Of a stretch of 64,000 bases of DNA, positions 1 through 64,000 are shown piece by piece. Numbering within the stretch: position 1 is the first letter of the stretch; every line of letters starts with the position of its first letter. Source of the stretch: Archangium violaceum (GTDB lineage Bacteria; Myxococcota; Myxococcia; Myxococcales; Myxococcaceae); assembly GCF_016887565.1 (NCBI RefSeq), contig NZ_CP069396.1, positions 11,390,001 through 11,454,000 of the forward strand. The letters are read 5' to 3'. The position numbers and the translations under genes are program-made. Below the pieces are notes generated by a model. The model was not told the origin of the DNA. It searched no databases and was given only the letters and a program-made list of their open reading frames with translations.

Positions 1-1
1 C

Positions 2-1552
2 CAGCTCCACTGGCGCCGGGAGGATCCGGAGCTCGACTGGGGCGCGGCGCCCTATGACATCGAGGTGGTGGGCTACAACTCGGCCTACCGGATGCGCGTG
101 CCGGCGCTCGAGGTGCGCGGGGACCGGATGATCACCCCCATGCCCCGGCGGCTGTGGAAGGTGCGCCACCGCTGGCACCGGCGCGTCCCCGCCCCCGCCG
201 GCCTCCGGGCCCGTTTCCAGCACCCGCTGTGGAACCAGCTGGGACCCCGGGAGCGAGAGGTCCTGGACCTCTCCTTCAGTGGCATGGGCCTGCGGGGCGT
301 CCCCGAGGACCTCGTCTTCCCGGGCCTCCTCCTCCAGCCCATCGAGGTCTGGGGCGATGACGACGAGCCCATCCTCCTGCGCGGCGAGGTGCGCCACGTG
401 GCGGACAAGCAGCCGGAGGGGCAGCGGATGTACGGCCTGCAGGTGACGCCCTGCACGCCCATGGACGAGTCGCGCTGGGTGCACCTCGTCTCCCAGGCGC
501 TCTGCCCCTCCACGCGAGGGGGCGCGGAGCTGCTCGAGCCGCTGTGGGAGCTCTTCGTCGACTCGGGCTACTTCAACCTGGCCGGCAAGACGACGGAGCA
601 CTTCGAGGAGCTGCGCACCGGCTTCATGCACCTGAGCCACCGCGCCGCGCACCTGCCCCGGCTCTTCTGCCAGACGGTGTGGCCCTCCGAGCGAGGGGTG
701 GAAGCCACGCTGTCCTCCGTGCGCCCCTACCGTCACAGCTGGCTGGTGCACCAGCTCGCCAAGCGCTCCGGAAAGCCCGCCGTGGACGTGCCGCCCGGGC
801 AGATCCTGCGCGACATCCACGTGCGCACGCTGGAGCACTCGCAGAGCGATCCCCACTTCCGGTGGCTGATCGCCTACGCCGAATCCACCGTCCCCCTCAT
901 GGAGCGCGTCCACATCCCCTACGCCCAGGCCCAGGTCCCGAGCGGCGACGCGCTGGTCATGCCCGTGCGCCTCATGGACGTGAGCTGCGAGGAGGAGAGC
1001 GGACTGCCCGCGGACGGGCTGGACATCGGCCCCGCCACCTCCTCGGAGAAGCTGCGGCTGGCGGAGGAGATCGCCCGCACCCGCCCGGCCTGCTACGTGG
1101 ACGCGCTGGACTTCTCGCGCGAGCGGATGGACATGGGGGACGCGGCGGAGACGTGGCTGGAGGCCGGGCTGGAGCGCGAGCGCCGCATCCTGGTGGCCCG
1201 CCGCGACGGCGTGGCGCTGGCCGCCATCGTCCTGGAGCTGGGACCTCCCGGGACGAACCTCTTCCGCCTGCTGGACGCCGCGCGCCTGTTCCCGCTCGCA
1301 CCCGACGGCCGGGACGCCTACGTCGCCCTGCTGGACGAGGCCCGCCGCTGGTACGCGCGCCGGGGCCGCTCCTCCTTCGTCTTCCTGCGCGAGGACGAGG
1401 ACGACAGCTACGCCGCCGCCGCGCGGCTGCATGACGAGCCCGGTACCCGGCCCTGCCTCTGGCTGCTGTCGGCCCGGCTGCTTCCCGAGTTCCTCGAGTA
1501 CGTGAGCGAGGCGACCGTGGGTCGCCTGATGCCCACCCACCGCAACCCCTGA
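2..1552 (+). CDS. PilZ-domain protein, 5' end outside window
   Basis: The reading frame is open to the left edge, so the true start lies upstream; 516 residues are visible. The region around window residues 75-150 has a PilZ look: a basic RARF segment, then LDLSFSGMGLRG in the position of the family's D/NxSxxG c-di-GMP-binding motif. The remaining ~350 residues are unassigned. The last 120 (VARRDGVALAAIVLELG, then a helix rich in Arg) resemble an acyltransferase-like fold, but I cannot confirm that. It ends 40 bases before the diiron protein gene on the same strand, so the two are probably co-transcribed. PilZ domains are known c-di-GMP receptors; a role in surface behaviour here is inference. 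Confidence is good for a real gene and moderate for PilZ. Confidence 0.75.
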   Translation, partial: QLHWRREDPELDWGAAPYDIEVVGYNSAYRMRVPALEVRGDRMITPMPRRLWKVRHRWHRRVPAPAGLRARFQHPLWNQLGPREREVLDLSFSGMGLRGVPEDLVFPGLLLQPIEVWGDDDEPILLRGEVRHVADKQPEGQRMYGLQVTPCTPMDESRWVHLVSQALCPSTRGGAELLEPLWELFVDSGYFNLAGKTTEHFEELRTGFMHLSHRAAHLPRLFCQTVWPSERGVEATLSSVRPYRHSWLVHQLAKRSGKPAVDVPPGQILRDIHVRTLEHSQSDPHFRWLIAYAESTVPLMERVHIPYAQAQVPSGDALVMPVRLMDVSCEEESGLPADGLDIGPATSSEKLRLAEEIARTRPACYVDALDFSRERMDMGDAAETWLEAGLERERRILVARRDGVALAAIVLELGPPGTNLFRLLDAARLFPLAPDGRDAYVALLDEARRWYARRGRSSFVFLREDEDDSYAAAARLHDEPGTRPCLWLLSARLLPEFLEYVSEATVGRLMPTHRNP

Positions 1553-1592
1553 CGTGAAGTGCAGTACCAGCTGTACCCAAGGAGTAGGCACC

Positions 1593-2345
1593 ATGAGTCT
1601 GGTCAAAGAGCTGTACGAGCCGTATGTGCTGCCCGCGCGCGCCCGCATCTCGACGGATCCGGTGATGCGCAGGCTGGTCGATCCCGCCATCGAGCCGCTC
1701 GTCCTGGAGCGGTTCTTCATCCAGTTGAACTCCCTGGGCGTGTACATGACCGAGCCCGTGGAGGGGTGGATCCGCCGCGCCGGCCAGCGCTGCATCGCCC
1801 AGGGCCAGGACTCCATCGGCAGGTCCCTCGTCGCGCACGCGAAGCACGAGGCCGGCCACCACCAGATGATGATCGACGACGTGCGCCACCTGGTGCGGCG
1901 GTGGAACTCGCGGCGCGGGCAGACCCTGCACGTGGAGCGGCTGCTCGCCCAGCACCCCACGGACGCGATGCGCGCCTACCGGCAGCTCCACGAGCAGACC
2001 ATCATCGGGGACCTGCCCGCGGGGCAGATCGCCATCGAGTTCGAAATCGAGAACCTGTCCGTGGTGCTGGGGCCGCACCTGCTGTCCAACGTGGCGCGGG
2101 TGCTCGGCCGCGAGACGCTGGAGGGGCTCAGCTTCCTCAAGGAGCACGTGAAGCTCGACATCGGCCACACGGCGCTCAACGAGCGGATGCTGGAGGAGCT
2201 GCTGCAGCAGATGCCGGAGAACGCCCGGACGCTCGCGGAGCTCGGCGCCGAGGCGCTCGACATCTACCTGCGCTTCATCGGTGACTGCCTGCACTCGGCC
2301 GAGACGGCGCTGTGGACCCCGACCGAGGTGGTGGCGGTGGCCTAG
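1593..2345 (+). CDS. Heme-oxygenase-like diiron (iron-containing redox enzyme family) protein
   Basis: 250 residues, no signal peptide, so cytoplasmic. The all-helical sequence carries the spaced carboxylate/His pattern of heme-oxygenase-like diiron proteins: LVLERFF early, then HAKHEAGHHQMMIDD near residues 85-100, and EFEIENLS later. These would supply metal ligands. I chose the ATG at 1593 because AAGGAG lies 8 bases upstream; a longer frame from 1554 has no ribosome site. The family includes oxidative N-oxygenases and desaturating enzymes, but the substrate here is unknown. It directly follows the PilZ gene and converges with the TPR lipoprotein gene, overlapping it by four bases. Confidence 0.75.
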   Translation: MSLVKELYEPYVLPARARISTDPVMRRLVDPAIEPLVLERFFIQLNSLGVYMTEPVEGWIRRAGQRCIAQGQDSIGRSLVAHAKHEAGHHQMMIDDVRHLVRRWNSRRGQTLHVERLLAQHPTDAMRAYRQLHEQTIIGDLPAGQIAIEFEIENLSVVLGPHLLSNVARVLGRETLEGLSFLKEHVKLDIGHTALNERMLEELLQQMPENARTLAELGAEALDIYLRFIGDCLHSAETALWTPTEVVAVA

Positions 2346-4138
2346 CGGCCGAAGAGGGCCTCGGGCTTGTCGAGGCCGCGCGCCTTGGCCAGCGGCAGGA
2401 GGATGTCCTCGGGAGGCGCATCGGCGGTGAGCAGCAGGGCGCGCACCGCCGTCTCCACCACGTCCTCGGCGCTGGGACGCACCATGCCCCGGCGCGCGTC
2501 CTCCACCTTGCGCTGGCGGTAGACGTCGAAGCGCTCCTTCACCCGCGTGGCGATGGCCGTCATGGCCCTGTCGCCCGCCTCCACCCGGAGCTCCGCCTCG
2601 CTGCGCAGCTGCACCGGATCCGCCAGCACGCCCACCTTGTCGTAGGCCTTGTTGGCCGAGTCCTCGTGCATCGCCGCGTAGTCCTCGGTGCGCGGCGAGG
2701 CGGCGACCGCGTCCTTGGCCAGGTCCACCAGCCGCTCGGTGACGCTGGCGGTGATGGCGAGCCGGTGCAGCTCCACGTCATACGGGTACTCGCTGTAGAC
2801 GGGCTCGTCCACCGTGAGGGGCTCGCGGTAGTAGGCGTCCCGGCCGCGCTGCACCTCGCGCCGCTGCGCCTCGGCGGACTCCTGGGCGGCCGTCAGTCGG
2901 CGCTCCAGCTCCTGCGCCGCCGCGCCCCGCTGCGACAGCGAGCCCTCCTCGCCATCACACTGCGAGTTGCAGCGCGCGGGGTTGCACTCCTGGGGCACCT
3001 GCCCGTTCTGGCTCTGGGTGAAGGCCCGGGTGCACTCGGTCAGCGCGGTGGCGCACAGCTTGCGCTCGCGCTCGCGGCAGCGGAAGGCCACCTCGCGCGC
3101 CTGCACCAGCTCGTCCTGCTTGCGCAGGTAGTCGCGCAGCACGCCCGACAGCTTGCGCTCCACGTCCTCCAGCTTGCGCTCCTGCTCCAGCAGCGCCGTC
3201 TCCAGCTCCACCCGGCGCGGGTTGGGCACGGCCTTGTTCGTCACCAGGTAGCGCTGCGTACGCTGGGACTGCTCCACCGTCTTCTCCGGCCGCACCCGCT
3301 CCAGCGCCACGCCCAGGCGCACGCCCTCGTGGTCCTTCGGCGCCTCGGTGGTGATGACGCGGATGGGAACCTCCTGCGGCAGCAGCGCCGACAGCCGCCC
3401 GGGCGACAGCCGCTGCACCACGTCCGGCGCCTCGGCCTTGTCCTCCGCCGGCCCGGCCACCACCAGGAAGGCGATCTCATCCTGCAGCTTGCGGCGCACC
3501 GCCTCGGCGCGCTCGCGGGCGGGCGTGGCCCCCACCCGCTCCTGGTCCGCGCGCACGTACGCCAGCAGCGCGTTGCCGGGCTTGCCCTCCTCCTCCAGCC
3601 GCTGCGCCGTGGTGAACCACCGGCGCGCCCACGCCGTCTTCACCGCGTCCACCACCTTGCGCGCCTCCGCGTGCGTGGCATCCACCGCCAGCACCGCGTC
3701 GAGCTCGGCCCGCGCGTCCTGCAGCCGCTCCTCCTTCAGCGCCTTCTGGGCCACCTCCACCCGCGCGTCCAGCGTCTGGGTGAGGAGCGCGCGGGCCGGG
3801 TCGTTCTCCCCGTCCAGCTCGAGCGCGCGCACCAGCAACTGCGAGGCCCCGGCCAGGTCACCCTCGGAGTGCCTGGCCTGGGCGGCCTGGAACACCTCGG
3901 CGCTCCACTGCTTGCGCATGGCGCGCAGCTTCACGCGCACCTCCGAGTCGCCCGGCTCCACGGCCAGGGCGCGCTGGTAGGCGGCCTCCGCCTCCGCCCA
4001 CTTGTGCTCGGTGGTGAGCTGGTCGCCTTCCTTCACCGCGCGGGAGAAGGCCGAGCAGCCCGCGAAGGCGAGCAGGGCGAAGAGGGAGAGGGCAATCAGT
4101 CCCAGACGGCGGGACGGAGACGATGAGGGGCCGGGCAT
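2342..4138 (-). CDS. TPR-containing lipoprotein
   Basis: 598 residues from the ATG at 4138 (a GTG nine bases upstream is possible). The N-terminus has an Arg pair, a hydrophobic stretch and lipobox LAFAGC, so it is an exported lipoprotein. Residues ~30-200 form tetratricopeptide-like helical pairs (EHKWAEAEAAYQRALAVEPGD and similar). The middle has a coiled-coil stretch (ELETALLEQERKLEDVERKL) followed by a Cys-rich patch (CRERERKLC, ECNPARCNSQC) that could form disulfides. The C-terminal 150 residues are unclassified. TPRs mediate protein contacts, so a scaffold role at the cell envelope is plausible but inferred. No close family recognised. Confidence 0.8.
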   Translation of the reverse strand: MPGPSSSPSRRLGLIALSLFALLAFAGCSAFSRAVKEGDQLTTEHKWAEAEAAYQRALAVEPGDSEVRVKLRAMRKQWSAEVFQAAQARHSEGDLAGASQLLVRALELDGENDPARALLTQTLDARVEVAQKALKEERLQDARAELDAVLAVDATHAEARKVVDAVKTAWARRWFTTAQRLEEEGKPGNALLAYVRADQERVGATPARERAEAVRRKLQDEIAFLVVAGPAEDKAEAPDVVQRLSPGRLSALLPQEVPIRVITTEAPKDHEGVRLGVALERVRPEKTVEQSQRTQRYLVTNKAVPNPRRVELETALLEQERKLEDVERKLSGVLRDYLRKQDELVQAREVAFRCRERERKLCATALTECTRAFTQSQNGQVPQECNPARCNSQCDGEEGSLSQRGAAAQELERRLTAAQESAEAQRREVQRGRDAYYREPLTVDEPVYSEYPYDVELHRLAITASVTERLVDLAKDAVAASPRTEDYAAMHEDSANKAYDKVGVLADPVQLRSEAELRVEAGDRAMTAIATRVKERFDVYRQRKVEDARRGMVRPSAEDVVETAVRALLLTADAPPEDILLPLAKARGLDKPEALFGR

Positions 4139-4274
4139 CGAACGCACGGCCCCATCTTCGGGGAAAGCCGCGCCTGGATGAAGAGATGATTGAGTGTTCG
4201 ACCACCAGGCAAGCAGTCTCTGGAAACGGACGGGTCACGACGCTATGAAGAAGGTTCCAACCCCGAGGTGAGCC

Positions 4275-4883
4275 ATGTCCGTGCGCATCCGCCTGTACTC
4301 GGATTTCGTCTGACCGTTCTGCTTCATCGCGGAGCGCAGCAGCCTGGTCAGGCTGCAAGAGGAGTACGACGTCGAGGTGGAGTGGAAGGGTTTCGAGCTG
4401 AACCCGGAGACGCCCCGTGGGGGCATCTCCCTGGACCAGCTCTTTCCGGGCCGGGGAGAGGCGATGCGGGCCCACGCGGAGCAGTTCGGCCGGAGCTTCG
4501 GTGTGTCCCTGAAGGTCCCCGCGCGCATGTCCAACACGCGCCGGGTGCTCGCGGTGACGGAGTGGGCGAAGGACCAGGGCCGCTTCCAGGCCTTCCACCA
4601 GGCGGCCATGGAGGCCTACTGGCGGCGGGGTGAGGACCTCGAGAGCCCGGACGTGCTCGCCCGTCTGGCGGAGCAGGCGGGCCTGCCCGGCGAGGGAGCA
4701 CGCGGCGCCATGGACTCGCCCGAATACCAGGCCCGTCTGGACACCCTGCGCGACGAGGCCCGGCGCGACAGCGTGCGCGGCATCCCCACCTTCTTCATCG
4801 GGAAGACCCGCGTGGTGGGCTGCCAGCCGTACGAGGCTTTCGAGCAGGCCGTCCAACTCGCGGGGGCCCGCCGCAGGCAATGA
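4275..4883 (+). CDS. Selenocysteine-type DsbA/FrnE thiol oxidoreductase (in-frame TGA)
   Basis: 202 codons in one frame, interrupted only by TGA at 4311-4313. The product reads MSVRIRLYSDFV-U-PFCFIAE, so the TGA replaces the first Cys of the DsbA-family CxxC active site, giving U13-P-F-C16. The rest is a normal FrnE/DsbA fold: helical insert, then cis-Pro motif RGIPTFFIG (Pro171) and VVGCQPYEAF at the end. The start is firm: GAGGTGA sits just before ATG 4275. An internal GTG at 4377 would give a protein without an active site. The hairpin at 4339-4356 supports UGA recoding. The family is cytoplasmic, with no signal peptide; likely role is dithiol/disulfide exchange. The alternative is a nonsense mutation or base error (TGC to TGA); the intact downstream frame argues against old decay. 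Confidence 0.75.
4339..4356 (+). promoter_or_regulatory. Putative bacterial SECIS hairpin
   Basis: Perfect 7-bp stem GCAGCCT/AGGCTGC closing a GGTC loop. It begins 25 bases after the in-frame TGA, with 32 bases between TGA and loop. E. coli fdhF SECIS also presents a GGUC apical loop to SelB. Here the stem is longer and no bulged U is evident. Because it lies inside coding sequence it also encodes SSLVRLQ. Confidence 0.65.
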
Positions 4884-5025
4884 AGCGCTCGCTCGCCCGG
4901 CTGTTGTCCACACGGAGCGCGACCCCACGCTCGCGCTCCACCGCTCGGGAATGACGCGACGCACCAGTGGGTATGAATCCAGTCTCCAAGAGGGGGGCCC
5001 ATATTCCAAGAGGGAGTTTCAGCGA

Positions 5026-5268
5026 ATGGCCTGCTCGCCACCGAAGCCAAATCCCACCGAGCTCCGCCTGCCCATGTGGGCGGACCACCATCGCGTCGAG
5101 GACTACCGCAACGTCCACTGCCGCCACTACGCGATGTGCATCGACGCGGCGGTGCGTGAGGACTGGGAGGGCTTCTCCTGCCAGAAGTGCCCCCTGTTCC
5201 ACAATGACGCCGCGCCTCGCGCGGAGCAGTACGCGTACGATCAGCCGGCGGACAACGGTCGGCCGTAG
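5026..5268 (+). CDS. Cys-rich small conserved protein
   Basis: 80 residues, starting at ATG 5026 with GAGGGAG about 9 bases upstream. It contains HCRHYAMCIDAA and FSCQKCPLF, four Cys and two His that could bind a metal or form disulfides. No signal peptide is seen, so probably cytoplasmic. It is 142 bases downstream of the putative selenoprotein on the same strand. Whether the two work together is unknown. I recognise no named family; the pattern suggests a small zinc-ribbon-like protein. Confidence 0.65.
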   Translation: MACSPPKPNPTELRLPMWADHHRVEDYRNVHCRHYAMCIDAAVREDWEGFSCQKCPLFHNDAAPRAEQYAYDQPADNGRP

Positions 5269-5468
5269 TCGAAGCCGACCATCTCCCCTCTGGACGGCCC
5301 CCGGGTGTGTGCCAGCACACGGGCCCACCCGGGTGTCCGTGCACTGAAGCACGCGGGGCATGTCCCCCCGGCCACTGGCCTCCAGACGCATGTAGGTCCC
5401 CCTGGCCTTTCCGGCAACGCGACAGCAACTTGACGCGTCATCACGGCGGACCATCCGCGGGGGGGGCG

Positions 5469-6353
5469 ATGTTGCGACAGCTGCTGCTGTCCGGAACCGG
5501 AATCCAAGCCGACGGTGCGATGCGGGCCCTGCCCGGCGCCTTCGCCCTGCTCGCCGAGGAGTTTCCCACCATCACCGTGCGGCCCCTGGATGCGGCCAGC
5601 GACACGAACGTGTTGCGGCTGGATGCCCAGGAGTGGCGCGCCCCCGGCTTCGATCCGTTCGACTGGGACGAGCGCGTCTTCGGCGCCGCCACCGGGTGCG
5701 CGCAGGGCCACGGTCTCGCCCTGCACCTCACCGGCTCGCCCCACGAGGCGCTCGCCGGCACCGCGATGGAGATCCTCACCCGCTACCAGGGCCTCGTCGG
5801 CCGCCGCAACGCCGAGTCCGAGGGGCCCCTCTTCGACGCCATCCTCTCGCGGCACCTGGCGCTGCACGACCTGAGCAAGCCGCTCGTCGTCGCGGACCAC
5901 CGGCATGCGCTGGACACGTGGCAGTGGGTGCTGCGGCTCGCGCCGCACGCCGACCTGGCCCTCCAGGTCGCGGCCCTCTTCCACGACGTGGAACGCCTGC
6001 TGTCCGAGGCGGACGTGGCCTGTGAGCTGCTCGCGGAGGTGGGCGTCGACGCGGGCACCCGCGAGCGCGTGCGCTGGCTCATCGGCCGCCACGAGCGCCC
6101 CCAGGAAGACGTGTGCCTCGCGCTGCTCAACGACGCGGACGCCCTCTCCTTCTTCTCGCTCAACGCCTCCGGCTTCGCCCGCTACTTCCCGCTCGAGCAC
6201 ACCCGCCGCAAGGTGGTCTACACGCTCCGGCGGCTGCGTCCCAGCCAGCGCTGGCGGCTGGCGCGTGTCCGGCTCGCGCCCCAGGTGCGTCGACTCCTCG
6301 AGGAAGCCATCGGAGCGATCACCCTCCCCAACACGATGCAGGAGTCGGCATGA
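5469..6353 (+). CDS. HD-like (DUF4202-type) protein, first gene of glycan operon
   Basis: 294 residues. The C-terminal half carries HD-superfamily signs: DHRHALDTWQWVLRL, AALFHDVERL and IGRHE, which would place His/Asp metal ligands as in HD hydrolases. The arrangement resembles DUF4202. The N-terminal ~130 residues are unclassified. The start at ATG 5469 follows a G-rich run; a longer frame to 5307 has no support. Its stop overlaps the start of the glycosyltransferase (ATGA at 6350), so translation is coupled. The substrate is unknown. Confidence 0.7.
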   Translation: MLRQLLLSGTGIQADGAMRALPGAFALLAEEFPTITVRPLDAASDTNVLRLDAQEWRAPGFDPFDWDERVFGAATGCAQGHGLALHLTGSPHEALAGTAMEILTRYQGLVGRRNAESEGPLFDAILSRHLALHDLSKPLVVADHRHALDTWQWVLRLAPHADLALQVAALFHDVERLLSEADVACELLAEVGVDAGTRERVRWLIGRHERPQEDVCLALLNDADALSFFSLNASGFARYFPLEHTRRKVVYTLRRLRPSQRWRLARVRLAPQVRRLLEEAIGAITLPNTMQESA

Positions 6354-7438
6354 AGTTGGTGATCTTCGGCCTCACGGTCAGTTCCTCCTGGGGCAATGGC
6401 CACGCCACCCTCTGGCGCGGGCTCATCTCCGCCCTCACCGCCCGCGGGCACCGCGTGGTCTTCTTCGAGAGGGATCAGCCCTTCTATGCCTCGCACCGCG
6501 ACCTGCTCGCGCTGCCCCGGGGCGCGGAGCTCATCCTCTATTCCTCGTGGGACGAGGCCCTGCCGCACGCGCGCCGGCACCTGCGGGACGCGGACGTGGG
6601 CATGGTGACGTCCTACTGCGCGGATGGCATCGAGGCGGGCCGCCTGGTGCTGGGCTCGCCCGTGCCGGTGAAGTCCTTCTACGACATGGACACGCCCGTC
6701 ACGTTGGAGCGGGCCGAGCGCGGAGAGCGCGTCGAGTACATCGGTCCGGAGGGACTGGGGGACTACGACATCGTCCTGAGCTACACGGGCGGCGAGGCCC
6801 TCACGGGGCTGCGGCGGCTCTTCGGCGCGCGCCATGCCGTGCCCCTGTATGGCAGCGTGGATCCGCGGGTGCACTACCCGGTGCCGCCGAAGGAGCACTA
6901 CCAGGGGCACCTGTCGTACCTGGGCACCTACGCCGCAAACCGGCAGCAGGCGCTGGAGCGCCTCTTCCTGGAGCCCGCCAGGCGCATGCCCGAGCGGCGC
7001 TTCGTCATCGGCGGGGCGCAGTACCCGCGGGACTTCGCGTGGACGGAGAACCTCTACTTCGTCCAGCACCTGCCGCCCTCGGAGCACCCGTCCTTCTATT
7101 GTTCCTCCGCCCTCACCCTCAACGTCACCCGTGCCCCCATGGCCGCCAGGGGCTGGTGCCCGTCGGGCCGCCTCTTCGAGGCCGCGGCCTGCGGCACCCC
7201 GGTGCTCAGTGACGCATGGGAGGGCCTGGAGTCGTTCTTCCGTCCCGGCGAGGAGCTCCTCATCGCGCATTCCACCGAGGATGCGCTGGAGGCCCTCTCG
7301 CTCTCGCCGGAGGAGCTGGCCCGGATGGGCCGGCGTGCCCGGGAGCGAGCGCTCACCGAGCACACCGCGGAACGACGCGCGGAGGAGCTGGTGGTGTTAT
7401 TGGACGGTGCGCGCGTCTCGAACCATGTGAGGAACTGA
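6350..7438 (+). CDS. CgeB-like glycosyltransferase
   Basis: 362 residues, cytoplasmic. N-terminal Rossmann start MKLVIFGLTVSSSWGNGHATLWRGL with a Gly-rich turn. The C-terminal half has SGRLFEAAACGTPVLSDAWEGLESFF, the typical nucleotide-sugar-binding region of GT-B glycosyltransferases, closest in pattern to CgeB-type proteins (spore-surface glycosylation in Bacillus). ATGA-coupled to the HD-like gene and followed, after one repeat copy, by deacetylase and acyltransferase genes. Likely builds a surface or secreted glycan; donor and acceptor sugars are not evident. Confidence 0.82.
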   Translation: MKLVIFGLTVSSSWGNGHATLWRGLISALTARGHRVVFFERDQPFYASHRDLLALPRGAELILYSSWDEALPHARRHLRDADVGMVTSYCADGIEAGRLVLGSPVPVKSFYDMDTPVTLERAERGERVEYIGPEGLGDYDIVLSYTGGEALTGLRRLFGARHAVPLYGSVDPRVHYPVPPKEHYQGHLSYLGTYAANRQQALERLFLEPARRMPERRFVIGGAQYPRDFAWTENLYFVQHLPPSEHPSFYCSSALTLNVTRAPMAARGWCPSGRLFEAAACGTPVLSDAWEGLESFFRPGEELLIAHSTEDALEALSLSPEELARMGRRARERALTEHTAERRAEELVVLLDGARVSNHVRN

Positions 7439-7467
7439 GACATGTGGGGACTCATGAGCGTGGACGT

Positions 7468-7502
7468 CCCCTCTCCCTCTGGGAGAGGGTCAGGGTGAGG
7501 GT
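7468..7502 (-). repeat. Dispersed palindromic repeat, copy 1
   Basis: Core CTCTCCCTCTGGGAGAGG, an imperfect hairpin, followed by GGGTGAGGGT. Lies between the glycosyltransferase and deacetylase genes. Inverted relative to most copies. Confidence 0.9.
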
Positions 7503-7577
7503 CTACGGGCGTTTCGGACGGTGAGTACGGGGGAAGGGAGGCGGCGATGGAAGGAGTTCCGGGAAGGAGGTGCGCGC

Positions 7578-8444
7578 ATGCGACCTCCTGACGAGTCACC
7601 CTGGCAGGAGGAGCAGTCGTCCGAGGACACACGGACCGTGGCGGAGGTCCTCGGGCCGCTGCTGCCACCGCAAGCCCTGCATGGCTCCGCCCTGATCGTG
7701 GCCGCGCACCCGGAGGATGAGGTGCGGGGAGCCTCGTGGCTGCTGCGCCGCAGCCCCGGCTGTCACGTCGTCCACGTCACCGACGGCTCCCCAAGGGACA
7801 TGTCGTCGACCCGGCGCGAGGCCTATGCGCGCCTCCGCGAGGAGGAGTCCTTCGCCGCGCTGGCCCTCGCCGGAGTGCCTCCCCATCACCTCCTCTCGCT
7901 GGGGGCGGCGGACCAGGAGGCGGCGCTGGATCTCGTCACCCTCACCGAGTACCTCATGGCGCTGTTGAAGGCGCTGCGCCCGGCGCTCCTCGTCGTCCAT
8001 CCGTACGAGGGCGGCCACCCGGATCACGATGCCGCCGCCTTCATCTCGCACGCCGCCGTTGCGCTGATGGCGAGGGCGGGACGCACGCCGCCAACCCTGC
8101 TGGAGATGGCGTCCTATCACCGCCGCCAGGGAGTGCTCGTCACCGGCGAGTTCCTCCCCGCGCCAGATAGCAGTCCGGTGGCCACGGTGTCCTTCACCGA
8201 CCCCGAGCGCGCCAGCAAGCAGCGGATGCTCGCGTGCTACGCCTCGGAAGCGCGAGAGCTGAAGTCCTTCCCGGTGGAGCAGGAGCGCTACCGGGCCGCG
8301 CCTCGCTACGACTTCACCCGTCCGCCACACGAGGGGATGCTTCAGTACGAGTCCAACGTCTGGAGGATGACGGGCGCCCGCTGGCGGGAGCTGGCCCGGC
8401 AGGCGCTGGAGAGACTGAAGCTGCCGGAGGTCCCATGGCACTGA
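7578..8444 (+). CDS. PIG-L family deacetylase
   Basis: 288 residues. Motifs AAHPEDE (residues 42-48) and GGHPDHDAA (from 146) are the zinc-binding signature of PIG-L/LmbE N-acetylglucosamine deacetylases; the family usually has AHPDDE, so one Asp is Glu here. The ATG at 7578 was chosen because GGAAGGAGG lies just upstream; the frame extends to 7521 without a site. It overlaps the following acyltransferase by ten bases, so the two are coupled. Together they could remove an acetyl group from a sugar and add another acyl group. The target glycan is inferred from the neighbours. Confidence 0.85.
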   Translation: MRPPDESPWQEEQSSEDTRTVAEVLGPLLPPQALHGSALIVAAHPEDEVRGASWLLRRSPGCHVVHVTDGSPRDMSSTRREAYARLREEESFAALALAGVPPHHLLSLGAADQEAALDLVTLTEYLMALLKALRPALLVVHPYEGGHPDHDAAAFISHAAVALMARAGRTPPTLLEMASYHRRQGVLVTGEFLPAPDSSPVATVSFTDPERASKQRMLACYASEARELKSFPVEQERYRAAPRYDFTRPPHEGMLQYESNVWRMTGARWRELARQALERLKLPEVPWH

Positions 8445-9460
8445 GCTCCGACCTGGGCGCGCCCCGGCTCCAACCGGCCCGGGCCCCCGCCCACCTCGAG
8501 GTGGAAGAGGTCGTCTCCCCGCGAGGCCTGGAGCAGCTCCGAGGCGAGTGGCGCTGGCTGTGGGCCCGCTGTCCCGGGGCCACCACCTTCCAGCGGCCCG
8601 AATGGCTGCTGCCCTGGTACCGGCACTTCGGCCCGGGCTTCTCGCCCCGACCGCCCTGGGTGGTGACGCTGCGGAGCGAGGGCCGGCTGGTGGGGCTCGC
8701 GCCACTGGCCATTCGCGAGGAGGAGGGAGCGCGCGTGGTGAGGCTGCTCGGCGAGGGCCTCTCCGACTCCCTCGACGTGCTGATGGATCCGTCCCTGGCA
8801 CCACAGGGCGTGCGGGCCCTGTTCGACTGGCTCGCCCGGAATGACGAGCGCTGGGACCTGTGCGTCTTCGAGCAACTCCGGGAAGACTCGCCCCTGCTGG
8901 CCACTCCCGTGCCTCCGGGCTGGGGCGAGCACAGCGAGGCGCGGGAGGTCTGTCCCCGGACGATCCTCCCCTGGGCGGCGGGGGGACGGCTCGCGGCCAT
9001 CCTGAGCCAGGCCCGTCACCGCCTGGAGCAACTGGGCCCGGTGCGCATCGAGGAGGCGAACGAGGGCAACCTGGACGCGATGATGGATTCGCTGTTCCGG
9101 CTGCGCGGTATGGAGGATGCCACGCTCCAATCCTTCCACCGGGAGGTGGCGCGCGGCCTGCTCGCCGCGCGGGCCCTGCGCCAGTACACCCTCCACGTGA
9201 ATGAACGGCCGGTGGCCGTCTTCCACGGCTTCCAGGACGGAGCGCACGTCCGCTATCACCTCGGTGGGGCCGATCCGGACTTCGAGCGCTACCACGTGGG
9301 CCACCTGGTGATCGCCCATGCCCTCGAGGAGGCGGCGCGCTCCGGGGCGACGGTGTTCGACTTCCCGCGTGGCTCCGAACCCGCCAGGTACCTCTGGGGC
9401 GCGAGGGAGAGCCGGGACCACCGGCGCAGCGTGTGGCACGGCCCCGAGACGAAGATGTGA
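8435..9460 (+). CDS. FemAB/GNAT-type acyltransferase
   Basis: 341 residues, ATG at 8435 inside the end of the deacetylase gene. The pattern is that of the GNAT 'acetyltransferase_6' (BioF2-like) group found in polysaccharide clusters: an N-terminal FQRPEWLLPWYRHFG, a central linker, and a C-terminal RPVAVFHGFQDGAHVRYHLGGADPDFERYHVGHLVI followed by FDFPRGSEPARYLWGA. It likely transfers an acyl or aminoacyl group to the amine exposed by the deacetylase. That step is inference from operon order. Confidence 0.78.
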   Translation: MALSSDLGAPRLQPARAPAHLEVEEVVSPRGLEQLRGEWRWLWARCPGATTFQRPEWLLPWYRHFGPGFSPRPPWVVTLRSEGRLVGLAPLAIREEEGARVVRLLGEGLSDSLDVLMDPSLAPQGVRALFDWLARNDERWDLCVFEQLREDSPLLATPVPPGWGEHSEAREVCPRTILPWAAGGRLAAILSQARHRLEQLGPVRIEEANEGNLDAMMDSLFRLRGMEDATLQSFHREVARGLLAARALRQYTLHVNERPVAVFHGFQDGAHVRYHLGGADPDFERYHVGHLVIAHALEEAARSGATVFDFPRGSEPARYLWGARESRDHRRSVWHGPETKM

Positions 9461-9613
9461 AGCCGCGGAGGCGCGGCTCATGAGACGACAGGCGGAGAAG
9501 CACCTGCCCCATCGGGAGGGATTGACCTGGCGGACAGGTGCCTTTCCGCCGCCTCGTCAACAGATTACCCGCATGCGGCTCTCCACTGGGCAGTCCCGGC
9601 GAGGAACACGTCC

Positions 9614-9877
9614 ATGACCCTGGCGATGCGAATCGAGCGTGAACAGCTGCAGTCGCACTCCGCACCCCGTCGGCGCTGGGTGACCGTGGCGGCGGATGGG
9701 AGTGGTTGGTACGTCCGGCTCGAAGGCAACCACCGGGTCGACCGATACCCCAACGTCACCCAGGCCATCCACCGCGGGCGGAAGCTGGCGCACCAGCACA
9801 AGCCCTCGGGCCTCGTCATCCAGTACCAGGACGGAGAGGAGGAGGAGCTCCAGTACGAGAGCGTGGCGAATCCTTGA
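9614..9877 (+). CDS. DUF2188 small protein
   Basis: 87 residues. The middle (VTVAADGSGWYVRLEGNHRVDRYPNV, then AIHRGRKLAHQHKPSGLVIQ) matches the DUF2188 pattern of a small alpha/beta domain found mostly in soil bacteria. Function unknown. The start ATG 9614 has GAGGA upstream. It stands alone between the glycan operon and the FRG gene. Confidence 0.75.
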   Translation: MTLAMRIEREQLQSHSAPRRRWVTVAADGSGWYVRLEGNHRVDRYPNVTQAIHRGRKLAHQHKPSGLVIQYQDGEEEELQYESVANP

Positions 9878-9950
9878 GGGCCCCGTGACGGGCCCGTGAA
9901 AACCTTTCACTTCCCGACGTCCCGAGCCCCCACGAAGCTGGTGGGGGCAC

Positions 9951-10793
9951 GTGCCAGAACACCGGGCGCTGCCCATCTTCCGTCCCGTGCAGGAGCAACG
10001 CGTCGAGAACTGGGTGGAGTTGCAGGATGCGCTCTTCGCGGGCTCGTGGAACGAGACCCTCAAGCGTTTCCGCCCCACCCTCGCCTTCCGCGGCATGCCG
10101 GACTCGAGCCATGACCTGGCCACCAGCCTCAACCGGCGCGGCGGCAACTACTCCCGCCAGGAGCACGTCATGCTGCGCGCCTTCCGCAAGTACGCGCGCG
10201 GCACCAGCAACCCCTGCGAGTCCATCTGGGACTGGCTGTCACTCGCCCAGCACCACGGGCTGCCCACGCGCCTGCTGGACTGGACCTTCAGCCCCTACGT
10301 GGCGCTGCACTTCCTCACGGAGAACCCGGAGCTGTACGGCATGGACGGCGTGGTGTGGTGCGTGGACTACCGCGAGACGAACCGGCTCCTCCCCCGTCCC
10401 CTCAAGGCCCAGCTCCAGGAGGAGGGCGCCGACGTCTTCAGCGCGGAGATGCTCGCCGAGGTGGCCGACAACCTCGCCACCTTCGATCGGCTCTCCCGCG
10501 GCCCCTTCGTGCTCTTCTTCGAGCCGCCCTCCATCGACGAGCGCATCGTCAACCAGTTCGCCCTCTTCTCGGTGATGAACGACGCCTCGGCGCGGCTGGA
10601 CGAGTTCCTCGAGCGCCAGAAGAAGGGCGTGCGCCGGCTCATCGTCCCCGCGCGCCTCAAGCAGGAGGTGCGGGACAAGCTCGACCAGGCCAACATCACC
10701 GAGCGTGTGCTCTTCCCTGGCCTGGACGGGCTCTCCCGCTGGCTGCGGCGCTACTACAACCCGCGGCCCCCCGGCGCCCCCCGTCTCCACTAG
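9951..10793 (+). CDS. FRG-domain protein
   Basis: 280 residues. LAFRGMPDSSHDLATSLNR (near residue 45), then SIWDWLSLAQHHGLPTRLLDWTFSPYVALHFL, is the classic FRG domain with its conserved Phe-Arg-Gly, QHxGxPTRLLDW and ALxFA-like elements. FRG domains are frequent in phage-defence and toxin proteins, but no enzymatic activity is certain. The start is a GTG with a weak ribosome site; another start nearby is possible. Its last four bases overlap the end of the convergent membrane-protein gene. Confidence 0.8.
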   Translation: MPEHRALPIFRPVQEQRVENWVELQDALFAGSWNETLKRFRPTLAFRGMPDSSHDLATSLNRRGGNYSRQEHVMLRAFRKYARGTSNPCESIWDWLSLAQHHGLPTRLLDWTFSPYVALHFLTENPELYGMDGVVWCVDYRETNRLLPRPLKAQLQEEGADVFSAEMLAEVADNLATFDRLSRGPFVLFFEPPSIDERIVNQFALFSVMNDASARLDEFLERQKKGVRRLIVPARLKQEVRDKLDQANITERVLFPGLDGLSRWLRRYYNPRPPGAPRLH

Positions 10794-10972
10794 GGACTGG
10801 AGTGGGCCTCCCTCTGCCCGGGCAGCCGCTGGTACTGAGTGGCGCGCCCCTCCTCCTTCACGCGCTTGTCGCTGAGTCTGCTGATGCCACCCAGGACGAT
10901 GGTGAGCGCGATGACGAGGAAGAAGAAGACGAGGACGGCGAAGAAAAACCCCATGGCGAACATGTCACCCAT
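10790..10972 (-). CDS. Small single-span membrane protein
   Basis: 60 residues: MGDMFAMG, one strongly hydrophobic helix of about 22 residues (FFFAVLVFFFLVIALTIVLG), then a basic, polar tail. AAAGGAGGT precedes the start, one of the best ribosome sites in the window, so this short gene is probably real. Function unknown. It converges with the FRG gene. Confidence 0.7.
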   Translation of the reverse strand: MGDMFAMGFFFAVLVFFFLVIALTIVLGGISRLSDKRVKEEGRATQYQRLPGQREAHSSP

Positions 10973-11024
10973 CGAGCGACCTCCTTTCGGCTCAAGGTAG
11001 GGCCGCTGTGGGAGCCCGTGCCTG

Positions 11025-11060
11025 CCCCCTCTCCCTCTGGGAGAGGGCTGGGGTGAGGGT
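11025..11060 (-). repeat. Dispersed palindromic repeat, copy 2
   Basis: Core CTCTCCCTCTGGGAGAGG, then GGGTGAGGGT; between the small membrane protein and the hydrolase. Confidence 0.9.
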
Positions 11061-11192
11061 CTGCCTCCCCGCTCGCCCTCCACCTCTCCCCGGGCTTGCC
11101 GTCTCCCCCGGACCACCAGACCTTGAGTGTCGAGTTCAACACACCCATCCCGACGGAGGACGCACGTCCGGTTTCGACTCCCGTTCACCCGA

Positions 11193-11229
11193 TACCCTCA
11201 CCCCAACCCTCTCCCGGAGGGAGAGGGAG
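11193..11229 (+). repeat. Dispersed palindromic repeat, copy 3
   Basis: ACCCTCACCCC then CTCTCCCGGAGGGAGAGG. It overlaps the hydrolase gene end and supplies that gene's last codons and stop. Confidence 0.9.
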
Positions 11230-11851
11230 TCAGCTCGCGCAACAGCCAGTCACGGACCACCGTGAAGACACGCTCGGCCGCCTCGTCCAGCACGTGCCCC
11301 GCTCCCGGAATGAGCTCCAGCGCCTTCTTCCCCCGGGCCCTCTCGTAGATGGACCGTGAGCAGCTCGGCGGCAGCACCGCGTCCGAAGCGCCGTGGATGA
11401 GCAGCAGCGAGCGCGGCGGCAGCTCCGACACGGCCTCCGCCCCGTAGCTCTGCGGTGACAGTCCCACCACCGTCGTCACCCAGGGCGACTGCGCTCCTGC
11501 GCCGATCATCACCGCCCCGCCGAACGAGTGCCCCACCAGCGCCACCCGCTCCAGCCCGTGCTCCACCAGGAACTCCACCCCCGCGAGCACGTCATGCACC
11601 GACTCCGCCAGGTCCGTCGCGTGCCGGTACTTCAGCCGCAGTGTGGACAGGCCCTGCCGCAGCAGCTCCTCGCCCAGCCGTGGATACAGTCCAAGGGCCG
11701 GCGTGTCGAAGCCTCCCCCCACTCCCCCGGCCAGCAAGGCGCCCGCCTTCGCTCCAATGGCCTCGTACAGCAGTACATCCACCGCGCCCCGCCTCGTGCG
11801 CAATGTAAATGACCGCGGCTCCATACCCGCCCCGTCTCGCGGCGTTTCCAT
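11198..11851 (-). CDS. Alpha/beta hydrolase
   Basis: 217 residues, cytoplasmic. The nucleophile elbow is GHSFGG (Ser109), with acid candidate HGASD and a late GAGHVLDE for the catalytic His, so the triad is complete. It resembles the dienelactone-hydrolase-like or KANL3/Tex30-like small hydrolases. The last residues, [11 protein letters not shown], are encoded by a copy of the dispersed repeat, which also provides the TGA. The ancestral C-terminus was probably lost or replaced. Substrate unknown. Confidence 0.82.
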   Translation of the reverse strand: METPRDGAGMEPRSFTLRTRRGAVDVLLYEAIGAKAGALLAGGVGGGFDTPALGLYPRLGEELLRQGLSTLRLKYRHATDLAESVHDVLAGVEFLVEHGLERVALVGHSFGGAVMIGAGAQSPWVTTVVGLSPQSYGAEAVSELPPRSLLLIHGASDAVLPPSCSRSIYERARGKKALELIPGAGHVLDEAAERVFTVVRDWLLRELTPSPSGRGLG

Positions 11852-11951
11852 CTCGGGTCCGCTCCTGCTGTCGTTCCAACCCTTGCCTCTAGGGTGGGCA
11901 TGAGCGGCAGGCTGGGAAGGCGTGCCATATCGGGCGGGAGAGCGAAGGGTA

Positions 11952-11988
11952 GACCCTCACCCTGGCCCTCTCCCAGAGGGAGAGGGGA
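11952..11988 (+). repeat. Dispersed palindromic repeat, copy 4
   Basis: ACCCTCACCCTGG then CTCTCCCAGAGGGAGAGG; between the hydrolase start and the kinase end. Confidence 0.9.
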
Positions 11989-12015
11989 TGGACACCGTGG
12001 GGAATCCGGAAGGGC

Positions 12016-13149
12016 TCAGGTCTTCGCGGCCGGCGGATGGCGCGGCAGGTTCAGCCAGAAGCAGGTGCCCTCCGCCTCCGTCGAGCGGACCTGCAACGCT
12101 CCCCCATGCGCCTTCACGATTTCATGGGTGATGTAGAGCCCCAGTCCCAACCCCGAGCGCGAGCCCGAGCGGGCACCATCCCGCCCGCGCACGAACGGGT
12201 CGAAGATGTGCGGCAACCGCTCCGAGGGAATCGGGGAGCCCAGGTTGTGCACCTCCACCCGCACCCCATCGCCCTCGTCGCGCGCCAGCACCCGCACCGC
12301 GCTGTCCTCCGGCGAGTACTGCACCGCGTTGCCCACCAGGTTGGACGCCGCCTGGGCGATCCGATCCGAGTCCCACTCGCCCCAACCGGTGCCCGACACG
12401 CCCAGCTCGAAGCGCCGCTTGGGATGCGCCACCTCCAGTTCCTCCACCACCTGCCGCAGCACGTCGTGCAGGTTCATCCACGTGCGCTGCAGCGGGTAGC
12501 CTCCGCCCAGCCGCGTGCGCGTGAAGTCCAGGATGTCGGAGATCATCCGCGCCATCCGGTCCGCGGAGATGGAGATGCGGTTGACGGCCTTGCGCTGGGG
12601 CTCGGACAGGCCCCCGTAGCGCAGCAGCAGCGCCGCGTTGCCGGAGATGGCCTGCAGCGGATTGCGCAGGTCGTGCCCGAGGATGCCCAGGAACTGCTCG
12701 CGGAACACCGCCGTCTGCCGCGCGGCCTCCTCGCGCTTGAGTCCCTCCTCCGCCCGCTTGCGCTCGATGGCGTAGCGCAGCGCGCGCACCAGCAGCGGCC
12801 CCGTCACCTGGCCCTTCACCAGGTAGTCCTGCGCGCCCGCGTGCACCGCCTTCATCGACAGCTGCTCGTCGTCCGTGCCGGTGAGCACCACCAGCGGCAA
12901 CATGGGCGCCGCCTGCAGCATCCGCTCGATGTTGGAGATGCCCTGCCCATCCGGCAGCGCCAGGTCCAACAGCACCACGTCCAACCCCGGCTCGCTCACC
13001 ACCGCGAGCGCCTCCGCCATGCGCGTCACGTGGCGCACCTCGAAGCGCACGGACGGCACCTCCTTCAGCTCCTCCTGCAGGAGCCGGGCGTCCCCGGGGT
13101 TGTCTTCCACCAGCAGCAGCCGCAACGGCCGTCCCTCGTTCTGGGTCAT
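12016..13149 (-). CDS. Receiver-histidine kinase hybrid
   Basis: 377 residues, no membrane segment. Receiver domain residues 8-130 with phospho-acceptor Asp62 in VVLLDLALPDGQG and Lys112 in YLVKG. Then a coiled linker, a HisKA domain with FLGILGHDLRNPLQ (His159), and an HATPase with N box ASNLVGNAVQYSP and G box GLGLGLYI. The order receiver-then-kinase means it can accept a phosphate and respond with its own autokinase. Third gene of a minus-strand set, seven bases after the response regulator, so probably co-transcribed. Confidence 0.9.
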   Translation of the reverse strand: MTQNEGRPLRLLLVEDNPGDARLLQEELKEVPSVRFEVRHVTRMAEALAVVSEPGLDVVLLDLALPDGQGISNIERMLQAAPMLPLVVLTGTDDEQLSMKAVHAGAQDYLVKGQVTGPLLVRALRYAIERKRAEEGLKREEAARQTAVFREQFLGILGHDLRNPLQAISGNAALLLRYGGLSEPQRKAVNRISISADRMARMISDILDFTRTRLGGGYPLQRTWMNLHDVLRQVVEELEVAHPKRRFELGVSGTGWGEWDSDRIAQAASNLVGNAVQYSPEDSAVRVLARDEGDGVRVEVHNLGSPIPSERLPHIFDPFVRGRDGARSGSRSGLGLGLYITHEIVKAHGGALQVRSTEAEGTCFWLNLPRHPPAAKT

Positions 13150-13156
13150 GGTGGCC

Positions 13157-13606
13157 TCACTCCCCCGAGGGCAGCCGCACCACCGACAACCAGAAGTCGT
13201 CGATGGAGCGCACCACCGAGATGAACTGATCCAGATCCACCGGCTTGGTGATGTAGCAGTTGGCGTGCAGGTCGTACGTGCGCAGGATGTCCTCCTCCGC
13301 CTTCGACGTGGTCAACACCACCACGGGGATGCGGCGCAGGCTCGAGTCCTCCTTGATCTCCGCCAGCACCTCGCGCCCGTCCTTCTTGGGCAGGTTGAGA
13401 TCCAACAGGATGAGGTCCGGCCGCGAGGACTCCGCGTGGGGACCCTCGCGGCGCAGGAAGGCCAGCGCCTCCACCCCGTCGCGCGCGACGGAGAGGCGGT
13501 TGCGCACCTTGCCCTCCTTGAGGGCCTCGATGGTCAGGCGGACGTCTCCGGGGTTGTCCTCCACCAGGAGGATTTCGATGGGCCGTCCGCGGGTGTCGTC
13601 ACTCAT
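13157..13606 (-). CDS. Single-domain response regulator (Rcp1-like)
   Basis: 149 residues, a receiver domain only: [13 protein letters not shown], acceptor Asp69 in [17 protein letters not shown] and a YITKPVD lysine. The pattern [19 protein letters not shown] is characteristic of Rcp1-type regulators partnered with phytochrome-like kinases. No output domain, so it likely relays phosphate to the hybrid kinase or acts by protein contact. Its ATG overlaps the stop of the large kinase gene (ATGA at 13603). Confidence 0.9.
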
Positions 13607-16194
13607 GAAGTAGTGCCCTGGGGTGAGGGGGTGGGAATGGCGGGAAGGGTGAACCAGAACGTCGTTCCCTGTCCGAGCTGCGAATCCAGTCCGATGCGGC
13701 CACCGTGCCGCTCGACGATCTTCTTGCAGATGGCGAGTCCGATGCCGGTGCCGGGGTACTCCTCCTTGCCGTGGAGCCGTTGGAAGATGACGAAGATGCG
13801 TTCGTAATACTGCGGCTCGATGCCGATGCCGTTGTCCTCCACGGTGAAGCGCCACTCGTTGCCCTCGCGCTCGGCTTCCACCAGCACCCGGGGCGGCGTC
13901 TTCCCGCGGAACTTCAAGGCGTTGCCCACCAGGTTCTGGAAGAGCTGGATGAGCTGCGTCTCGTCCGCCATGACCGGCGGCAGCTTCCCCTGGACGAGCG
14001 TGGCCTCCGTCTCCTCCACCAACGTCTTGAGGTTGGCCAGGGCCTTCTCCAGCGCGCGGCCGGAGTCGATGGGCTTGAACTCGTGGCCCCGCGTGCCCAC
14101 GCGCGAGTAGGCCAGCAGGTCCTGGATGAGCCGCTGCATGCGGTTCACCCCGTCCACCGCGTAGGCGATGAACTCGTCCGCGTCCGAGTCCAGCTTGCCC
14201 TGGTAGCGCCGGGCCAGCAGCTGCGTGTAGCTGGCCACCATGCGCAGCGGCTCCTGCAGGTCATGCGAGGCCACGTAGGCGAACTGCTGCAGCTCCTCGT
14301 TGGAGCGCGCCAGCTCCCGGGCATGCTCCTGGAGGGACAGCTCGGCGCGGCGGCGCTCGAGGCCCTGGGCCACCGCGTCCGCCACCGTGGCCAGCGTGGC
14401 CAGCGCTTCCTCCTCCAGGGGGCTCCTGCCGAAGACGGAGAGCACGCCCACCAGCTGCCCGCGCACCAGCAGCGGGGTGCCCACGAAGGACACCAGTCCC
14501 TGGGCCTGCATCCACTCGCGAGACCGGACACCGGGGTGTTGCAGCACGTCGTTGAGCAGCAGGGGCTGGCGCGTCTGCCCCACCGTGCCGACGAACCCCT
14601 CCCCCAGCGCCAGACGGGTGGGCTGGATGGAGGAGGGAACGGCGACGCCGGCAGTGCCTTCCAACACCAGCGCCTGGGCCTCCCGGCTCCACCCCCACAC
14701 CTGCACCAGCGCCAGCGCCGGCAGGCTGCGCACCATCGCCCCGGCACAGTCCTGCATCAACCGGGAAGGAGCCTCCTCGCGCGACAACACCTCGCTCACC
14801 TTGATGCGCAGGGACTCCAGCTGGCGGGCACGCTGCTCGCTCTCCAGCCGCCGCGAGGACTCCTCGGCGCGGCGCTGGGCGGTGATGTCCGTGGTGGTAC
14901 CAATCCACTCGCGCACGGTGCCCTCGGGGTTGAGGAGGGGCACCGCGCGGCACACGGTGATGGCGTAGCGCCCGTCCGGCAGGCGGACGCGCATCTCCAC
15001 CTCATAGGGCTGTTTGAGCGCCCGCGCCGCCTCCCACCCACGCCGCACCCGCTCCTGGTCCTCCGGATGGATGGCGGCGAGCCAGCCATGGCCCCGGTAG
15101 TCCTCGTAGCTCTGCCCGGTGAAGGCCCGCCAGGAGGGCGAGTCCTCCTCCACGAGCCCATCGGGCCGGCGGACCCAGACGGCCTGGGCGCTGGCGGAAA
15201 CGAGCGAGCGGAAGCGCTCCTCGGCGCGCAGGGCGTTGCCGTAGAGGCGGGCGTTGTCCACCGCGAGCGCTGCGCGGGACGCCAGCTGCTCGGCGAAGAC
15301 CACGTCCGAGGGAGTGAAGCGCCGGCCGGACTCGGCGGTGACGAGCGCGAGGGCTCCGAAGGTACGGCCCCGCGCCGTGAGGGGCACGGTCAGCGACGAG
15401 CGCAGACCCAGCTCACGGGCGATGCGCAGTTGCTCCTTGTCCCGGCAGGCGGCCACCAGGAGCGAGTCGGGGATGTCCGGGAGCACCGAGGAGCGGCCGG
15501 TACGGATGACCTCGTGGATGCCGTGCGGGTCCTTGGGGTCAGGCGGGTAGCGCCGGCGCAGCTCATGGGCCCACTTCGCCTTGGAGGGATCCACGTGCGC
15601 CACGGCGAGCAGGCGCACGACGCCGTCCTCGCCCTGGATGTCGATGGAGCACCAGTCGGCCATCTGGGGCACCGCCAGGCGGGTGAGAGCCGCCAGCGTC
15701 GTCTCGTAGTCCAGCGAGGAGGCCAGCAGCGAGTCGGCCTGGGTGAGGAACCGCATCGAGTCCGCGGCGCGCTTCTGCTCGTCGATGTCGGTGCAGGTGC
15801 CGAACCACTTGACGATGCGACCATCGGCATCGCGCACGGGCTGGGCGCGACCGAGGAACCAGCGGTACACGCCGTCGTGGCGCCGGCAGCGGTACTCCAC
15901 CTCGTAGGTGTCCCCGGTGCGCAGCGAGTGCAGCCAGCGCTTCTGCGCCTCTGGCACGTCCTCCGGATGGAAGGGCAGGCGCCAGCCGTCTCCCTGGGTC
16001 ACCTCGAGGGACGAGCCGGTGTAGTCGTACCAGCGCTGATTGAAGTAGTCGTGGTAACCATCCGGCCGCGTCGTCCACACGAGCTGGGGGATGGCCTCGG
16101 CGAGCTGCCGGAAGGTGGATTCCCCATCAGGATGACTCAGGGTCTTGCTCAGCAGCGTGTGCACGTCCGTTACGCGTCGCTCGGTGGAGTTCAT
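13603..16194 (-). CDS. PAS-GAF-PAS-GAF sensor histidine kinase
   Basis: 863 residues, soluble. Order by eye: PAS near 25-145 ([18 protein letters not shown] ... [12 protein letters not shown]), GAF near 165-310, PAS near 320-445 (ending [13 protein letters not shown]), GAF near 480-620, then HisKA with [12 protein letters not shown] (His644) and an HATPase with VGNALKF, DNGIGI and [11 protein letters not shown]. The ASHDLQEPL form of the His box is typical of phytochrome-like kinases. No bilin-binding Cys context was found, so the ligand is open. The start at ATG 16194 is favoured over a 19-codon longer frame. First gene of the phosphorelay. Confidence 0.9.
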
Positions 16195-16483
16195 GAAGGG
16201 GGGACGTGGGACGTTAACAGCGCCAGAACAGTCCGGAGCCGCCCCTCCCATTCAGCCCCCAACGGCTTTCCACCAGCGGACACTCCCGAAATGGGTGTTG
16301 CACACCCGGAGGACGGAGGGCGGGGTCCTCGCCAGGCCGCCCGGTCCACGGAGGGAGGAGCGCGAGCCGGCGCGAGTCATCACCTCCGCTGCTCGTGACG
16401 AACAGAAGGAGCTGTCGGTGGTGGCGCGAAGCCATCGGCGGGAGCAGACATGAGGGGAGACGGGACGCGAGGAGGAGGACCCC
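16195..16483. other. Divergent intergenic region
   Basis: 289 bases between the kinase gene and the DUF427 gene, which point away from each other. It should carry both promoters, but I see no convincing -35/-10 pair, repeat copy or small gene. Confidence 0.5.
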
Positions 16484-16768
16484 ATGGCGCGGGCGATGTG
16501 GAACGGAGTGGTGCTCGCCGAGAGTGATACGTACGAGCTGGTGGAGGGGAACGTGTACTTTCCGCTGGAGTCGGTGAAGCGCGAGGTGCTGAAGCACAGC
16601 GGCACGCACACGACCTGTCCGTGGAAGGGAGTGGCGAGCTACTACGACGTGGTGGTGGACGGAAAATCGAACAAGGACGCGGCGTGGTACTACCCGGAGC
16701 CGAAGGAAGCGGCGCGGAACATCCAGGGCCACATCGCCTTCTGGAAGGGAGTGCAGGTAGAGCGCTAG
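16484..16768 (+). CDS. DUF427 protein
   Basis: 94 residues. WNGVVLAESDTYELVEGNVYFP, then HSGTHTTCPWKGVASYYDV and AAWYYPEPKEAARNIQGHIAFW, the DUF427 signature across its full length. A small beta-rich domain of unknown function. GGAGGAGGA upstream fixes the ATG. Confidence 0.88.
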   Translation: MARAMWNGVVLAESDTYELVEGNVYFPLESVKREVLKHSGTHTTCPWKGVASYYDVVVDGKSNKDAAWYYPEPKEAARNIQGHIAFWKGVQVER

Positions 16769-16796
16769 CGGACCCGAGCGGTACCGGTGCACACTT

Positions 16797-16831
16797 CCCC
16801 TCTCCCTTCGGGAGAGGGACGGGGTGAGGGT
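16797..16831 (-). repeat. Dispersed palindromic repeat, copy 5
   Basis: CTCTCCCTTCGGGAGAGG then GGGTGAGGGT; between DUF427 and the TonB receptor gene. Confidence 0.9.
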
Positions 16832-16867
16832 ACCCGTCACCGAGTTCCCCAAGAAGAAGGTTCGTGG

Positions 16868-18916
16868 ATGTCCTGGCTCCTCCCCTGCGCGCTCCTCACC
16901 GCCACCCTGTCCCAGACTCCGACCCCCGAGGAGCCCCCATCGCCCCCCGCGGCCAGCGTGCCCGGAGAGACGACGGTGGTGGCGCCGAGAGTACCCACGC
17001 CGCTGAGCCGAACGCCGACGGCGGTGAGCGTGGTGGAGAAGGAAGACATCCAGGAGGGGCGCGCCACGCTGGGCCTGTACGAGGCGCTGGTGGGAGTACC
17101 GGGACTGCTGACGCAGAGCCGGAACAACCATTCGCAGGACCTTCGGCTCTCCATTCGAGGCTTCGGGGCGCGCTCGGCGTTCGGCATCCGGGGGGTGACG
17201 GTGCTGGTGGACGGCTTTCCGGAGACGATGCCGGACGGGCAGACGAACGTGGACAGCCTGGACATGGCGTCCACGGCGCGCATCGAGGTGCTGCGGGGCC
17301 TGTCCTCGTCGCTGTACGGGAACGCGGCGGGGGGAGTGGTGAGCATCACCACGGAGGAAGGCCCGGAGCGGCCCTTCGTGGAGGCGCGGACGCTGCACGG
17401 AGACGCCGGCTTGTGGAAGCTGCACGCGAAGGGCGGCGGAAAGAGCGGGGACGTGCGCTGGCTGGTGAGCGCCTCGAGGCTGGAGCAGGGCGGGTGGCGG
17501 AGGCAGTCGGGCACGGAGCAGGTGCTGCTGAACGGGAAGGTGAACTGGACGCCGGATGAGCGCTCGAAACTCACGGCGGTGCTGTCCCTGGTGGATGCGC
17601 CCGAGGCGGGGGATGCCGGAGGGCTGACACAGGCAGAGGTGGAAGGAGACCCCCGTCAGGCCTCGCCGCTCAACCTGAGCGCCCGAGCGGGCGAGTCGGT
17701 GCGACAGGGCCGGCTGGGGCTGACGTACCACCGGCGCCTGAGCGAGACGCAGGAGGTGGAAGCAAGCGGATTCCTGGCGCTGAGACGCTTCCAGAACGCA
17801 CTGCCCTCGGTGGTGGTGGCTTTCGACCGGACATTCGACGGGGTGTCGGTGCGCTACGGCAACCGGGCGCCGCTGCTCGGGCTGCGCAGCCGCTTCACCT
17901 TGGGAGCGGAGTTCCAGTCCCAGTCGGACCGGCGGAAGAACTTCGACAACGTGGACGGCCAGCCCGGGAGCACGTTGCAGCTGGACCAGGACGAGGACGT
18001 GATGTCCCTGGGCCTCTTCGCGCAAGAGGAGTGGGAGCTGCGCGAGCGCCTGACGCTGGTGGCGGGGGCGAGGTACGACGTCTCGCGCTACGGGGTGGAG
18101 GACTTCCTGAAGGAGGACGGGGACGGGACGGGGACGCGGACGTTCCAGCAGCCCACGGGGAGGCTGGGGCTCATCTGGGCACCGAGGCCGGAGGTATCGG
18201 TGTTCGCGAACGTCTCGCAGGCCTTCGAGGCGCCGACGACGACGGAGCTGGCGGTGCAGCCGGGGTCGGGCGGAGGACTGTCGAGGGACCTGAAACCCCA
18301 GCACTCGGACGGGGTGGAGCTGGGAGCGCGAGGACACCTGTGGGGCCGGCTGCGCTACGACGTGGCGCTGTTCGCGGTGTTCATCCGTGACGGGCTGGTG
18401 CGCTTCGAGGACGAGACGGGGCGGGCGTACTTCCGCAACACGGGGCGTTCGCGGCACATGGGGGCGGAGGTGGCGCTGGAGACGAAGGTGACGGAGGAGT
18501 TGCGGGTGCGCGCGGCGTACAACGCGTTGCAGGCGACGTTCCGCGACTACACGTCACAGGGGAAGCAACTGCGAGGCAAGTCCATCCCGGGCATTCCGGC
18601 GCATCAGGTGAGCGCGGAGGCGGTGTACCAGCACGCGAGCGGAGCGAGGGCGGCGGTGGAGGTGTTCAGCGCGGGAGGGCTGTACGCGGACGACGCGAAC
18701 ACGGTGCGCGAGCACACGGCCTGGGTGGTGAACGCGAGGCTGGGGCACCACTTCCAGCTGGGCGTCTTCGAGGTGAGCCCGTTCCTGGGGCTGCAGAACC
18801 TGCTGTCGGCGCGCTACAGCGACAACGTGCGGGTGAACGCGAGCCGGGGGCGCTACTTCGAGCCGGCGCCGCCCCTGACGGTGTACGCGGGAGCGGGCCT
18901 GTCGCACCGCTGGTGA
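16868..18916 (+). CDS. TonB-dependent outer-membrane receptor
   Basis: 682 residues. Short signal peptide (MSWLLPCALLTATLS), then a plug domain with ETTVVAPRVPTPLSRTPTAV, RLSIRGFGARSAFGIRGV and RIEVLRGLSSSLYGNAAGGVVSI, and a beta-barrel running to a short C-terminal segment ending in HRW rather than the usual terminal Phe. The plug style recalls the PupA/FecA/IutA group of ferric-siderophore receptors. No siderophore or ExbB/ExbD genes are adjacent, so the substrate is unknown. ATG 16868 begins the signal peptide; the longer frame runs into a repeat copy. Confidence 0.88.
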   Translation: MSWLLPCALLTATLSQTPTPEEPPSPPAASVPGETTVVAPRVPTPLSRTPTAVSVVEKEDIQEGRATLGLYEALVGVPGLLTQSRNNHSQDLRLSIRGFGARSAFGIRGVTVLVDGFPETMPDGQTNVDSLDMASTARIEVLRGLSSSLYGNAAGGVVSITTEEGPERPFVEARTLHGDAGLWKLHAKGGGKSGDVRWLVSASRLEQGGWRRQSGTEQVLLNGKVNWTPDERSKLTAVLSLVDAPEAGDAGGLTQAEVEGDPRQASPLNLSARAGESVRQGRLGLTYHRRLSETQEVEASGFLALRRFQNALPSVVVAFDRTFDGVSVRYGNRAPLLGLRSRFTLGAEFQSQSDRRKNFDNVDGQPGSTLQLDQDEDVMSLGLFAQEEWELRERLTLVAGARYDVSRYGVEDFLKEDGDGTGTRTFQQPTGRLGLIWAPRPEVSVFANVSQAFEAPTTTELAVQPGSGGGLSRDLKPQHSDGVELGARGHLWGRLRYDVALFAVFIRDGLVRFEDETGRAYFRNTGRSRHMGAEVALETKVTEELRVRAAYNALQATFRDYTSQGKQLRGKSIPGIPAHQVSAEAVYQHASGARAAVEVFSAGGLYADDANTVREHTAWVVNARLGHHFQLGVFEVSPFLGLQNLLSARYSDNVRVNASRGRYFEPAPPLTVYAGAGLSHRW

Positions 18917-18922
18917 GGGTGC

Positions 18923-19525
18923 TCAGGCCAGGGGCGTCGCGGGCACTCCACAAAGCTCGGCGATCGAGCGAACCAACTTGTCGAATGACGCGGAGCGCTC
19001 TCGGAGGAAACCGATATCGATGCGCCGCGTCTCCTGAAGCTGGTGCACGGTCGGGGAATAATCCGGGACGAGCTTCCTCATCGTGCCCTTGGCGCCACGC
19101 CCCGACACCGGCACGGCCACTCCCGCCGCCATCAACTCCGCATCCGGCCGGCTGAGCAGAAGCCACATCTCGTACTCATGGACGGCCATCACGGCGACGC
19201 CAGCCCCCAGACGGCGCATGACGCGTGTGGCATCCGGTCCCCATACCGCGGCGCAATCCTCGTCCTCGTCACACAGCAACAACACGGCATTTCCAGGACG
19301 AGGCCGCCGCTGCGCCAGCACCATCGCCTTGACGACCTCGTCCTCGCGGCACGGCCGCCGAGGCCTCGGATGGCGAGCATCCACGAGCGCGGAACGCTTC
19401 CGGCGAATGGGCTCGGGATCCACCACCCAGCCCTGGACTCCAAGGTAGGCCATCACCCGGGCACACAGGTTCGGGATGGCGGCGACCTCCCCCTCCCCTT
19501 CCACGACACAGACGAGTCGCTTCAA
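18923..19525 (-). CDS. DUF4276 (TOPRIM-like) protein
   Basis: 200 residues. Starts MKRLVCVVEGEGEVAAIPNL, with the Glu-containing 'VEGEGE' of TOPRIM-like DUF4276 proteins, then LLLCDEDEDC with the paired acids and HEYEMWLL. TOPRIM folds bind Mg2+ and cut or process nucleic acid in the OLD family. Start ATG overlaps the stop of the ATPase gene (ATGA at 19522). AAA ATPase plus TOPRIM-like partner pairs are often defence modules, but this pair is not proven. Confidence 0.8.
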   Translation of the reverse strand: MKRLVCVVEGEGEVAAIPNLCARVMAYLGVQGWVVDPEPIRRKRSALVDARHPRPRRPCREDEVVKAMVLAQRRPRPGNAVLLLCDEDEDCAAVWGPDATRVMRRLGAGVAVMAVHEYEMWLLLSRPDAELMAAGVAVPVSGRGAKGTMRKLVPDYSPTVHQLQETRRIDIGFLRERSASFDKLVRSIAELCGVPATPLA

Positions 19526-20691
19526 GTCAGATCGCGCGGATCCAGCGACTCTGGCTCCTCGCCCTCGATCCGGAGCGGCTCGCTACGCGCGAGCTCCGAC
19601 AGGCTCAAGAGTCCCTCTCGGACGACCTCTCGCTGGGCCGTGGAGAGAGGACCGATTCGCGTGGTCCCGTTCCGGTAGCCACACACGAGGATCTCCTCGT
19701 CCTGGGCCGCGTCCAGCAGCTCGGGGCTGTGGGTCGTCACCAGGACGGAGCCTCGCTGCGAGGCGAGCTTCAGCACCTCGAAGAGCAACGCCGCGGCCCC
19801 AGGATGGATGGCGACCTCGGGCTCCTCGACGATGAGCAGTTGAGCAGCAGGAGGTAGAGGCTGCGCCGTATGGGAGAGGGTCTGGGCCGCGACGATGATG
19901 CCCAGGGTCCGAAGAGCCCCTTCCGACATGTTGGCCGCCGCGAAATGCGCCACGCCCATGGGCTGTCGCTGGCTGAATCGCAGGACCAGGAACCCGCCCG
20001 CCTCCTCGACGAAGATGTCCTCCAGCCCGGGGATGAGCCGCCGCATGGACAGCAGGATGAAATCGAACGCCCTCCTATCCTGACTACGGAGACGCCCCAG
20101 CACGCTGGCGATGTTGCGCCCGTTCTCCTGGAGCCGTCCCGCTTCGCCAGGAGGTTGGGGCACGGTCATCTCGGCCAGGTCCAGACGCAGCCGATGCACG
20201 TCGATGACATACTCGGGAGCTATCTGCCTGGCGTAGAGCAGGATGCTCGTCGTGGGCGGCAGGTGTGTGAACCCGAATCCTCCACCTTGCATCCCGCGTC
20301 CACCCTCACGCGTGAATTGGAGGTCCCTCTTCCCCGCCTCGACGACCTCGAGGGTCTCATCCAAGAACCTCCACCTGTTCCCCGCCTCTGGCGCTATCGA
20401 GCAGAATTGCTCGACATACCTCGAAGCAAACTCCTCCCTGCTTCCGCTGGCGCGCACCCTCACCTGGAGCGTGTCGTCATCCCCGACGCCCCAACGCCGG
20501 ATGGACGCCAATCCACCCCGCCGCTGAATGGCGGATGCGGCATCGATGCCCAGCTCACTGGAGAGCACGAGCGCGTCGACGAAGTTGGTCTTGCCGCTGC
20601 CGTTCGGTCCCACCAGGACCGTGAAAGGCGCCAGTTCCACCTCCGCGCTCTCGATGCTCCGGTAGTTCTTCAGCGCGATCCGCAGCCACAT
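19522..20691 (-). CDS. AAA/OLD-like ATPase
   Basis: 389 residues from ATG 20691. The N-terminus MWLRIALKNYRSIESAEVEL continues to Walker A GPNGSGKT (28-35); late in the protein are the ABC-like signature NMSEGALRTLG, Walker B LLIVEEPEVAIHP and switch VLVTTHSPELLD. This is the AAA_21/AAA_15 (SMC-like, OLD family) type. The middle lacks a long coiled coil. It is translationally coupled to the DUF4276 gene, the usual pairing. Likely senses DNA ends or phage components if it is defensive; that is inference. Confidence 0.87.
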   Translation of the reverse strand: MWLRIALKNYRSIESAEVELAPFTVLVGPNGSGKTNFVDALVLSSELGIDAASAIQRRGGLASIRRWGVGDDDTLQVRVRASGSREEFASRYVEQFCSIAPEAGNRWRFLDETLEVVEAGKRDLQFTREGGRGMQGGGFGFTHLPPTTSILLYARQIAPEYVIDVHRLRLDLAEMTVPQPPGEAGRLQENGRNIASVLGRLRSQDRRAFDFILLSMRRLIPGLEDIFVEEAGGFLVLRFSQRQPMGVAHFAAANMSEGALRTLGIIVAAQTLSHTAQPLPPAAQLLIVEEPEVAIHPGAAALLFEVLKLASQRGSVLVTTHSPELLDAAQDEEILVCGYRNGTTRIGPLSTAQREVVREGLLSLSELARSEPLRIEGEEPESLDPRDLT

Positions 20692-20790
20692 GCAGCGTTC
20701 ATCCCTTGTCCCACACGCCGAGTCAATCTGTCCGCTTCCTGAGCGTCCACCCTCCTGCACGCCACGCCTCCATGGCATAACACTCCCCCC

Positions 20791-22596
20791 ATGACCGCCC
20801 CCGCCTCGAACCCACTGATCTCCGACCGCGACGTGGACTTCCAGCTCTACGAGGTGCTGGACACGGAATCGCTCTGCAAGCTCCCGGCCTTCGCGGACCA
20901 CTCGCGCGAGACGTTCACGCTCTTCCTGGACAGCACGCGCCGCTTCGCACGGGACGTGCTCTTCCCCACGTACCGCCTCATGGACGCCGAGCCCCCGGTG
21001 TTCCGCGACGGCCGCGTCCACGTGCACCCGCTGATGCGCAAGCTGTATCCGCAGCTGGTCGAGCTCGGCCTGTTGTCGGCCACGCGGCCCGCCGAGGTGG
21101 GCGGCCAGCAACTGCCGCTCACGGTGTACTCGCTGGCCTCCGCGTACCTGATGGCGGCCAACCTGAGCGCCTACGGCTTCGTCGGCCTCACCACCGGCGC
21201 GGCGCACCTCATCGAGGCCTTCGGCAACGCCTGGCTCAAGGACACGTTCATGTCCCGCATGTACCGGGGTGAGTGGACGGGCACCATGGCCCTCACCGAG
21301 CCGCAGGCGGGCAGCAGCCTCGCGGACGTGCGGACCCGGGCCACGCTGGCGGCGGACGGCACGTACCTCATCACCGGCTCGAAGATCTTCATCAGCGGCG
21401 GGGACCAGGACTTCACGGAGAACGTGGTGCACCTCACGCTGGCGCGCATCGAGGGCTCGCCGCCGGGGACGCGGGGCCTGTCGCTCTTCGCGGTGCCGGC
21501 GCGCCGGCCCGAGGGGGGCCGGCTGGTGGACAACGACGTGCGGGTGGCGGGGGCCATCCACAAGATTGGCTGGAAGGGCATCCCCAGCCTCGCGCTCAAC
21601 TACGGCGAGGGCGGGGACTGCCGCGGGTGGATTCTGGGCGAGCCGGGCAGGGGCCTGTCCCAGATGTTCCAGATGATGAACGAGGCGCGCATCATGGTGG
21701 GCCTCAACGGCGTGGCGACGGCCTCGGTGGCGTACCAGGAGGCCCTGGCGTACGCGCAAAACCGTCCCCAGGGGCGCCCCTCCTGGGAGAAGGACGCGAC
21801 CCGGCCGCAGCACCCCATCATCGAGCACGCGGACGTGCGGCGCATGCTGCTGCGCCAGAAGGCCATCGTGGAGGGCGGCCTATCGCTGCTGGCGGCCGCC
21901 TCGTGGCAGTCGGACGTGGCGGCGCACGGGAAGACGGAGGAGGAGCGCAAGCGCGCGGGGCTGCTGTTGGATCTGCTCGTGCCGCTGGCCAAGACGTTCC
22001 CCGCGGAGAAGGGCTTCGAGGCCAACACTCTCGCGGTGCAGGTGCACGGCGGCTACGGCTACTCGACCGAGTACCTGCCCGAGGCGTGGCTGAGAGATCA
22101 GAAGCTCAACAGCATCCACGAGGGCACCACGGGCATCCAGGGGTTGGACCTGCTGGGGCGCAAGGCGATGGCGGCGGGCGGCGCGGCGCTGCAGGCGTTC
22201 TCCGAGGAGGTGGAGGCCACGGTGGAGCGGGCGCGCCGGGCCGGCGTGGACCCGGCCTGGGGCGACGCGCTGAGCAAGGCCATGCAGCAGGTGACCGAGC
22301 TGACGATGGACCTGGGCGCCGCGGGCATGGCCGGCGAGGTGGAGCGCATGCTGCGCCACAGCGCGCACTACATGGAGCTGTTCTCCGTGCTGGCGGTGGC
22401 GTGGCGGTGGCTGGCGCAGGCGGCGGCGGCGCAGGAGGGCATCGCTCGCGGCGGCGGTGACCGCGGCTTCTACGAGGGCAAGCTGGCCGCCGCGCAGTAC
22501 TGGCTGCATACGGAGCTGCCCCGCGTGTCGACCCTCGTCTCGCTGTGCCGCTCGGGGGAGGATTCGTACACGCGGATGCGGCCCGAGTGGTTCTGA
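20791..22596 (+). CDS. Acyl-CoA dehydrogenase (600-residue class)
   Basis: 601 residues, cytoplasmic FAD enzyme. [19 protein letters not shown] and [11 protein letters not shown] are the FAD/substrate loop motifs; [20 protein letters not shown] and [19 protein letters not shown] are the C-terminal FAD and active-site elements. The length and extra C-terminal domain place it with the DmdC/FadE5-like group, larger than short-chain dehydrogenases of about 380 residues. It oxidises acyl-CoA to enoyl-CoA with electrons going to ETF. The ATG at 20791 is clear. No other beta-oxidation genes are adjacent. Confidence 0.92.
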
Positions 22597-22597
22597 C

Positions 22598-23428
22598 ATG
22601 TCCGTCTCGTTCCACCTGTGCCAGCCCGGCCGTGGCGCCTCCTGCGGGGCGTGCTGCGGCCTCTACAACTTCCGCGACCACTCGCGCGCCACGCTCACCG
22701 AGCGTCTCGCCACGCAGACCGACACCTTCCGCCCCCTCCCCCAGGAGCCCGAGGCCTGGCGCTCCGCGGCTCGCGGCCTGCTCGAGGCCCGCCAGGCCAC
22801 GCCTCCCCTCTTCCCCGCCGTGCGCGTCTGCCCCCTGCTGGGCTTCCTCGATGCCGAGCGCACCCGCGTGGGCTGCCTCGGCCACCCCAAGGTCACGGGC
22901 GGCGCGGATCTGCGCGACTGCGGCGTCTACCGCGCCGACATCTGCGAGACCTTCACCTGCCCCTCCTTCACCTGGCTCTCGGACGCACAGGCCCGGCTCG
23001 TCCAGGCCGCGTGCGCCGACTGGTATTTGTACGGGCTCGTCATCACCGACGTGGAGCTCGTCCGCGGTTGTCTGCGTCTGTTGGAGTGGGAGCTGGCTGG
23101 GCCCGTGGACCCCGAGGCCCTCATCGCCCGTCCCGCTACGCTTGAGGCCGTGCGCCAGCTCTTCGCCCTGAAGGAGACCGCTCCCGGCCGCGGCTCCCAC
23201 GCCGCCGTGTTCGGCCGGTTCACCCCGGACACCGAGGGCGAGCCTGTCTCGCGCAACCTCGACTACGCCGCCCTGGGCGCTCGCGCCTCCCCGGAGGATG
23301 AGGTGGTGCTGTGCCTCGGGTATGTGCCCCAGAGGCTGGAGGAACTCACCGCGGCTCGGGAGTTGGTTCGCTCGCATGTGCACGCCGTGGCACGTGCGCT
23401 CACGGTACGGCCCATACCCTCACCCTAG
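22598..23428 (+). CDS. YkgJ-like Cys-cluster protein
   Basis: 276 residues. SCGACCGLYNF near the start, then VCPLLGFLD, RVGCLGHP, LRDCGVYRADICETFTCPSF: an array of Cys in the arrangement of YkgJ/CxxCxxCC-type proteins, thought to bind Fe-S or zinc. Starts one base after the acyl-CoA dehydrogenase stop, so co-transcribed. The final residues (RPIPSP) and the TAG stop come from a dispersed repeat copy, so the original C-terminus has been altered. Function unknown. Confidence 0.72.
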   Translation: MSVSFHLCQPGRGASCGACCGLYNFRDHSRATLTERLATQTDTFRPLPQEPEAWRSAARGLLEARQATPPLFPAVRVCPLLGFLDAERTRVGCLGHPKVTGGADLRDCGVYRADICETFTCPSFTWLSDAQARLVQAACADWYLYGLVITDVELVRGCLRLLEWELAGPVDPEALIARPATLEAVRQLFALKETAPGRGSHAAVFGRFTPDTEGEPVSRNLDYAALGARASPEDEVVLCLGYVPQRLEELTAARELVRSHVHAVARALTVRPIPSP

Positions 23429-23451
23429 CCCTCTCCCAGAGGGAGAGGGGA
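23415..23451 (+). repeat. Dispersed palindromic repeat, copy 6
   Basis: ACCCTCACCC then CTCTCCCAGAGGGAGAGG. Its TAG forms the stop of the Cys-cluster gene. Confidence 0.9.
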
Positions 23452-23543
23452 CATACACGGGGGCTCGGTGGGCTTTCTTCTGTGCGCCCGAGCGGGCAGG
23501 CGCCACGTGGTCTCTCCTGGGTCCAATGTCCATCTGGAGACAT

Positions 23544-24380
23544 ATGAGACCCCTCGTCCTCGCCTCCGCTCTCCTGGCGCTGCTGCTCGGCTCGGGCTGC
23601 GCTTCCCTCGCCTCAGCCACCCGCCCCGCCACCCGCGCCATCGGCGAGCTTGTCCTCTCTCCCCAGGATGAGCTGCGGATCGGAAACCAGCTCGCCTCCC
23701 AGGTGAGACAGCAGGAGAAGGTCCTCGAGGATCCCCAGGTCCAGAGCTACGTGAACACCCTCGGACAACGCCTCGTTGCCCAGGTGCCTGGCAAAGAGCG
23801 GCCGTTCGACTTCCACTTCACCGTCATCGACGCCCCCGACAACGTCAACGCCTTCGCCCTGCCCGGTGGTCACATCTTCGTCTACTCGGGCCTCATTCGC
23901 GCGGCCAGCAATGAGGCCGAGCTCGCCTCGGTGCTCGGCCACGAGGTGGCCCACGTCGCCTCCGGCCATGCCCGTCAGCAGCTCGCCAGCCAGGTGGGAT
24001 TGGGCACCCTGCAGCAACTCCTGCTCGGGAACGACCCGCACGTCCTCGCCCAGCTCGGCAGTGCCATCGCCTCCCAGGGCTACCTCGCCGCCTACACCCG
24101 CGGCATGGAGAGCGAGGCGGACAAGCGCGGTCTGCAGTACCTGGACACTGCCGGGTATGACCCGGCCGCGATGGCGCGCTTCTTCGACAAGCTCGGGAAG
24201 CTGGAAGGTTCCAAGCCCAACTTCGTGAGCTCCTTCTTCGCCACCCACCCCAATCCCGGCGCACGCGCGCGCGAGGTGAGCTCCCTCATCGAGTCGCGTG
24301 GCTATGGCGGAGGCCAGGAGGCCATCGTCAGCAGTGACTTCCAGAACATCCAGGCCCGGGTCGGCGGACCGGTGCGCTGA
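23544..24380 (+). CDS. M48 family metallopeptidase lipoprotein
   Basis: 278 residues. Signal with lipobox GSGC (Cys19). Zinc motif HEVAH at 133-137, in context VLGHEVAHVASGHAR, and the third ligand region ESEADKRGLQYL. NAFALPGGHIFVYSGLI is also typical of M48 (BepA/LoiP/HtpX-like). Acts in the periplasm on misfolded or outer-membrane proteins if it resembles BepA/LoiP; that role is from the family. The ATG 23544 was chosen because GGAG lies just upstream; an ATG at 23526 is a weaker option. Confidence 0.9.
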   Translation: MRPLVLASALLALLLGSGCASLASATRPATRAIGELVLSPQDELRIGNQLASQVRQQEKVLEDPQVQSYVNTLGQRLVAQVPGKERPFDFHFTVIDAPDNVNAFALPGGHIFVYSGLIRAASNEAELASVLGHEVAHVASGHARQQLASQVGLGTLQQLLLGNDPHVLAQLGSAIASQGYLAAYTRGMESEADKRGLQYLDTAGYDPAAMARFFDKLGKLEGSKPNFVSSFFATHPNPGARAREVSSLIESRGYGGGQEAIVSSDFQNIQARVGGPVR

Positions 24381-24470
24381 GCCACCAGTGAACAGGACGC
24401 CGGGGCCTGCCTTGCCGCCCCGCCCCTGGCTCCCCACCTTCCCCCGGCGGGAGAACGCCGGGAGTGTGGG

Positions 24471-25112
24471 ATGTCCAGATGGGCGATGGGGTTGGGGCTG
24501 GTGGCATGGAGCGTCCTGTGCTCGACGGGATGCCGGAAACCCGCGGGGCCGGAGATCGCGGTGCCCGCCCCAGCCGAGTCCCGCCCCGGCAAGACCATCG
24601 ATGTCGTCGAGTTACCAGAGCTCACGCCGCTCCCCGTTGAGGCCAGCAAGGCCGATCCTCCCCCGCTCCCCATCGCCACCACCCAGGTGACGGATGAGGA
24701 GCAACCTCCTTCACGACTGCTGGAGACGGACTCCGAGGCATGGGAGTGGCCGGAGCGCCGCACCGTCCGCACAAGCCCTGAGGAGGACGAGGAGCGTGCC
24801 TGGTTCCGCCAGGCCGCCGAGGCCGCGCGCGCTGGCAACACGGGCGTCTCCGCCTCCGACCCCGTCGAGGAGGTCATCATCGCCAGCGGCACCGTGGACG
24901 GGCGGGTGCGGCGCGTGCGGCCCGACACCATCGAGGTGAGCGACAACGAGGGCAACGTCTACGAGCTGCGCATCGACAACCGCAGCCGGGGCCTGCGCCG
25001 GGGCCGCCACATTCCCCTCAAGCGCATCACCGAGGGCATGCCCGTGCGTGCCTCGTTCGACCTCGTGGGCGGCGGAGAGAGCCTCGCGCGCGACATCGAG
25101 CTGCGGCGCTGA
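24471..25112 (+). CDS. Lipoprotein of unknown function
   Basis: 213 residues. Signal peptide with CSTGC lipobox. A Pro- and acid-rich linker (residues ~25-130) leads to a C-terminal domain, VIIASGTVDGRVRRVRPDTIEVSDNEGNVYELRIDNRSRG, probably a small beta-barrel. No family recognised. Starts at ATG 24471 and shares the bidirectional terminator with the convergent M4 protease gene. Confidence 0.7.
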   Translation: MSRWAMGLGLVAWSVLCSTGCRKPAGPEIAVPAPAESRPGKTIDVVELPELTPLPVEASKADPPPLPIATTQVTDEEQPPSRLLETDSEAWEWPERRTVRTSPEEDEERAWFRQAAEAARAGNTGVSASDPVEEVIIASGTVDGRVRRVRPDTIEVSDNEGNVYELRIDNRSRGLRRGRHIPLKRITEGMPVRASFDLVGGGESLARDIELRR

Positions 25113-25123
25113 GGAAAAGACGA

Positions 25124-25154
25124 CGGGCGGTCCCCCCATGAAAAGGACCGCCCG
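25124..25154. terminator. Bidirectional hairpin terminator
   Basis: Ten-base arms CGGGCGGTCC/GGACCGCCCG around an 11-base loop containing AAAA. It sits between two convergent genes. No clear U run on either side, so efficiency is uncertain. Confidence 0.75.
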
Positions 25155-25181
25155 CCATTCAACCCATCCTGTACGTCGGGA

Positions 25182-27398
25182 CTACGGCTTGGTGTAGCTG
25201 ATGGTCAGGCTGTAGGTGGCCGCGGTGTAGCCGCGCACCATCACGTAGGCGCTGCTCTGGCCCGCGGGCACCGTCAGGTCGCACGTCTCGGAGGCGCCCG
25301 AGGCGTACGGACGGCAGTTGTACGTGGTGGTGGTGGGCGCCGCGCCGAAGCGGACGTACAGGTCGGGGTCGCCCGAGCCCGTCATCACCACCTTGAACTT
25401 GGTGCCAGCCACCACGCTGTAGGCGCCGTAGTTGACGTTCGCGCCCGAGGCCACGCTGCCGCTGACCGTCGTGGTCACCGGCGTGCCCGTGCCACCCGTG
25501 CCCGTGCTGTACGTGCCCTTGAGCGAGGTGCCCGAGTACGCCGAGAAGGCATTCACCATCACGTACCAGGTGCCCGCGGCCGGGTTGGTGAAGGGGCAGC
25601 TCTCCGCGTTGCCGCTCGCGTACGGACGGCAGTCATAGCTGCTGGCGGTCGGCAAGGCGCCGTACTTCACGTACAGGTCCGCGTCACCCGTGCCGCCGCT
25701 GATGTCGAACACCAGGCTGCTCTGGCCGGCGGGAACCTCCAGCGTGTAGTACTTCTTGCTGCCCGAGCTGCCGGAGATGCTCACCGCCACGCCGTTGCTC
25801 AGCGGCGTGAGCACCGGCGGCGGAGGCGGCACGCCCACGGCCTTCCAGGCCTCGGTCACCGCGGCGGCCTCGGCCGAGCCCGCGCCGTAGAGCGCCTCGG
25901 CGGCCTGCACCGTGTACGTCTTGGCCTGCTCGAAGGTGGTGCTGGAGGTGAACAGGTCCGTGTTGGCCTTGTAGAAGATGCGGCCGGCCTTCTCCGGGCC
26001 GATGGCCGGCACCGTGTTGGTCGTCTTGCCGCGCGGGTGCGTGCCACCCTTGGACAGCAGCGAGAACACCAGGTTGCTGATGCCCGAGCTGTAGTGCACG
26101 TCCTGGCCGGCGTAGTCCGCGTACGAGTCGAGCGACACGCCGTCCTTGGCCGGGTCGTCCATGTAGCGGAGCGCGTCACCCGCGGTGGCCGGCGTCCAGA
26201 TGTCCTCGCCAATCTTGAAGACGTCCGCGTCCACGGCCCAGTTGCGCGACCAGCTCTCGCACACACCGGCGAAGATGTCGGACATGGACTCGTTGAGGCC
26301 ACCGGACTCACCCGAGTACACGAGGTCCGACTCACTGTCGGTCACCGCGTGGGTCAGCTCGTGGACGGTCACGTCCAGGTCCAGGCCCAGCGCGATGGAG
26401 TCCGTGCCGTTGCCATCGCCGTACACCATCTGGGTGCCGTCCCAGTAGGCGTTGACGTAGTTGGAGCTGTAGTGGACGGTGCTGATGAGCGTGGCGCCCG
26501 CGTTGTTGTACGAGTCGCGGCCGAACAGCGTCTTGTAGCAGTTGTAGGTGTCGCCCAGCTTGTCGTAGTTGGTGTCGACGTGGTTGTCGCCGATGGCCGC
26601 CTGACCCTCACTGCGCTTGAGGGTGCCCGGCGTGCTGGTGCCGTTGTTGGCCGAGTACACCTTGCGGTTGAGGGCCGAGTGGATGAGCGGGTTCACCAGC
26701 AGGATGCCACCGCGCCGCGCGTCCACGTAGACGAGGTCGTCGGCGGGCATGCCGTCGCGCTCGCCCTGCACGCGCACCTCGTAGGCCAGCCGGGGCTCCT
26801 GGCTGCCCTCGGTGCTCACGTAGACCAGCTTCGCCTCGCTCCCGGAGGCCCCTCGCGCGGTGGAGCCGTCCACGGCCGCTCGCAGCGCGGCCTCGGGCGC
26901 CACGCTGGCCTGGGCCGCCCCGCGCTCACCGGCCCGGAGCGAACCGTTGGCCGAGTAGATGTTACCCGCCCCGTCCGCGTGCAGGATGAGCTCGCCGCCC
27001 ACCACGCGCAGCCCGTTGAGCGTCTGCTGGAAGCGCAGGTGCTGGTGGCCGCGCTCGTCCACCGAGGCCCGCTTGAACACCAGGTCCTCACCACTCACGC
27101 GGAACACCGGCGCGATGTCCTCCAGCGCCGCGCGCAGCGAGTCGTTCGCCCGGAGCGCGCCCACCTTGTCCGCCACGCCCTTCACCGCGCCCAGGTTGCC
27201 GCTCACCACGTAGGGCACGCCCGAGTCGCTGGTGGCCACCACCCGAGCGTCCTTGAAGCGCGCCAGGGCCGCCTGGATGTCCACGTCCTTCGCACCCGCC
27301 CGGACGGCCTCCTCGTTGACGTCCGTCGTCGAGCCGCAAGCCGCGAGACTGGCACCGAGCCACGCCGCGCAGAAGGTTCTCCACAGTCGATGAGCCAA
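25182..27398 (-). CDS. M4 (thermolysin-like) metalloprotease with two PPC domains
   Basis: 738 residues. Signal peptide with SLAAC lipobox (Cys21) and an FTP-type propeptide. Catalytic domain: HELTH (346-350) and GGLNES with Glu370 as third zinc ligand, plus the STVHYSSNYVNAYWDGTQMVYGDG pattern near 307-330. The C-terminus has two PPC-like beta domains (near 545-640 and 650-738) with DADLYVKYG and DPDLYVRFG. Secreted protein-digesting enzymes of this class fit a predator. The start codon is TTG (27396-27398), with AGAGGGGG upstream. Convergent with the preceding lipoprotein and divergent from the DUF1615 gene. Confidence 0.92.
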   Translation of the reverse strand: MAHRLWRTFCAAWLGASLAACGSTTDVNEEAVRAGAKDVDIQAALARFKDARVVATSDSGVPYVVSGNLGAVKGVADKVGALRANDSLRAALEDIAPVFRVSGEDLVFKRASVDERGHQHLRFQQTLNGLRVVGGELILHADGAGNIYSANGSLRAGERGAAQASVAPEAALRAAVDGSTARGASGSEAKLVYVSTEGSQEPRLAYEVRVQGERDGMPADDLVYVDARRGGILLVNPLIHSALNRKVYSANNGTSTPGTLKRSEGQAAIGDNHVDTNYDKLGDTYNCYKTLFGRDSYNNAGATLISTVHYSSNYVNAYWDGTQMVYGDGNGTDSIALGLDLDVTVHELTHAVTDSESDLVYSGESGGLNESMSDIFAGVCESWSRNWAVDADVFKIGEDIWTPATAGDALRYMDDPAKDGVSLDSYADYAGQDVHYSSGISNLVFSLLSKGGTHPRGKTTNTVPAIGPEKAGRIFYKANTDLFTSSTTFEQAKTYTVQAAEALYGAGSAEAAAVTEAWKAVGVPPPPPVLTPLSNGVAVSISGSSGSKKYYTLEVPAGQSSLVFDISGGTGDADLYVKYGALPTASSYDCRPYASGNAESCPFTNPAAGTWYVMVNAFSAYSGTSLKGTYSTGTGGTGTPVTTTVSGSVASGANVNYGAYSVVAGTKFKVVMTGSGDPDLYVRFGAAPTTTTYNCRPYASGASETCDLTVPAGQSSAYVMVRGYTAATYSLTISYTKP

Positions 27399-27467
27399 GG
27401 CGATACCCCCTCTGAAGAAGAGAACTGTGTCTTGACATACGTATTAGACCGCATTCAAGAGGCTCTG
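27399..27467. promoter_or_regulatory. AT-rich divergent promoter region
   Basis: 69 bases between divergent M4 and DUF1615 genes, noticeably AT-richer than the surroundings. It has TTGACA at 27432-27437 and a CTTGA/TCAAG symmetry, but no good -10 for either direction. Confidence 0.35.
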
Positions 27468-28739
27468 ATGGTTTTCAGGATTTTTTCTATTTCAGGGGCT
27501 GTAAACCTCGCTCCGAAGCCACTTGTCTCCGTCCCGACCCGCTGCGATGGTGCGCGATTTTTCCACCGGGCGCCGGGCCTGCTGGCGCTGGGACTGCTCG
27601 CGCTCCTGTCCGCGTGTGCCCGCAACGTGCGCCCCACGGAGCCCCCCCTCCCGCCGCGAGTCACGGTGGAGCAGGCGGCGAAACTGATGCCCCCGGACGA
27701 GAAGGACCGGGAGGGCTGGGCGGAGGACGTGATGGCCGCGCTGGAGGCGCATCGGCTGTACCCCTCGGCGGAGGCGGTGTGCTCGGTGCTGGCCGTCATC
27801 GAGCAGGAGTCCGGCTTCGAGTCCAACCCGCCGGTGGCGGGACTGGCGCGCATCGTCCAGCAGCGGCTGGACGCCTACGCGGACAAGCTGGGCCCGCTGG
27901 GGCCGCCCGCGGTGAAGGCGCTGCTCGAGGGCAAGGCCCCGGGCCAGACGCAGACCTTCGAGCAGCGTCTCAAGCTGGTGCGGACGGAGCGGGACCTGGA
28001 CCGCATCTTCCGCGAGCTGCTGGAGTTCTACGAGACGGAGTACCCGAAGTCCTACGCCGCGGCGCAGCTGGCGAGCTCGCTCTTCAAGTCCACGCGGCTG
28101 GAGGACCTCAACCCCATCACCACCGCCGGCTCCATGCAGGTGAGCGTGAAGTTCTCGGCGGACCTGGCCGGCGGGGACGAGCAGGCGATGCAGCGGGTGC
28201 GCGAGGAGCTCTACACGCGCGGCGGCGGGGTGTACTACGGCACGGCGCGGCTGCTCGGCTACGAGGCCCACTACGACGACCCCATCTACCGCTTCGCGGA
28301 CTACAACGCGGGCTTCTACGCCTCGCGCAACGCGGCGCTGCAGGCGCAGGTGAGCCGCCTCACCGGCATCAACCTGGTCACGGATGGAGACCTGCTCGCC
28401 TACGACAAGCAGGGCGAGCCCCTGGACCAGGACAGCAACTCGCTCAAGGCGCTGCTCGCCTTCCGGCAGCGGTACGCCTCGGACGACCTGAGCGAGCGGC
28501 GGGTGCGCAAGGACGCGCTGCAGGAGAAGGAGCTCGCCTTCGAGGAGACGGACACCTGGAACGCCATCAAGCGCGCGTACCAGGAGGTGACGGGCGAGAC
28601 ACCCGTCTACGCGCAGCTGCCCACGGTGGTCATCCGCAGCCCGAAGATGAGCTCGGAGCGCTCCACGGCGTGGTTCGCGCAGTCGGTGAACAGGCGCTAC
28701 CAGAAGTGCATGGCCCGCTACGCCGCCCTGCCGAAGTAG
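27468..28739 (+). CDS. DUF1615-family lipoprotein
   Basis: 423 residues. The N-terminal segment ends in ALLSAC (lipobox). The body has VCSVLAVIEQESGFESNP, a lytic-transglycosylase-like pattern with EQESGF, and PITTAGSMQVSVKFSADLAG and YRFADYNAGFYASRNAALQAQV, which match DUF1615 lipoproteins. That family may be a murein-active lysozyme-like fold; the catalytic Glu of EQESGF supports this. The start at ATG 27468 follows AAGAGG; a start closer to the hydrophobic segment cannot be excluded. Confidence 0.78.
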   Translation: MVFRIFSISGAVNLAPKPLVSVPTRCDGARFFHRAPGLLALGLLALLSACARNVRPTEPPLPPRVTVEQAAKLMPPDEKDREGWAEDVMAALEAHRLYPSAEAVCSVLAVIEQESGFESNPPVAGLARIVQQRLDAYADKLGPLGPPAVKALLEGKAPGQTQTFEQRLKLVRTERDLDRIFRELLEFYETEYPKSYAAAQLASSLFKSTRLEDLNPITTAGSMQVSVKFSADLAGGDEQAMQRVREELYTRGGGVYYGTARLLGYEAHYDDPIYRFADYNAGFYASRNAALQAQVSRLTGINLVTDGDLLAYDKQGEPLDQDSNSLKALLAFRQRYASDDLSERRVRKDALQEKELAFEETDTWNAIKRAYQEVTGETPVYAQLPTVVIRSPKMSSERSTAWFAQSVNRRYQKCMARYAALPK

Positions 28740-28773
28740 CGGGGGTGGCGGGCCATGCGGCGCCCTCAGCGGC

Positions 28774-29655
28774 TCAGGGGCAGCCGGAGCTCACCTCGAG
28801 CGCGTCGTACGCCATCCAGCCGTTGCGCTTGGTGCCAGTGGTGGCGGCGATGACGTAGCCGTAGATGAACTTCATCGTCCCCGACTGCTGGCGGTAGCGG
28901 CCCGTGCTGTCCTGGACCCAGAGCGGGATGTCGATGGACGGAGCGCCGCCGTCGGTCGGCACGTCCAGGCGCTGGAACTTCGTGCCCGCCGGCCAGTGGT
29001 CCACCGCCGGGCCGCCCAGGCCGAAGCCCGGCACGTTGAAGGCGAGGTTGACCGAGCGCAGGCCATTGGCGCGCACCAGCGGCAGGTAGTCGCCCGCGCG
29101 CTCGTTGCTCGACGTGGTGTCGTAGACCACCTTCTTCACCTCGAGGGCGGGGTCATGCCAGTTGCGCACGGCGTAGCAGCCCAGCTTCGCCAGGCCCGCG
29201 CCCAGCGCGGACACGTGGCCGACCTTCTGCTCGAAGGACGTGCGCCCCAGGATGGCCGAGATCGGCAGCCACCCGGCGCTCGAGTTGGACGTCGACACCG
29301 CGAAGGCATGCAGCTCGTTGGCGAAGGTGCGCGTCTGGCCGTAGTTGAAGGCCGAGCTCGTCCGGTTGTTGATGCCCATCACCGTGCCGTTGCCGTTACG
29401 GATGGGCACGCCCGTCACCAGGCCCCAGTTGTCGTCGGCGGGATCGTTCGTGGGAACGCGATTGCCGCCGGGGTCCTGCAGCTTGCAGTTGTACGGGCTC
29501 TCGAGACAGTACGTCCCGTTCACGCCCGAGTAGGCCGCCTGCTTCCGGGTCGAGACCGCCTCGCCAGCCTCCGTGCCCTCGTCGACGGCCACCTCGCCGC
29601 CACACGCGGAGGACACCAGCGCCACAGCGCAAATCGTGAATATCTGGTTTCGCAT
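28774..29655 (-). CDS. Lipoprotein of unknown function
   Basis: 293 residues. Signal MRNQIFTICAVALVSSACGG gives a lipoprotein Cys. The mature part is Gly/Ser/Asn-rich, and reads like a secreted beta-rich domain: VPIRNGNGTVMGINNRT, then GWLPISAIL and IDIPLWVQDSTGRYRQQSGTMKFIYGYV. No family recognised; it looks like myxobacterial secreted proteins. ATG 29655 is chosen because it begins the signal; a longer frame to 29691 lacks a signal. Confidence 0.7.
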   Translation of the reverse strand: MRNQIFTICAVALVSSACGGEVAVDEGTEAGEAVSTRKQAAYSGVNGTYCLESPYNCKLQDPGGNRVPTNDPADDNWGLVTGVPIRNGNGTVMGINNRTSSAFNYGQTRTFANELHAFAVSTSNSSAGWLPISAILGRTSFEQKVGHVSALGAGLAKLGCYAVRNWHDPALEVKKVVYDTTSSNERAGDYLPLVRANGLRSVNLAFNVPGFGLGGPAVDHWPAGTKFQRLDVPTDGGAPSIDIPLWVQDSTGRYRQQSGTMKFIYGYVIAATTGTKRNGWMAYDALEVSSGCP

Positions 29656-29703
29656 GACATCATGGAAGACCAGGCTCTTCCCGGATGTCAAACGACTCCC
29701 AGT

Positions 29704-29729
29704 GCGTCCCCGTCAGCCGACAGGGACGC
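29704..29729 (-). terminator. Hairpin after M16 operon
   Basis: Eleven-base arms GCGTCCCTGTC/GACGGGGACGC (minus strand, one T-G pair) around GGCT, 28 bases beyond the M16 stop. A short T run (GTTT) follows. Plausible terminator for the M16 operon. Confidence 0.55.
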
Positions 29730-29756
29730 CTTGGGGACGCGAGCGCTCGCGGGTGT

Positions 29757-31217
29757 CTACTTCTTCACAGAGGCCCGGGGAGCGAAGTGCGGGTCGGTGA
29801 TGCTCATCTCGGTGACGGTGCCGTACTTGCGAGCCACGTCACGGATGTCCGCGGCCTTGCCGATGAGCACCACGGTGAGGTCATCCCCGGAGGGCAGCAC
29901 GCGCTGGATGGAGGCCTGGAGGCGGGCCTTGTCGGCACTGGCCACCCGGGCGGCGAAGTCGTCCACGTCGCTCGCGTCGAGCCCGTAGAAGGAGAGCTCG
30001 GACAACTTGCCGGCGATCTGCCGGCCCGTCTCCAGGGTGGGCGGGAACTGGCCCAGCACGTACTCCTTGGCGGAGGCGAGCAGGGTGTCGTCCACGCCCT
30101 GCTGGCGATAGCGCGCGAGCACGTCCAGCGCCAGGTCCAGCGCCTTCTCGGTGGACTCCGTCTTCGTGTACGAGGAGACGGCGAACGCACCCGGCTGCGT
30201 GTCGCGCACCACCACCGAGGCGGCGCCGTAGGAGAGGCCGGACTTGATGCGCAGCGCCGTGTTGAGCAGCGAGGTGAAGCGGCCGCCGAGCACCGTGTTG
30301 GCCAGGGCCACGTCCACGCGAGCGGGATCCGTGCGGGAGATGCCGGTGTTGCCGGCCCAGAAGTACGTCTGCGTGGCGTCGGGCTTGTCCACCAGCAGCA
30401 CGCGCCGGCCCTTCGTCGCCTGGGTGGGCGGAGCCACCGGGGCCGGCGTGGACGCACGAGCCCAGCCCCCGAGCGCAGCCTCCAGCTGCTTCGCGAGCTT
30501 CTTCGCGTCGATGTCGCCCACCACCGAGAGGATGAGCCGGTCACCGCCCAGGTGCGCCTTGGCGTACGCCAGCACGTCCTCGCGCTGGAGCGTGGCCAGC
30601 GACGCCTCGCTGCCGATCACCGGACGGCCGTACGGGTGCGTCCCGAAGTGGAAGGCATGGAAGTAGGTGCCGATGATGCCGCGCAGGTCGCCATCCTTCG
30701 CGGCGGCGAGCTCCGACACCATGCGCTCGCGCGTCTTCTCCAGCTCGGCCGGGTCGAAGCGGGGCCGCATCAACAGATCCGAGAGCAGCTCCACCATGAG
30801 CGTGGTGTCGCGCGACATGAACTGCCCGTACACGTCGAGCGCCTCGCGGCCGGGAGCCACCGCGATGAAGCCGCCCACGCTGTCCACCGCCTCGGCGAAC
30901 TGCCGGGCATCGCGCGCGCCAGCGCCCTTCTGGAGCAGCTCGGCGGTGAGCGCGGCCAGGCCCTCCTTGCCCTCCGGGTCTCCGAGCGCCCCGCCGCGCA
31001 CCTTGGCGCTGAAGGACACCAGCGGTACCTCGCGCTTCTCCACCAGGAGCAGCTTCGCGCCGTTCTTCAGCTCCAGCACGGTGGCCTTGGGCAGCTTCAC
31101 CGCGTCCTGAACCTGGGCCTGCTGCGCCGCAGGGCGCTGCGCCTTCGCGTCCTGGGCCCCCGCCGTGGAGGCCACCAGCAGCGCCGCGAGCGCCACCTTC
31201 CCCATGAACACCTTCAT
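29757..31217 (-). CDS. M16 family protein, non-catalytic partner
   Basis: 486 residues, signal peptide ([14 protein letters not shown]). The M16 fold is clear ([22 protein letters not shown], then [15 protein letters not shown], and the late [20 protein letters not shown]), but where active members carry HxxEH this one has [16 protein letters not shown], without the metal-binding His residues. It is probably the inactive half of a heterodimer with the upstream gene. Its ATG overlaps the preceding stop (ATGA at 31214). Confidence 0.88.
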
Positions 31218-32608
31218 CGCGCCGCCTCCTTCTTCGCCTCGACGGGGGCCTCGGGCACCAGCACGCCCACCGTGCGGTTGTTCTTCGCGAACACCTTCCC
31301 GGCCACCTTCCGTACCTGCTCGCGCGTCACCGCCTCGTACTGCTCGGGCGCGCTGAAGAGCTTCTGCCAATCCCCGTGGAACACCTCGTAGGTGCCGAGC
31401 GCCTGCGCCCGGCCGCTGTTGGTCTCCAGGTTGCGCCAGAAGTCCGCCACGACGCCGTTCTTCGCCTTGCGCAGCTCCGCGTCGGTGACGCCCGCGGACA
31501 CCAGCTTGCCCAGCTCCTCGTCGAGCAGCGCCTCCACCTTGCCGAGGTCGCCTCCCGGCGGCAGGTCCACCAGCAGCCATGTGAGCCCCGGGTCGAAGCC
31601 GGCCGCGCGGTAGCCCTCCACGTGGATGGCCACCTGCTCCTCCTCCACCAGGCGCCGGTGCAGCCGCGAGGAGTCCCCGTCCGTGAGGATGCGCACCAGC
31701 AACTCCAGCGCGGGCGCCTCGGGGTCGCTGGCCTTGAAGGCGTGGAAGGCCATCTGCAGCAGCGGGGCCTGCGCCAGCTTGCGCACCACCACCCGGCGCT
31801 CGCCCAGCTGCGGCGGCTCCTGGGTGCGCACCGGCTCGGGCGCGGGCTGGGACGGGATGGGCTCCAGGTACTTCTCCGCCAGCGCGAAGATCTCCTCGGG
31901 CGTCACGGCCCCCACCGCGATGAGCGTGGCGTTGTTGGGCGCGTAGTAGGTGCGGAAGTAGCGCTCCAGGTCCTCCTGCTTCCAGCTCTCGATGTCCGAG
32001 GGCCAGCCGATGGTCGGAATCTGGTACGGGTGGGCCACGTAGGCGGTGGACTGCACCTGCTCCATGAGCAGGCCGGCGTTGTTGTTGTCCACGCTGGAGC
32101 GCCGCTCCGAGTAGACGACGCCGCGCTCGCTCTCCACCACCTTGGGGTCGAACGACAGGTGCTGCAACCGGTCCGCCTCCAGGTCGAAGATGAGCTCCAG
32201 CGCCGAGCGCGGGAACCAGTCCTGGTACACGGTGACGTCCTCGGAGGTGTAGGCGTTGTTGCTGCCGCCGTGCGCCTCCATGACGCGGTCGAACTCACCG
32301 GGGCCGTACTTCTTCGCGCCGTTGAACATCATGTGCTCGAAGAAGTGGGACAGGCCGGTGATGCCGGGGCGCTCGTTGCGGCTGCCCACGCGGAACCAGT
32401 CGTAGAGCGAGATGCTGGGGTTGTCCGGGTCCGACCAGACGATGATCTTCAACCCGTTCTTCAGCGTCTTCGTGCGCACGTTGGCGCCGGGCTTCTGGGT
32501 GGACGTGGCGGTGGCCGACGTCTCGGTCCGCGCGGCGCGACCCTGGGCGCACGCGGCCGAACCGGCCAGCAGCACCAACCCCGTGACGAGCAACTTCTGT
32601 CTGAGCAT
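31214..32608 (-). CDS. M16 family zinc protease, catalytic partner
   Basis: 464 residues. Signal ending GSAAC, possible lipoprotein. Motif HFFEH (88-92) plus downstream acid near Glu168 (VVYSERR) give the inverse zincin metal site. [14 protein letters not shown] and [12 protein letters not shown] are typical of M16B peptidases. The family cleaves peptides in the periplasm or processes secreted proteins. Coupled to the non-catalytic partner, as in many PqqL/YmxG-type pairs. Confidence 0.92.
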
Positions 32609-32680
32609 CCGCTCTCCCTATGCGAAGGCACCCCTCAACGGGAGGAATTTCGGGATATTCCCCAGGGAGCCGTCCGGCCC

Positions 32681-34333
32681 TCAGGCCACCGAGGCGTACG
32701 AGAACTCGGGAACGGACCCGAGCGAGGGCGGAGTCTCCCCGTGCAGGGGCCCGTGGATCCACCCGCGCAGCGCGGCGGTGAGCCAGCTGAGGTGCGAGCC
32801 GCGCACCGCGCCGAAGAGGTAGCGGTCCGGGCGGAGGACGGCGATGTCCACGTGGTGCTCGCGGAACCACGCGTCGAGCTTGCCCTCGACGTCCACCGCC
32901 TCGCCGGGCTCGGCCACGCCGGAGCGCGGAGGGATGATGCGCACGCAGCGGGCGCCGATGCTGTCGGCGAGCGCCTGCGCGGCCCGGCGCGAGGCCTCCG
33001 GAGTGTCCGGGTGCACCACCACCGAGAAGCCGGGGCCCAGCAGCTCATCCAACCGCAGCAGCCCTCCCCCCGGAACGCCCACGCGGGGCTGAGGGAAGTA
33101 GGACCCCTCGGGGGCCTGACGGTGGGCGCGCGCGCCCCCCAGCATGAAGCCGCGGGTGATGAGGGGCTGGGGCTTGAACTCGAAGTCGCGGATGAAGCGC
33201 TGCGCGCGCGGGATGCGGTGGAGCGCCTTGAGGAGGTTGTCGCGCAGGAACGCGACCGGGCGGCTGCCGGTGAGCATGACCTTGCCCATGTTCACGCTGG
33301 TTTCGATCATCGCCTGTGCATGGGGGCGGCGCTCCTGCTCGTAGGAGTCGAGGAGCGGCTCGTCGGCGTGGCCCTGGAGCACGGCGGCCAGCTTCCAGGA
33401 GAGGTTGGCGGCGTCGCGCAGGCCGGAGCAGAGCCCTTGTCCCAGGAAGGGCGGCATGAGGTGGGCGGCGTCGCCGAGCAGGAACATCCGCCCATCGCGC
33501 CAGCGCGAGGCCACGCGGCTGTTGGTGATGTAGGCGGCGGCGCGGAGGATCGTGGCGCGATCCGGGTCCACGTGGGGGGCGATGAACTCGCGGATGCGCT
33601 CGGGCCGGAGCAGGTCCTCGTGCTTCTCCTCGGGGCGGATCCGGCACTCGATGCGCATCTCGTTGCCGGCGCAGCGGGTGACGAAGATGTGCCGGTAGGG
33701 GTCGCAGATCATGCGACTGATGGGCGGAGGCGTGTCGTGCAGGAGGAGGGAGATGGCGATGGTGCCCTCCTCGTCGGTGGAGCCCACCATGTCGATGCCG
33801 GCGAGCTGGCGCACGGTGCTGCGGCCTCCATCACAGGCCAGGAGATAGCGGGCGCGCACGGTGCGCTCGGCGCCCTGGGAATCGCGGACGGAGACCGAGA
33901 TGCGCTCGGCGTCCTGCGTGTAGGACTCGACGCGATGGCCGAGCTGGAAGCCGACATGGGGGAAGCGCGAGAGCCCCTGGCGCAGCACCTGCTCGAGATA
34001 GGGCTGGCTGAAGAAGCGCAGGACCGGGAAGCCGAAGCCGAAGTCGAGCCCCTGGGCGACGACGCGGGCGAAGAGCTCACCCGAGGCGCCGACGAACTCC
34101 ACCTCGGGGCAGTCGTACATATGAGCATCCAGGACGTTGGCGAGGCCGACGGACTGGTAGATGCGCATGGCCTCGTCGTCACAGGTGATGGCGCGAGGCT
34201 GGCTGTGGGGGGTGAGGTCGCGCTCGAGGACGAGCGTCCGCACCCCGTATAGACCGAGGAAGTTGGCCGTCAGCGCACCCACCGGGCCGCATCCGGCGAT
34301 GAGCACGTCCGTCTCTTCGACCTGGGGCGTCAT
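32681..34333 (-). CDS. FAD-dependent aromatic hydroxylase (MhpA-like)
   Basis: 550 residues. FAD dinucleotide-binding GCGPVGALTANFLG (near 15-28), DG motif ACDGGRSTVRQLAG, and GD motif FLLGDAAHLMPPFLGQGLCSGLRDAANLSWKLA are complete. A C-terminal thioredoxin-like segment completes the class A monooxygenase. The arrangement most resembles 3-(3-hydroxyphenyl)propionate hydroxylase (MhpA). No mhp pathway genes are visible, so the substrate could be a polyketide or another phenol. It faces the dpd-like cassette across a 374-base region. Confidence 0.85.
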   Translation of the reverse strand: MTPQVEETDVLIAGCGPVGALTANFLGLYGVRTLVLERDLTPHSQPRAITCDDEAMRIYQSVGLANVLDAHMYDCPEVEFVGASGELFARVVAQGLDFGFGFPVLRFFSQPYLEQVLRQGLSRFPHVGFQLGHRVESYTQDAERISVSVRDSQGAERTVRARYLLACDGGRSTVRQLAGIDMVGSTDEEGTIAISLLLHDTPPPISRMICDPYRHIFVTRCAGNEMRIECRIRPEEKHEDLLRPERIREFIAPHVDPDRATILRAAAYITNSRVASRWRDGRMFLLGDAAHLMPPFLGQGLCSGLRDAANLSWKLAAVLQGHADEPLLDSYEQERRPHAQAMIETSVNMGKVMLTGSRPVAFLRDNLLKALHRIPRAQRFIRDFEFKPQPLITRGFMLGGARAHRQAPEGSYFPQPRVGVPGGGLLRLDELLGPGFSVVVHPDTPEASRRAAQALADSIGARCVRIIPPRSGVAEPGEAVDVEGKLDAWFREHHVDIAVLRPDRYLFGAVRGSHLSWLTAALRGWIHGPLHGETPPSLGSVPEFSYASVA

Positions 34334-34518
34334 GGAACTCCGAACTCCTGCCAGGGAGACCCCCGGGATGGGGTCCTGGCAGGCGGGAATCTACCGGATG
34401 GCAGGCGGCCCACCACAGCCCATGTCATGGGGCGGCCCGGGGGGCGAACGGGCGAGGGCTCGTCACACCTGGTACCCATCTCGCCCGCCCGTCGAGCTTC
34501 CTTCTCTCCTTCTCCAGC

Positions 34519-34541
34519 GATATGACTTCCCAAGTCATATC
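34519..34541. promoter_or_regulatory. Perfect AT-rich palindrome
   Basis: GATATGACTT, CCC, AAGTCATATC: ten-base arms and a three-base centre. A likely operator for a dimeric regulator of one of the flanking divergent genes, or a small hairpin. Confidence 0.6.
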
Positions 34542-34575
34542 CAGAAACACTACATTTGCCGTCCTCACCGTCTCC

Positions 34576-34608
34576 GTGAAGTCCACGGGCATGACGCGTG
34601 GACTTCAC
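34576..34608 (+). promoter_or_regulatory. 12-bp hairpin upstream of dpd-like cassette
   Basis: Arms GTGAAGTCCACG/CGTGGACTTCAC around a nine-base loop. If transcribed toward the cassette it forms a stable leader hairpin; no U run follows, so it is not a classic terminator. Confidence 0.55.
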
Positions 34609-34707
34609 CCCGAGAACCAGCCACCGCGGGTCAGACTACCCGACGCACGGAATCGACCCGCCGACCATTATTTCTGGGTATACGCACCTTGCAACACTCC
34701 CCCCGCC

Positions 34708-35673
34708 ATGCGCACGGACCTCCATATCATCGCCAGCTGCACCAAGAGGAAGCGGGCTCCGGTGCCCCCGGAGCTGCGCCTGCGGGAGCTGCGCGAGACG
34801 AAGCCCGACCTCCGGGCCCGGCGCTGGTGGAGCCGCCTTCACGAGCACCCGCACCCCACCCTCCCCGCGGAGTCCCTGTACGCGGGCGAGCACTGGCGCG
34901 TCGTCCTGGAGCTGCCTCCCCTCGCCCTCCAGGCCCGGCTCCGGCCCCGGCTCTGGGTGGCCTCGGCCGGCTACGGGCTCATCCCCTCGGATGCCCCCAT
35001 CCGCCCCTACTCGGCCACCTTCTCCCGGGACGACGAGGACTCCGTCGTCCCTCGCCACCCCTCCCGGTCCACCGGCGCCCTGTCGCGGCAGTGGTGGATG
35101 GCGCTCGCCCGCGAGACGGGTCCCGCGCCCGGAGAGCCCCGGCTCCTCCACCACCTGGCTCGCTCCTCCCCCGACGCCCGCATCCTGGTGGTGGCCTCGC
35201 CCTCCTATCTCGGCGCGCTCGAGGAGGACCTGGCACTCGCGGCCCGCGCCCTGCGCCGCCCCGAGCACCTGCTCGTCATCTCCGCGCCCGGCCCCACCTC
35301 CCGGGGCGTGCTCGCTCCCCACTGGGTCCCCTCGAGCGCCCGGCTCCAGGCCGCCCTGGGCGGCACCCGGAATGCCCTGAGTGTCCGGATCGCGAAGGAC
35401 CTGCTGAGGCGCGCAAGCGGGGAGGACGTAACGGATTTGGACGCCGCCAGGGTCCAGGGTTATTACGGGCGTCTGATCCACCGCAGCGCGCCTCCACCGC
35501 GCTTGCAGCGGACGCCCATGACGGACGACGAGGTACGGCGGTTCATCGCGCGGGAGATGCGCACGGAGCAACGGACATGGAGCGCCATGCTGCGGCGGCT
35601 GCGCGACAGCGGCCTCGCCTGCGAGCAGCAGCGCTTCCGCCGGCTCTTCCTCGAGCTCCAGGAGCGCCCATGA
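34708..35673 (+). CDS. YaaA/DUF6884-like protein, first gene of dpd-like cassette
   Basis: 321 residues. Begins MRTDLHIIASCTKRKRAPVP, then AESLYAGEHWRVVLEL and RLWVASAGYGLIPSDAPIRPYSATFS, the DUF6884/YaaA-like pattern (conserved SCTKxK, W...SAGYGLI). The C-terminal ~70 residues (TDDEVRRFIAREM, then LRRLRDSGLACEQQRF) look like a DNA-binding helical tail. ATG 34708 starts the conserved part. It lies 43 bases ahead of dpdA on the same strand. Known dpd clusters need a third protein, DpdC, to convert dPreQ0 to dADG; that this gene does the same is a guess. Confidence 0.6.
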   Translation: MRTDLHIIASCTKRKRAPVPPELRLRELRETKPDLRARRWWSRLHEHPHPTLPAESLYAGEHWRVVLELPPLALQARLRPRLWVASAGYGLIPSDAPIRPYSATFSRDDEDSVVPRHPSRSTGALSRQWWMALARETGPAPGEPRLLHHLARSSPDARILVVASPSYLGALEEDLALAARALRRPEHLLVISAPGPTSRGVLAPHWVPSSARLQAALGGTRNALSVRIAKDLLRRASGEDVTDLDAARVQGYYGRLIHRSAPPPRLQRTPMTDDEVRRFIAREMRTEQRTWSAMLRRLRDSGLACEQQRFRRLFLELQERP

Positions 35674-35716
35674 GCCGCCTCCCCCCGAAGCCCCTCCTCC
35701 ACCTCCGGATGCTCGC

Positions 35717-37036
35717 GTGAAGTTCTTCCTGCCAGACAGCCAGGATCTCGTCGATCCCTCCTTCGACTTCGAGCTGGAGCGCCGCTCGATGACCCGCCAG
35801 CGCCAGCGGGACGACCTCTATGCCCACGAGGTCTTCTCCACGCCCGCCTTCGACGGCCTGCTGGTGTCCAAGGGAATCGTCGACGGCTTCGGCGTCCTGG
35901 GCAGCCGCTACACCCTGTCCCAGCGCCGTCGGCTCCAGCGCGATGGCGCTCCCCAGTTCTTCCGTCTGGACAACGCCCCCTACCCGCTGGAGATCATGGG
36001 CGACTGCGGCGCCTTCACCTACGTGGACGAGGAGGAGCCTCCGTACTCCGTCGACGAGGTGCTCGCCTTCTACGAGAGCTGCCGCTTCCACTACGGTGTG
36101 TCGCTCGACCACGTCATCCTTGAGTTCGACCCCGCCGCGGATGCCCCGGGCGCCGAGGAGGACGTCATCTCCCCCGCCATCCGCGCCCGGCAGCAGCTCA
36201 CCCTCGAGCGCGCCCGGGAGTTCCTGCGCAAGCACAAGGCGGGAGGCCATTCCTTCAAGCCGCTCGGGGTGGCCCAGGGGTGGAGCCCGAAGTCCTACGC
36301 CGCCGCGGTGAAGGCGCTCCAGAAGATGGGCTACGACTACATCGCCCTGGGCGGCATGGTTCCCCTCAAGACGCAGGAGATCCGCCTGTGCCTGGAGGAG
36401 ATTCAAGCGGTCCGCAAGCCGGGCACCCGCCTGCACCTGCTGGGCGTGACGCGCCCCGAGCACCTCCAGGAGTTCTCCCGCCTGGGCATCGCCTCCTTCG
36501 ACAGCACGTCCCCACTGCGGCAGGCCTTCAAGGATGCCCGCGACAACTATTACCTGGACGGGCACAAGTACACGGCCATCCGCATCCCGCAGATCGAAGG
36601 CAACCCCGACCTGCAGAAGAAGATCTTCGCCGGCCAGGTGTCCCAGGAGAGCGCGCGCCGGCTGGAGCGCGAGTGCCTGGAGTCCATGCGTCTGTTCGAT
36701 CAGGGCCGGCGCACGGTCCGCCAGACGCTGGAGGTGCTGCTGGAGTACGAGCGGCTCTACGACCCGGACACGAAGCCGAAGAGAAACGACCACGCCGCCG
36801 CCTACGAGCAGACGCTGGAGAATGCGCCCTGGCGCCGCTGTGCGTGCGAGGTGTGCGGGAAATTGAAACACCACGTCATCCTCTTCCGGGGCGCGGAGCG
36901 CAACCGGAGGCGCGGCTTCCACAACATCTGGACGCTGTATCGCCAGATGCACGAGCGCGGGCTGGGCGAGGGCTCCCCGTTCCAGGAGGAAATGGGTCCG
37001 CGCGCGCGCCGGGCGAAGGCGCGCGCCCACGGGTGA
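35717..37036 (+). CDS. dpdA: DpdA-like DNA-guanine transglycosylase
   Basis: 439 residues, TGT superfamily TIM barrel. IMGDCGAFTYV (Asp96) replaces the TGT DSGGFQ motif, LGGMV is the base-binding loop, FDSTSPLRQAF gives nucleophile Asp262, and CACEVC (375-380) with His402 form the zinc site. Tyrosine-rich insertions and these variants fit DpdA, which exchanges guanine for preQ0 in DNA, rather than tRNA TGT. Starts at GTG 35717. The following DndB-like gene strengthens the call. preQ0 synthesis genes (queC-F) are not in the window. Function is inferred from the family. Confidence 0.85.
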   Translation: MKFFLPDSQDLVDPSFDFELERRSMTRQRQRDDLYAHEVFSTPAFDGLLVSKGIVDGFGVLGSRYTLSQRRRLQRDGAPQFFRLDNAPYPLEIMGDCGAFTYVDEEEPPYSVDEVLAFYESCRFHYGVSLDHVILEFDPAADAPGAEEDVISPAIRARQQLTLERAREFLRKHKAGGHSFKPLGVAQGWSPKSYAAAVKALQKMGYDYIALGGMVPLKTQEIRLCLEEIQAVRKPGTRLHLLGVTRPEHLQEFSRLGIASFDSTSPLRQAFKDARDNYYLDGHKYTAIRIPQIEGNPDLQKKIFAGQVSQESARRLERECLESMRLFDQGRRTVRQTLEVLLEYERLYDPDTKPKRNDHAAAYEQTLENAPWRRCACEVCGKLKHHVILFRGAERNRRRGFHNIWTLYRQMHERGLGEGSPFQEEMGPRARRAKARAHG

Positions 37037-37052
37037 GGGAGAGGGAAGAGAC

Positions 37053-38201
37053 ATGCCGAAAGAACTGAAGCTTCCCGCCGTCGAAGTGCGCCAGTCCAAG
37101 GGCCGGACGCTGTACTCGTTCGCGGTGGACGGGAAGCTGGTCCATCGCTTCGCCACCATCTCGCGCGTGAGCCGCAGGGAGGGCCAGCTGCACGGCTACC
37201 AGCGGCCCGAGGCCCTCGCGCACATCGAGGAGATCCGCAACTACCTCGAGAGCCCCTCGCCGATGGTGCCCAACGCCGTCATCCTGGCCTTCGACTCGCG
37301 CGTGCGCTTCAAGCCGGCGGAGACGAAGCCTCCCTCCAAGGAGGTCTACTCGCGGCCGGGCTTCATCATCATCCCGATGGAGGAGCAGCCCGACGAGGAC
37401 AAGCCGGGCTTCATCGTGGATGGCCAGCAGCGACTGGCGGCCATCCGCGACGCGGCCATCGACAGCTTCCCCATCTGCGTCACGGCCTTCATCACCGACG
37501 ACATCGGCCAGCAGGCCGAGCAGTTCATGCTCGTCAATTCGACGAAGCCCCTGTCCAAGGCGCTCCTGTACGAGCTGCTCCCGCAGACCCGCGCCCAGCT
37601 CCCCTCGTCCCTCAGCCGCCGCCGGCTCCCGGCCCAGCTCATGGTGCGGCTCAACCAGGATGAGCGCTCTCCGCTCCGGGAGATGATCCAGACGGCCACG
37701 CACCCCACGGGCATCATCAAGGACAACTCCATCCTCAAGATGCTCGAGCACAGCCTGATCGATGGCGCGCTCTACGAGGTCCGGAAGCGGGGCGACTCGG
37801 AGGATGGCCTCGAGCCCATGATGGAGCTGCTGCGCAACTACTGGACGGCGGTCTCCCAGGTCTTCAAGGAGGCCTGGGGGAAGCCTCCCAAGAAGTCGCG
37901 GCTCATGCATGGCGCGGGAATCATCAGCATGGGCCTCATCATGGATGACGCCAGCGCGCTCCTCATGGAGACGGCGCGCCCCCCCACCGTCCAGCAGTAC
38001 GCGGCCGCGCTCCAGCCGCTCGAGAAGCTCTGCCACTGGACCTCGGGCACCTGGGACTTCGGCAATGGCCGCACGCGCAAGTGGAACGAATTGCAGAACA
38101 CGCCCAAGGACATCGATCTGCTCGCCAGGTACCTCACCGACCAGTACCGGAGTCTGGTGAAGGACCGGCCGCAGAAGCTGCGCCGGGTCGCCCAGCGCTG
38201 A
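37053..38201 (+). CDS. DndB/DpdB-like DGQQR protein
   Basis: 382 residues. FIVDGQQRLAAI (123-127 DGQQR) with NSTKPLSKALLYELLP after it is the DGQHR/DndB-type domain. Such proteins regulate or assist DNA phosphorothioation (DndB) and 7-deazaguanine insertion (DpdB, reported as an ATPase). ParB-like folds are related. Sixteen bases after dpdA on the same strand, so co-transcribed. Which of the two roles applies is settled only by the dpdA neighbour. Confidence 0.82.
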   Translation: MPKELKLPAVEVRQSKGRTLYSFAVDGKLVHRFATISRVSRREGQLHGYQRPEALAHIEEIRNYLESPSPMVPNAVILAFDSRVRFKPAETKPPSKEVYSRPGFIIIPMEEQPDEDKPGFIVDGQQRLAAIRDAAIDSFPICVTAFITDDIGQQAEQFMLVNSTKPLSKALLYELLPQTRAQLPSSLSRRRLPAQLMVRLNQDERSPLREMIQTATHPTGIIKDNSILKMLEHSLIDGALYEVRKRGDSEDGLEPMMELLRNYWTAVSQVFKEAWGKPPKKSRLMHGAGIISMGLIMDDASALLMETARPPTVQQYAAALQPLEKLCHWTSGTWDFGNGRTRKWNELQNTPKDIDLLARYLTDQYRSLVKDRPQKLRRVAQR

Positions 38202-38220
38202 GGTGTCACGCTCCCAGAGT

Positions 38221-38796
38221 CTACGTCCCGTGACCCCGTACAGCAGCCTGGAGCAACTCTTCCAACAAGGCCTGGCCTTCGCGCCAAGAGCCAAGGCGGG
38301 CCGCGCTGCCCAGGTGGTCCTTCGCGCCCACGTTCACGAGCTTCGCTCCCCAGTCCGCGGCAAGCCCGGTGATTCGCTCCATCGTGATGAACGCGTCATT
38401 GGTGCTCGCCACCACTACTGAAGGAAACGGGAGCCGCTGGCGCGGCATGGGCGCGAAGCCGCTCGTTCCCGCCGGAAAGCCGGGGGCCTCCGTGTCGCTG
38501 GGCGCGACCAGCAGGGCACCGCGGACCTTGCCATGATTGGCGGGATGCGCCGCTGCCCAATGCGCGACCAGGATGCACGCGAGGCTATGTGCCACGAGCA
38601 CCACCGGCCGCCGCGCTCCCGCGATGGCCAGTTCCAGCGTGGCCACCCAGTCCTCCCTCCGGGGTGTGTTCCACTCCGCCTGCTCGATGCGCTGGCAGTC
38701 CGTCCGCTCCCGCTCCCAGTGGGTCTGCCAATGCTCGGGGCCCGAGTTGTAGAGGCCCGGAAGGATGAACACGGCGGGGGAGGCTTCTGTGGACAT
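38221..38796 (-). CDS. RBBP9/YdeN-type serine hydrolase
   Basis: 191 residues. AVFILPGLYNSGPEHWQTHWE at the start, nucleophile VAHSLACILVAHW, then ASTNDAF (Asp) and KDHLGS (His): the RBBP9 small-hydrolase family. Cytoplasmic. Substrate unknown. Convergent with the DndB-like gene. Confidence 0.85.
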   Translation of the reverse strand: MSTEASPAVFILPGLYNSGPEHWQTHWERERTDCQRIEQAEWNTPRREDWVATLELAIAGARRPVVLVAHSLACILVAHWAAAHPANHGKVRGALLVAPSDTEAPGFPAGTSGFAPMPRQRLPFPSVVVASTNDAFITMERITGLAADWGAKLVNVGAKDHLGSAARLGSWREGQALLEELLQAAVRGHGT

Positions 38797-38893
38797 GGCT
38801 ACCTCGGCAGTGCGACGCGGGCGTTCGATGGGGAACCTTCCCGACCGTATTAAGGCAGTGCATCCAAGTCGGGCAAAAATAACGAACTTCTGA

Positions 38894-39466
38894 TCAGACT
38901 TCGTCGAATCGCCCACCCACCATGCCAGTTCGTTCCAGGGCCGCTTTGATCTCCTCATCAACGATGACCGGCGGGTGCCAGCCCCAAAGCCGGAACACGC
39001 GGGCATCGCCAACCTTCGACTTGTCAATGCGCAGACCTATCACTGAGCGGTACTCCCCGACTCGCTCTGGCCGCCCATCTCCCGCACTGTAGAACTGAAC
39101 TTCTGCGCTCGCCTTATCGTCAATGCACCGGACTGTCCGCGCCACGTTCACAAGATAGTAAGTCTCGGCCTGTCCTTGAACCTCGACAGGAAAGAGCTGA
39201 ACATCGTTGGGGGCCATCTCACGGAAGACAGCGGCCACTCGCACGTTGACGATGGGGGCTTGCCCAACCCCCGCTGTGTCGAAGTCCAGTGGCCTCCCGG
39301 GTCGGTCAACCGAGACGCGCAGTCGCTCGCGAACCTCGACGGGCCGACCATAGCTGAATTCCCAAACGTCCTCTAGCTCCTGACCGGTAAGGCGAGTCGG
39401 CTCTCCCAGGTACCAGCGCCCCGCCACATCCACGTCAATGCCTAGCCGGAAAAAGCGTCGCTCCAT
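38894..39466 (-). CDS. Imm11-like immunity protein
   Basis: 190 residues. MERRFFRLGIDVDVAGRWYLGEP, a central beta-rich region and the end FRLWGWHPPVIVDEEIKAALERTGMVGGRFDEV fit the Imm11 (DUF1629-type) immunity family. It starts three bases after the toxin gene stop, the usual toxin-immunity order. It should bind and block the neighbouring nuclease. Its base composition is less GC-rich than the core genes, pointing to transfer. Confidence 0.75.
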   Translation of the reverse strand: MERRFFRLGIDVDVAGRWYLGEPTRLTGQELEDVWEFSYGRPVEVRERLRVSVDRPGRPLDFDTAGVGQAPIVNVRVAAVFREMAPNDVQLFPVEVQGQAETYYLVNVARTVRCIDDKASAEVQFYSAGDGRPERVGEYRSVIGLRIDKSKVGDARVFRLWGWHPPVIVDEEIKAALERTGMVGGRFDEV

Positions 39467-39469
39467 GGG

Positions 39470-40762
39470 TCATGCCTCGGGGTTCTTCGTGACCAGCTTC
39501 CGCAGCTCTGTACCCGCCGTTGTAAGGTCTTTCGCGATCTTTGCCAGTTCGTCAACCAACGCGGCCCGGCACTGCGCGGCCCCCCGGCATCCCTGCATTG
39601 CTCTCGCGATCCGGTCCAACACGGCCTGGTGGTACTCGCGAGAGTGAGGTCCCTTGTGCCCCTTGATGCGCACCTGGTTCGCAGGGTCATTGAGTTCCAT
39701 CCTGGCCAGCCTGAAATAGCGCTCGAACAGCGGAGTCCATGGGCCGCCAGAAGCCTCGGAGATTTCGTTCTTGTTCGTGCAGATGTGGTGAATGTCGCCT
39801 TCGGGGTCGCCCTGCATGGCACTCCCGGGGCCCATGGCGACCGCTGCAACGGCCGTGGGGGCAAGTACGACATTCAGCACTCCCGCTGAAGGCATGGCAA
39901 TCGATTGCACCCCGCCTGTCCACGCCGCAGATAGCTGAAACCCGCCTTCGGCCTGTGCCCTCAACGCCGCCTGCGCCGCGCCTGGTAGCTTGGAGCCCTG
40001 CGCAGCCGTGGCGTTCCTACCGCCGAGAACGGACAAGGCGACGATAACCAGAACCCGAGCACCATTGTCTCCGAGCACTTTCCCGAATCGGTGTCCAACA
40101 TCCTCCAACTCCGAGATGGTACGGGCGTTCTTTGACTCCTCCATGAGCCGCAGGAATCCCTGTCCGAGGTTCCACACGGGGCCGGTGCCGAGATACGCAA
40201 TCAATGATGCCGTTAACGCAATCGCAACAAGCTTGGTGATGGGCTCGGGTGCAACCAACATCACAAGTGCGGTCCCCACCATGGACACAACCATTGTGCG
40301 GAGGGCAGCAGGGTCCGCGAAGTCCTTTACCGCTTCCTCGACGCCTTCCCAGACTGTATCGAATGCGAAGAAGAGCGACATCATGCGCAGCTGCGTCGGA
40401 TCCAGAGTCAACTCCCCCGCGAGCAGATTCAGCCGCGCTCTGGGGTCACTCTGCTGTTGTCCGATCCGTGCATGCGACTGGGCCATCGTGCGCCCCTGGG
40501 CCCCGTCAACCACCCCTCCAGCCGAAGCAAGTAGAAAAAGCCGGGCATCCTGCTCGGGCTCCTCATGTATGACATTCAGCTTCAAGTCGAGCATGAGTTG
40601 CACGACAGCCCTCTTGAACTCTGCTTCATCGATTTCAATAGGTTTGGTCTCAACGGGTTGCCAGACGCTCGGCGCCCCCTGTCCAGTGTCCAGGTTCACG
40701 ATTCGCGTCGTTGCGCAACCTGACGCGAGCAACAGCAACGCGACGATTGCGCAGATCTTCAT
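39470..40762 (-). CDS. SitA-like polymorphic toxin lipoprotein with AHH nuclease domain
   Basis: 430 residues. Lipobox LLASGC after a short signal. Residues ~40-320 are a carrier region with hydrophobic stretches (ALRTMVVSMVGTALVMLVAP). The end is an AHH nuclease: HHICTNKNEI from residue 325, GGPWTPLFERYFRLARMELN, and GHKGPHSREYH. Lipoprotein plus nuclease plus immunity is the SitA arrangement of myxobacteria, delivered to kin by TraA/B outer-membrane exchange (known family biology). Likely kills non-immune exchange partners by DNA or RNA cutting. Start ATG 40762 begins the signal; GC is lower than in neighbours. Confidence 0.8.
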   Translation of the reverse strand: MKICAIVALLLLASGCATTRIVNLDTGQGAPSVWQPVETKPIEIDEAEFKRAVVQLMLDLKLNVIHEEPEQDARLFLLASAGGVVDGAQGRTMAQSHARIGQQQSDPRARLNLLAGELTLDPTQLRMMSLFFAFDTVWEGVEEAVKDFADPAALRTMVVSMVGTALVMLVAPEPITKLVAIALTASLIAYLGTGPVWNLGQGFLRLMEESKNARTISELEDVGHRFGKVLGDNGARVLVIVALSVLGGRNATAAQGSKLPGAAQAALRAQAEGGFQLSAAWTGGVQSIAMPSAGVLNVVLAPTAVAAVAMGPGSAMQGDPEGDIHHICTNKNEISEASGGPWTPLFERYFRLARMELNDPANQVRIKGHKGPHSREYHQAVLDRIARAMQGCRGAAQCRAALVDELAKIAKDLTTAGTELRKLVTKNPEA

Positions 40763-41303
40763 GGCGCTCCCCGAGGTCAACGTCCCTATGCCCCCGATGC
40801 ACAGTACTGTCTTGGCAGTGAGCATGCCCCGATCTTGTGGCTCTCCCGCAGTTCGTGTGGTTCAGAGCGGCGAGCGGGCGAGCCTTATTCGTCAGTCGTC
40901 CGTATGCACCCAGGATTCACACAGACCGCGGCCGTGGTCCTCCTGCGAGGAACCAAGCGGGCAACTCGGCACCGGGAAGTGCCCATCGTCACCATCGACT
41001 CGATCTCCATGACGCCTGCGCCCGCATTGGCATCGCCCACTGATCGCCGAACGCTCTCCGCCGCACCCTCGCGACCTTAGCCCAGGGCGCACCACCGGAC
41101 CTCATCGCCCCGATGATGGGACATGCGGGCACGCGGATGGCTGAGTGGGGTCTACGGCAGGCTGCCAACGAGGGAGCTTGCTACTCGGGTCGTCGCTGCC
41201 GTGGGAGCAGACCGTAGCGCATTTGTAGCAGACACCCGCGCTACAAATGGACTCCCTGGACTCCGTGGACTGACTAAGTCCTCGAAGTCCGAGGGAGTTG
41301 ATG
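40763..41303. other. Intergenic region with integrase remnant
   Basis: 541 bases. The right two thirds carry the decayed integrase; the first ~170 bases next to the toxin gene hold nothing recognisable apart from its promoter. Confidence 0.6.
40934..41290 (+). pseudogene. Tyrosine integrase C-terminal remnant
   Basis: Frame 1 reads VVLLRGTKRATRHREVPIV, the beta-sheet region of tyrosine integrases. Frame 2 continues HDACARIGIAH, stop (41041), SPNALRRTLATLAQ then APMMGHAGTRMAE, matching the LRRTxA and MGH boxes around the catalytic Arg and His. Frame 3 ends VYGRLPTRELATRVV, after the expected Tyr position. At least two frameshifts and one stop. It ends just beside the 3' end of tRNA-Phe, the common attachment site of such elements. 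Confidence 0.75.
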
Positions 41304-41376
41304 TGCCCAGGGGCGGAATCGAACCACCGACACGGGGATTTTCAGTCCCCTGCTCTACCAACTGAGCTACCTGGGC
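41304..41376 (-). tRNA. tRNA-Phe (GAA)
   Basis: 73 nt on the minus strand. Acceptor GCCCAGG/CCTGGGC with discriminator A; anticodon loop CTGAAAA with GAA at 41341-41343; T arm GGTTCGATTCC. CCA is not encoded. Confidence 0.97.
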
Positions 41377-41404
41377 GTTCTGCTCAACCGCGCGAAGTAG
41401 GGGC

Positions 41405-41433
41405 GATTTACGGGGACTCGGCCCTCACGTCAA
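41405..41433 (-). promoter_or_regulatory. tRNA-Phe promoter
   Basis: Minus strand TTGACG (-35), 17-base spacer, TAAATC (-10). Transcription would start near 41398, about 20 bases before the tRNA. Confidence 0.6.
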
Positions 41434-41569
41434 GCTGGTTCTTCAACTCCACCCCACTTCCCCTCCTTCCCCCTCCCCGCTCGCACGCCCGGCCGCCCTC
41501 CCCTCCTCCACGCCCGCACGCCCCGTGCGTTTCCGTTAAATCCCCGCCATCTCCCCCGGAGGCCCCTGC

Positions 41570-42466
41570 GTGAGCTGGCTCAACTACCACCACCTCCTCT
41601 ACTTCTGGACCGTCGCCCGCGCCGGCTCCATCGCCAAGGCCAGCCAGGAGCTCCACCTCGCCCAGCCCACCATCAGCGCCCAGCTCAAGCTCCTCGAGGA
41701 GTCCCTCGGCCACAAGCTCTTCGAACGCCAGGGCCGCCGCCTCGTCCTCACCGACGTCGGCCGCACCGTCCTCCGCTACGCCGAGGACATCTTCCGCCTC
41801 GGCAACGAGCTCAAGAACGTCGTCAACGGCATGCCCTCCGGTCAGGGCCTCCGCGTCGCCGTCGGCGTCACCGACGTCATCCCCAAGCTCGTCGCCGAGC
41901 GCCTCCTCCAGCCCGCCTTCGACGTCTCCCCTGACCTCCGCATCACCTGCCGCGAAGGTCCTCTGCCCCAGCTCCTCGCCTCCCTCGCCCTCCACGAGCT
42001 CGACGTCGTCCTCGCCGATTCCCCCTCCCCCGAGCCCGTCAGCGTCCGCTCCTTCAACCACCTGCTCGGCAAGTGCGGCGTCTCCTTCTTCGCCGCCCCC
42101 AGGCTCGCTCACCTGTCCAAGGGCTTCCCTCGCTCCCTCGATAGCGCCCCCGTCCTCCTCCCCTCCGACGCCTCCTCCGTCCGCCGCTCCCTCGAAATGT
42201 GGTTCGACTCCCGCGGCATCCACCCCGTCATCACCGGCGACTTCGATGACTACGCCCTCTTGTTGGCCTTCGGGCAGCGCGGCCACGGCGTCTTCGCCGC
42301 CCCCTCCGTCATCGAGCAGGAGGTGTGTCGACAGTTCAATGTCTCCGTCATCGGGCACACCGATGACATCGAGACCTGCTTCTACGCCATCTCCGTCGAG
42401 CGGCGACTCAGGCACCCCGCTGTTGTCGCCATCGCCGAGACGGCTCGATCACGGTTGTTCGGGTAG
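41570..42466 (+). CDS. nhaR: LysR-type regulator, NhaR-like
   Basis: 298 residues. Helix-turn-helix at 5-60 (LNYHHLLYFWTVARAGSIAKASQELHLAQPTISAQLKLLEESLGHKLFER) is close to NhaR, with the FWTVARxGSI element typical of it. The C-terminal LysR effector domain follows. NhaR activates Na+/H+ antiporter genes in enterobacteria; the target here is unknown. Starts at GTG 41570. Confidence 0.8.
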   Translation: MSWLNYHHLLYFWTVARAGSIAKASQELHLAQPTISAQLKLLEESLGHKLFERQGRRLVLTDVGRTVLRYAEDIFRLGNELKNVVNGMPSGQGLRVAVGVTDVIPKLVAERLLQPAFDVSPDLRITCREGPLPQLLASLALHELDVVLADSPSPEPVSVRSFNHLLGKCGVSFFAAPRLAHLSKGFPRSLDSAPVLLPSDASSVRRSLEMWFDSRGIHPVITGDFDDYALLLAFGQRGHGVFAAPSVIEQEVCRQFNVSVIGHTDDIETCFYAISVERRLRHPAVVAIAETARSRLFG

Positions 42467-42473
42467 CGGGGTA

Positions 42474-42510
42474 GACCCTCACCCCAGCCCTCTCCCAGAG
42501 GGAGAGGGAG
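42474..42510 (+). repeat. Dispersed palindromic repeat, copy 7
   Basis: ACCCTCACCCC then CTCTCCCAGAGGGAGAGG; between two convergent genes (nhaR and the amidohydrolase). Confidence 0.9.
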
Positions 42511-42516
42511 CATCGC

Positions 42517-44223
42517 TCAGGGCGAACGGTGGACTTCGCGACCGTCTACCACCGTCGCCACTACCTTCGCGTCCACCAGTTTCTTGGGCTCGTCCGCGAC
42601 CGGGTCCACCGACAGCACCGTGAAGTCAGCGTCCATCCCCTCCACCAGACGCCCCCTTCGCCCCTCCGCGAACGACGCCCACGCTGGTCCCACCGTGAAG
42701 CCCTCCAACGCCTCCTCCCCCGTCAGGCGCTCCTGGGGTTGCCACCCGCCCTCGGGCTTTCCCCCCGCGTCCTGACGCGTCCTCGCCGCGTACAGCCCCG
42801 CCAGTACGTCCGGATTCTCGATCGGGAAGTCGCTCCCCAGCGCCAGCACCGCCCCCGCTTCCTTCAGGCTCTTCCACGCGTACGCCCCCTTCAGCCTCTC
42901 CGCCCCCAGCCTCGCCTCCGCCCACCCCATGTCGCTCGTCGCGTGCGTCGGCTGCACGCTCGCCACCAGCCCCGCCTCCCCCAGTTTCTGGATGTCCTCC
43001 GGCCTCAAGATCTGCGCGTGCTCCACCCGGTGTCTCAGCGCCTTCGTCCCCGTCCCCGCCGCCGCTCGGATCAGCGTGTCCACCACCAACGTGTTCGCCC
43101 GGTCTCCAATCGCGTGGATGCACACCTGGAAGCCCCTCTCCATGAAGGCCCACGTCCTCGCCGACAGTTCCTCCGGCTCCATCAGCAACAGCCCCGTCTC
43201 CCCAGGCGCGTCGCTGTAGGGCTCGTGCAGCGCCGCCCCTCTCGAGCCCAGCGCCCCGTCCAACAGGAACTTCACCGACTTCATCTCCAACATCCGCCCG
43301 CTGTACGTCCCCAGCTCCAGGTACGTCTGCCGGTCCCCTCCCTGCCCGTCCGCCATCGCGTACACCCGCACCGGCAGCCTCCCCGCCATGTCCCACATCT
43401 GCAGCCGCCGGAACGTCCTCAGGTCCATCCCCGCGTCGTGCACCCCCGTCAGCCCCACCTCCGCGCACCGCTCCAGCGCCGCCGAGAGTCTCGCCTCCAG
43501 CTGCTCGTCCGTCGGCGGCGGCACCACCCCCGCCACCAGGTCCATCGCGTTGTCCACTAGCACGCCCGTCGGCTCCCCCTTCGCGTCCCTCAGGATGCGG
43601 CCTCCCGCCGGATCCCTCGTCTCGCGCGTGATGCCCGCACGCCGCAGCGCCTCCCCGTTCACCCACGCCGCGTGATGGTCCACCCGCGTCAGGTACACCG
43701 GCGTCCGCGGAAAGCGCGCGTCCAGCTCCGAGCGTCCCGGAAAGCTCTTGCCCGGCCACCCGTTCTGGTCCCATCCCTTTCCCACCAGCCAGTCCCCCTG
43801 GAAGCTCGTGGACGGTGCATCCCCCAGACGCTGGATGACCTCGTCCACCGAGCGCGCTCCCTCCAGCCTCGCCACCGTCAGGCTCCACCCCAGTCCCGCC
43901 AGGTGCGCGTGCGCGTCCACCAGCCCCGGCACCACCACCGCGCTCCCGTAGTCGACGATCCGCGCCCCCTCGCCCGCCGCCTTCAGCACCTCCGCCTTCG
44001 TCCCCACCGCCAACAGCCGCCCCTCGCGCACCGCCAACGCCTGCGCCTCCGGCCTCCTCGCATCCAGCGTCCGGATCCGGCGTGCCACGTAGACTGTCGT
44101 CTCCACTCGCGCTCCCTCGGGCGCCCTCCGGGCGCACCCCAGCCCCAACGCCAGCACCAGCATCCCCAGGAGGACGCCCCGTGCCGCACCGCGGGCCCGT
44201 GTTCCGTGTTCGTGTTGGACCAT
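42517..44223 (-). CDS. YtcJ-like amidohydrolase lipoprotein
   Basis: 568 residues. Signal with LGLGC lipobox. Metal-binding entry VVPGLVDAHAHLAGLG (HxH), then later CIHAIGDRANTLVV, RVEHAQILRPEDI and LALGSDFPIENPD: the YtcJ-type TIM-barrel of amidohydrolase_3. Probably a periplasmic or outer-membrane amide hydrolase. Substrate unknown. Confidence 0.88.
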   Translation of the reverse strand: MVQHEHGTRARGAARGVLLGMLVLALGLGCARRAPEGARVETTVYVARRIRTLDARRPEAQALAVREGRLLAVGTKAEVLKAAGEGARIVDYGSAVVVPGLVDAHAHLAGLGWSLTVARLEGARSVDEVIQRLGDAPSTSFQGDWLVGKGWDQNGWPGKSFPGRSELDARFPRTPVYLTRVDHHAAWVNGEALRRAGITRETRDPAGGRILRDAKGEPTGVLVDNAMDLVAGVVPPPTDEQLEARLSAALERCAEVGLTGVHDAGMDLRTFRRLQMWDMAGRLPVRVYAMADGQGGDRQTYLELGTYSGRMLEMKSVKFLLDGALGSRGAALHEPYSDAPGETGLLLMEPEELSARTWAFMERGFQVCIHAIGDRANTLVVDTLIRAAAGTGTKALRHRVEHAQILRPEDIQKLGEAGLVASVQPTHATSDMGWAEARLGAERLKGAYAWKSLKEAGAVLALGSDFPIENPDVLAGLYAARTRQDAGGKPEGGWQPQERLTGEEALEGFTVGPAWASFAEGRRGRLVEGMDADFTVLSVDPVADEPKKLVDAKVVATVVDGREVHRSP

Positions 44224-44307
44224 CCGCGCCTCTAGCTAGCCGAGTGTCCCGGCCATTGCATCGAGCATCTGGGGCCCAACCGCCCTCGGTGCGGCTCTCG
44301 CACGGGC

Positions 44308-44508
44308 TCACCGCTGTGGAGGGATTCCCCCGTCCGGCTCGGTGATCGGTCCCGCGGGCCCCGGCGGCTCCGCGGGCACGTTCTGCACCTCCTCCCGCTG
44401 TGCCGCGTCATCGAGCGGCTCCCGGTTCTCCGTCCCAGGTGGCTGGGTCGTCCGGCAGGCCAGGAAGCCAACGAGCACTCCCATCCCCATCAGCAGCGCA
44501 CGGCGCAT
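44308..44508 (-). CDS. Small lipoprotein
   Basis: 66 residues. MRRALLMGMGVLVGFLAC gives a lipobox; the rest is Pro/Glu-rich and unstructured (TENREPLDDAAQREE). GGAGGAGGT precedes the ATG. Function unknown; typical of short envelope proteins. Confidence 0.7.
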   Translation of the reverse strand: MRRALLMGMGVLVGFLACRTTQPPGTENREPLDDAAQREEVQNVPAEPPGPAGPITEPDGGIPPQR

Positions 44509-44714
44509 GGGCACCTCCTCCATACCAACGCGTTCCCGCCCACCGTAGGGAGCCCCTCCTTCCACCGCAACGCGCTCTCCCTCCCTCCGTCCGCCAGCGG
44601 ATTCACCCACTCCGCCGGGCACCCTCCCCATCGCCCCCCTCCCCTCCCACCGAGCCTCTCCCTCCCTCCTCCACGCTCGCCACCTCGGCCCCATCCTTCC
44701 AGGCAGGAGGTCTC

Positions 44715-46019
44715 ATGCTCGACGTCGTCGACATCGGTGATCGCTCCCTCGCGTCCTACCGCGGCGTCGCTCCCGACGAGCAGCTCGACGAGCTCGCCCG
44801 CGTCGCCCGCGAACTGCGCGGCGCCCGCATCCTCCACCTCAACGCCACCGCCTATGGAGGTGGCGTCTCGGAGATCCTCCGCTCCAGCGTTCCCCTCCTC
44901 CGCGCTCTCGGCCTCCAGGCCGAGTGGAAGATCATCCGCGGCGACGACGCCTTCTTTCAAATCACCAAGCGCCTTCACAACGGCCTGCAGGGCGCCCCCG
45001 GCGAGCTCTCCGACACCGAGAAGGCCGTCTACCTCGGCAACGCCCAGCTCAACGCACCCCACCTCTCCGAGGGCTACGACTTCGTCATCGTCCACGACCC
45101 CCAGCCCGCCGCCATCCCCGGCCTCGTCCACCACCGCGGCCCCAAGTGGATCTGGCGCTGCCACATCGACACCTCCCACCCCAACCCCGCCATCTGGGAC
45201 TTCCTCCTGCCCTACCTCGGCTCCTACGACGCCGCCGTCTTCACCCTCCAGAGCTTCATCCCTCCCCGCTTCCCCGTCCGCCGCGTCGCCATCATCCCTC
45301 CCGCCATCGACCCCCTCAGCCCCAAGAACCTCTCCCTCCCCGAAGACCTCGCCCGCCACATCCTCGAGTGGATCGGCGTCCGCATCAGCCACCCCCTCGT
45401 CACCCAGGTCAGCCGCTTCGACAAGTGGAAGGATCCCCTCGGCGTCGTCGCCGCCTACCGCCTCGTCCGCCAACGCATCCCCCGCCTCCAGCTCGCCCTC
45501 CTCAGCTCCATGGCCCAGGACGACCCCGAGGCCTGGGACATCTACGAGAAGGTCCGCGCCGAGACCGCCGACGACCACCTCATCCATGTCTTCACCAACC
45601 TCGTCGGCGTGGGCAACGTCGAGGTCAATGCCTTCCAGTCCCTCTCCGATGTCGTCATCCAGAAGTCCCTGCGCGAGGGCTTCGGGCTCGTCGTCTCCGA
45701 GGCCCTCTGGAAGGGCACCCCCGTCGTCGCCGGACGGGTTGGCGGCATTCCCATGCAGATGCCCCCGGGCACCGGCGGCATCCTCGTGGACAGTGTCGAG
45801 GAGTGCGCCGATGCCCTCCTTCATCTCCTGCGTCACCCCCAGGAGGCTCATGCGCTCGGCGCGCGCGGACGGGAGCGCGTCCGGCAGCACTTCCTCATGC
45901 CCCGGCTCGTGCTCGATGAGTTGCTTCTGTTGGAGGCGCTCGCACAGGAACGGCCCGTGGGTGATGCTTCGCGAGAGATCGTGGTGGAGTCACCGCTGGC
46001 CAGCGAGGTGGGGCACTGA
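44715..46019 (+). CDS. treT: Trehalose synthase TreT-type glycosyltransferase
   Basis: 434 residues, GT4. RILHLNATAYGGGVSEILRSSVPLLRALGLQAEWKIIRGDDAFF is the TreT N-terminal pattern; IWRCHIDTSHPNP and REGFGLVVSEALWKGTPVVAGRVGGIPMQ carry the nucleotide-sugar site. TreT joins NDP-glucose to glucose to form trehalose, an osmoprotectant. AGGCAGGAGG precedes ATG 44715. Repeat copy 8 lies right after the stop. Confidence 0.88.
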   Translation: MLDVVDIGDRSLASYRGVAPDEQLDELARVARELRGARILHLNATAYGGGVSEILRSSVPLLRALGLQAEWKIIRGDDAFFQITKRLHNGLQGAPGELSDTEKAVYLGNAQLNAPHLSEGYDFVIVHDPQPAAIPGLVHHRGPKWIWRCHIDTSHPNPAIWDFLLPYLGSYDAAVFTLQSFIPPRFPVRRVAIIPPAIDPLSPKNLSLPEDLARHILEWIGVRISHPLVTQVSRFDKWKDPLGVVAAYRLVRQRIPRLQLALLSSMAQDDPEAWDIYEKVRAETADDHLIHVFTNLVGVGNVEVNAFQSLSDVVIQKSLREGFGLVVSEALWKGTPVVAGRVGGIPMQMPPGTGGILVDSVEECADALLHLLRHPQEAHALGARGRERVRQHFLMPRLVLDELLLLEALAQERPVGDASREIVVESPLASEVGH

Positions 46020-46029
46020 GACGGGGGAT

Positions 46030-46066
46030 GACCCTCACCCCAGCCCTCTCCCAGAGGGAGAGGGGG
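46030..46066 (+). repeat. Dispersed palindromic repeat, copy 8
   Basis: ACCCTCACCCC then CTCTCCCAGAGGGAGAGG; just after treT. Confidence 0.9.
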
Positions 46067-46213
46067 CTGCGGAGCGCTGCTGTGTAGCACAGCGGACCCC
46101 TCGGCTCCCCGCGCAGTGCACGGCTGGATGGATGCCCTCCAAGGTGGGGTGACTTTGCTCGGGCTGGTGGTCAGTGGTTCCGCTGGTTCTCAGAGGTGGA
46201 GCACGAGGACGGA

Positions 46214-46250
46214 TACCCTCACCCCGTCCCTCTCCCAGAGGGAGAGGGGT
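46214..46250 (+). repeat. Dispersed palindromic repeat, copy 9
   Basis: ACCCTCACCCC then CTCTCCCAGAGGGAGAGG; upstream of the NfeD gene. Confidence 0.9.
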
Positions 46251-46296
46251 TGGGGCCGCGGTGTTGGGGCCGCGGTACAAGGAAGTGGGGTTCGCG

Positions 46297-47640
46297 ATGC
46301 TCGGGGCGTTCGGGCGATTGGCCGTGGTGGCCCTGGCGCTGGGGGTGATTCTGCTCGGCCAGGCGGACGGACATGCGGATTCCCCGTCGCCCCCCACCGT
46401 CTCCCTCTGTGTCCTCGATGGCATGGTCGATGCCGGCTCCAGCGCCTACCTCGTCGACTGTGTCCGGCGCGCCCAGGACTCCGGTCATCAGGCGCTCCTC
46501 CTCCGCCTCGACACCCCCGGCGGCGAGCTCGAATCCACTCGCGATATCGTCCGCGCCTTCCTCGGCGCTCGCATCCCCGTGCTGGTGTGGGTGGGACCTT
46601 CCGGCGCCAGGGCCGGCAGTGCCGGAGTCTTCATCACCCTCTCCTCCCACCTGGCCGCCATGGCCCCCGGCACCAACATCGGCGCCGCCCACCCCGTCGT
46701 CGGTCTCACCGGACAGGACCCCGAGGAGGCCGGCGGCAAGGAGATGGCCCGGAAGATCGAGAACGACGCCGTCGCCTTCGTCGAGGCCATCGCCAAACAG
46801 CGCGGCCGCAACGTCGAGTGGGCCATCAGCGCCGTCCGCCAGAGCGAGAGCGTCCCCGCCGAGAGGGCCCTCGCGCTGCACGTCATCGAGCACGTCGCCC
46901 CCACCCAGGAGGCCTTTCTCGAATGGGCCAACGGCCGCACCGTCACCGTCGCCGACACGCCCGTCACCCTGCGCACCGCCAACGCCCAGGTGGTGGAGCT
47001 CGCGCCCTCCCTCTCCCAGCGCGTCCTCCACGTCCTCGCCCAGCCCGCCGTCGTCTACGTCCTCTTCCTCATCGCCGGCCTCTGCATCACCGTGGAGCTC
47101 ACCCACCCCGGCCTCTTCGCCCCCGGCATCGTCGGCGTGGTGTGCCTGGTGCTCGCCCTGCTCGCCTCCTCCGCCCTGCCCGTGCGCACAGGCGCCCTCG
47201 TCCTGTTGTTGCTCGGCGTCGCGCTGCTCGTCGCCGAGCTCTTCGTCACCAGCGGCCTGCTCGGCGCCACCGGCACCGTGCTGCTCGTGCTCGGCGGCGT
47301 GTTCCTCGTCGACCGCTTCGACGCGGACTGGTTCGTCGACCGTCCCCTGCGGATTCCCCTGCAGACGCTCATCCCCACCGCCGTCTTCTTCGCCGGGGCC
47401 GCCGTCTTCCTCGCCTTCCGCGCCGCCGAGACCCGACACAAGCCCCAGCTCGCCGGAGACGTGGGCCTCGTGGGCGAGGTGGGCCAGGTACTCGAGGCCG
47501 TCTCGTCCTCTGGCGGCGAGGTGTTCGTCCACGGCGAGCGCTGGTCCGCTGTCTCCTCCTCGCCCCTGGCCCCCGGCGCCCGCGTGGTGGTGCGCCGCGT
47601 GGAGGGGCTCACCCTCTTCGTCGACGAGGTGAAGCCATGA
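46297..47640 (+). CDS. NfeD-type membrane serine protease
   Basis: 447 residues. Signal peptide, then a ClpP-like domain with [16 protein letters not shown] and [14 protein letters not shown] (Ser near 108); Lys in the next helix would complete the Ser-Lys dyad. Then several membrane helices ([52 protein letters not shown]) and a C-terminal OB-like NfeD domain. Translationally coupled to slipin, the usual partner it cleaves in membranes. Confidence 0.92.
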
Positions 47641-48398
47641 ACGACTTCTTCCTGAATGCCCTCGGGCTGCTCATCCCCCTGGGCATCCTCGTGCTCCTCT
47701 TCCTCTCCGGCGTGCGCATCGTCAACGAGTACGAGAGCGGCGTCGTCTTCCGCCTCGGCCGCTTCGTGGGCCTCAAGCGCGCCGGCTTCCGGTGGATCAT
47801 CCCCTTCGTCGAGCGCATCGTCATCATCGACATGCGCACCGTCGCGCGCGACGTGCCCCCTCAGGACGTCATCACCCGGGACAACGTCAGTGTGAAGGTG
47901 AGCGCCGTCGTCTACTTCCGCGTCATCCACGCCGACAAGGCCGTGCTCCAGGTCGAGGACTACCTCTACGCCACCAGCCAGCTCGCTCAAACCACCCTGC
48001 GCGCCATCCTCGGACAGGTGGAGCTGGATCAGCTCCTCTCCGAGCGCGACCGCGTCAACCGCGACATCCAGAAGGTGCTCGATGCCCACACCGACCCGTG
48101 GGGCATCAAGGTCTCCAACGTCGAGGTGAAGCACATCGACCTGCCCGTGGAGATGCAGCGCGCCATCGCCCGCCAGGCCGAGGCCGAGCGCGAACGCCGC
48201 GCGAAGATCATCGCCGCCGAGGGCGAGCACCAGGCCGCCGAGAAGCTCTTCCTCGCCGCCGACGTGCTCAACCGCAACCCCATCACCCTCCAGCTGCGCT
48301 ACCTGCAGACGCTCGTGGAGATAACGGGCGGTGGCAACCAGACCATCATCCCCATTCCCCTCGACCTCATACGCGCCCTCGGCCTGCAACCGAAGTGA
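47637..48398 (+). CDS. Slipin (SPFH/stomatin-like) protein
   Basis: 253 residues. N-terminal membrane hairpin ([17 protein letters not shown]), then SPFH domain with [12 protein letters not shown] and [25 protein letters not shown], and an alpha-helical tail with [19 protein letters not shown]. Forms oligomers at the membrane that recruit NfeD-type proteases. Overlaps the NfeD stop by four bases (ATGA at 47637). Confidence 0.93.
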
Positions 48399-48419
48399 GT
48401 GCCGGACGCCCCGGTGCGC

Positions 48420-48917
48420 TCAGCTCCTTCGCTCCTCCGTGGGGGCGGGGACCTCGGCGTCCTCGTACATCTCGCGCTTCTCCAGCGCGATCGCGTCCCG
48501 GCCGAGCCGCAGCGACGCCAGCGCGAACACCGCGATGACGCCCAGCAGCACCACGCCCACCGAGAAGGACACCACCGGCAGCACATCCGGCACGCCGAAG
48601 CGCCGCTGCGACAGGTACAGCAGCGAGGTCAGCACGAACGAGATGAGCGCCCCGTAGTCCATCCCCATCGCCCGCGCCAGCAGCAGGTGCCTCCGGTCCA
48701 GGATGGCCACCTCCGCCTTCAGCAGCTCGCGTCGCGGATCTCCCTTCGGCAGCGAGCGCCACTCGCGCAGCATCTCCCGCATCCGGGACGTCATCCGCCC
48801 AATCTGGTTGTCCAGCCCCGTGGCCAGGATGCCGCACGCGGACACCATGACCGCCGGTGTCACCGCCGCTCCGATGACCCGGATGGAAGAGATGTCCACG
48901 CCGCCCGTCGCGTCCAT
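48420..48917 (-). CDS. DUF2721 membrane protein
   Basis: 165 residues. IRVIGAAVTPAVMVSACGILATGLDNQIGRMTSRMREM and two C-terminal membrane helices (YGALISFVLTSLLYL, VSFSVGVVLLGVIAVFALA) match DUF2721. Function unknown. Convergent with slipin. Confidence 0.82.
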   Translation of the reverse strand: MDATGGVDISSIRVIGAAVTPAVMVSACGILATGLDNQIGRMTSRMREMLREWRSLPKGDPRRELLKAEVAILDRRHLLLARAMGMDYGALISFVLTSLLYLSQRRFGVPDVLPVVSFSVGVVLLGVIAVFALASLRLGRDAIALEKREMYEDAEVPAPTEERRS

Positions 48918-48995
48918 GGGCCCTCCTCTGACCCACCCGACCCGCCCGGCGCAAGCCCGGCCGCCTGCTCCCCCCCATCCTCACAGTGGTTTCAT

Positions 48996-49051
48996 GACAG
49001 TGACAAATCGACAGTGACGACTTGACACCAGAACTGTCGGGTCCTACTGTC
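48996..49051 (+). promoter_or_regulatory. Promoter/operator of merR-VWA operon
   Basis: TTGACA (49022-49027), 17-base spacer, TACTGT (49045-49050). GACAGT at 48996 and 49010 and ACTGTC at 49033 and 49046 form nested inverted repeats over the promoter, a likely autoregulation site. The GTG start is 7 bases after the -10, so the message may be leaderless. Confidence 0.6.
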
Positions 49052-49057
49052 TGGGTC

Positions 49058-49552
49058 GTGAGCACAACGAAGACATCCAAGGAGTGGAAGCTGACGGAGC
49101 TGGCCGAGGCGGCGGGCGTGTCCCCCCGGACCGTGCGCTACTACGTCCAGCGTGGACTCCTGCCCGCCCCGCCCTTCAAGGGGCCGGACACCGTCTACGG
49201 GGAGGACCACCTGCTGCGCCTCAAGGCCATCCGCGCCCTACAGGCGAAGTTCCTCCCGCTCGATGCCATCCAGGTGGAGCTGGCGCGGCTGGGTCCCGAT
49301 GAGCTGAAGGCGCTCGCCGACACGGACTCCGCCCGCCTTGCGTCCCCCACCGCCGAGGCCCCCGCCCCGGCGCCTCTCCCGAGCCCGGAAAAGGCCGAGG
49401 CGTCTGTCTCCCCCTCGGAGGGGGTGACAAGCTGGCGCCGGTGGGAGCTGGCACCAGGGCTGGAGCTGCACCTCGCCGATACGGCGGACGCGAAGACCCG
49501 GGCGCTCGTGGAGCGTGTGCGCGCCCTCATCCAGGAGTCCCAGGAAAGGTAG
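49058..49552 (+). CDS. MerR-family regulator
   Basis: 164 residues. KEWKLTELAEAAGVSPRTVRYYVQRGLLPAPPFKG is the MerR winged helix; the VYGEDHLLRLKAIRALQAKFLPLDAI follow-on is typical. The C-terminal half is Ala/Pro-rich plus a short unclassified domain; no Cys metal site is seen. GTG 49058 is favoured; TTG 49022 is part of the -35 box. It is followed in 4 bases by the VIT/VWA gene it probably controls. Confidence 0.85.
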   Translation: MSTTKTSKEWKLTELAEAAGVSPRTVRYYVQRGLLPAPPFKGPDTVYGEDHLLRLKAIRALQAKFLPLDAIQVELARLGPDELKALADTDSARLASPTAEAPAPAPLPSPEKAEASVSPSEGVTSWRRWELAPGLELHLADTADAKTRALVERVRALIQESQER

Positions 49553-49556
49553 AGCC

Positions 49557-52208
49557 ATGGAGAACGTCGAGAACGTCAAGGCAGGGCTGTACACGCAGAG
49601 CGGTGCCCAGGTTCCCCTTCAGGGCGTGGACGTTACCGGTGAACTCCTCGGCGGCCATGCCAGGGTGCGCGTGCGCCAGCGCTACCGCAACGCCGAGTCC
49701 AGGCCCGTCGAGGCCGTCTACGTCTTTCCGCTGCCCTCCGACGCCACGCTCACCGCGTTCTCCATGGAGTGTGCCGGGCGCCGCGTGCACGGCATCCTCA
49801 AGGAGCGCGAGGAGGCCTTCCGCGCCTATGACGACGCGGTGACGGCCGGCCACGGCGCCGCGCTGCTCGACCAGGAGCGCCCCAACGTCTTCACCGCCCA
49901 GGTGGGCAACCTCCTGCCCGGCGAGGAGACGCTCGTCGAGGTGGAGTTCCTCCAGGCCATCCAGGTGGAGGAAGGCTGCGTGCGCTGGGCCCTGCCCACC
50001 CTCGTCGCCCCCCGCTACATCCCTGGCAACTCCCAGGGTGACCGCACCGCCCACGGCGCGGCCAATCCCACCAACCGCGTGCCCGACGCGGACCGCATCA
50101 CCCCGCCCGTGGGCGACGCGCGCTACGGCCTCACGTTGGACCTGCTCGTCTCGCTCGGCCGCGAGGTGGTGGTGGAGAGCCCCTCGCACAAGCTGGACGT
50201 CTCCCGCGCCGAGGGCGGCATGCGCGTGAAGCTCTCCCAGCCAAACGTGGCGCTGGACCGCGACCTCGTGCTCAGCGTGCGCAGCCCCGACACAAGCACC
50301 CCGCTCACCACGCTCGTCACCCACCGCAAGGGCCAGGAGCCCGGCACCTTCGCGCTCACCGTGGTGCCGGACCTGCTCGGCATGGCCGCGGGCCCCAAGC
50401 GCCAGGAGGTGGTGTTCGTCGTGGACACCTCCGGATCCATGGACGGCGAGAGCCTCCCCCAGGCCCAGGGCGCGCTCCGCCTGTGCCTGCGCCACCTGCG
50501 CGAGGGCGACCGCTTCAACATCATCGCCTTCGAGAACTCCTTCCGCCTCTTCTCGCCGGAGCCCGTCGTCTTCACCCAGAAGACGTTGGAGCAGGCCGAC
50601 CGCTGGGTGGCCGCCCTGCACGCCAGCGGTGGCACCGAGCTGCTCGAGCCCATGCGGGCCGCCGTGCGGGCCGTGCCGGATGGCGTGGTGGTGCTCCTCA
50701 CGGATGGCCAGGTGGGCAACGAGTCGGAGATCCTCGACGCGGTGATGGCCGAGCGGAAGACGGCGCGCCTCTACTCCTTCGGCATCGGCACCAACGTGAG
50801 TGACGTGCTGCTCAAGGACATGGCCCGGCAGACGGGCGGCGCGGTGGAGTTCATCCACCCCGGCGAGCGCATCGACGACAAGGTGGTGGCCCAGTTCTCC
50901 CGCGCGCTCGCGCCGCGCGTCACCGGCGTGGAGGTGCGCTTCGAGGGCGTGGAGGCCTCGGAGCTGGCCCCCGCCGAGCCGCCGCAGCTCGTGGACGGCA
51001 CGCCGTGGAGCCTCTTCGGCCGCTACACCACGCCCGGCTCGGGCAGGGTGGTGCTCAAGGGGAAGTCGGGCGCGGAGACGTTCTCGCTCTCCATCCCCGT
51101 GAGCTTCCCCGCCGAGAGCGATAGGCCCGCGGTGGAGAAGCTGTGGGCCGCCGAGCGCATTCGCGCCTGGCAGGACGCCGCGCTCGTGGGCCGGCGCGCC
51201 CAGGCCCTCAAGGAGCGCATCGTCCAGCTCGCGCTCGCGCACGGCATCGTCACGCCGTACACCTCCTTCGTCGTGGTGGAGGAGCGCACCGGCGAGCGCC
51301 GCGCCTCGGGCCAGCCCGAGACGCGCGTCGTCCCCGTCCACGCCCCCGCCGGCTGGGCCATGTTCGGCACCGCCAAGCAGGAGGAGGCGGAGGGCGCGGC
51401 CATGCCCTCCCTGGCCGCGGCGACGCCCCGGAACCGCGGGGCGGCCCCGAAGAAGGTGGCCGCATCCTTCGCGAATGTCTCCGCGGGTGCGCCACCGCCC
51501 CCCTCGCCCGTCCGGTACGCGTCCGCTCCGGCCGCAATGCCTCCTCCGGCTCCCGGCGCGCCGGCTCCCGCGGCGGCGGCTCCCGTGGTAGCCGCCGCCC
51601 GGCCCCAGGAGCAGGCGAAGGGTGGTGGCTTCTTCGAGCGGCTGCTCAGGAGCAAGGCGAAGGAGGTTGCGTCCTCGGCGGGGCCTGGCGGGGATGCCTT
51701 CGCGGCTCCCGAGCCCCTCTCCCTGGAGGCCCCCAGCGTTGACTCCCTGGACTTCGAGGGCGATGACGAGGCCATCTCGGTGCGGCGCGAGGGATTGGCG
51801 GCCGGAGGCCTTGGAGAGGTCGCCACCGATGGCGGCGTGGGCCTGCTCGAGAAGCAGCTCGCCAGCGGCCTGTGGGCCGGTACGGGGACTGGGCCCGAGC
51901 CCGTTCGCCAGGCTCGCGCCACCGCGCTCGCCCTGCTGGAGTTGCTGCGCCTGGGGATTACCAGCAGCCACGCGTTGCACGGCGCCCAGGTGAAGAAGGC
52001 CGTCGAGGCCCTGCTCGCGCTCGTGCCACAGTTGAGTGGTGCTCCCGATGTGGCCGAGCTCGTCCTCGGCGTGGCCTGGCTCGTGGCCGCGGGTCCTCGC
52101 ACCCGGGGACGGATTGCCCAGGCCGCTCAGCCCATCGCCGGGCTCAGCTCGCGGCTGGAGAACGAGGTGGCCCTTCGCCAGCACGTGGATGCGCTGGCGG
52201 CGCGGTAG
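49557..52208 (+). CDS. VIT and von Willebrand A domain protein
   Basis: 883 residues. VIT domain near 1-130 (VRVRQRYRNAESRPVEAVYVFPLP), VWA near 280-450 with MIDAS DTSGSMDGES and TDGQVGNES, then a long Ala/Pro-rich linker (residues ~620-700) and a C-terminal helical domain. No signal peptide, so possibly cytoplasmic. VIT/VWA proteins (like inter-alpha-trypsin inhibitor heavy chain) bind ligands by metal; the bacterial role is unknown. ATG 49557 with AGGAAAGG upstream. Confidence 0.88.
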   Translation: MENVENVKAGLYTQSGAQVPLQGVDVTGELLGGHARVRVRQRYRNAESRPVEAVYVFPLPSDATLTAFSMECAGRRVHGILKEREEAFRAYDDAVTAGHGAALLDQERPNVFTAQVGNLLPGEETLVEVEFLQAIQVEEGCVRWALPTLVAPRYIPGNSQGDRTAHGAANPTNRVPDADRITPPVGDARYGLTLDLLVSLGREVVVESPSHKLDVSRAEGGMRVKLSQPNVALDRDLVLSVRSPDTSTPLTTLVTHRKGQEPGTFALTVVPDLLGMAAGPKRQEVVFVVDTSGSMDGESLPQAQGALRLCLRHLREGDRFNIIAFENSFRLFSPEPVVFTQKTLEQADRWVAALHASGGTELLEPMRAAVRAVPDGVVVLLTDGQVGNESEILDAVMAERKTARLYSFGIGTNVSDVLLKDMARQTGGAVEFIHPGERIDDKVVAQFSRALAPRVTGVEVRFEGVEASELAPAEPPQLVDGTPWSLFGRYTTPGSGRVVLKGKSGAETFSLSIPVSFPAESDRPAVEKLWAAERIRAWQDAALVGRRAQALKERIVQLALAHGIVTPYTSFVVVEERTGERRASGQPETRVVPVHAPAGWAMFGTAKQEEAEGAAMPSLAAATPRNRGAAPKKVAASFANVSAGAPPPPSPVRYASAPAAMPPPAPGAPAPAAAAPVVAAARPQEQAKGGGFFERLLRSKAKEVASSAGPGGDAFAAPEPLSLEAPSVDSLDFEGDDEAISVRREGLAAGGLGEVATDGGVGLLEKQLASGLWAGTGTGPEPVRQARATALALLELLRLGITSSHALHGAQVKKAVEALLALVPQLSGAPDVAELVLGVAWLVAAGPRTRGRIAQAAQPIAGLSSRLENEVALRQHVDALAAR

Positions 52209-52218
52209 AGCAGGCGGA

Positions 52219-52548
52219 GTCACGGAAGGGGAGACCCTCACCCCAGCCCTCTCCCAGAGGGAGAGGGAGCATTCACGGTGTCACGGAAGGGGAGACCCTC
52301 ACCCCAGCCCTCTCCCAGAGGGAGAGGGAGCATTCACGGTGTCACAAGGGGGAAGACCCTCACCCCAGCCCTCTCCCAGAGGGAGAGGGAGCATTTACGG
52401 TGAGGAATCGGGTTGGACCCTCTCCCTCTGGGAGAGGGACGGGGTGAGGGTATGGGGTGGACTCGGGTTCCCCATTTCCCGCGCTCCACGGATTGGAAAA
52501 CGGGGACAGGCACCCTCACCCTGACCCTCTCCCGGAGGGAGAGGGGAT
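52219..52548. repeat. Array of five dispersed-repeat copies
   Basis: Copies 10-14. The first three are 61-base tandem units beginning GTCACGG or GTCACAA at 52219, 52280 and 52341, each with ACCCTCACCCC plus CTCTCCCAGAGGGAGAGG. The fourth (52417-52452) is inverted; the fifth (52511-52548) is direct with CTCTCCCGGAGGGAGAGG. Between convergent VWA and di-heme genes, 353 bases without a gene. Confidence 0.95.
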
Positions 52549-52561
52549 GAATGAATGGGAG

Positions 52562-54004
52562 CTACAGCGACTCCAGGAACATCAGCAGTGACTCTCGCTC
52601 CTCCTTCGAGAGCTGCTTGACCGCTTCCCTCGAGGCCTCGGCCTCTCCACCGTGCCAGAGAATGGCCTCCATCAACGAGCGCGCCCGCCCATCGTGCAGC
52701 AAGCGCGTGTGCCCGTTGACGGTGGCCGTCAGCCCGATGCCCCACAGCGGTGCCGTGCGCCACTCGCGCCCAGTGGCCTCGAAGTCCGGCCGCCCGTCCG
52801 CGAGCCCCTCGCCCAGGTCATGCAACAACAGGTCCGTGTAGGGACGGATCGTCTGTCCGGACAGCTCCGGGTAGCCCTCCAACATGCCCGTGGTGAGCGT
52901 AGGCCGATGGCAACCCGCGCAACCCACCCGGTGGAAGAGCGCCTTCCCCCGCAGCACCTGGGGTGAGTCCACGTCCCGGCGCGCCGGCACGGCGATGACG
53001 TGCGAGTAGAAGGTGAGCGCCGCCAGCCGGTTCGCCTCCACCTCCGGCGCTCCTCCCGAGGGCGCATCCCCGCAGGCCTGCTCGGCCGGGGTGCACGGCT
53101 GCGCGGGAAACAAGGGCGTGGTGAGCCCCATGTCTCCGAGGAAGGCCCCGGCGCTCTGCTGCTCCAGGTCCGGCTGGTTGGCCTTCCACCCGAAGCGCCC
53201 CAGCACCTGCCTGCCCTGACGCACGCTCCACACGCGGTTGGGCCGGCCGGAGATGCCATCCCCGTTCGCGTCGTCCGGGTCCGCCCACTCCAGCACCGTC
53301 TCCTCGGGGACCGCCGCCAGCAGACCGAGCCCATGCAGGGGTTGCGCGAGCCGCGGCGAGAGCATCGTGTCCGGATGCGGCGGACCGTGGGCCAGTTCCT
53401 CCAGCGCATACTCGGGAGCCATCAGGGTGAAAGGCTCACCATCCGCGAAGGTGCCCGGGCGCGGCGTATGGCGCACCACCAGCCGCGCCTCGGCCGGCAC
53501 ACCCGGGACCCCCTTCGGCTGCAGCTGGTCACCATAGGTGGGCTCCGGGAGCGGTCCACCGTTGGGCGCCATGCCCGGGATGCTCAGGCGAATCAGCAGC
53601 GCCTCTCCTGTGGAGCCGGGCTCGTCCGGTGGCGCGGTCCTCCCGTTGCCCACGTGGCAGGACTTGCACGCCACCGCGTGGAAGAGCGGCCCCAGCCCGT
53701 CCCGGTCCGCCCGGCTGCTCGAGGCCGGCGCCGGAATCCAATCAATCTCAAAGACGCCTCGCCCCGAGACGAAGCCCGAACGCCGCTCCAGCGTCAGCAC
53801 GGGCAGCGCCTGGGAGAAGGCCTGCGCGCTCGCGTCGGTGACGGTGCCCGCCTCGCCTCCCGATAGCGCCTCTCCAGGCTCCACCACGTCCCAGCGGACC
53901 GGAGGCACCTCGTCCAGCGGAGCCGGAGACGGAGGCTCCCCACGGCACGCCATCGCCGAAAAGCCAAGCACCACCGCCAGCGTCCAACCCTGGCGCGTCC
54001 TCAT
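52562..54004 (-). CDS. Di-heme c-type thiol oxidoreductase (DUF1111)
   Basis: 480 residues. Signal with SAMAC lipobox. Heme motifs CKSCH (113-117) and CAGCH (362-366). LGPLFHAVACKSCH and GCAGCHRPTLTTG with the TLLHDGRARSLMEAILWHGGEA end are the di-heme DUF1111 signature, related to MauG/cytochrome c peroxidase. Likely periplasmic electron-transfer or thiol oxidase. Start overlaps the RCC1 gene's stop (ATGA at 54001). Confidence 0.9.
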   Translation of the reverse strand: MRTRQGWTLAVVLGFSAMACRGEPPSPAPLDEVPPVRWDVVEPGEALSGGEAGTVTDASAQAFSQALPVLTLERRSGFVSGRGVFEIDWIPAPASSSRADRDGLGPLFHAVACKSCHVGNGRTAPPDEPGSTGEALLIRLSIPGMAPNGGPLPEPTYGDQLQPKGVPGVPAEARLVVRHTPRPGTFADGEPFTLMAPEYALEELAHGPPHPDTMLSPRLAQPLHGLGLLAAVPEETVLEWADPDDANGDGISGRPNRVWSVRQGRQVLGRFGWKANQPDLEQQSAGAFLGDMGLTTPLFPAQPCTPAEQACGDAPSGGAPEVEANRLAALTFYSHVIAVPARRDVDSPQVLRGKALFHRVGCAGCHRPTLTTGMLEGYPELSGQTIRPYTDLLLHDLGEGLADGRPDFEATGREWRTAPLWGIGLTATVNGHTRLLHDGRARSLMEAILWHGGEAEASREAVKQLSKEERESLLMFLESL

Positions 54005-55500
54005 GGCAGCTTCACCACCACGGGCTCGGGGAAGCTCCAGTTGTTCTGCAACGTGTCGTTGCCCAGCGAGCCGGTGCTGTTCCAGCCCCACCCGAAGAGC
54101 TGACCATCCCGGCGCAGCCCCAGCCCGAACGTGGAACCCGCGGCGGCGTCCCTCAGCTCCGAGAGCCCCACCACCGCCTTGTCCGCGAGGGGATGGGCCT
54201 GATGCTCCGAACCACTCTGCCCGTTGCCGAGCTGCCCGTTGAAGTTCTGGCCGAAGCCCCACAGCGTGCCGTCCGCCTTCAGCGCGAGGCCGAAGTTGGA
54301 GTTGGCATACACGGCCACCACGTCCGTCAATCCCACCACCTTCACCGGCGCACGCACCTCGAAGCCCGAGCCGCTCTCGCCGTTGCCCACCTGCCCGCTG
54401 GCATTGAGGCCCCAGGCCGACACCGTGCCGTCCTCGTGGAGCGCCAGCACGTGGTCACGCCCGCTGGCGATGTCCACCACGCTGGAGAGGCCCGGCACCC
54501 GCACCGGCTCGGGATGGGCCACCGAGTCCTCGGTGCCCTGGCCCAGGTTGCCGAAGTTGTTGTTCCCCCAGGCCCACACCGTGCCGTCCCTCGTGAGGGC
54601 AACCGACTGCTGCGAGCCGCCCGCCAGCTTCACCACCTCCGTCAGCCCGCGCACCGGCACCGGGTAGTCGCGGTCCGTGGTGGTGCCATCCCCGAGCTGC
54701 CCGTTGTTGTTCTTCCCGAAGGCCACCACGGTGCCATCGGCCTTCAGCACGAGGGCGTGACTGAAGCCGAGCGCGCCCGCCACCGCGTCCGTCAGTCCAG
54801 GCACCTGCGTGGGCCGATTGCGCGGCTGGGTGTCCGGGGTGCGTGGCTGGCCCTCCACGGGTGGAGTCCCCAGGCCGAGCTGTCCACTGGCGTTGGCGCC
54901 CCAGGTCCACACCGTGCCGTCCTCGAGCACCGCCAGCGAGGTGTTGCTGTTGATGGCGATGGAGGCCACCCGCGACAGCTCCGCCACCAGGACCGGCGTG
55001 GAGCGAGGAGTCGTATCACCGAGCCCGAGCTGCCCCTGCGCGTTCTGCCCCCACGTGTAGAGCCGTCCGTCGCGCACCGCGCCACCGTGCAGACCGCCCG
55101 CCGACACGAGGGTGCCGAAGTGGAAGGACACGGAGGCCTCGGCCACATGGCCCGTGGCATCCTCCGCGCGCACCACCAGCGTGTTGTTCCCGGGCCGGGG
55201 CGTCACCTCCAGCGCGAACGCGCGCCCACCCTCCGACTCCGTGGACTCGAGGACTCGCGTCTCGCCATCATTGAAGCGCCAGGTGAGCCGCTCCACGCCG
55301 GTGTCATCGGCCGCGGTGCCCTCCAGCCGCACCTGCTGGTACGCGCCCAGGCGCCAGGCCTCTCGTGGCGAGGTGAAGCTCACGGTCGGCGGCGTCAGGT
55401 CCGCAGCGGCCGGTGGCGTGTTCGTCCCGGGGGGCGGCTTGCCACCACATCCCCACAGCAGAACGGCGCCCAGCAGGGCGCGAGGCAGACGTCGGTGCAT
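54001..55500 (-). CDS. RCC1-repeat lipoprotein
   Basis: 499 residues. Signal with LLWGC lipobox. An Ig-like N-terminal part (VSFTSPREAWRLGAYQQVRLEG) precedes at least six RCC1-type repeats (VWTWGANASGQLGLG, VWAWGNNNFGNLGQG, VSAWGLNASGQVGNG and so on), which would form a seven-blade propeller. Secreted binding protein of unknown ligand. GGAGAGCC precedes ATG 55500. Translationally coupled to the di-heme oxidoreductase. Confidence 0.9.
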   Translation of the reverse strand: MHRRLPRALLGAVLLWGCGGKPPPGTNTPPAAADLTPPTVSFTSPREAWRLGAYQQVRLEGTAADDTGVERLTWRFNDGETRVLESTESEGGRAFALEVTPRPGNNTLVVRAEDATGHVAEASVSFHFGTLVSAGGLHGGAVRDGRLYTWGQNAQGQLGLGDTTPRSTPVLVAELSRVASIAINSNTSLAVLEDGTVWTWGANASGQLGLGTPPVEGQPRTPDTQPRNRPTQVPGLTDAVAGALGFSHALVLKADGTVVAFGKNNNGQLGDGTTTDRDYPVPVRGLTEVVKLAGGSQQSVALTRDGTVWAWGNNNFGNLGQGTEDSVAHPEPVRVPGLSSVVDIASGRDHVLALHEDGTVSAWGLNASGQVGNGESGSGFEVRAPVKVVGLTDVVAVYANSNFGLALKADGTLWGFGQNFNGQLGNGQSGSEHQAHPLADKAVVGLSELRDAAAGSTFGLGLRRDGQLFGWGWNSTGSLGNDTLQNNWSFPEPVVVKLP

Positions 55501-55618
55501 GGCTCTCCTCTCACCGGAGCCAGACTCCGGCGGAAAGCCCTGCCGGTAACGCATCCCCGGGAGGAGCACAAGCCACCCACGTGCGCTCGGGCTCCCCCTC
55601 CTACTGTCTCGGATCGCG

Positions 55619-56017
55619 TTACGGAATCTTGGGCGCGTCTTCCGAGGTGTTGAAGATGATGATGGACGTGCAGGTGTTGGATGCGTCCCAGCCGAAGGCG
55701 AGAGAGCTGTCCCCATTCAGGGACTGGACCATGTTCACGAAGCCGGGCGCCGTGGACGAGCAGCTCACGTAGGTGCCGCCAGCATCCCTCGCGTAACACT
55801 GACCGATGATGGTCGTGAACGGACTGACCGACTGCGTGTAGCAGCCGATGTACTGCATCGAATCCGCGCTGTTGCGCGCTCCTCCCAGAGAGCCCTGCGC
55901 ATGCCGGTTCGTCACGTCCACCACGACCTGCTGGCTGGACTTGAAGCCGGCCACGGCGCTGGTGGCCGCCAGCAACGCTCCCACCCCCACGGCCGCAACG
56001 GTCATCTTCCTCTTCAT
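55619..56017 (-). CDS. Small secreted protein
   Basis: 132 residues. Signal VGVGALLAATSAVAG. The mature part is rich in Ser/Asn and has Cys (YIGCYTQS, QCYARD, VSCSS, NTCTSI) likely to make disulfides. No family recognised. RBS is modest; ATG 56017 starts the signal. Confidence 0.65.
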   Translation of the reverse strand: MKRKMTVAAVGVGALLAATSAVAGFKSSQQVVVDVTNRHAQGSLGGARNSADSMQYIGCYTQSVSPFTTIIGQCYARDAGGTYVSCSSTAPGFVNMVQSLNGDSSLAFGWDASNTCTSIIIFNTSEDAPKIP

Positions 56018-56099
56018 GCGCGCTTCTCCCGGTGAGTGGGGCGACCCCTGTCGCCCCCGTGCGGCCGGCATGATGGGGAATCGGTCTGACATCGCCCGC

Positions 56100-56447
56100 T
56101 CACGCGTCCAGCAGGGCGCGCAGGTCCTCGGGAATCGGCATGGGCGTGAGGATGCCCACGTTGGCTCCTCCGGTATTGCCGAGCGGAGCCCGGCCGAGCC
56201 ACGAGCCCGGCCCGGCCACCAGGATTCGCGCCAGCTGACCGAGCAGCTCGCGCACGTCCCCGCGCCGCCACCCGAAGGCGAACATGAGGCAATGCACCCG
56301 GACATGCGGCCCGGCATGGGCCTGACTCAGGATGTGGGCCCGCTCCAGGTGCCGCCACGCGCGCGGCAGCTCACCACCCCGCTCCGCCTCGGTGGCCTGG
56401 TGCAGCTCGGTCTCGAACGCGGCCCGCAGCTTCGACTTCATCGGCAT
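56100..56447 (-). CDS. DUF3703 protein
   Basis: 115 residues. AAFETELHQATEAERGGELPRAWRHLERAHILSQAHAGPHVRVHCLMFAFG is the DUF3703 pattern. Cytoplasmic, unknown function. GGAGGAA upstream of ATG 56447. Downstream of the AraC gene on the same strand. Confidence 0.75.
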   Translation of the reverse strand: MPMKSKLRAAFETELHQATEAERGGELPRAWRHLERAHILSQAHAGPHVRVHCLMFAFGWRRGDVRELLGQLARILVAGPGSWLGRAPLGNTGGANVGILTPMPIPEDLRALLDA

Positions 56448-56475
56448 GACTTCCTCCTTCTTGACCGCGCCACCT

Positions 56476-57285
56476 TCACGCGGGAGGAGCGCCGCGCGCT
56501 TGTAAGAACTCGCCACCTCCTGGGGGGAGGACCCACTCGACCACGCCGGCGATCTCCGAGGGGGAGAGCCCGAACACCCGGCGGAAGACGTGGCTCAGGT
56601 GGGCGCTGTCGGTGAAGCCCGCCGCGTGCGCCGCGGTGGTGAGGGGAGCACCCGCCCGCAGGTGCTCGGCGGCGCGGTGGAGCCTCAGCCAGAGGATGTA
56701 CGGCCGGAGCGCCAGCCCCACCTCGGCCCGGAAGAGATGGGACAGCCGGCTGGTGGAGAGCCCCACCCGGGGCGCGAGCGCCTCGAGGCGCACGTCTCCC
56801 TCAAGCGCCTCCGGCAACAGGCGCAGCAGGCGCTTCACCGCGGGATGGGTGGGCCGAGGGCTCGCCGTGTCCACCCGCAGCGCGAGGAGCATCGCCTGGG
56901 CGAGCGACTCGGCCTCGTGCCAGTGCCTCGGTGGCGCCTTCGGGGCGAGCGACACGAGGCACTCGCCCGCCCGCTGCCAGTCCGCCACGGAGTCTCGCGC
57001 GATGCCGAGTGTCTGGAGGCTCCGTCCGACGAGGTCATCGGGGTACACGTGGAGCAGCACCGCGGCACTGGCCGCGCCGGCCACGGCGTGCTCGACATCC
57101 GGCGGGATGATGGCCGCCTGGCAGGGCCGGGTGCGCAGGCGGGAGTCCGCCAGCGAGACCGGCTCACCGAGCGACAGCACCAGTTGGAAGCTGTGGTGCG
57201 CATGCGGTCGCGTCTCGCCCAGGGGCCCCGCGTAGAGCAGGCGCCCGGGTCCGAAGAAGAGCCGCCCCCTCCACGTACGGCTCAC
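56476..57285 (-). CDS. AraC-family regulator
   Basis: 269 residues. N-terminal cupin-like sensing half (HAHHSFQLVLSLGEPVSL), C-terminal tandem helix-turn-helix (LEALAPRVGLSTSRLSHLFRAEVGL, then AAHAAGFTDSAHLSHVFRRVFGLSP). Effector unknown; the downstream DUF3703 gene is a likely target or partner. Confidence 0.88.
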   Translation of the reverse strand: MSRTWRGRLFFGPGRLLYAGPLGETRPHAHHSFQLVLSLGEPVSLADSRLRTRPCQAAIIPPDVEHAVAGAASAAVLLHVYPDDLVGRSLQTLGIARDSVADWQRAGECLVSLAPKAPPRHWHEAESLAQAMLLALRVDTASPRPTHPAVKRLLRLLPEALEGDVRLEALAPRVGLSTSRLSHLFRAEVGLALRPYILWLRLHRAAEHLRAGAPLTTAAHAAGFTDSAHLSHVFRRVFGLSPSEIAGVVEWVLPPGGGEFLQARGAPPA

Positions 57286-57289
57286 GGGG

Positions 57290-57592
57290 TCAGCGGTCGC
57301 GCAGTGGCGGAGTGCCCGTCCGAGCCTCCTCCGCCGAATCCAACGTTTTCGGCCACGCCGACTCCGGCTGGTAGCGCTGCACCTCGCGCACCACGAAGAA
57401 GGCCGCCGCCGACAACACGCCGATGTCGTCCAACCAGCCCAGGATGGGCAGGAAGTCCGGCAGCGCGTCCACGGGCATGACGAAGTAGATGACGGCGAAC
57501 AACCCCGCGAGCCTCCGCCACATCGGCACGCGCGGGTCTCGCACGTAGCGGAAGAACCGGGTCCCCATTGCTCGAAGGCCTGCAGCGTTCAT
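57290..57592 (-). CDS. DUF1232 (YkvA-like) membrane protein
   Basis: 100 residues. VPMWRRLAGLFAVIYFVMPVDALPDFLPILGWLDDIGVLSAAAFFV is the DUF1232 signature, with the conserved D-x-I-P-D-F-like centre. Likely membrane-associated. Function unknown. Confidence 0.85.
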   Translation of the reverse strand: MNAAGLRAMGTRFFRYVRDPRVPMWRRLAGLFAVIYFVMPVDALPDFLPILGWLDDIGVLSAAAFFVVREVQRYQPESAWPKTLDSAEEARTGTPPLRDR

Positions 57593-57688
57593 GTCCTCTC
57601 CTACGAATGGAGGCCGATTTCCATTGCGGCCCCTCCACCGTAGGCGCCCGGCCGCTCGTGGGGCAAGCCGCCATCTCCCCGAGTGTCC

Positions 57689-59254
57689 TCAGTCGTCCTC
57701 GCACGGCTCCTTGGGCGGCTTGTCCTTCTTGGCCCCCCGCGCACCCGGCGCCTCCGGCTCCTCGCAGTCATCGGGGCCCGGGTGCTGTTCGAAGGGCGGA
57801 CGCCGCTCGAGGAAGGCCTCCATCAGCTCCTGCCGGTACGGGAGGAAGGTGCCCACCAGCGACTCCGAGAGCCCGTAACGCGGGCCGTCCGGACCCTCCT
57901 CCAGCGTGCGCTCGCTCACGTGGACGAAGGTGTAGAGGGTGGACTTGGAGGGCCAGGTGAGCCCGCCTCCGAGGTTCGTGCCCGTGCTGAGCTGGTGGCA
58001 CCCCGCGCAGGAGAGCGTCTGCGCCCTCGCGACGATGTTCGCCGGCGTGAGCGTGCTGCGCAGCGTGGAGAGCCGCTGCTGGAGTTGGGTGCGCAGCGGG
58101 CTCGCACCCGTGCCGAAGTGGTGGACGTAGAGGTTCTCCGTGCCGCTCGCGTTGCTCTGCCCGGTGTTGAAGCGCTCCTCGGTGGCCATCGTGTAACGGA
58201 GCAGGTCGTTGGTCGCCAGCGTCCCCACCTGGGACGCCAGGGACTCCGCGAAGTCCGCCTTGAGCGGATGGCCCACCTTCGAGCTGAAGAGCACTCCGGC
58301 CGGGTTCGTCTTCACCGTGTCCGGCTCGAAGCGCATCACGCACGAGCCCCCCTCGCACCGCTTGCGCACGCGGAACTCGCGCAACGTCCAGGTGGACTGC
58401 ATGAACTGGTTGGTGCGCACCTGGCCGGTGGCGCGATCCGTGGCGTTGCCGAAGTTGTCGATGTCGATGACCGGCGGGATGTTCCCGATTCCCTCGAAGT
58501 AGAAGCGGTGCAGGGCCTCGGCGCGCACCGCCGGGTCCGGCTCCTGGGAGAGCTCCGCCCAGAAGCGCATCACCTTGCGGCACCCGTGAATCCCCTTCTT
58601 CGGCTTCGGGTTGGGCAGCACTCCCTCGAAGGCGATGAGGTTGCGGCTGCGCGAGTTGGTGATGCCCGAGCGCCGGGCGAAGACGATGCGGTACTCCCCG
58701 CAGTCGCTCCCGTCCTCCGCCGCCAGGTCGAAGCGGTTGAAGAGCCCGATGGGCACGTACGCCGCGTGATGGGTGTCCGGATTGAGGAAGGGATTCTCCT
58801 GCGCCTGGCTCCCCTCCGCCCGAGGGCAGGCATAGGCGAAGCCGTTGAAGCCCGGCAGCCCGTCCTCGAGCGTCTGGTCATCGCAATGCGCACCGCCCAG
58901 CCCCAACCCCGGCCCCGGCCGCTGCGTGTCCCACCACTCCTGGTAGAGCCTCAGCCCCGTGAGCCCCGGAATGCCGCTCTGCTCCGCCAGCCGGTTCATC
59001 ACCTCCTCGAAGCTGAAGCGCGCCAGGATGAGCTGGTCCGTCACCGCCAGCGAGCGCCGTGGATCCACGCTCACCTCCAGCCCTGGCTTCGCCATGGATT
59101 GGGGGCCGCCCATCGGTAGCAGCCCGATTCCACGTCGCTCTGGATGGAGTGACACCCCCGGGGAAACCGCTGGAGCCGATGGCGGCTCCACCGTCACTCC
59201 ACATGCAGATAGGGCCACGACCCCCGCCGCGGCCAGGAGATAGAACGCACGCAT
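57689..59254 (-). CDS. Monoheme c-type lipoprotein of unknown family
   Basis: 521 residues. Signal with LSAC lipobox. One CAGCH heme site (near residue 415), with NRFDLAAEDGSDCGEYRIVF and RFYFEGIGNIPPVIDIDNFG in a large unassigned N-terminal region. It looks like secreted myxobacterial redox proteins. ATG 59254 was preferred over two upstream starts because a G-rich ribosome site precedes it and the signal begins there. Confidence 0.75.
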   Translation of the reverse strand: MRAFYLLAAAGVVALSACGVTVEPPSAPAVSPGVSLHPERRGIGLLPMGGPQSMAKPGLEVSVDPRRSLAVTDQLILARFSFEEVMNRLAEQSGIPGLTGLRLYQEWWDTQRPGPGLGLGGAHCDDQTLEDGLPGFNGFAYACPRAEGSQAQENPFLNPDTHHAAYVPIGLFNRFDLAAEDGSDCGEYRIVFARRSGITNSRSRNLIAFEGVLPNPKPKKGIHGCRKVMRFWAELSQEPDPAVRAEALHRFYFEGIGNIPPVIDIDNFGNATDRATGQVRTNQFMQSTWTLREFRVRKRCEGGSCVMRFEPDTVKTNPAGVLFSSKVGHPLKADFAESLASQVGTLATNDLLRYTMATEERFNTGQSNASGTENLYVHHFGTGASPLRTQLQQRLSTLRSTLTPANIVARAQTLSCAGCHQLSTGTNLGGGLTWPSKSTLYTFVHVSERTLEEGPDGPRYGLSESLVGTFLPYRQELMEAFLERRPPFEQHPGPDDCEEPEAPGARGAKKDKPPKEPCEDD

Positions 59255-59485
59255 CAGGACCCCCCTCATGCGGTCCGCCCGAAGCAAAGACAGCGGCGGG
59301 TCCGCCTCCAGAACTTAGGAACCCTGGCAAGGCGGGGTTGACCGTCCGGGAGGGAACGCTCGGTGTGGAGCCGCGGGACTGGTTTCGTGTGGAGCCGCAC
59401 GACCTTCTTGTCCTGGAGGGACGTGGGTCTCCGGTTTACACGCGGCGGGTCTCGTTCGAAACGCGAAGAGGGCCGGAGGAGGGAA

Positions 59486-59522
59486 ATCCCTCACCCCAGC
59501 CCTCTCCCAGGGGGAGAGGGGG
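59486..59522 (+). repeat. Dispersed palindromic repeat, copy 15
   Basis: CCCTCACCCC then CTCTCCCAGGGGGAGAGG, a slightly decayed copy. Confidence 0.85.
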
Positions 59523-59551
59523 TTTACACGGGTTCGACTCGCGGCCCGTGA

Positions 59552-59587
59552 GACCCTCACCCCGTCCCTCTCCCGGAGGGAGAGGGG
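59552..59587 (+). repeat. Dispersed palindromic repeat, copy 16
   Basis: ACCCTCACCCC then CTCTCCCGGAGGGAGAGG; ends seven bases before the gyrA stop, downstream of that gene on the minus strand. Confidence 0.9.
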
Positions 59588-59594
59588 TTCTTGC

Positions 59595-62351
59595 TTACTC
59601 CTCGGACTCCGGCTCCGACGACTCCGTGGACTCCTCGGCGGTCGACGCTTCGGCCGCGGGCTCGGTGGACTCCGACGACGCGGACGCCTCCGCCACCACC
59701 GCCTCGCCTCCGTTCTCCTCGCCCTCCTCCTCCGACTCCGGCAGCTTCGAGATGCCCGTCACCTTCTCCTCCGCGCTCTCCAGCGCGATCAGCCTCACAC
59801 CCTGCGTGTTGCGGCCGATGACGGAGATCTCCTTCGCCTTCATCCGAATGAGCATCCCGCCGTTGGTGACCAGCATCACCTCGTCCTTGTCCGTCACCTG
59901 CAGCAGGCCCACCACCTTGCCATTCCTCTCGGTGGCCTTGATGTCGATGATGCCCTTGCCGCCTCGGCCCTGCTGACGGTACTCGCCCTCCTCCGTCCGC
60001 TTGCCGTAGCCGTTCTCCGTCACCGTCAGCACCGTGGTGTCCTTCTCCACCAGGTCCGCACCCACCACCTCGTCGCCATCCTCCAGCGTGATTCCCTTCA
60101 CGCCGTAGGCATCCCGGCCCATCGAGCGCACTTCCGTCTCCGGGAAGCGGATGCTCATGCCGTTGGCCGTGGACAGCAGGATGTCCTTCGAGCCGTCGGT
60201 GATCTTCACCGCCACCAGCTCGTCCCCCTCCTCGATGCCCAGCGCCCGGATACCGCTGGAGCGCACGTTCGAGAAGGCCGACAGGTCCGTCCTCTTCACC
60301 ACGCCACGCTTCGTCACGAAGAAGACGAACTGGTTCTCGCCGAACTCCTTCGTCACCAGCACCTGCGCCAGCCGCTCGCCCTCGCCCAGCTGCACCAGGT
60401 TCACGATCGGCTTGCCTCGCGACGTGCGGCCCGCCAGCGGAATCTCGTGCACCTTCAGCCAGTACAGCCGGCCCGTGTTGGTGATCGGCATCAGGTACGC
60501 GTGCGTGCTCGCCACGAACAGGTCGGTGACGAAATCGTCCTCCTTCGTCGTCGCCCCCGTCTTGCCTCGCCCGCCTCGCTTCTGCGCCCGGTACTCCGTC
60601 AGCGCCGAGCGCTTCACGTACCCCGTGTGCGACAGCGTCACCACCATCGTCTCCTCGGCGATGAGGTCCTCGCTGGTGATCTCCTCCGCCGCGCCGGTGA
60701 TCTCCGTGCGCCGCTTGTCGCCGTAGCGCTCGCGGATCTCCCTGAGCTCCGTCCGGATGACGTTGAGCAGGCTCGACTCGTTGGCCAGGATGTCCTCCAG
60801 GCGGAGGATCTCCCTCACCAGGTCCACCAGCTCGCGGAACAGCTCCTCGCGCTGCAGGCCCGTGAGGCGCTGCAGGCGCATCTCGAGGATGTTCTTCGCC
60901 TGCTCCTCGCTGAAGCCCGAGCCCTCGTACCGGTGCTCCAGCCCCGAGTAGCTCGGCACCTCGTCGCGCGCCCTCGAGACCAGCAGCTCCATCTGCGCCT
61001 TCGCCTTGGCGTAGTCGATGCGCTGCAGGTTCTTGAAGTTCTCCCGCTCGTAGAGCGCGGGCGACAGGATGTTCATCAAGCCCCAACGCGCCTCGTCCGG
61101 ATCCCTCGAGGCACGGATCAGGCTCACCACCAGGTCGATGAGGTCCTGCGCGACCAGCAAGCCCTCGACGATGTGGCGGCGGGCCCGCGCCTTGCGCAGC
61201 TCGTAGCGGCTGCGGCGCGTCACCACGTCCCGGCGGTGCGCGATGAAGCGCTCCAGCAGCTCCTTGAGCGTGAGCGTGCGCGGCTGGCCCGCGTCGATGG
61301 CCAGCATCACCGCGCCGAAGGTGGTCTCCATCGCGGTGTTGGCGAACAGGTTGTTGAGCACCACGGCGGAGATGGCGTCGCGCTTGAGCTCCACCACGAT
61401 GCGCATGCCCTGCCGGTCGCTCTCGTCGCGGATGTCGCTGATGCCCTCCAGCTTCTTCTCGCGCACCAGGTCGGCGATCTTCTCGATGAGCCGCGCCTTG
61501 TTCACCTGGTAGGGAATCTCCGTGACGATGATGCTCTCACGGTCACCCTTCTTGGAGGTCTCGATCTCCGTGCGGGCCCGGACGGTGATCTGCCCACGGC
61601 CCGTCTCGTAGGCGCGCAGGATGCCCTCCCGGCCGGTGATGATGCCGGCGGTGGGGAAGTCCGGCCCGGGGATGAACTGCATCAAGTCCCGAACGGTGGC
61701 CTCGGGATGGTCGATCAGGTGCAGCGTCCCGTCGATGACCTCGGTCATGTTGTGCGGCGGGATGTTGGTGGTCATACCCACCGCGATGCCCGTGCTGCCG
61801 TTGACCAGGAGGTTGGGGAACTTGGTGGGGAGGACCAGCGGCTCCACGGTGGAGTCGTCGTAGTTGGGACCGAAGTCGATGGTCTCCTTGTCGATGTCCG
61901 CCAGCATCTCCTCGGCCAGGCGGTCCATGCGCACTTCCGTGTAGCGCATGGCCGCTGGCGAGTCGCCGTCCACGGAGCCGAAGTTGCCCTGGCCGTCCAC
62001 CAGCAGGTAGCGGAGGCTCCACTCCTGGGCCAGACGCACCATGGCGTCGTAGACGGCGGTGTCGCCGTGCGGGTGGTACTTACCAATCACGTCACCCACC
62101 ACGCGCGCGCTCTTCTTGTAGGCACGGTTGTGGTAGTTGCCCAGGTCGTTCATCGCGTACAGCACGCGGCGATGCACGGGCTTGAGGCCGTCACGGACGT
62201 CGGGCAGCGCGCGCCCGATGATGACGGACATCGAGTAGTCGAGATACGAACGGCGCATCTCGTCTTCGATGTTGACGGGGATGAGTTCTCCCACGCTGCC
62301 CTGAGGAGGAGCGGGGGGCGTTGCCGGCTTGTCGGTGGTGTCGTCGGCCAT
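59595..62351 (-). CDS. gyrA: DNA gyrase subunit A
   Basis: 918 residues from ATG 62351. Catalytic Tyr137 in [10 protein letters not shown]; quinolone region [13 protein letters not shown] with Thr at the E. coli Ser83 position, common in other phyla, and Asp kept at 87. GyrA box is RGGRGKTG. The C-terminal pinwheel is followed by a Glu/Ser-rich tail of about 50 residues. GyrA cuts and rejoins DNA to introduce negative supercoils with GyrB, which is not in the window. Ten in-frame residues upstream of the ATG are unlikely to be translated. Confidence 0.98.
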
Positions 62352-62408
62352 GAAATCGAGGGTCAGGGGTGGGGCCCGCACGATGGGGGCCCGTCAGGGT
62401 AACGTGCC

Positions 62409-62437
62409 TACGTAACCCCCGGATTTTCCAGCGTCAA
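62409..62437 (-). promoter_or_regulatory. gyrA promoter
   Basis: Minus strand TTGACG, 17-base spacer, TACGTA. Transcription would start near 62402, leaving a ~50-base leader. Confidence 0.55.
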
Positions 62438-62536
62438 CAAGGGAAACACGGGGGTGACGAGGGGTAGGCGGAAAGAGGAGCCAGAAGTCGCCTGGCTGGG
62501 GGGCATCGGACACCTCGTCCGACCCCATCCGAACCT

Positions 62537-63691
62537 CTAACCGATGACCGAGCGCGCTTGTTGCACCAGATTCACCAGGCGTGACGAATCCCTCCACCCG
62601 CGCAGGGCGGAGCTTCCAATTCCGTGCCTCTGGATGAGTTCCCGGAGGACTCCGCGAACCCGCTCGCCATCCGCGCCGCCGCGCGACTCATCCGCCCGCC
62701 AGGCCAGCTCCTCCAGGCGAGCCCAGCGCGCGGCCAGCCAGCGCTCCTCCTCGGGAATATCCTGGCGCTGAGCGTCCCACAGCTCATAGGCCACTTCGAT
62801 CAGTGCCGCCCGGGCGTCCGCCAGGCGTTCCGTGGCCAACAGCCGGATGCGCGGGACGTACTCGCGCTCGAACATCCACCAGAGCACCTCGGGGAACTCG
62901 GCGTCCTCGAGCACCAGCGGGGCCACCCGAGCCTGGGCCATCCGGCTCAGCAGGGCATGGGCCTCCTGGAACCAGTAGGCGGCGTGCAACAGGCGCTCGG
63001 GGCCGTTGCGCGGCGGGTGGAGCGGCGCCCGGGTGGACTGCTTGCGGAAATCCTCCACCATGCCGCCAATCGCATCCACTCCGGAGAGCCGGTTCCACAA
63101 CGACACCAGCGCCGCCTGTCCTCTCGGCCACCACAGGCTCAGCTCCTCCCGTTGCGCGCTCGTGAACGGGATGCGGCCCGTGATTGGCAGGGGCCGCGCG
63201 AAGAGCGACTCCAGCAGCTCCCCGAAGGCCGAGGCCTCCCGGAGCGCCGGCAGCGTGTCCGGGAGCACCTCCACCGCCGTGCTCCACCGCTGCTGGGGCG
63301 GCACCATGCGCGGGATGGTGAGCAGCCAGTCCTCCAGGGCCACCATCAGGCTCCCGAGGGGCTCTTGGGCGCTCCGCCCCAGCTTGCGAGCCAGGTCCCG
63401 GGCGAGCTGGTCCCTCAGCGAGCGCACCTCGAAGATGCCGCGGACGGTGGGGTTGCTGGTGGGCCAGGACTCGGCCTCGGCGCGGCGGACGGCGTAGGCG
63501 AGCACCTCGTCCACCTTCTGCTGATGGGCCGCCACCTCGCGCAGGAGGGGCATCTGCTTGCGCAGCGCCGCCTCCCACCCGGAATCGGCCAGGGCCAGCA
63601 CCAGGCCGTAGTAGCGCTTCCGGGCGGGCTCCAGCACCACTCCCCGGCCCTCCAGGCGCAACTGGTACTCGTCCTCGACGGGTGCTCCCAT
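62537..63691 (-). CDS. Helical protein of unknown function
   Basis: 384 residues. Largely alpha-helical with many Trp/Arg-rich segments (PQQRWSTAVEVLPDTLPALREASAFGELLESLF; LWWMFEREYVPRIRLLATERLADARAALIEV). No signal peptide or membrane helix, no domain recognised. It starts at ATG 63691 and is probably the first or second gene of a short minus-strand unit with the TPR gene. Confidence 0.65.
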   Translation of the reverse strand: MGAPVEDEYQLRLEGRGVVLEPARKRYYGLVLALADSGWEAALRKQMPLLREVAAHQQKVDEVLAYAVRRAEAESWPTSNPTVRGIFEVRSLRDQLARDLARKLGRSAQEPLGSLMVALEDWLLTIPRMVPPQQRWSTAVEVLPDTLPALREASAFGELLESLFARPLPITGRIPFTSAQREELSLWWPRGQAALVSLWNRLSGVDAIGGMVEDFRKQSTRAPLHPPRNGPERLLHAAYWFQEAHALLSRMAQARVAPLVLEDAEFPEVLWWMFEREYVPRIRLLATERLADARAALIEVAYELWDAQRQDIPEEERWLAARWARLEELAWRADESRGGADGERVRGVLRELIQRHGIGSSALRGWRDSSRLVNLVQQARSVIG

Positions 63692-63716
63692 GGTGGACGC
63701 AGTATAGCCCCGGGGC

Positions 63717-64000
63717 TCAGCTCGCCTGGGCCAGCGGATCCTTGGGACGCAGCGGGGTGGCGAGCCGCTCGGCCTCGGCACCCAGGGGACCCTCCGGGTC
63801 CAGCGACTTCGCGCGCTCGAAGGCGGCGAGGGCGCCCTCCCGGTCCCCCCTCAGCTTGAGCGCCACGCCCACGTTGAGGTGCGCGCCGACGTTGTCGCGG
63901 TCCATGGCGAGCGCCTCGCGGAAGTGGGCCAGGGCATCGTCCAGGTCACCAGCCAGCAGGGCCTCCTTGCCGGCCTGCACGCGCTTGTCCGCGTCGTTGA
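63717..64000 (-). CDS. TPR protein, 5' end outside window
   Basis: The frame is open to the right edge. About 94 residues are visible: QAGKEALLAGDLDDALAHFREALAMDRDNVGAHLNVGVALKLRGDREGALAAFERAKSLDPEG, two clear TPR units and the start of a third. Scaffold role assumed from TPRs only. Confidence 0.75.
   Translation of the reverse strand, partial: NDADKRVQAGKEALLAGDLDDALAHFREALAMDRDNVGAHLNVGVALKLRGDREGALAAFERAKSLDPEGPLGAEAERLATPLRPKDPLAQAS

Follow-up and report, generated by a model that had tools for sequence, protein, structure and literature searches.

A gene of Archangium violaceum very probably encodes a DsbA/FrnE-type selenoprotein, in which the UGA at 4311-4313 of the window (the 64,000-nucleotide stretch analysed, positions 11,390,001 to 11,454,000 of contig NZ_CP069396.1) would be read as selenocysteine (Sec). 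We favor this reading because the UGA occupies the catalytic position, a constrained SECIS hairpin lies behind it, the genome carries the genes of the Sec machinery, and the same arrangement recurs across many of the order's genomes. The hairpin, which a previous sequence-only reading of this DNA did not name as a SECIS, is the best evidence for a selenoprotein. The features are listed in Table 1.

Table 1. Positions of the features in the window, and related loci elsewhere
Feature	Position	Strand	Description and basis
Predicted DsbA/FrnE-like selenoprotein CDS	4275..4883	+	202 residues plus stop; Sec at residue 13
Shine-Dalgarno-like GAGGTGA ahead of ATG 4275	4265..4271	+	Read in the sequence; function presumed
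TGA codon for Sec13, first UxxC position	4311..4313	+	Reading of the frame, and relatives
TGC codon for Cys16, second UxxC position	4320..4322	+	Reading of the frame, and relatives
Bacterial SECIS hairpin GCAGCCU-GGUC-AGGCUGC (predicted)	4339..4356	+	Loop 4346-4349; fold, bSECIS constraints, synonymous freeze
Pro171 codon (GIPTF)	4785..4787	+	Conserved cis-Pro position of thioredoxin folds; cis state presumed from the family
Cys183 codon (VVGCQPY)	4821..4823	+	Extra thiol; role presumed
UPWC loci with TGA and SECIS-like hairpin			L056-L064, L066-L072, L074-L085, L094, L095

The reading frame and the protein domain

Re-reading of the frame bore out what had been described from the letters alone, namely a frame that is open from the GAGGTGA-preceded ATG up to its terminal TGA except for one internal TGA, placed on the first Cys of the CxxC motif. 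The resulting active site is DFV-U-P-F-C, with U13 and C16. Pfam DSBA (PF01323) matched residues 5-194 (E 4.1e-36, 125 bits against a cut-off of 25.6), and the column of Pro171 was invariant in an alignment of 56 sequences. In the structure model residues 3-9 form strand 1, so that no leader precedes the domain. FrnE was both the best structural and the best sequence match of the window protein. Beyond C183, no Cys was found in the 202 residues.

ORF calling with table 11 cut the protein to a 168-aa product starting at GTG 4377, as had been predicted for ordinary gene finders. Were the TGA a true stop, this product, devoid of the CxxC motif, would be the functional one. Mechanical ORF calling yields just such a protein, but the UPFCF motif and the residues preceding it are conserved, the hairpin between the TGA and the GTG is frozen at synonymous sites, and in the Cys relatives L029-L032 and L039 the frame runs on across the position of the TGA; we consider an internal start extremely improbable. 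With Sec decoding as the preferred reading, the table 11 product is N-truncated and lacks the catalytic site, indicating that such genes may be mis-annotated.

A hairpin downstream of the UGA is frozen at synonymous sites

Downstream of the UGA lies a hairpin with a 7-bp stem and a GGUC loop, with 32 nt from the UGA to the loop. The segment 4332-4362 folds with -12.6 kcal/mol and the bare hairpin with -11.1. By itself the hairpin is not exceptional, because 29 of 200 shuffles of 4332-4362 fold as well, and a model-conforming hairpin of equal or greater stability is found at 3.7% of the 572 UGA sites on both strands of the window (10.5% of these sites pass the -7.5 threshold). When spacings of at least 12 nt were allowed, 11 of 26 members of the window's group had a more stable hairpin nearer to the UGA, which is not the conserved one. 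The combined pattern of UGA and hairpin gave a single match in the 13.2-Mb genome.

Comparison of codons over the hairpin showed that codons 23-26 (AGC-CTG-GTC-AGG) are identical in 25 of 25 Sec genes of the window's group, against an identity of 31-47% expected from the codon usage of those genes; the 25 rows are related to one another, some of them nearly identical. The set includes the window gene and leaves out L048 and L065 (fragments), L096 (duplicate contig) and L100 (hairpin elsewhere). Codon 22 is AGC in 22 of the genes and GGC in 3. Outside the hairpin, AGG accounts for 21 of the 553 Arg codons (3.8%) of these genes. Two single codons were above expectation as well, V12, which adjoins the UGA (0.92 vs 0.47), and T46 (0.91 vs 0.48), and no other run of such codons was detected among those with more than 150 comparable pairs. 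At L180, whose genome belongs to the phylum but not to the order, codons 24-26 are kept and the hairpin pairs with wobbles. GTC at codon 25 occurs in none of ten close Cys relatives. One Cys relative, L039 (1501-2109), whose genome contains selA, retains the 5' arm AGC AGC CTG, likely a SECIS remnant; the 2006 survey describes remnants of this kind (PMC1794560). Judged from the compared genes, the hairpin is under constraint at the RNA level.

Genes of the selenocysteine machinery

The sequence-only reading held that the host makes Sec and proposed a search for selA-D. In agreement with it, the models of SelA (L017, 575 bits), SelB (L001, 328 bits), SelD (L018, 379.1 bits, with an in-frame TGA of its own) and tRNA-Sec (L009, 73.2 bits) all matched the own genome above their curated cut-offs, these calls being made on profile score only. 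Passing the cut-offs is not fully specific. In 14 control genomes the above-cut-off matches were 2 for selB, 2 for selD and 1 for selA; the RNA model of tRNA-Sec passed in 5 of the 14 and is thus the least specific of the four.

Of the order's 145 genomes, 99 contained a homologue of the window protein (E<=1e-20); in 66 of these a match includes a TGA, and in the other 33 none does. SelA (E<=1e-50) was detected in 128 of the 145, comprising all 66 TGA genomes, 30 of the 33 Cys-only genomes and 32 of the 46 lacking a homologue; the TGA form is absent from all 17 genomes in which selA was not detected. With genomes treated as unrelated, Fisher's p for selA in the TGA genomes is 2.6e-5 against all others and 0.035 against the Cys-only genomes. 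The reverse does not hold: since many genomes hold selA together with the Cys form, the presence of selA does not imply the Sec form.

Two further observations concern the machinery genes. The selD gene L018 (own genome 9518168-9519094) has its TGA near the start, followed by a foldable hairpin, and is apparently itself a selenoprotein SelD. The own genome also carries two tRNA-Sec genes ~22 kb apart, at 5182915-5183007 (L010, 1501-1593) and 5204985-5205079 (L009, 1501-1595), which are identical over 92 alignment columns and differ in the first ten or so bases, the lower-scoring copy (59.5 bits) having an imperfect acceptor stem. Four of the ten ORFs scanned between them have domains of IS-transposase type (ISL3; rve and Mu-C twice; IstB), and no tyrosine recombinase was found among the ten. 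The pair resembles the outcome of a duplication at an insertion site.

Residue 13 in relatives

The sequence-only reading had expected Cys or U at residue 13 of relatives, and all 149 loci tabulated fit, with TGA in 57, TGC in 53 and TGT in 39. Within the order, residue 13 was read at 70 loci, 15 of which carry Cys; the other 55 are TGA loci (in 54 of the 66 TGA genomes), and in every one the TGA is at residue 13. The same codon is TGA at L180, outside the order. Among the separately sequenced genomes that share the TGA are those of two same-genus relatives, 90% and 70% identical. Searches of plasmid records gave no DNA match; phage records gave 4 matches with 26-28% identity. At one locus with Cys at residue 13, L097 (5001-5567), the aligned stretch contains one further TGA.

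These data bear on whether the TGA arose by erroneous sequencing or by a strain-specific point mutation of TGC, in which case the protein would be a normal Cys enzyme or the gene a recent pseudogene. Only one base separates TGC from TGA, but the same codon is TGA in one genome outside the order and in 54 within it, and synonymous sites in the hairpin that follows are frozen. Furthermore, comparison with L027 gave a pN/pS of 0.00 upstream of the TGA, with no amino-acid change (12 codons only), and 0.31 in the 189 codons downstream; against four more distant relatives the downstream value is 0.55-0.66. A misread TGC is very unlikely, because separately sequenced genomes carry the same TGA, and sequencing error, pseudogene and truncation are all very unlikely given the frozen hairpin, the TGA in 66 genomes and selA in all 66. 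We assign next to no probability to the error or mutation explanation.

A second type of hairpin and the history of Sec and Cys

Homologues with a UPWC site, ~30% identical, also have a TGA followed by a hairpin, which is a different one and whose loop, in all 30 loci, lies 20-21 nt from the UGA; at L057 it reaches only -4.9 kcal/mol in a simple count. The same-genus genomes G043, G044 and G046 contain the UPWC form, and no match to the window protein was found in them among those listed at E<=1e-38. Covariation was analysed over a six-pair helix in 20 distinct rows from 29 UPWC loci and the Chloroflexi locus L100, excluding L075, whose own hairpin has 21-nt spacing. The helix is paired in 95.8% of cells, and 17 cells are changed on both sides (shuffled mean 4.0; none of 500 shuffles as high, a count that is not a probability, as the rows are related). 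Its covariation score is 0.496, against at most 0.130 for slid versions. Two measures were weaker, pairs with two-sided change (5; 24 of 500 shuffles as high) and further pair types (8; 133 of 500).

Mapped on a tree of 54 Sec and 34 Cys sequences (88 in all), the Sec/Cys label needs 10 changes, at least 7 of which are forced by well-supported branches. The tree does not include the duplicate or fragmentary loci L096, L065, L154, L173, L174 and L048, and its outgroup sample consisted of ten of the loci numbered L107 and above. The Cys loci L029-L032 adjoin the Sec loci L033-L034 of the same genus with a branch support of 94/92, which does not earn the tool's star. In eight loci, among them L029-L031, L033 and L034, a shared ORF follows the Sec/Cys codon at a distance of ~640-960 bases, an arrangement that suggests exchange of Sec and Cys in place. 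L038 (Sec) and L039 (Cys) form a well-supported pair within one genus. Two Chloroflexi loci, L100 (Sec, with a hairpin at 21 nt) and L098 (Cys), are attached to the window's group at support 98/67; for their pairing with each other the tool warns of a possible long-branch effect. L100 (5001-5594) comes from a metagenome-assembled genome that has both the Sec form and selA; no selA was found in the genome of L098.

The occurrence of SECIS elements at 32 nt and at 20-21 nt within one fold family suggests repeated, separate gain or relocation. Tentatively, and with some doubt, these observations may be joined as follows. Sec would have been gained at least twice in the fold family, and every gain would have brought a separate SECIS, the frozen one at 32 nt in the window's Myxococcota group and the one at 20-21 nt in other Myxococcota groups and in the Chloroflexi relative near the window's group; several in-place Sec/Cys exchanges would have followed, once apparently leaving a fossil arm (L039). 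If this is true, the near-invariance of the 32-nt element, at codons that could otherwise vary, would mean that the SelB of this phylum reads more of the upper-hairpin sequence than pairing and the loop G. The order offers a natural Sec/Cys series of one probably cytosolic enzyme, some of it within one genus and with shared neighbour ORFs, which allows testing of what Sec contributes to thiol-disulfide chemistry and of how SECIS elements arise, shift position and disappear.

Relation to known families and predicted function

COG2761 is, we assume, the FrnE group. Nine DsbA-like UxxC selenoproteins of COG2761 were listed in the 2005 Sargasso Sea set (PMC1088965), and a DsbA-like selenoprotein of the myxobacterium Anaeromyxobacter dehalogenans in the 2006 survey (PMC1794560). 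The Anaeromyxobacter protein is probably related directly to the window protein. Tables give a DsbA-like protein with the entries 41 and 45 (PMC5029168) and DsbA 1 with PF01323, UxxC and 63 (PMC2398784), while a DsbA-like protein is given for Desulfovibrio desulfuricans (PMC1914089) and DsbA-like form 1 with PF01323 and UxxC (PMC13188914). The window protein resembles form 1 in having PF01323, UxxC and a downstream bacterial SECIS, a likeness by description. UxxC DsbA-like selenoproteins entered the literature in 2005-2006, which makes novelty low: the gene adds a case to a published selenoprotein family rather than a new kind, and the catalogue of selenoprotein families is unchanged by it. 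The texts retrieved, in the parts available, do not describe the window member or its 32-nt SECIS and hold nothing evident on a bacterial FrnE selenoprotein; a literature search combining selenocysteine, selenoprotein and myxobacteria gave no match.

The window protein fits the FrnE subfamily, listed as cd03024 (cytosolic DsbA-like), by its FrnE-type fold, its CxxC-type site and the start of the protein at strand 1. Compared with FrnE of Deinococcus radiodurans (DR_0659), it has Sec for the first Cys, 202 residues against the 260 of the PDB chain, and no C-terminal CX4C tail, a feature of many but not all FrnE proteins. Rcas_1661 (seleno)lipoprotein, model NF041057, is also a thioredoxin-fold UxxC selenoprotein. 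The window protein matched this model only partially (43.3 bits against a cut-off of 190, residues 96-194 only) and is not a member; moreover, Rcas_1661 is a lipoprotein, whereas the window protein has no lipoprotein signal. NF041057 is the model given for a DsbG-like selenoprotein (PMC13188914).

The enzyme probably carries out FrnE-like thiol-disulfide exchange in the cytosol through Sec13 and Cys16. SelB with Sec-tRNA-Sec would bind the hairpin, so that the UGA is decoded as Sec and not as termination. The selenolate of Sec13 would then attack substrate disulfides, with Cys16 resolving the mixed selenosulfide; re-reduction of the pair would fall to a cellular thiol system. In this way the enzyme would serve mostly to reduce or isomerize disulfides when the cell meets oxidative or thiol stress, a role likewise proposed for FrnE of D. 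radiodurans. A Sec protein acting instead as a glutathione-linked transferase or isomerase, similar to kappa-GST or HCCA isomerase, is in our view improbable.

Cys183, finally, could serve as an additional resolving thiol, although we think this rather unlikely. It is present in 20 of 24 Sec relatives (Ala in the other 4) and in 8 of 10 Cys relatives, counted among relatives scoring >400 in pairwise alignment with L096 (duplicate contig), L048 and L065 (fragments) left out. Because of the 4 Sec relatives with Ala and the 8 Cys relatives with Cys, the residue is not tied to Sec, and a role as a Sec-specific partner was dropped. In D. radiodurans FrnE the aligned residue is Ala, as in most FrnE-type relatives listed. 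Its placement, taken together with the strand order in the model, presumably corresponds to Ala93 of thioredoxin.

Neighboring ORFs

A divergent ORF upstream of the gene (2342-4147, minus strand) encodes 601 aa; its N-terminus is lipoprotein-like, and its TPR matches were sub-threshold only. Downstream, an ORF at 5026-5268 (plus strand) encodes a small Cys-containing protein of 80 aa; a Pfam scan of 5026-5265 in frame gave no match, and an ORF in this position is common to eight loci of related genomes.
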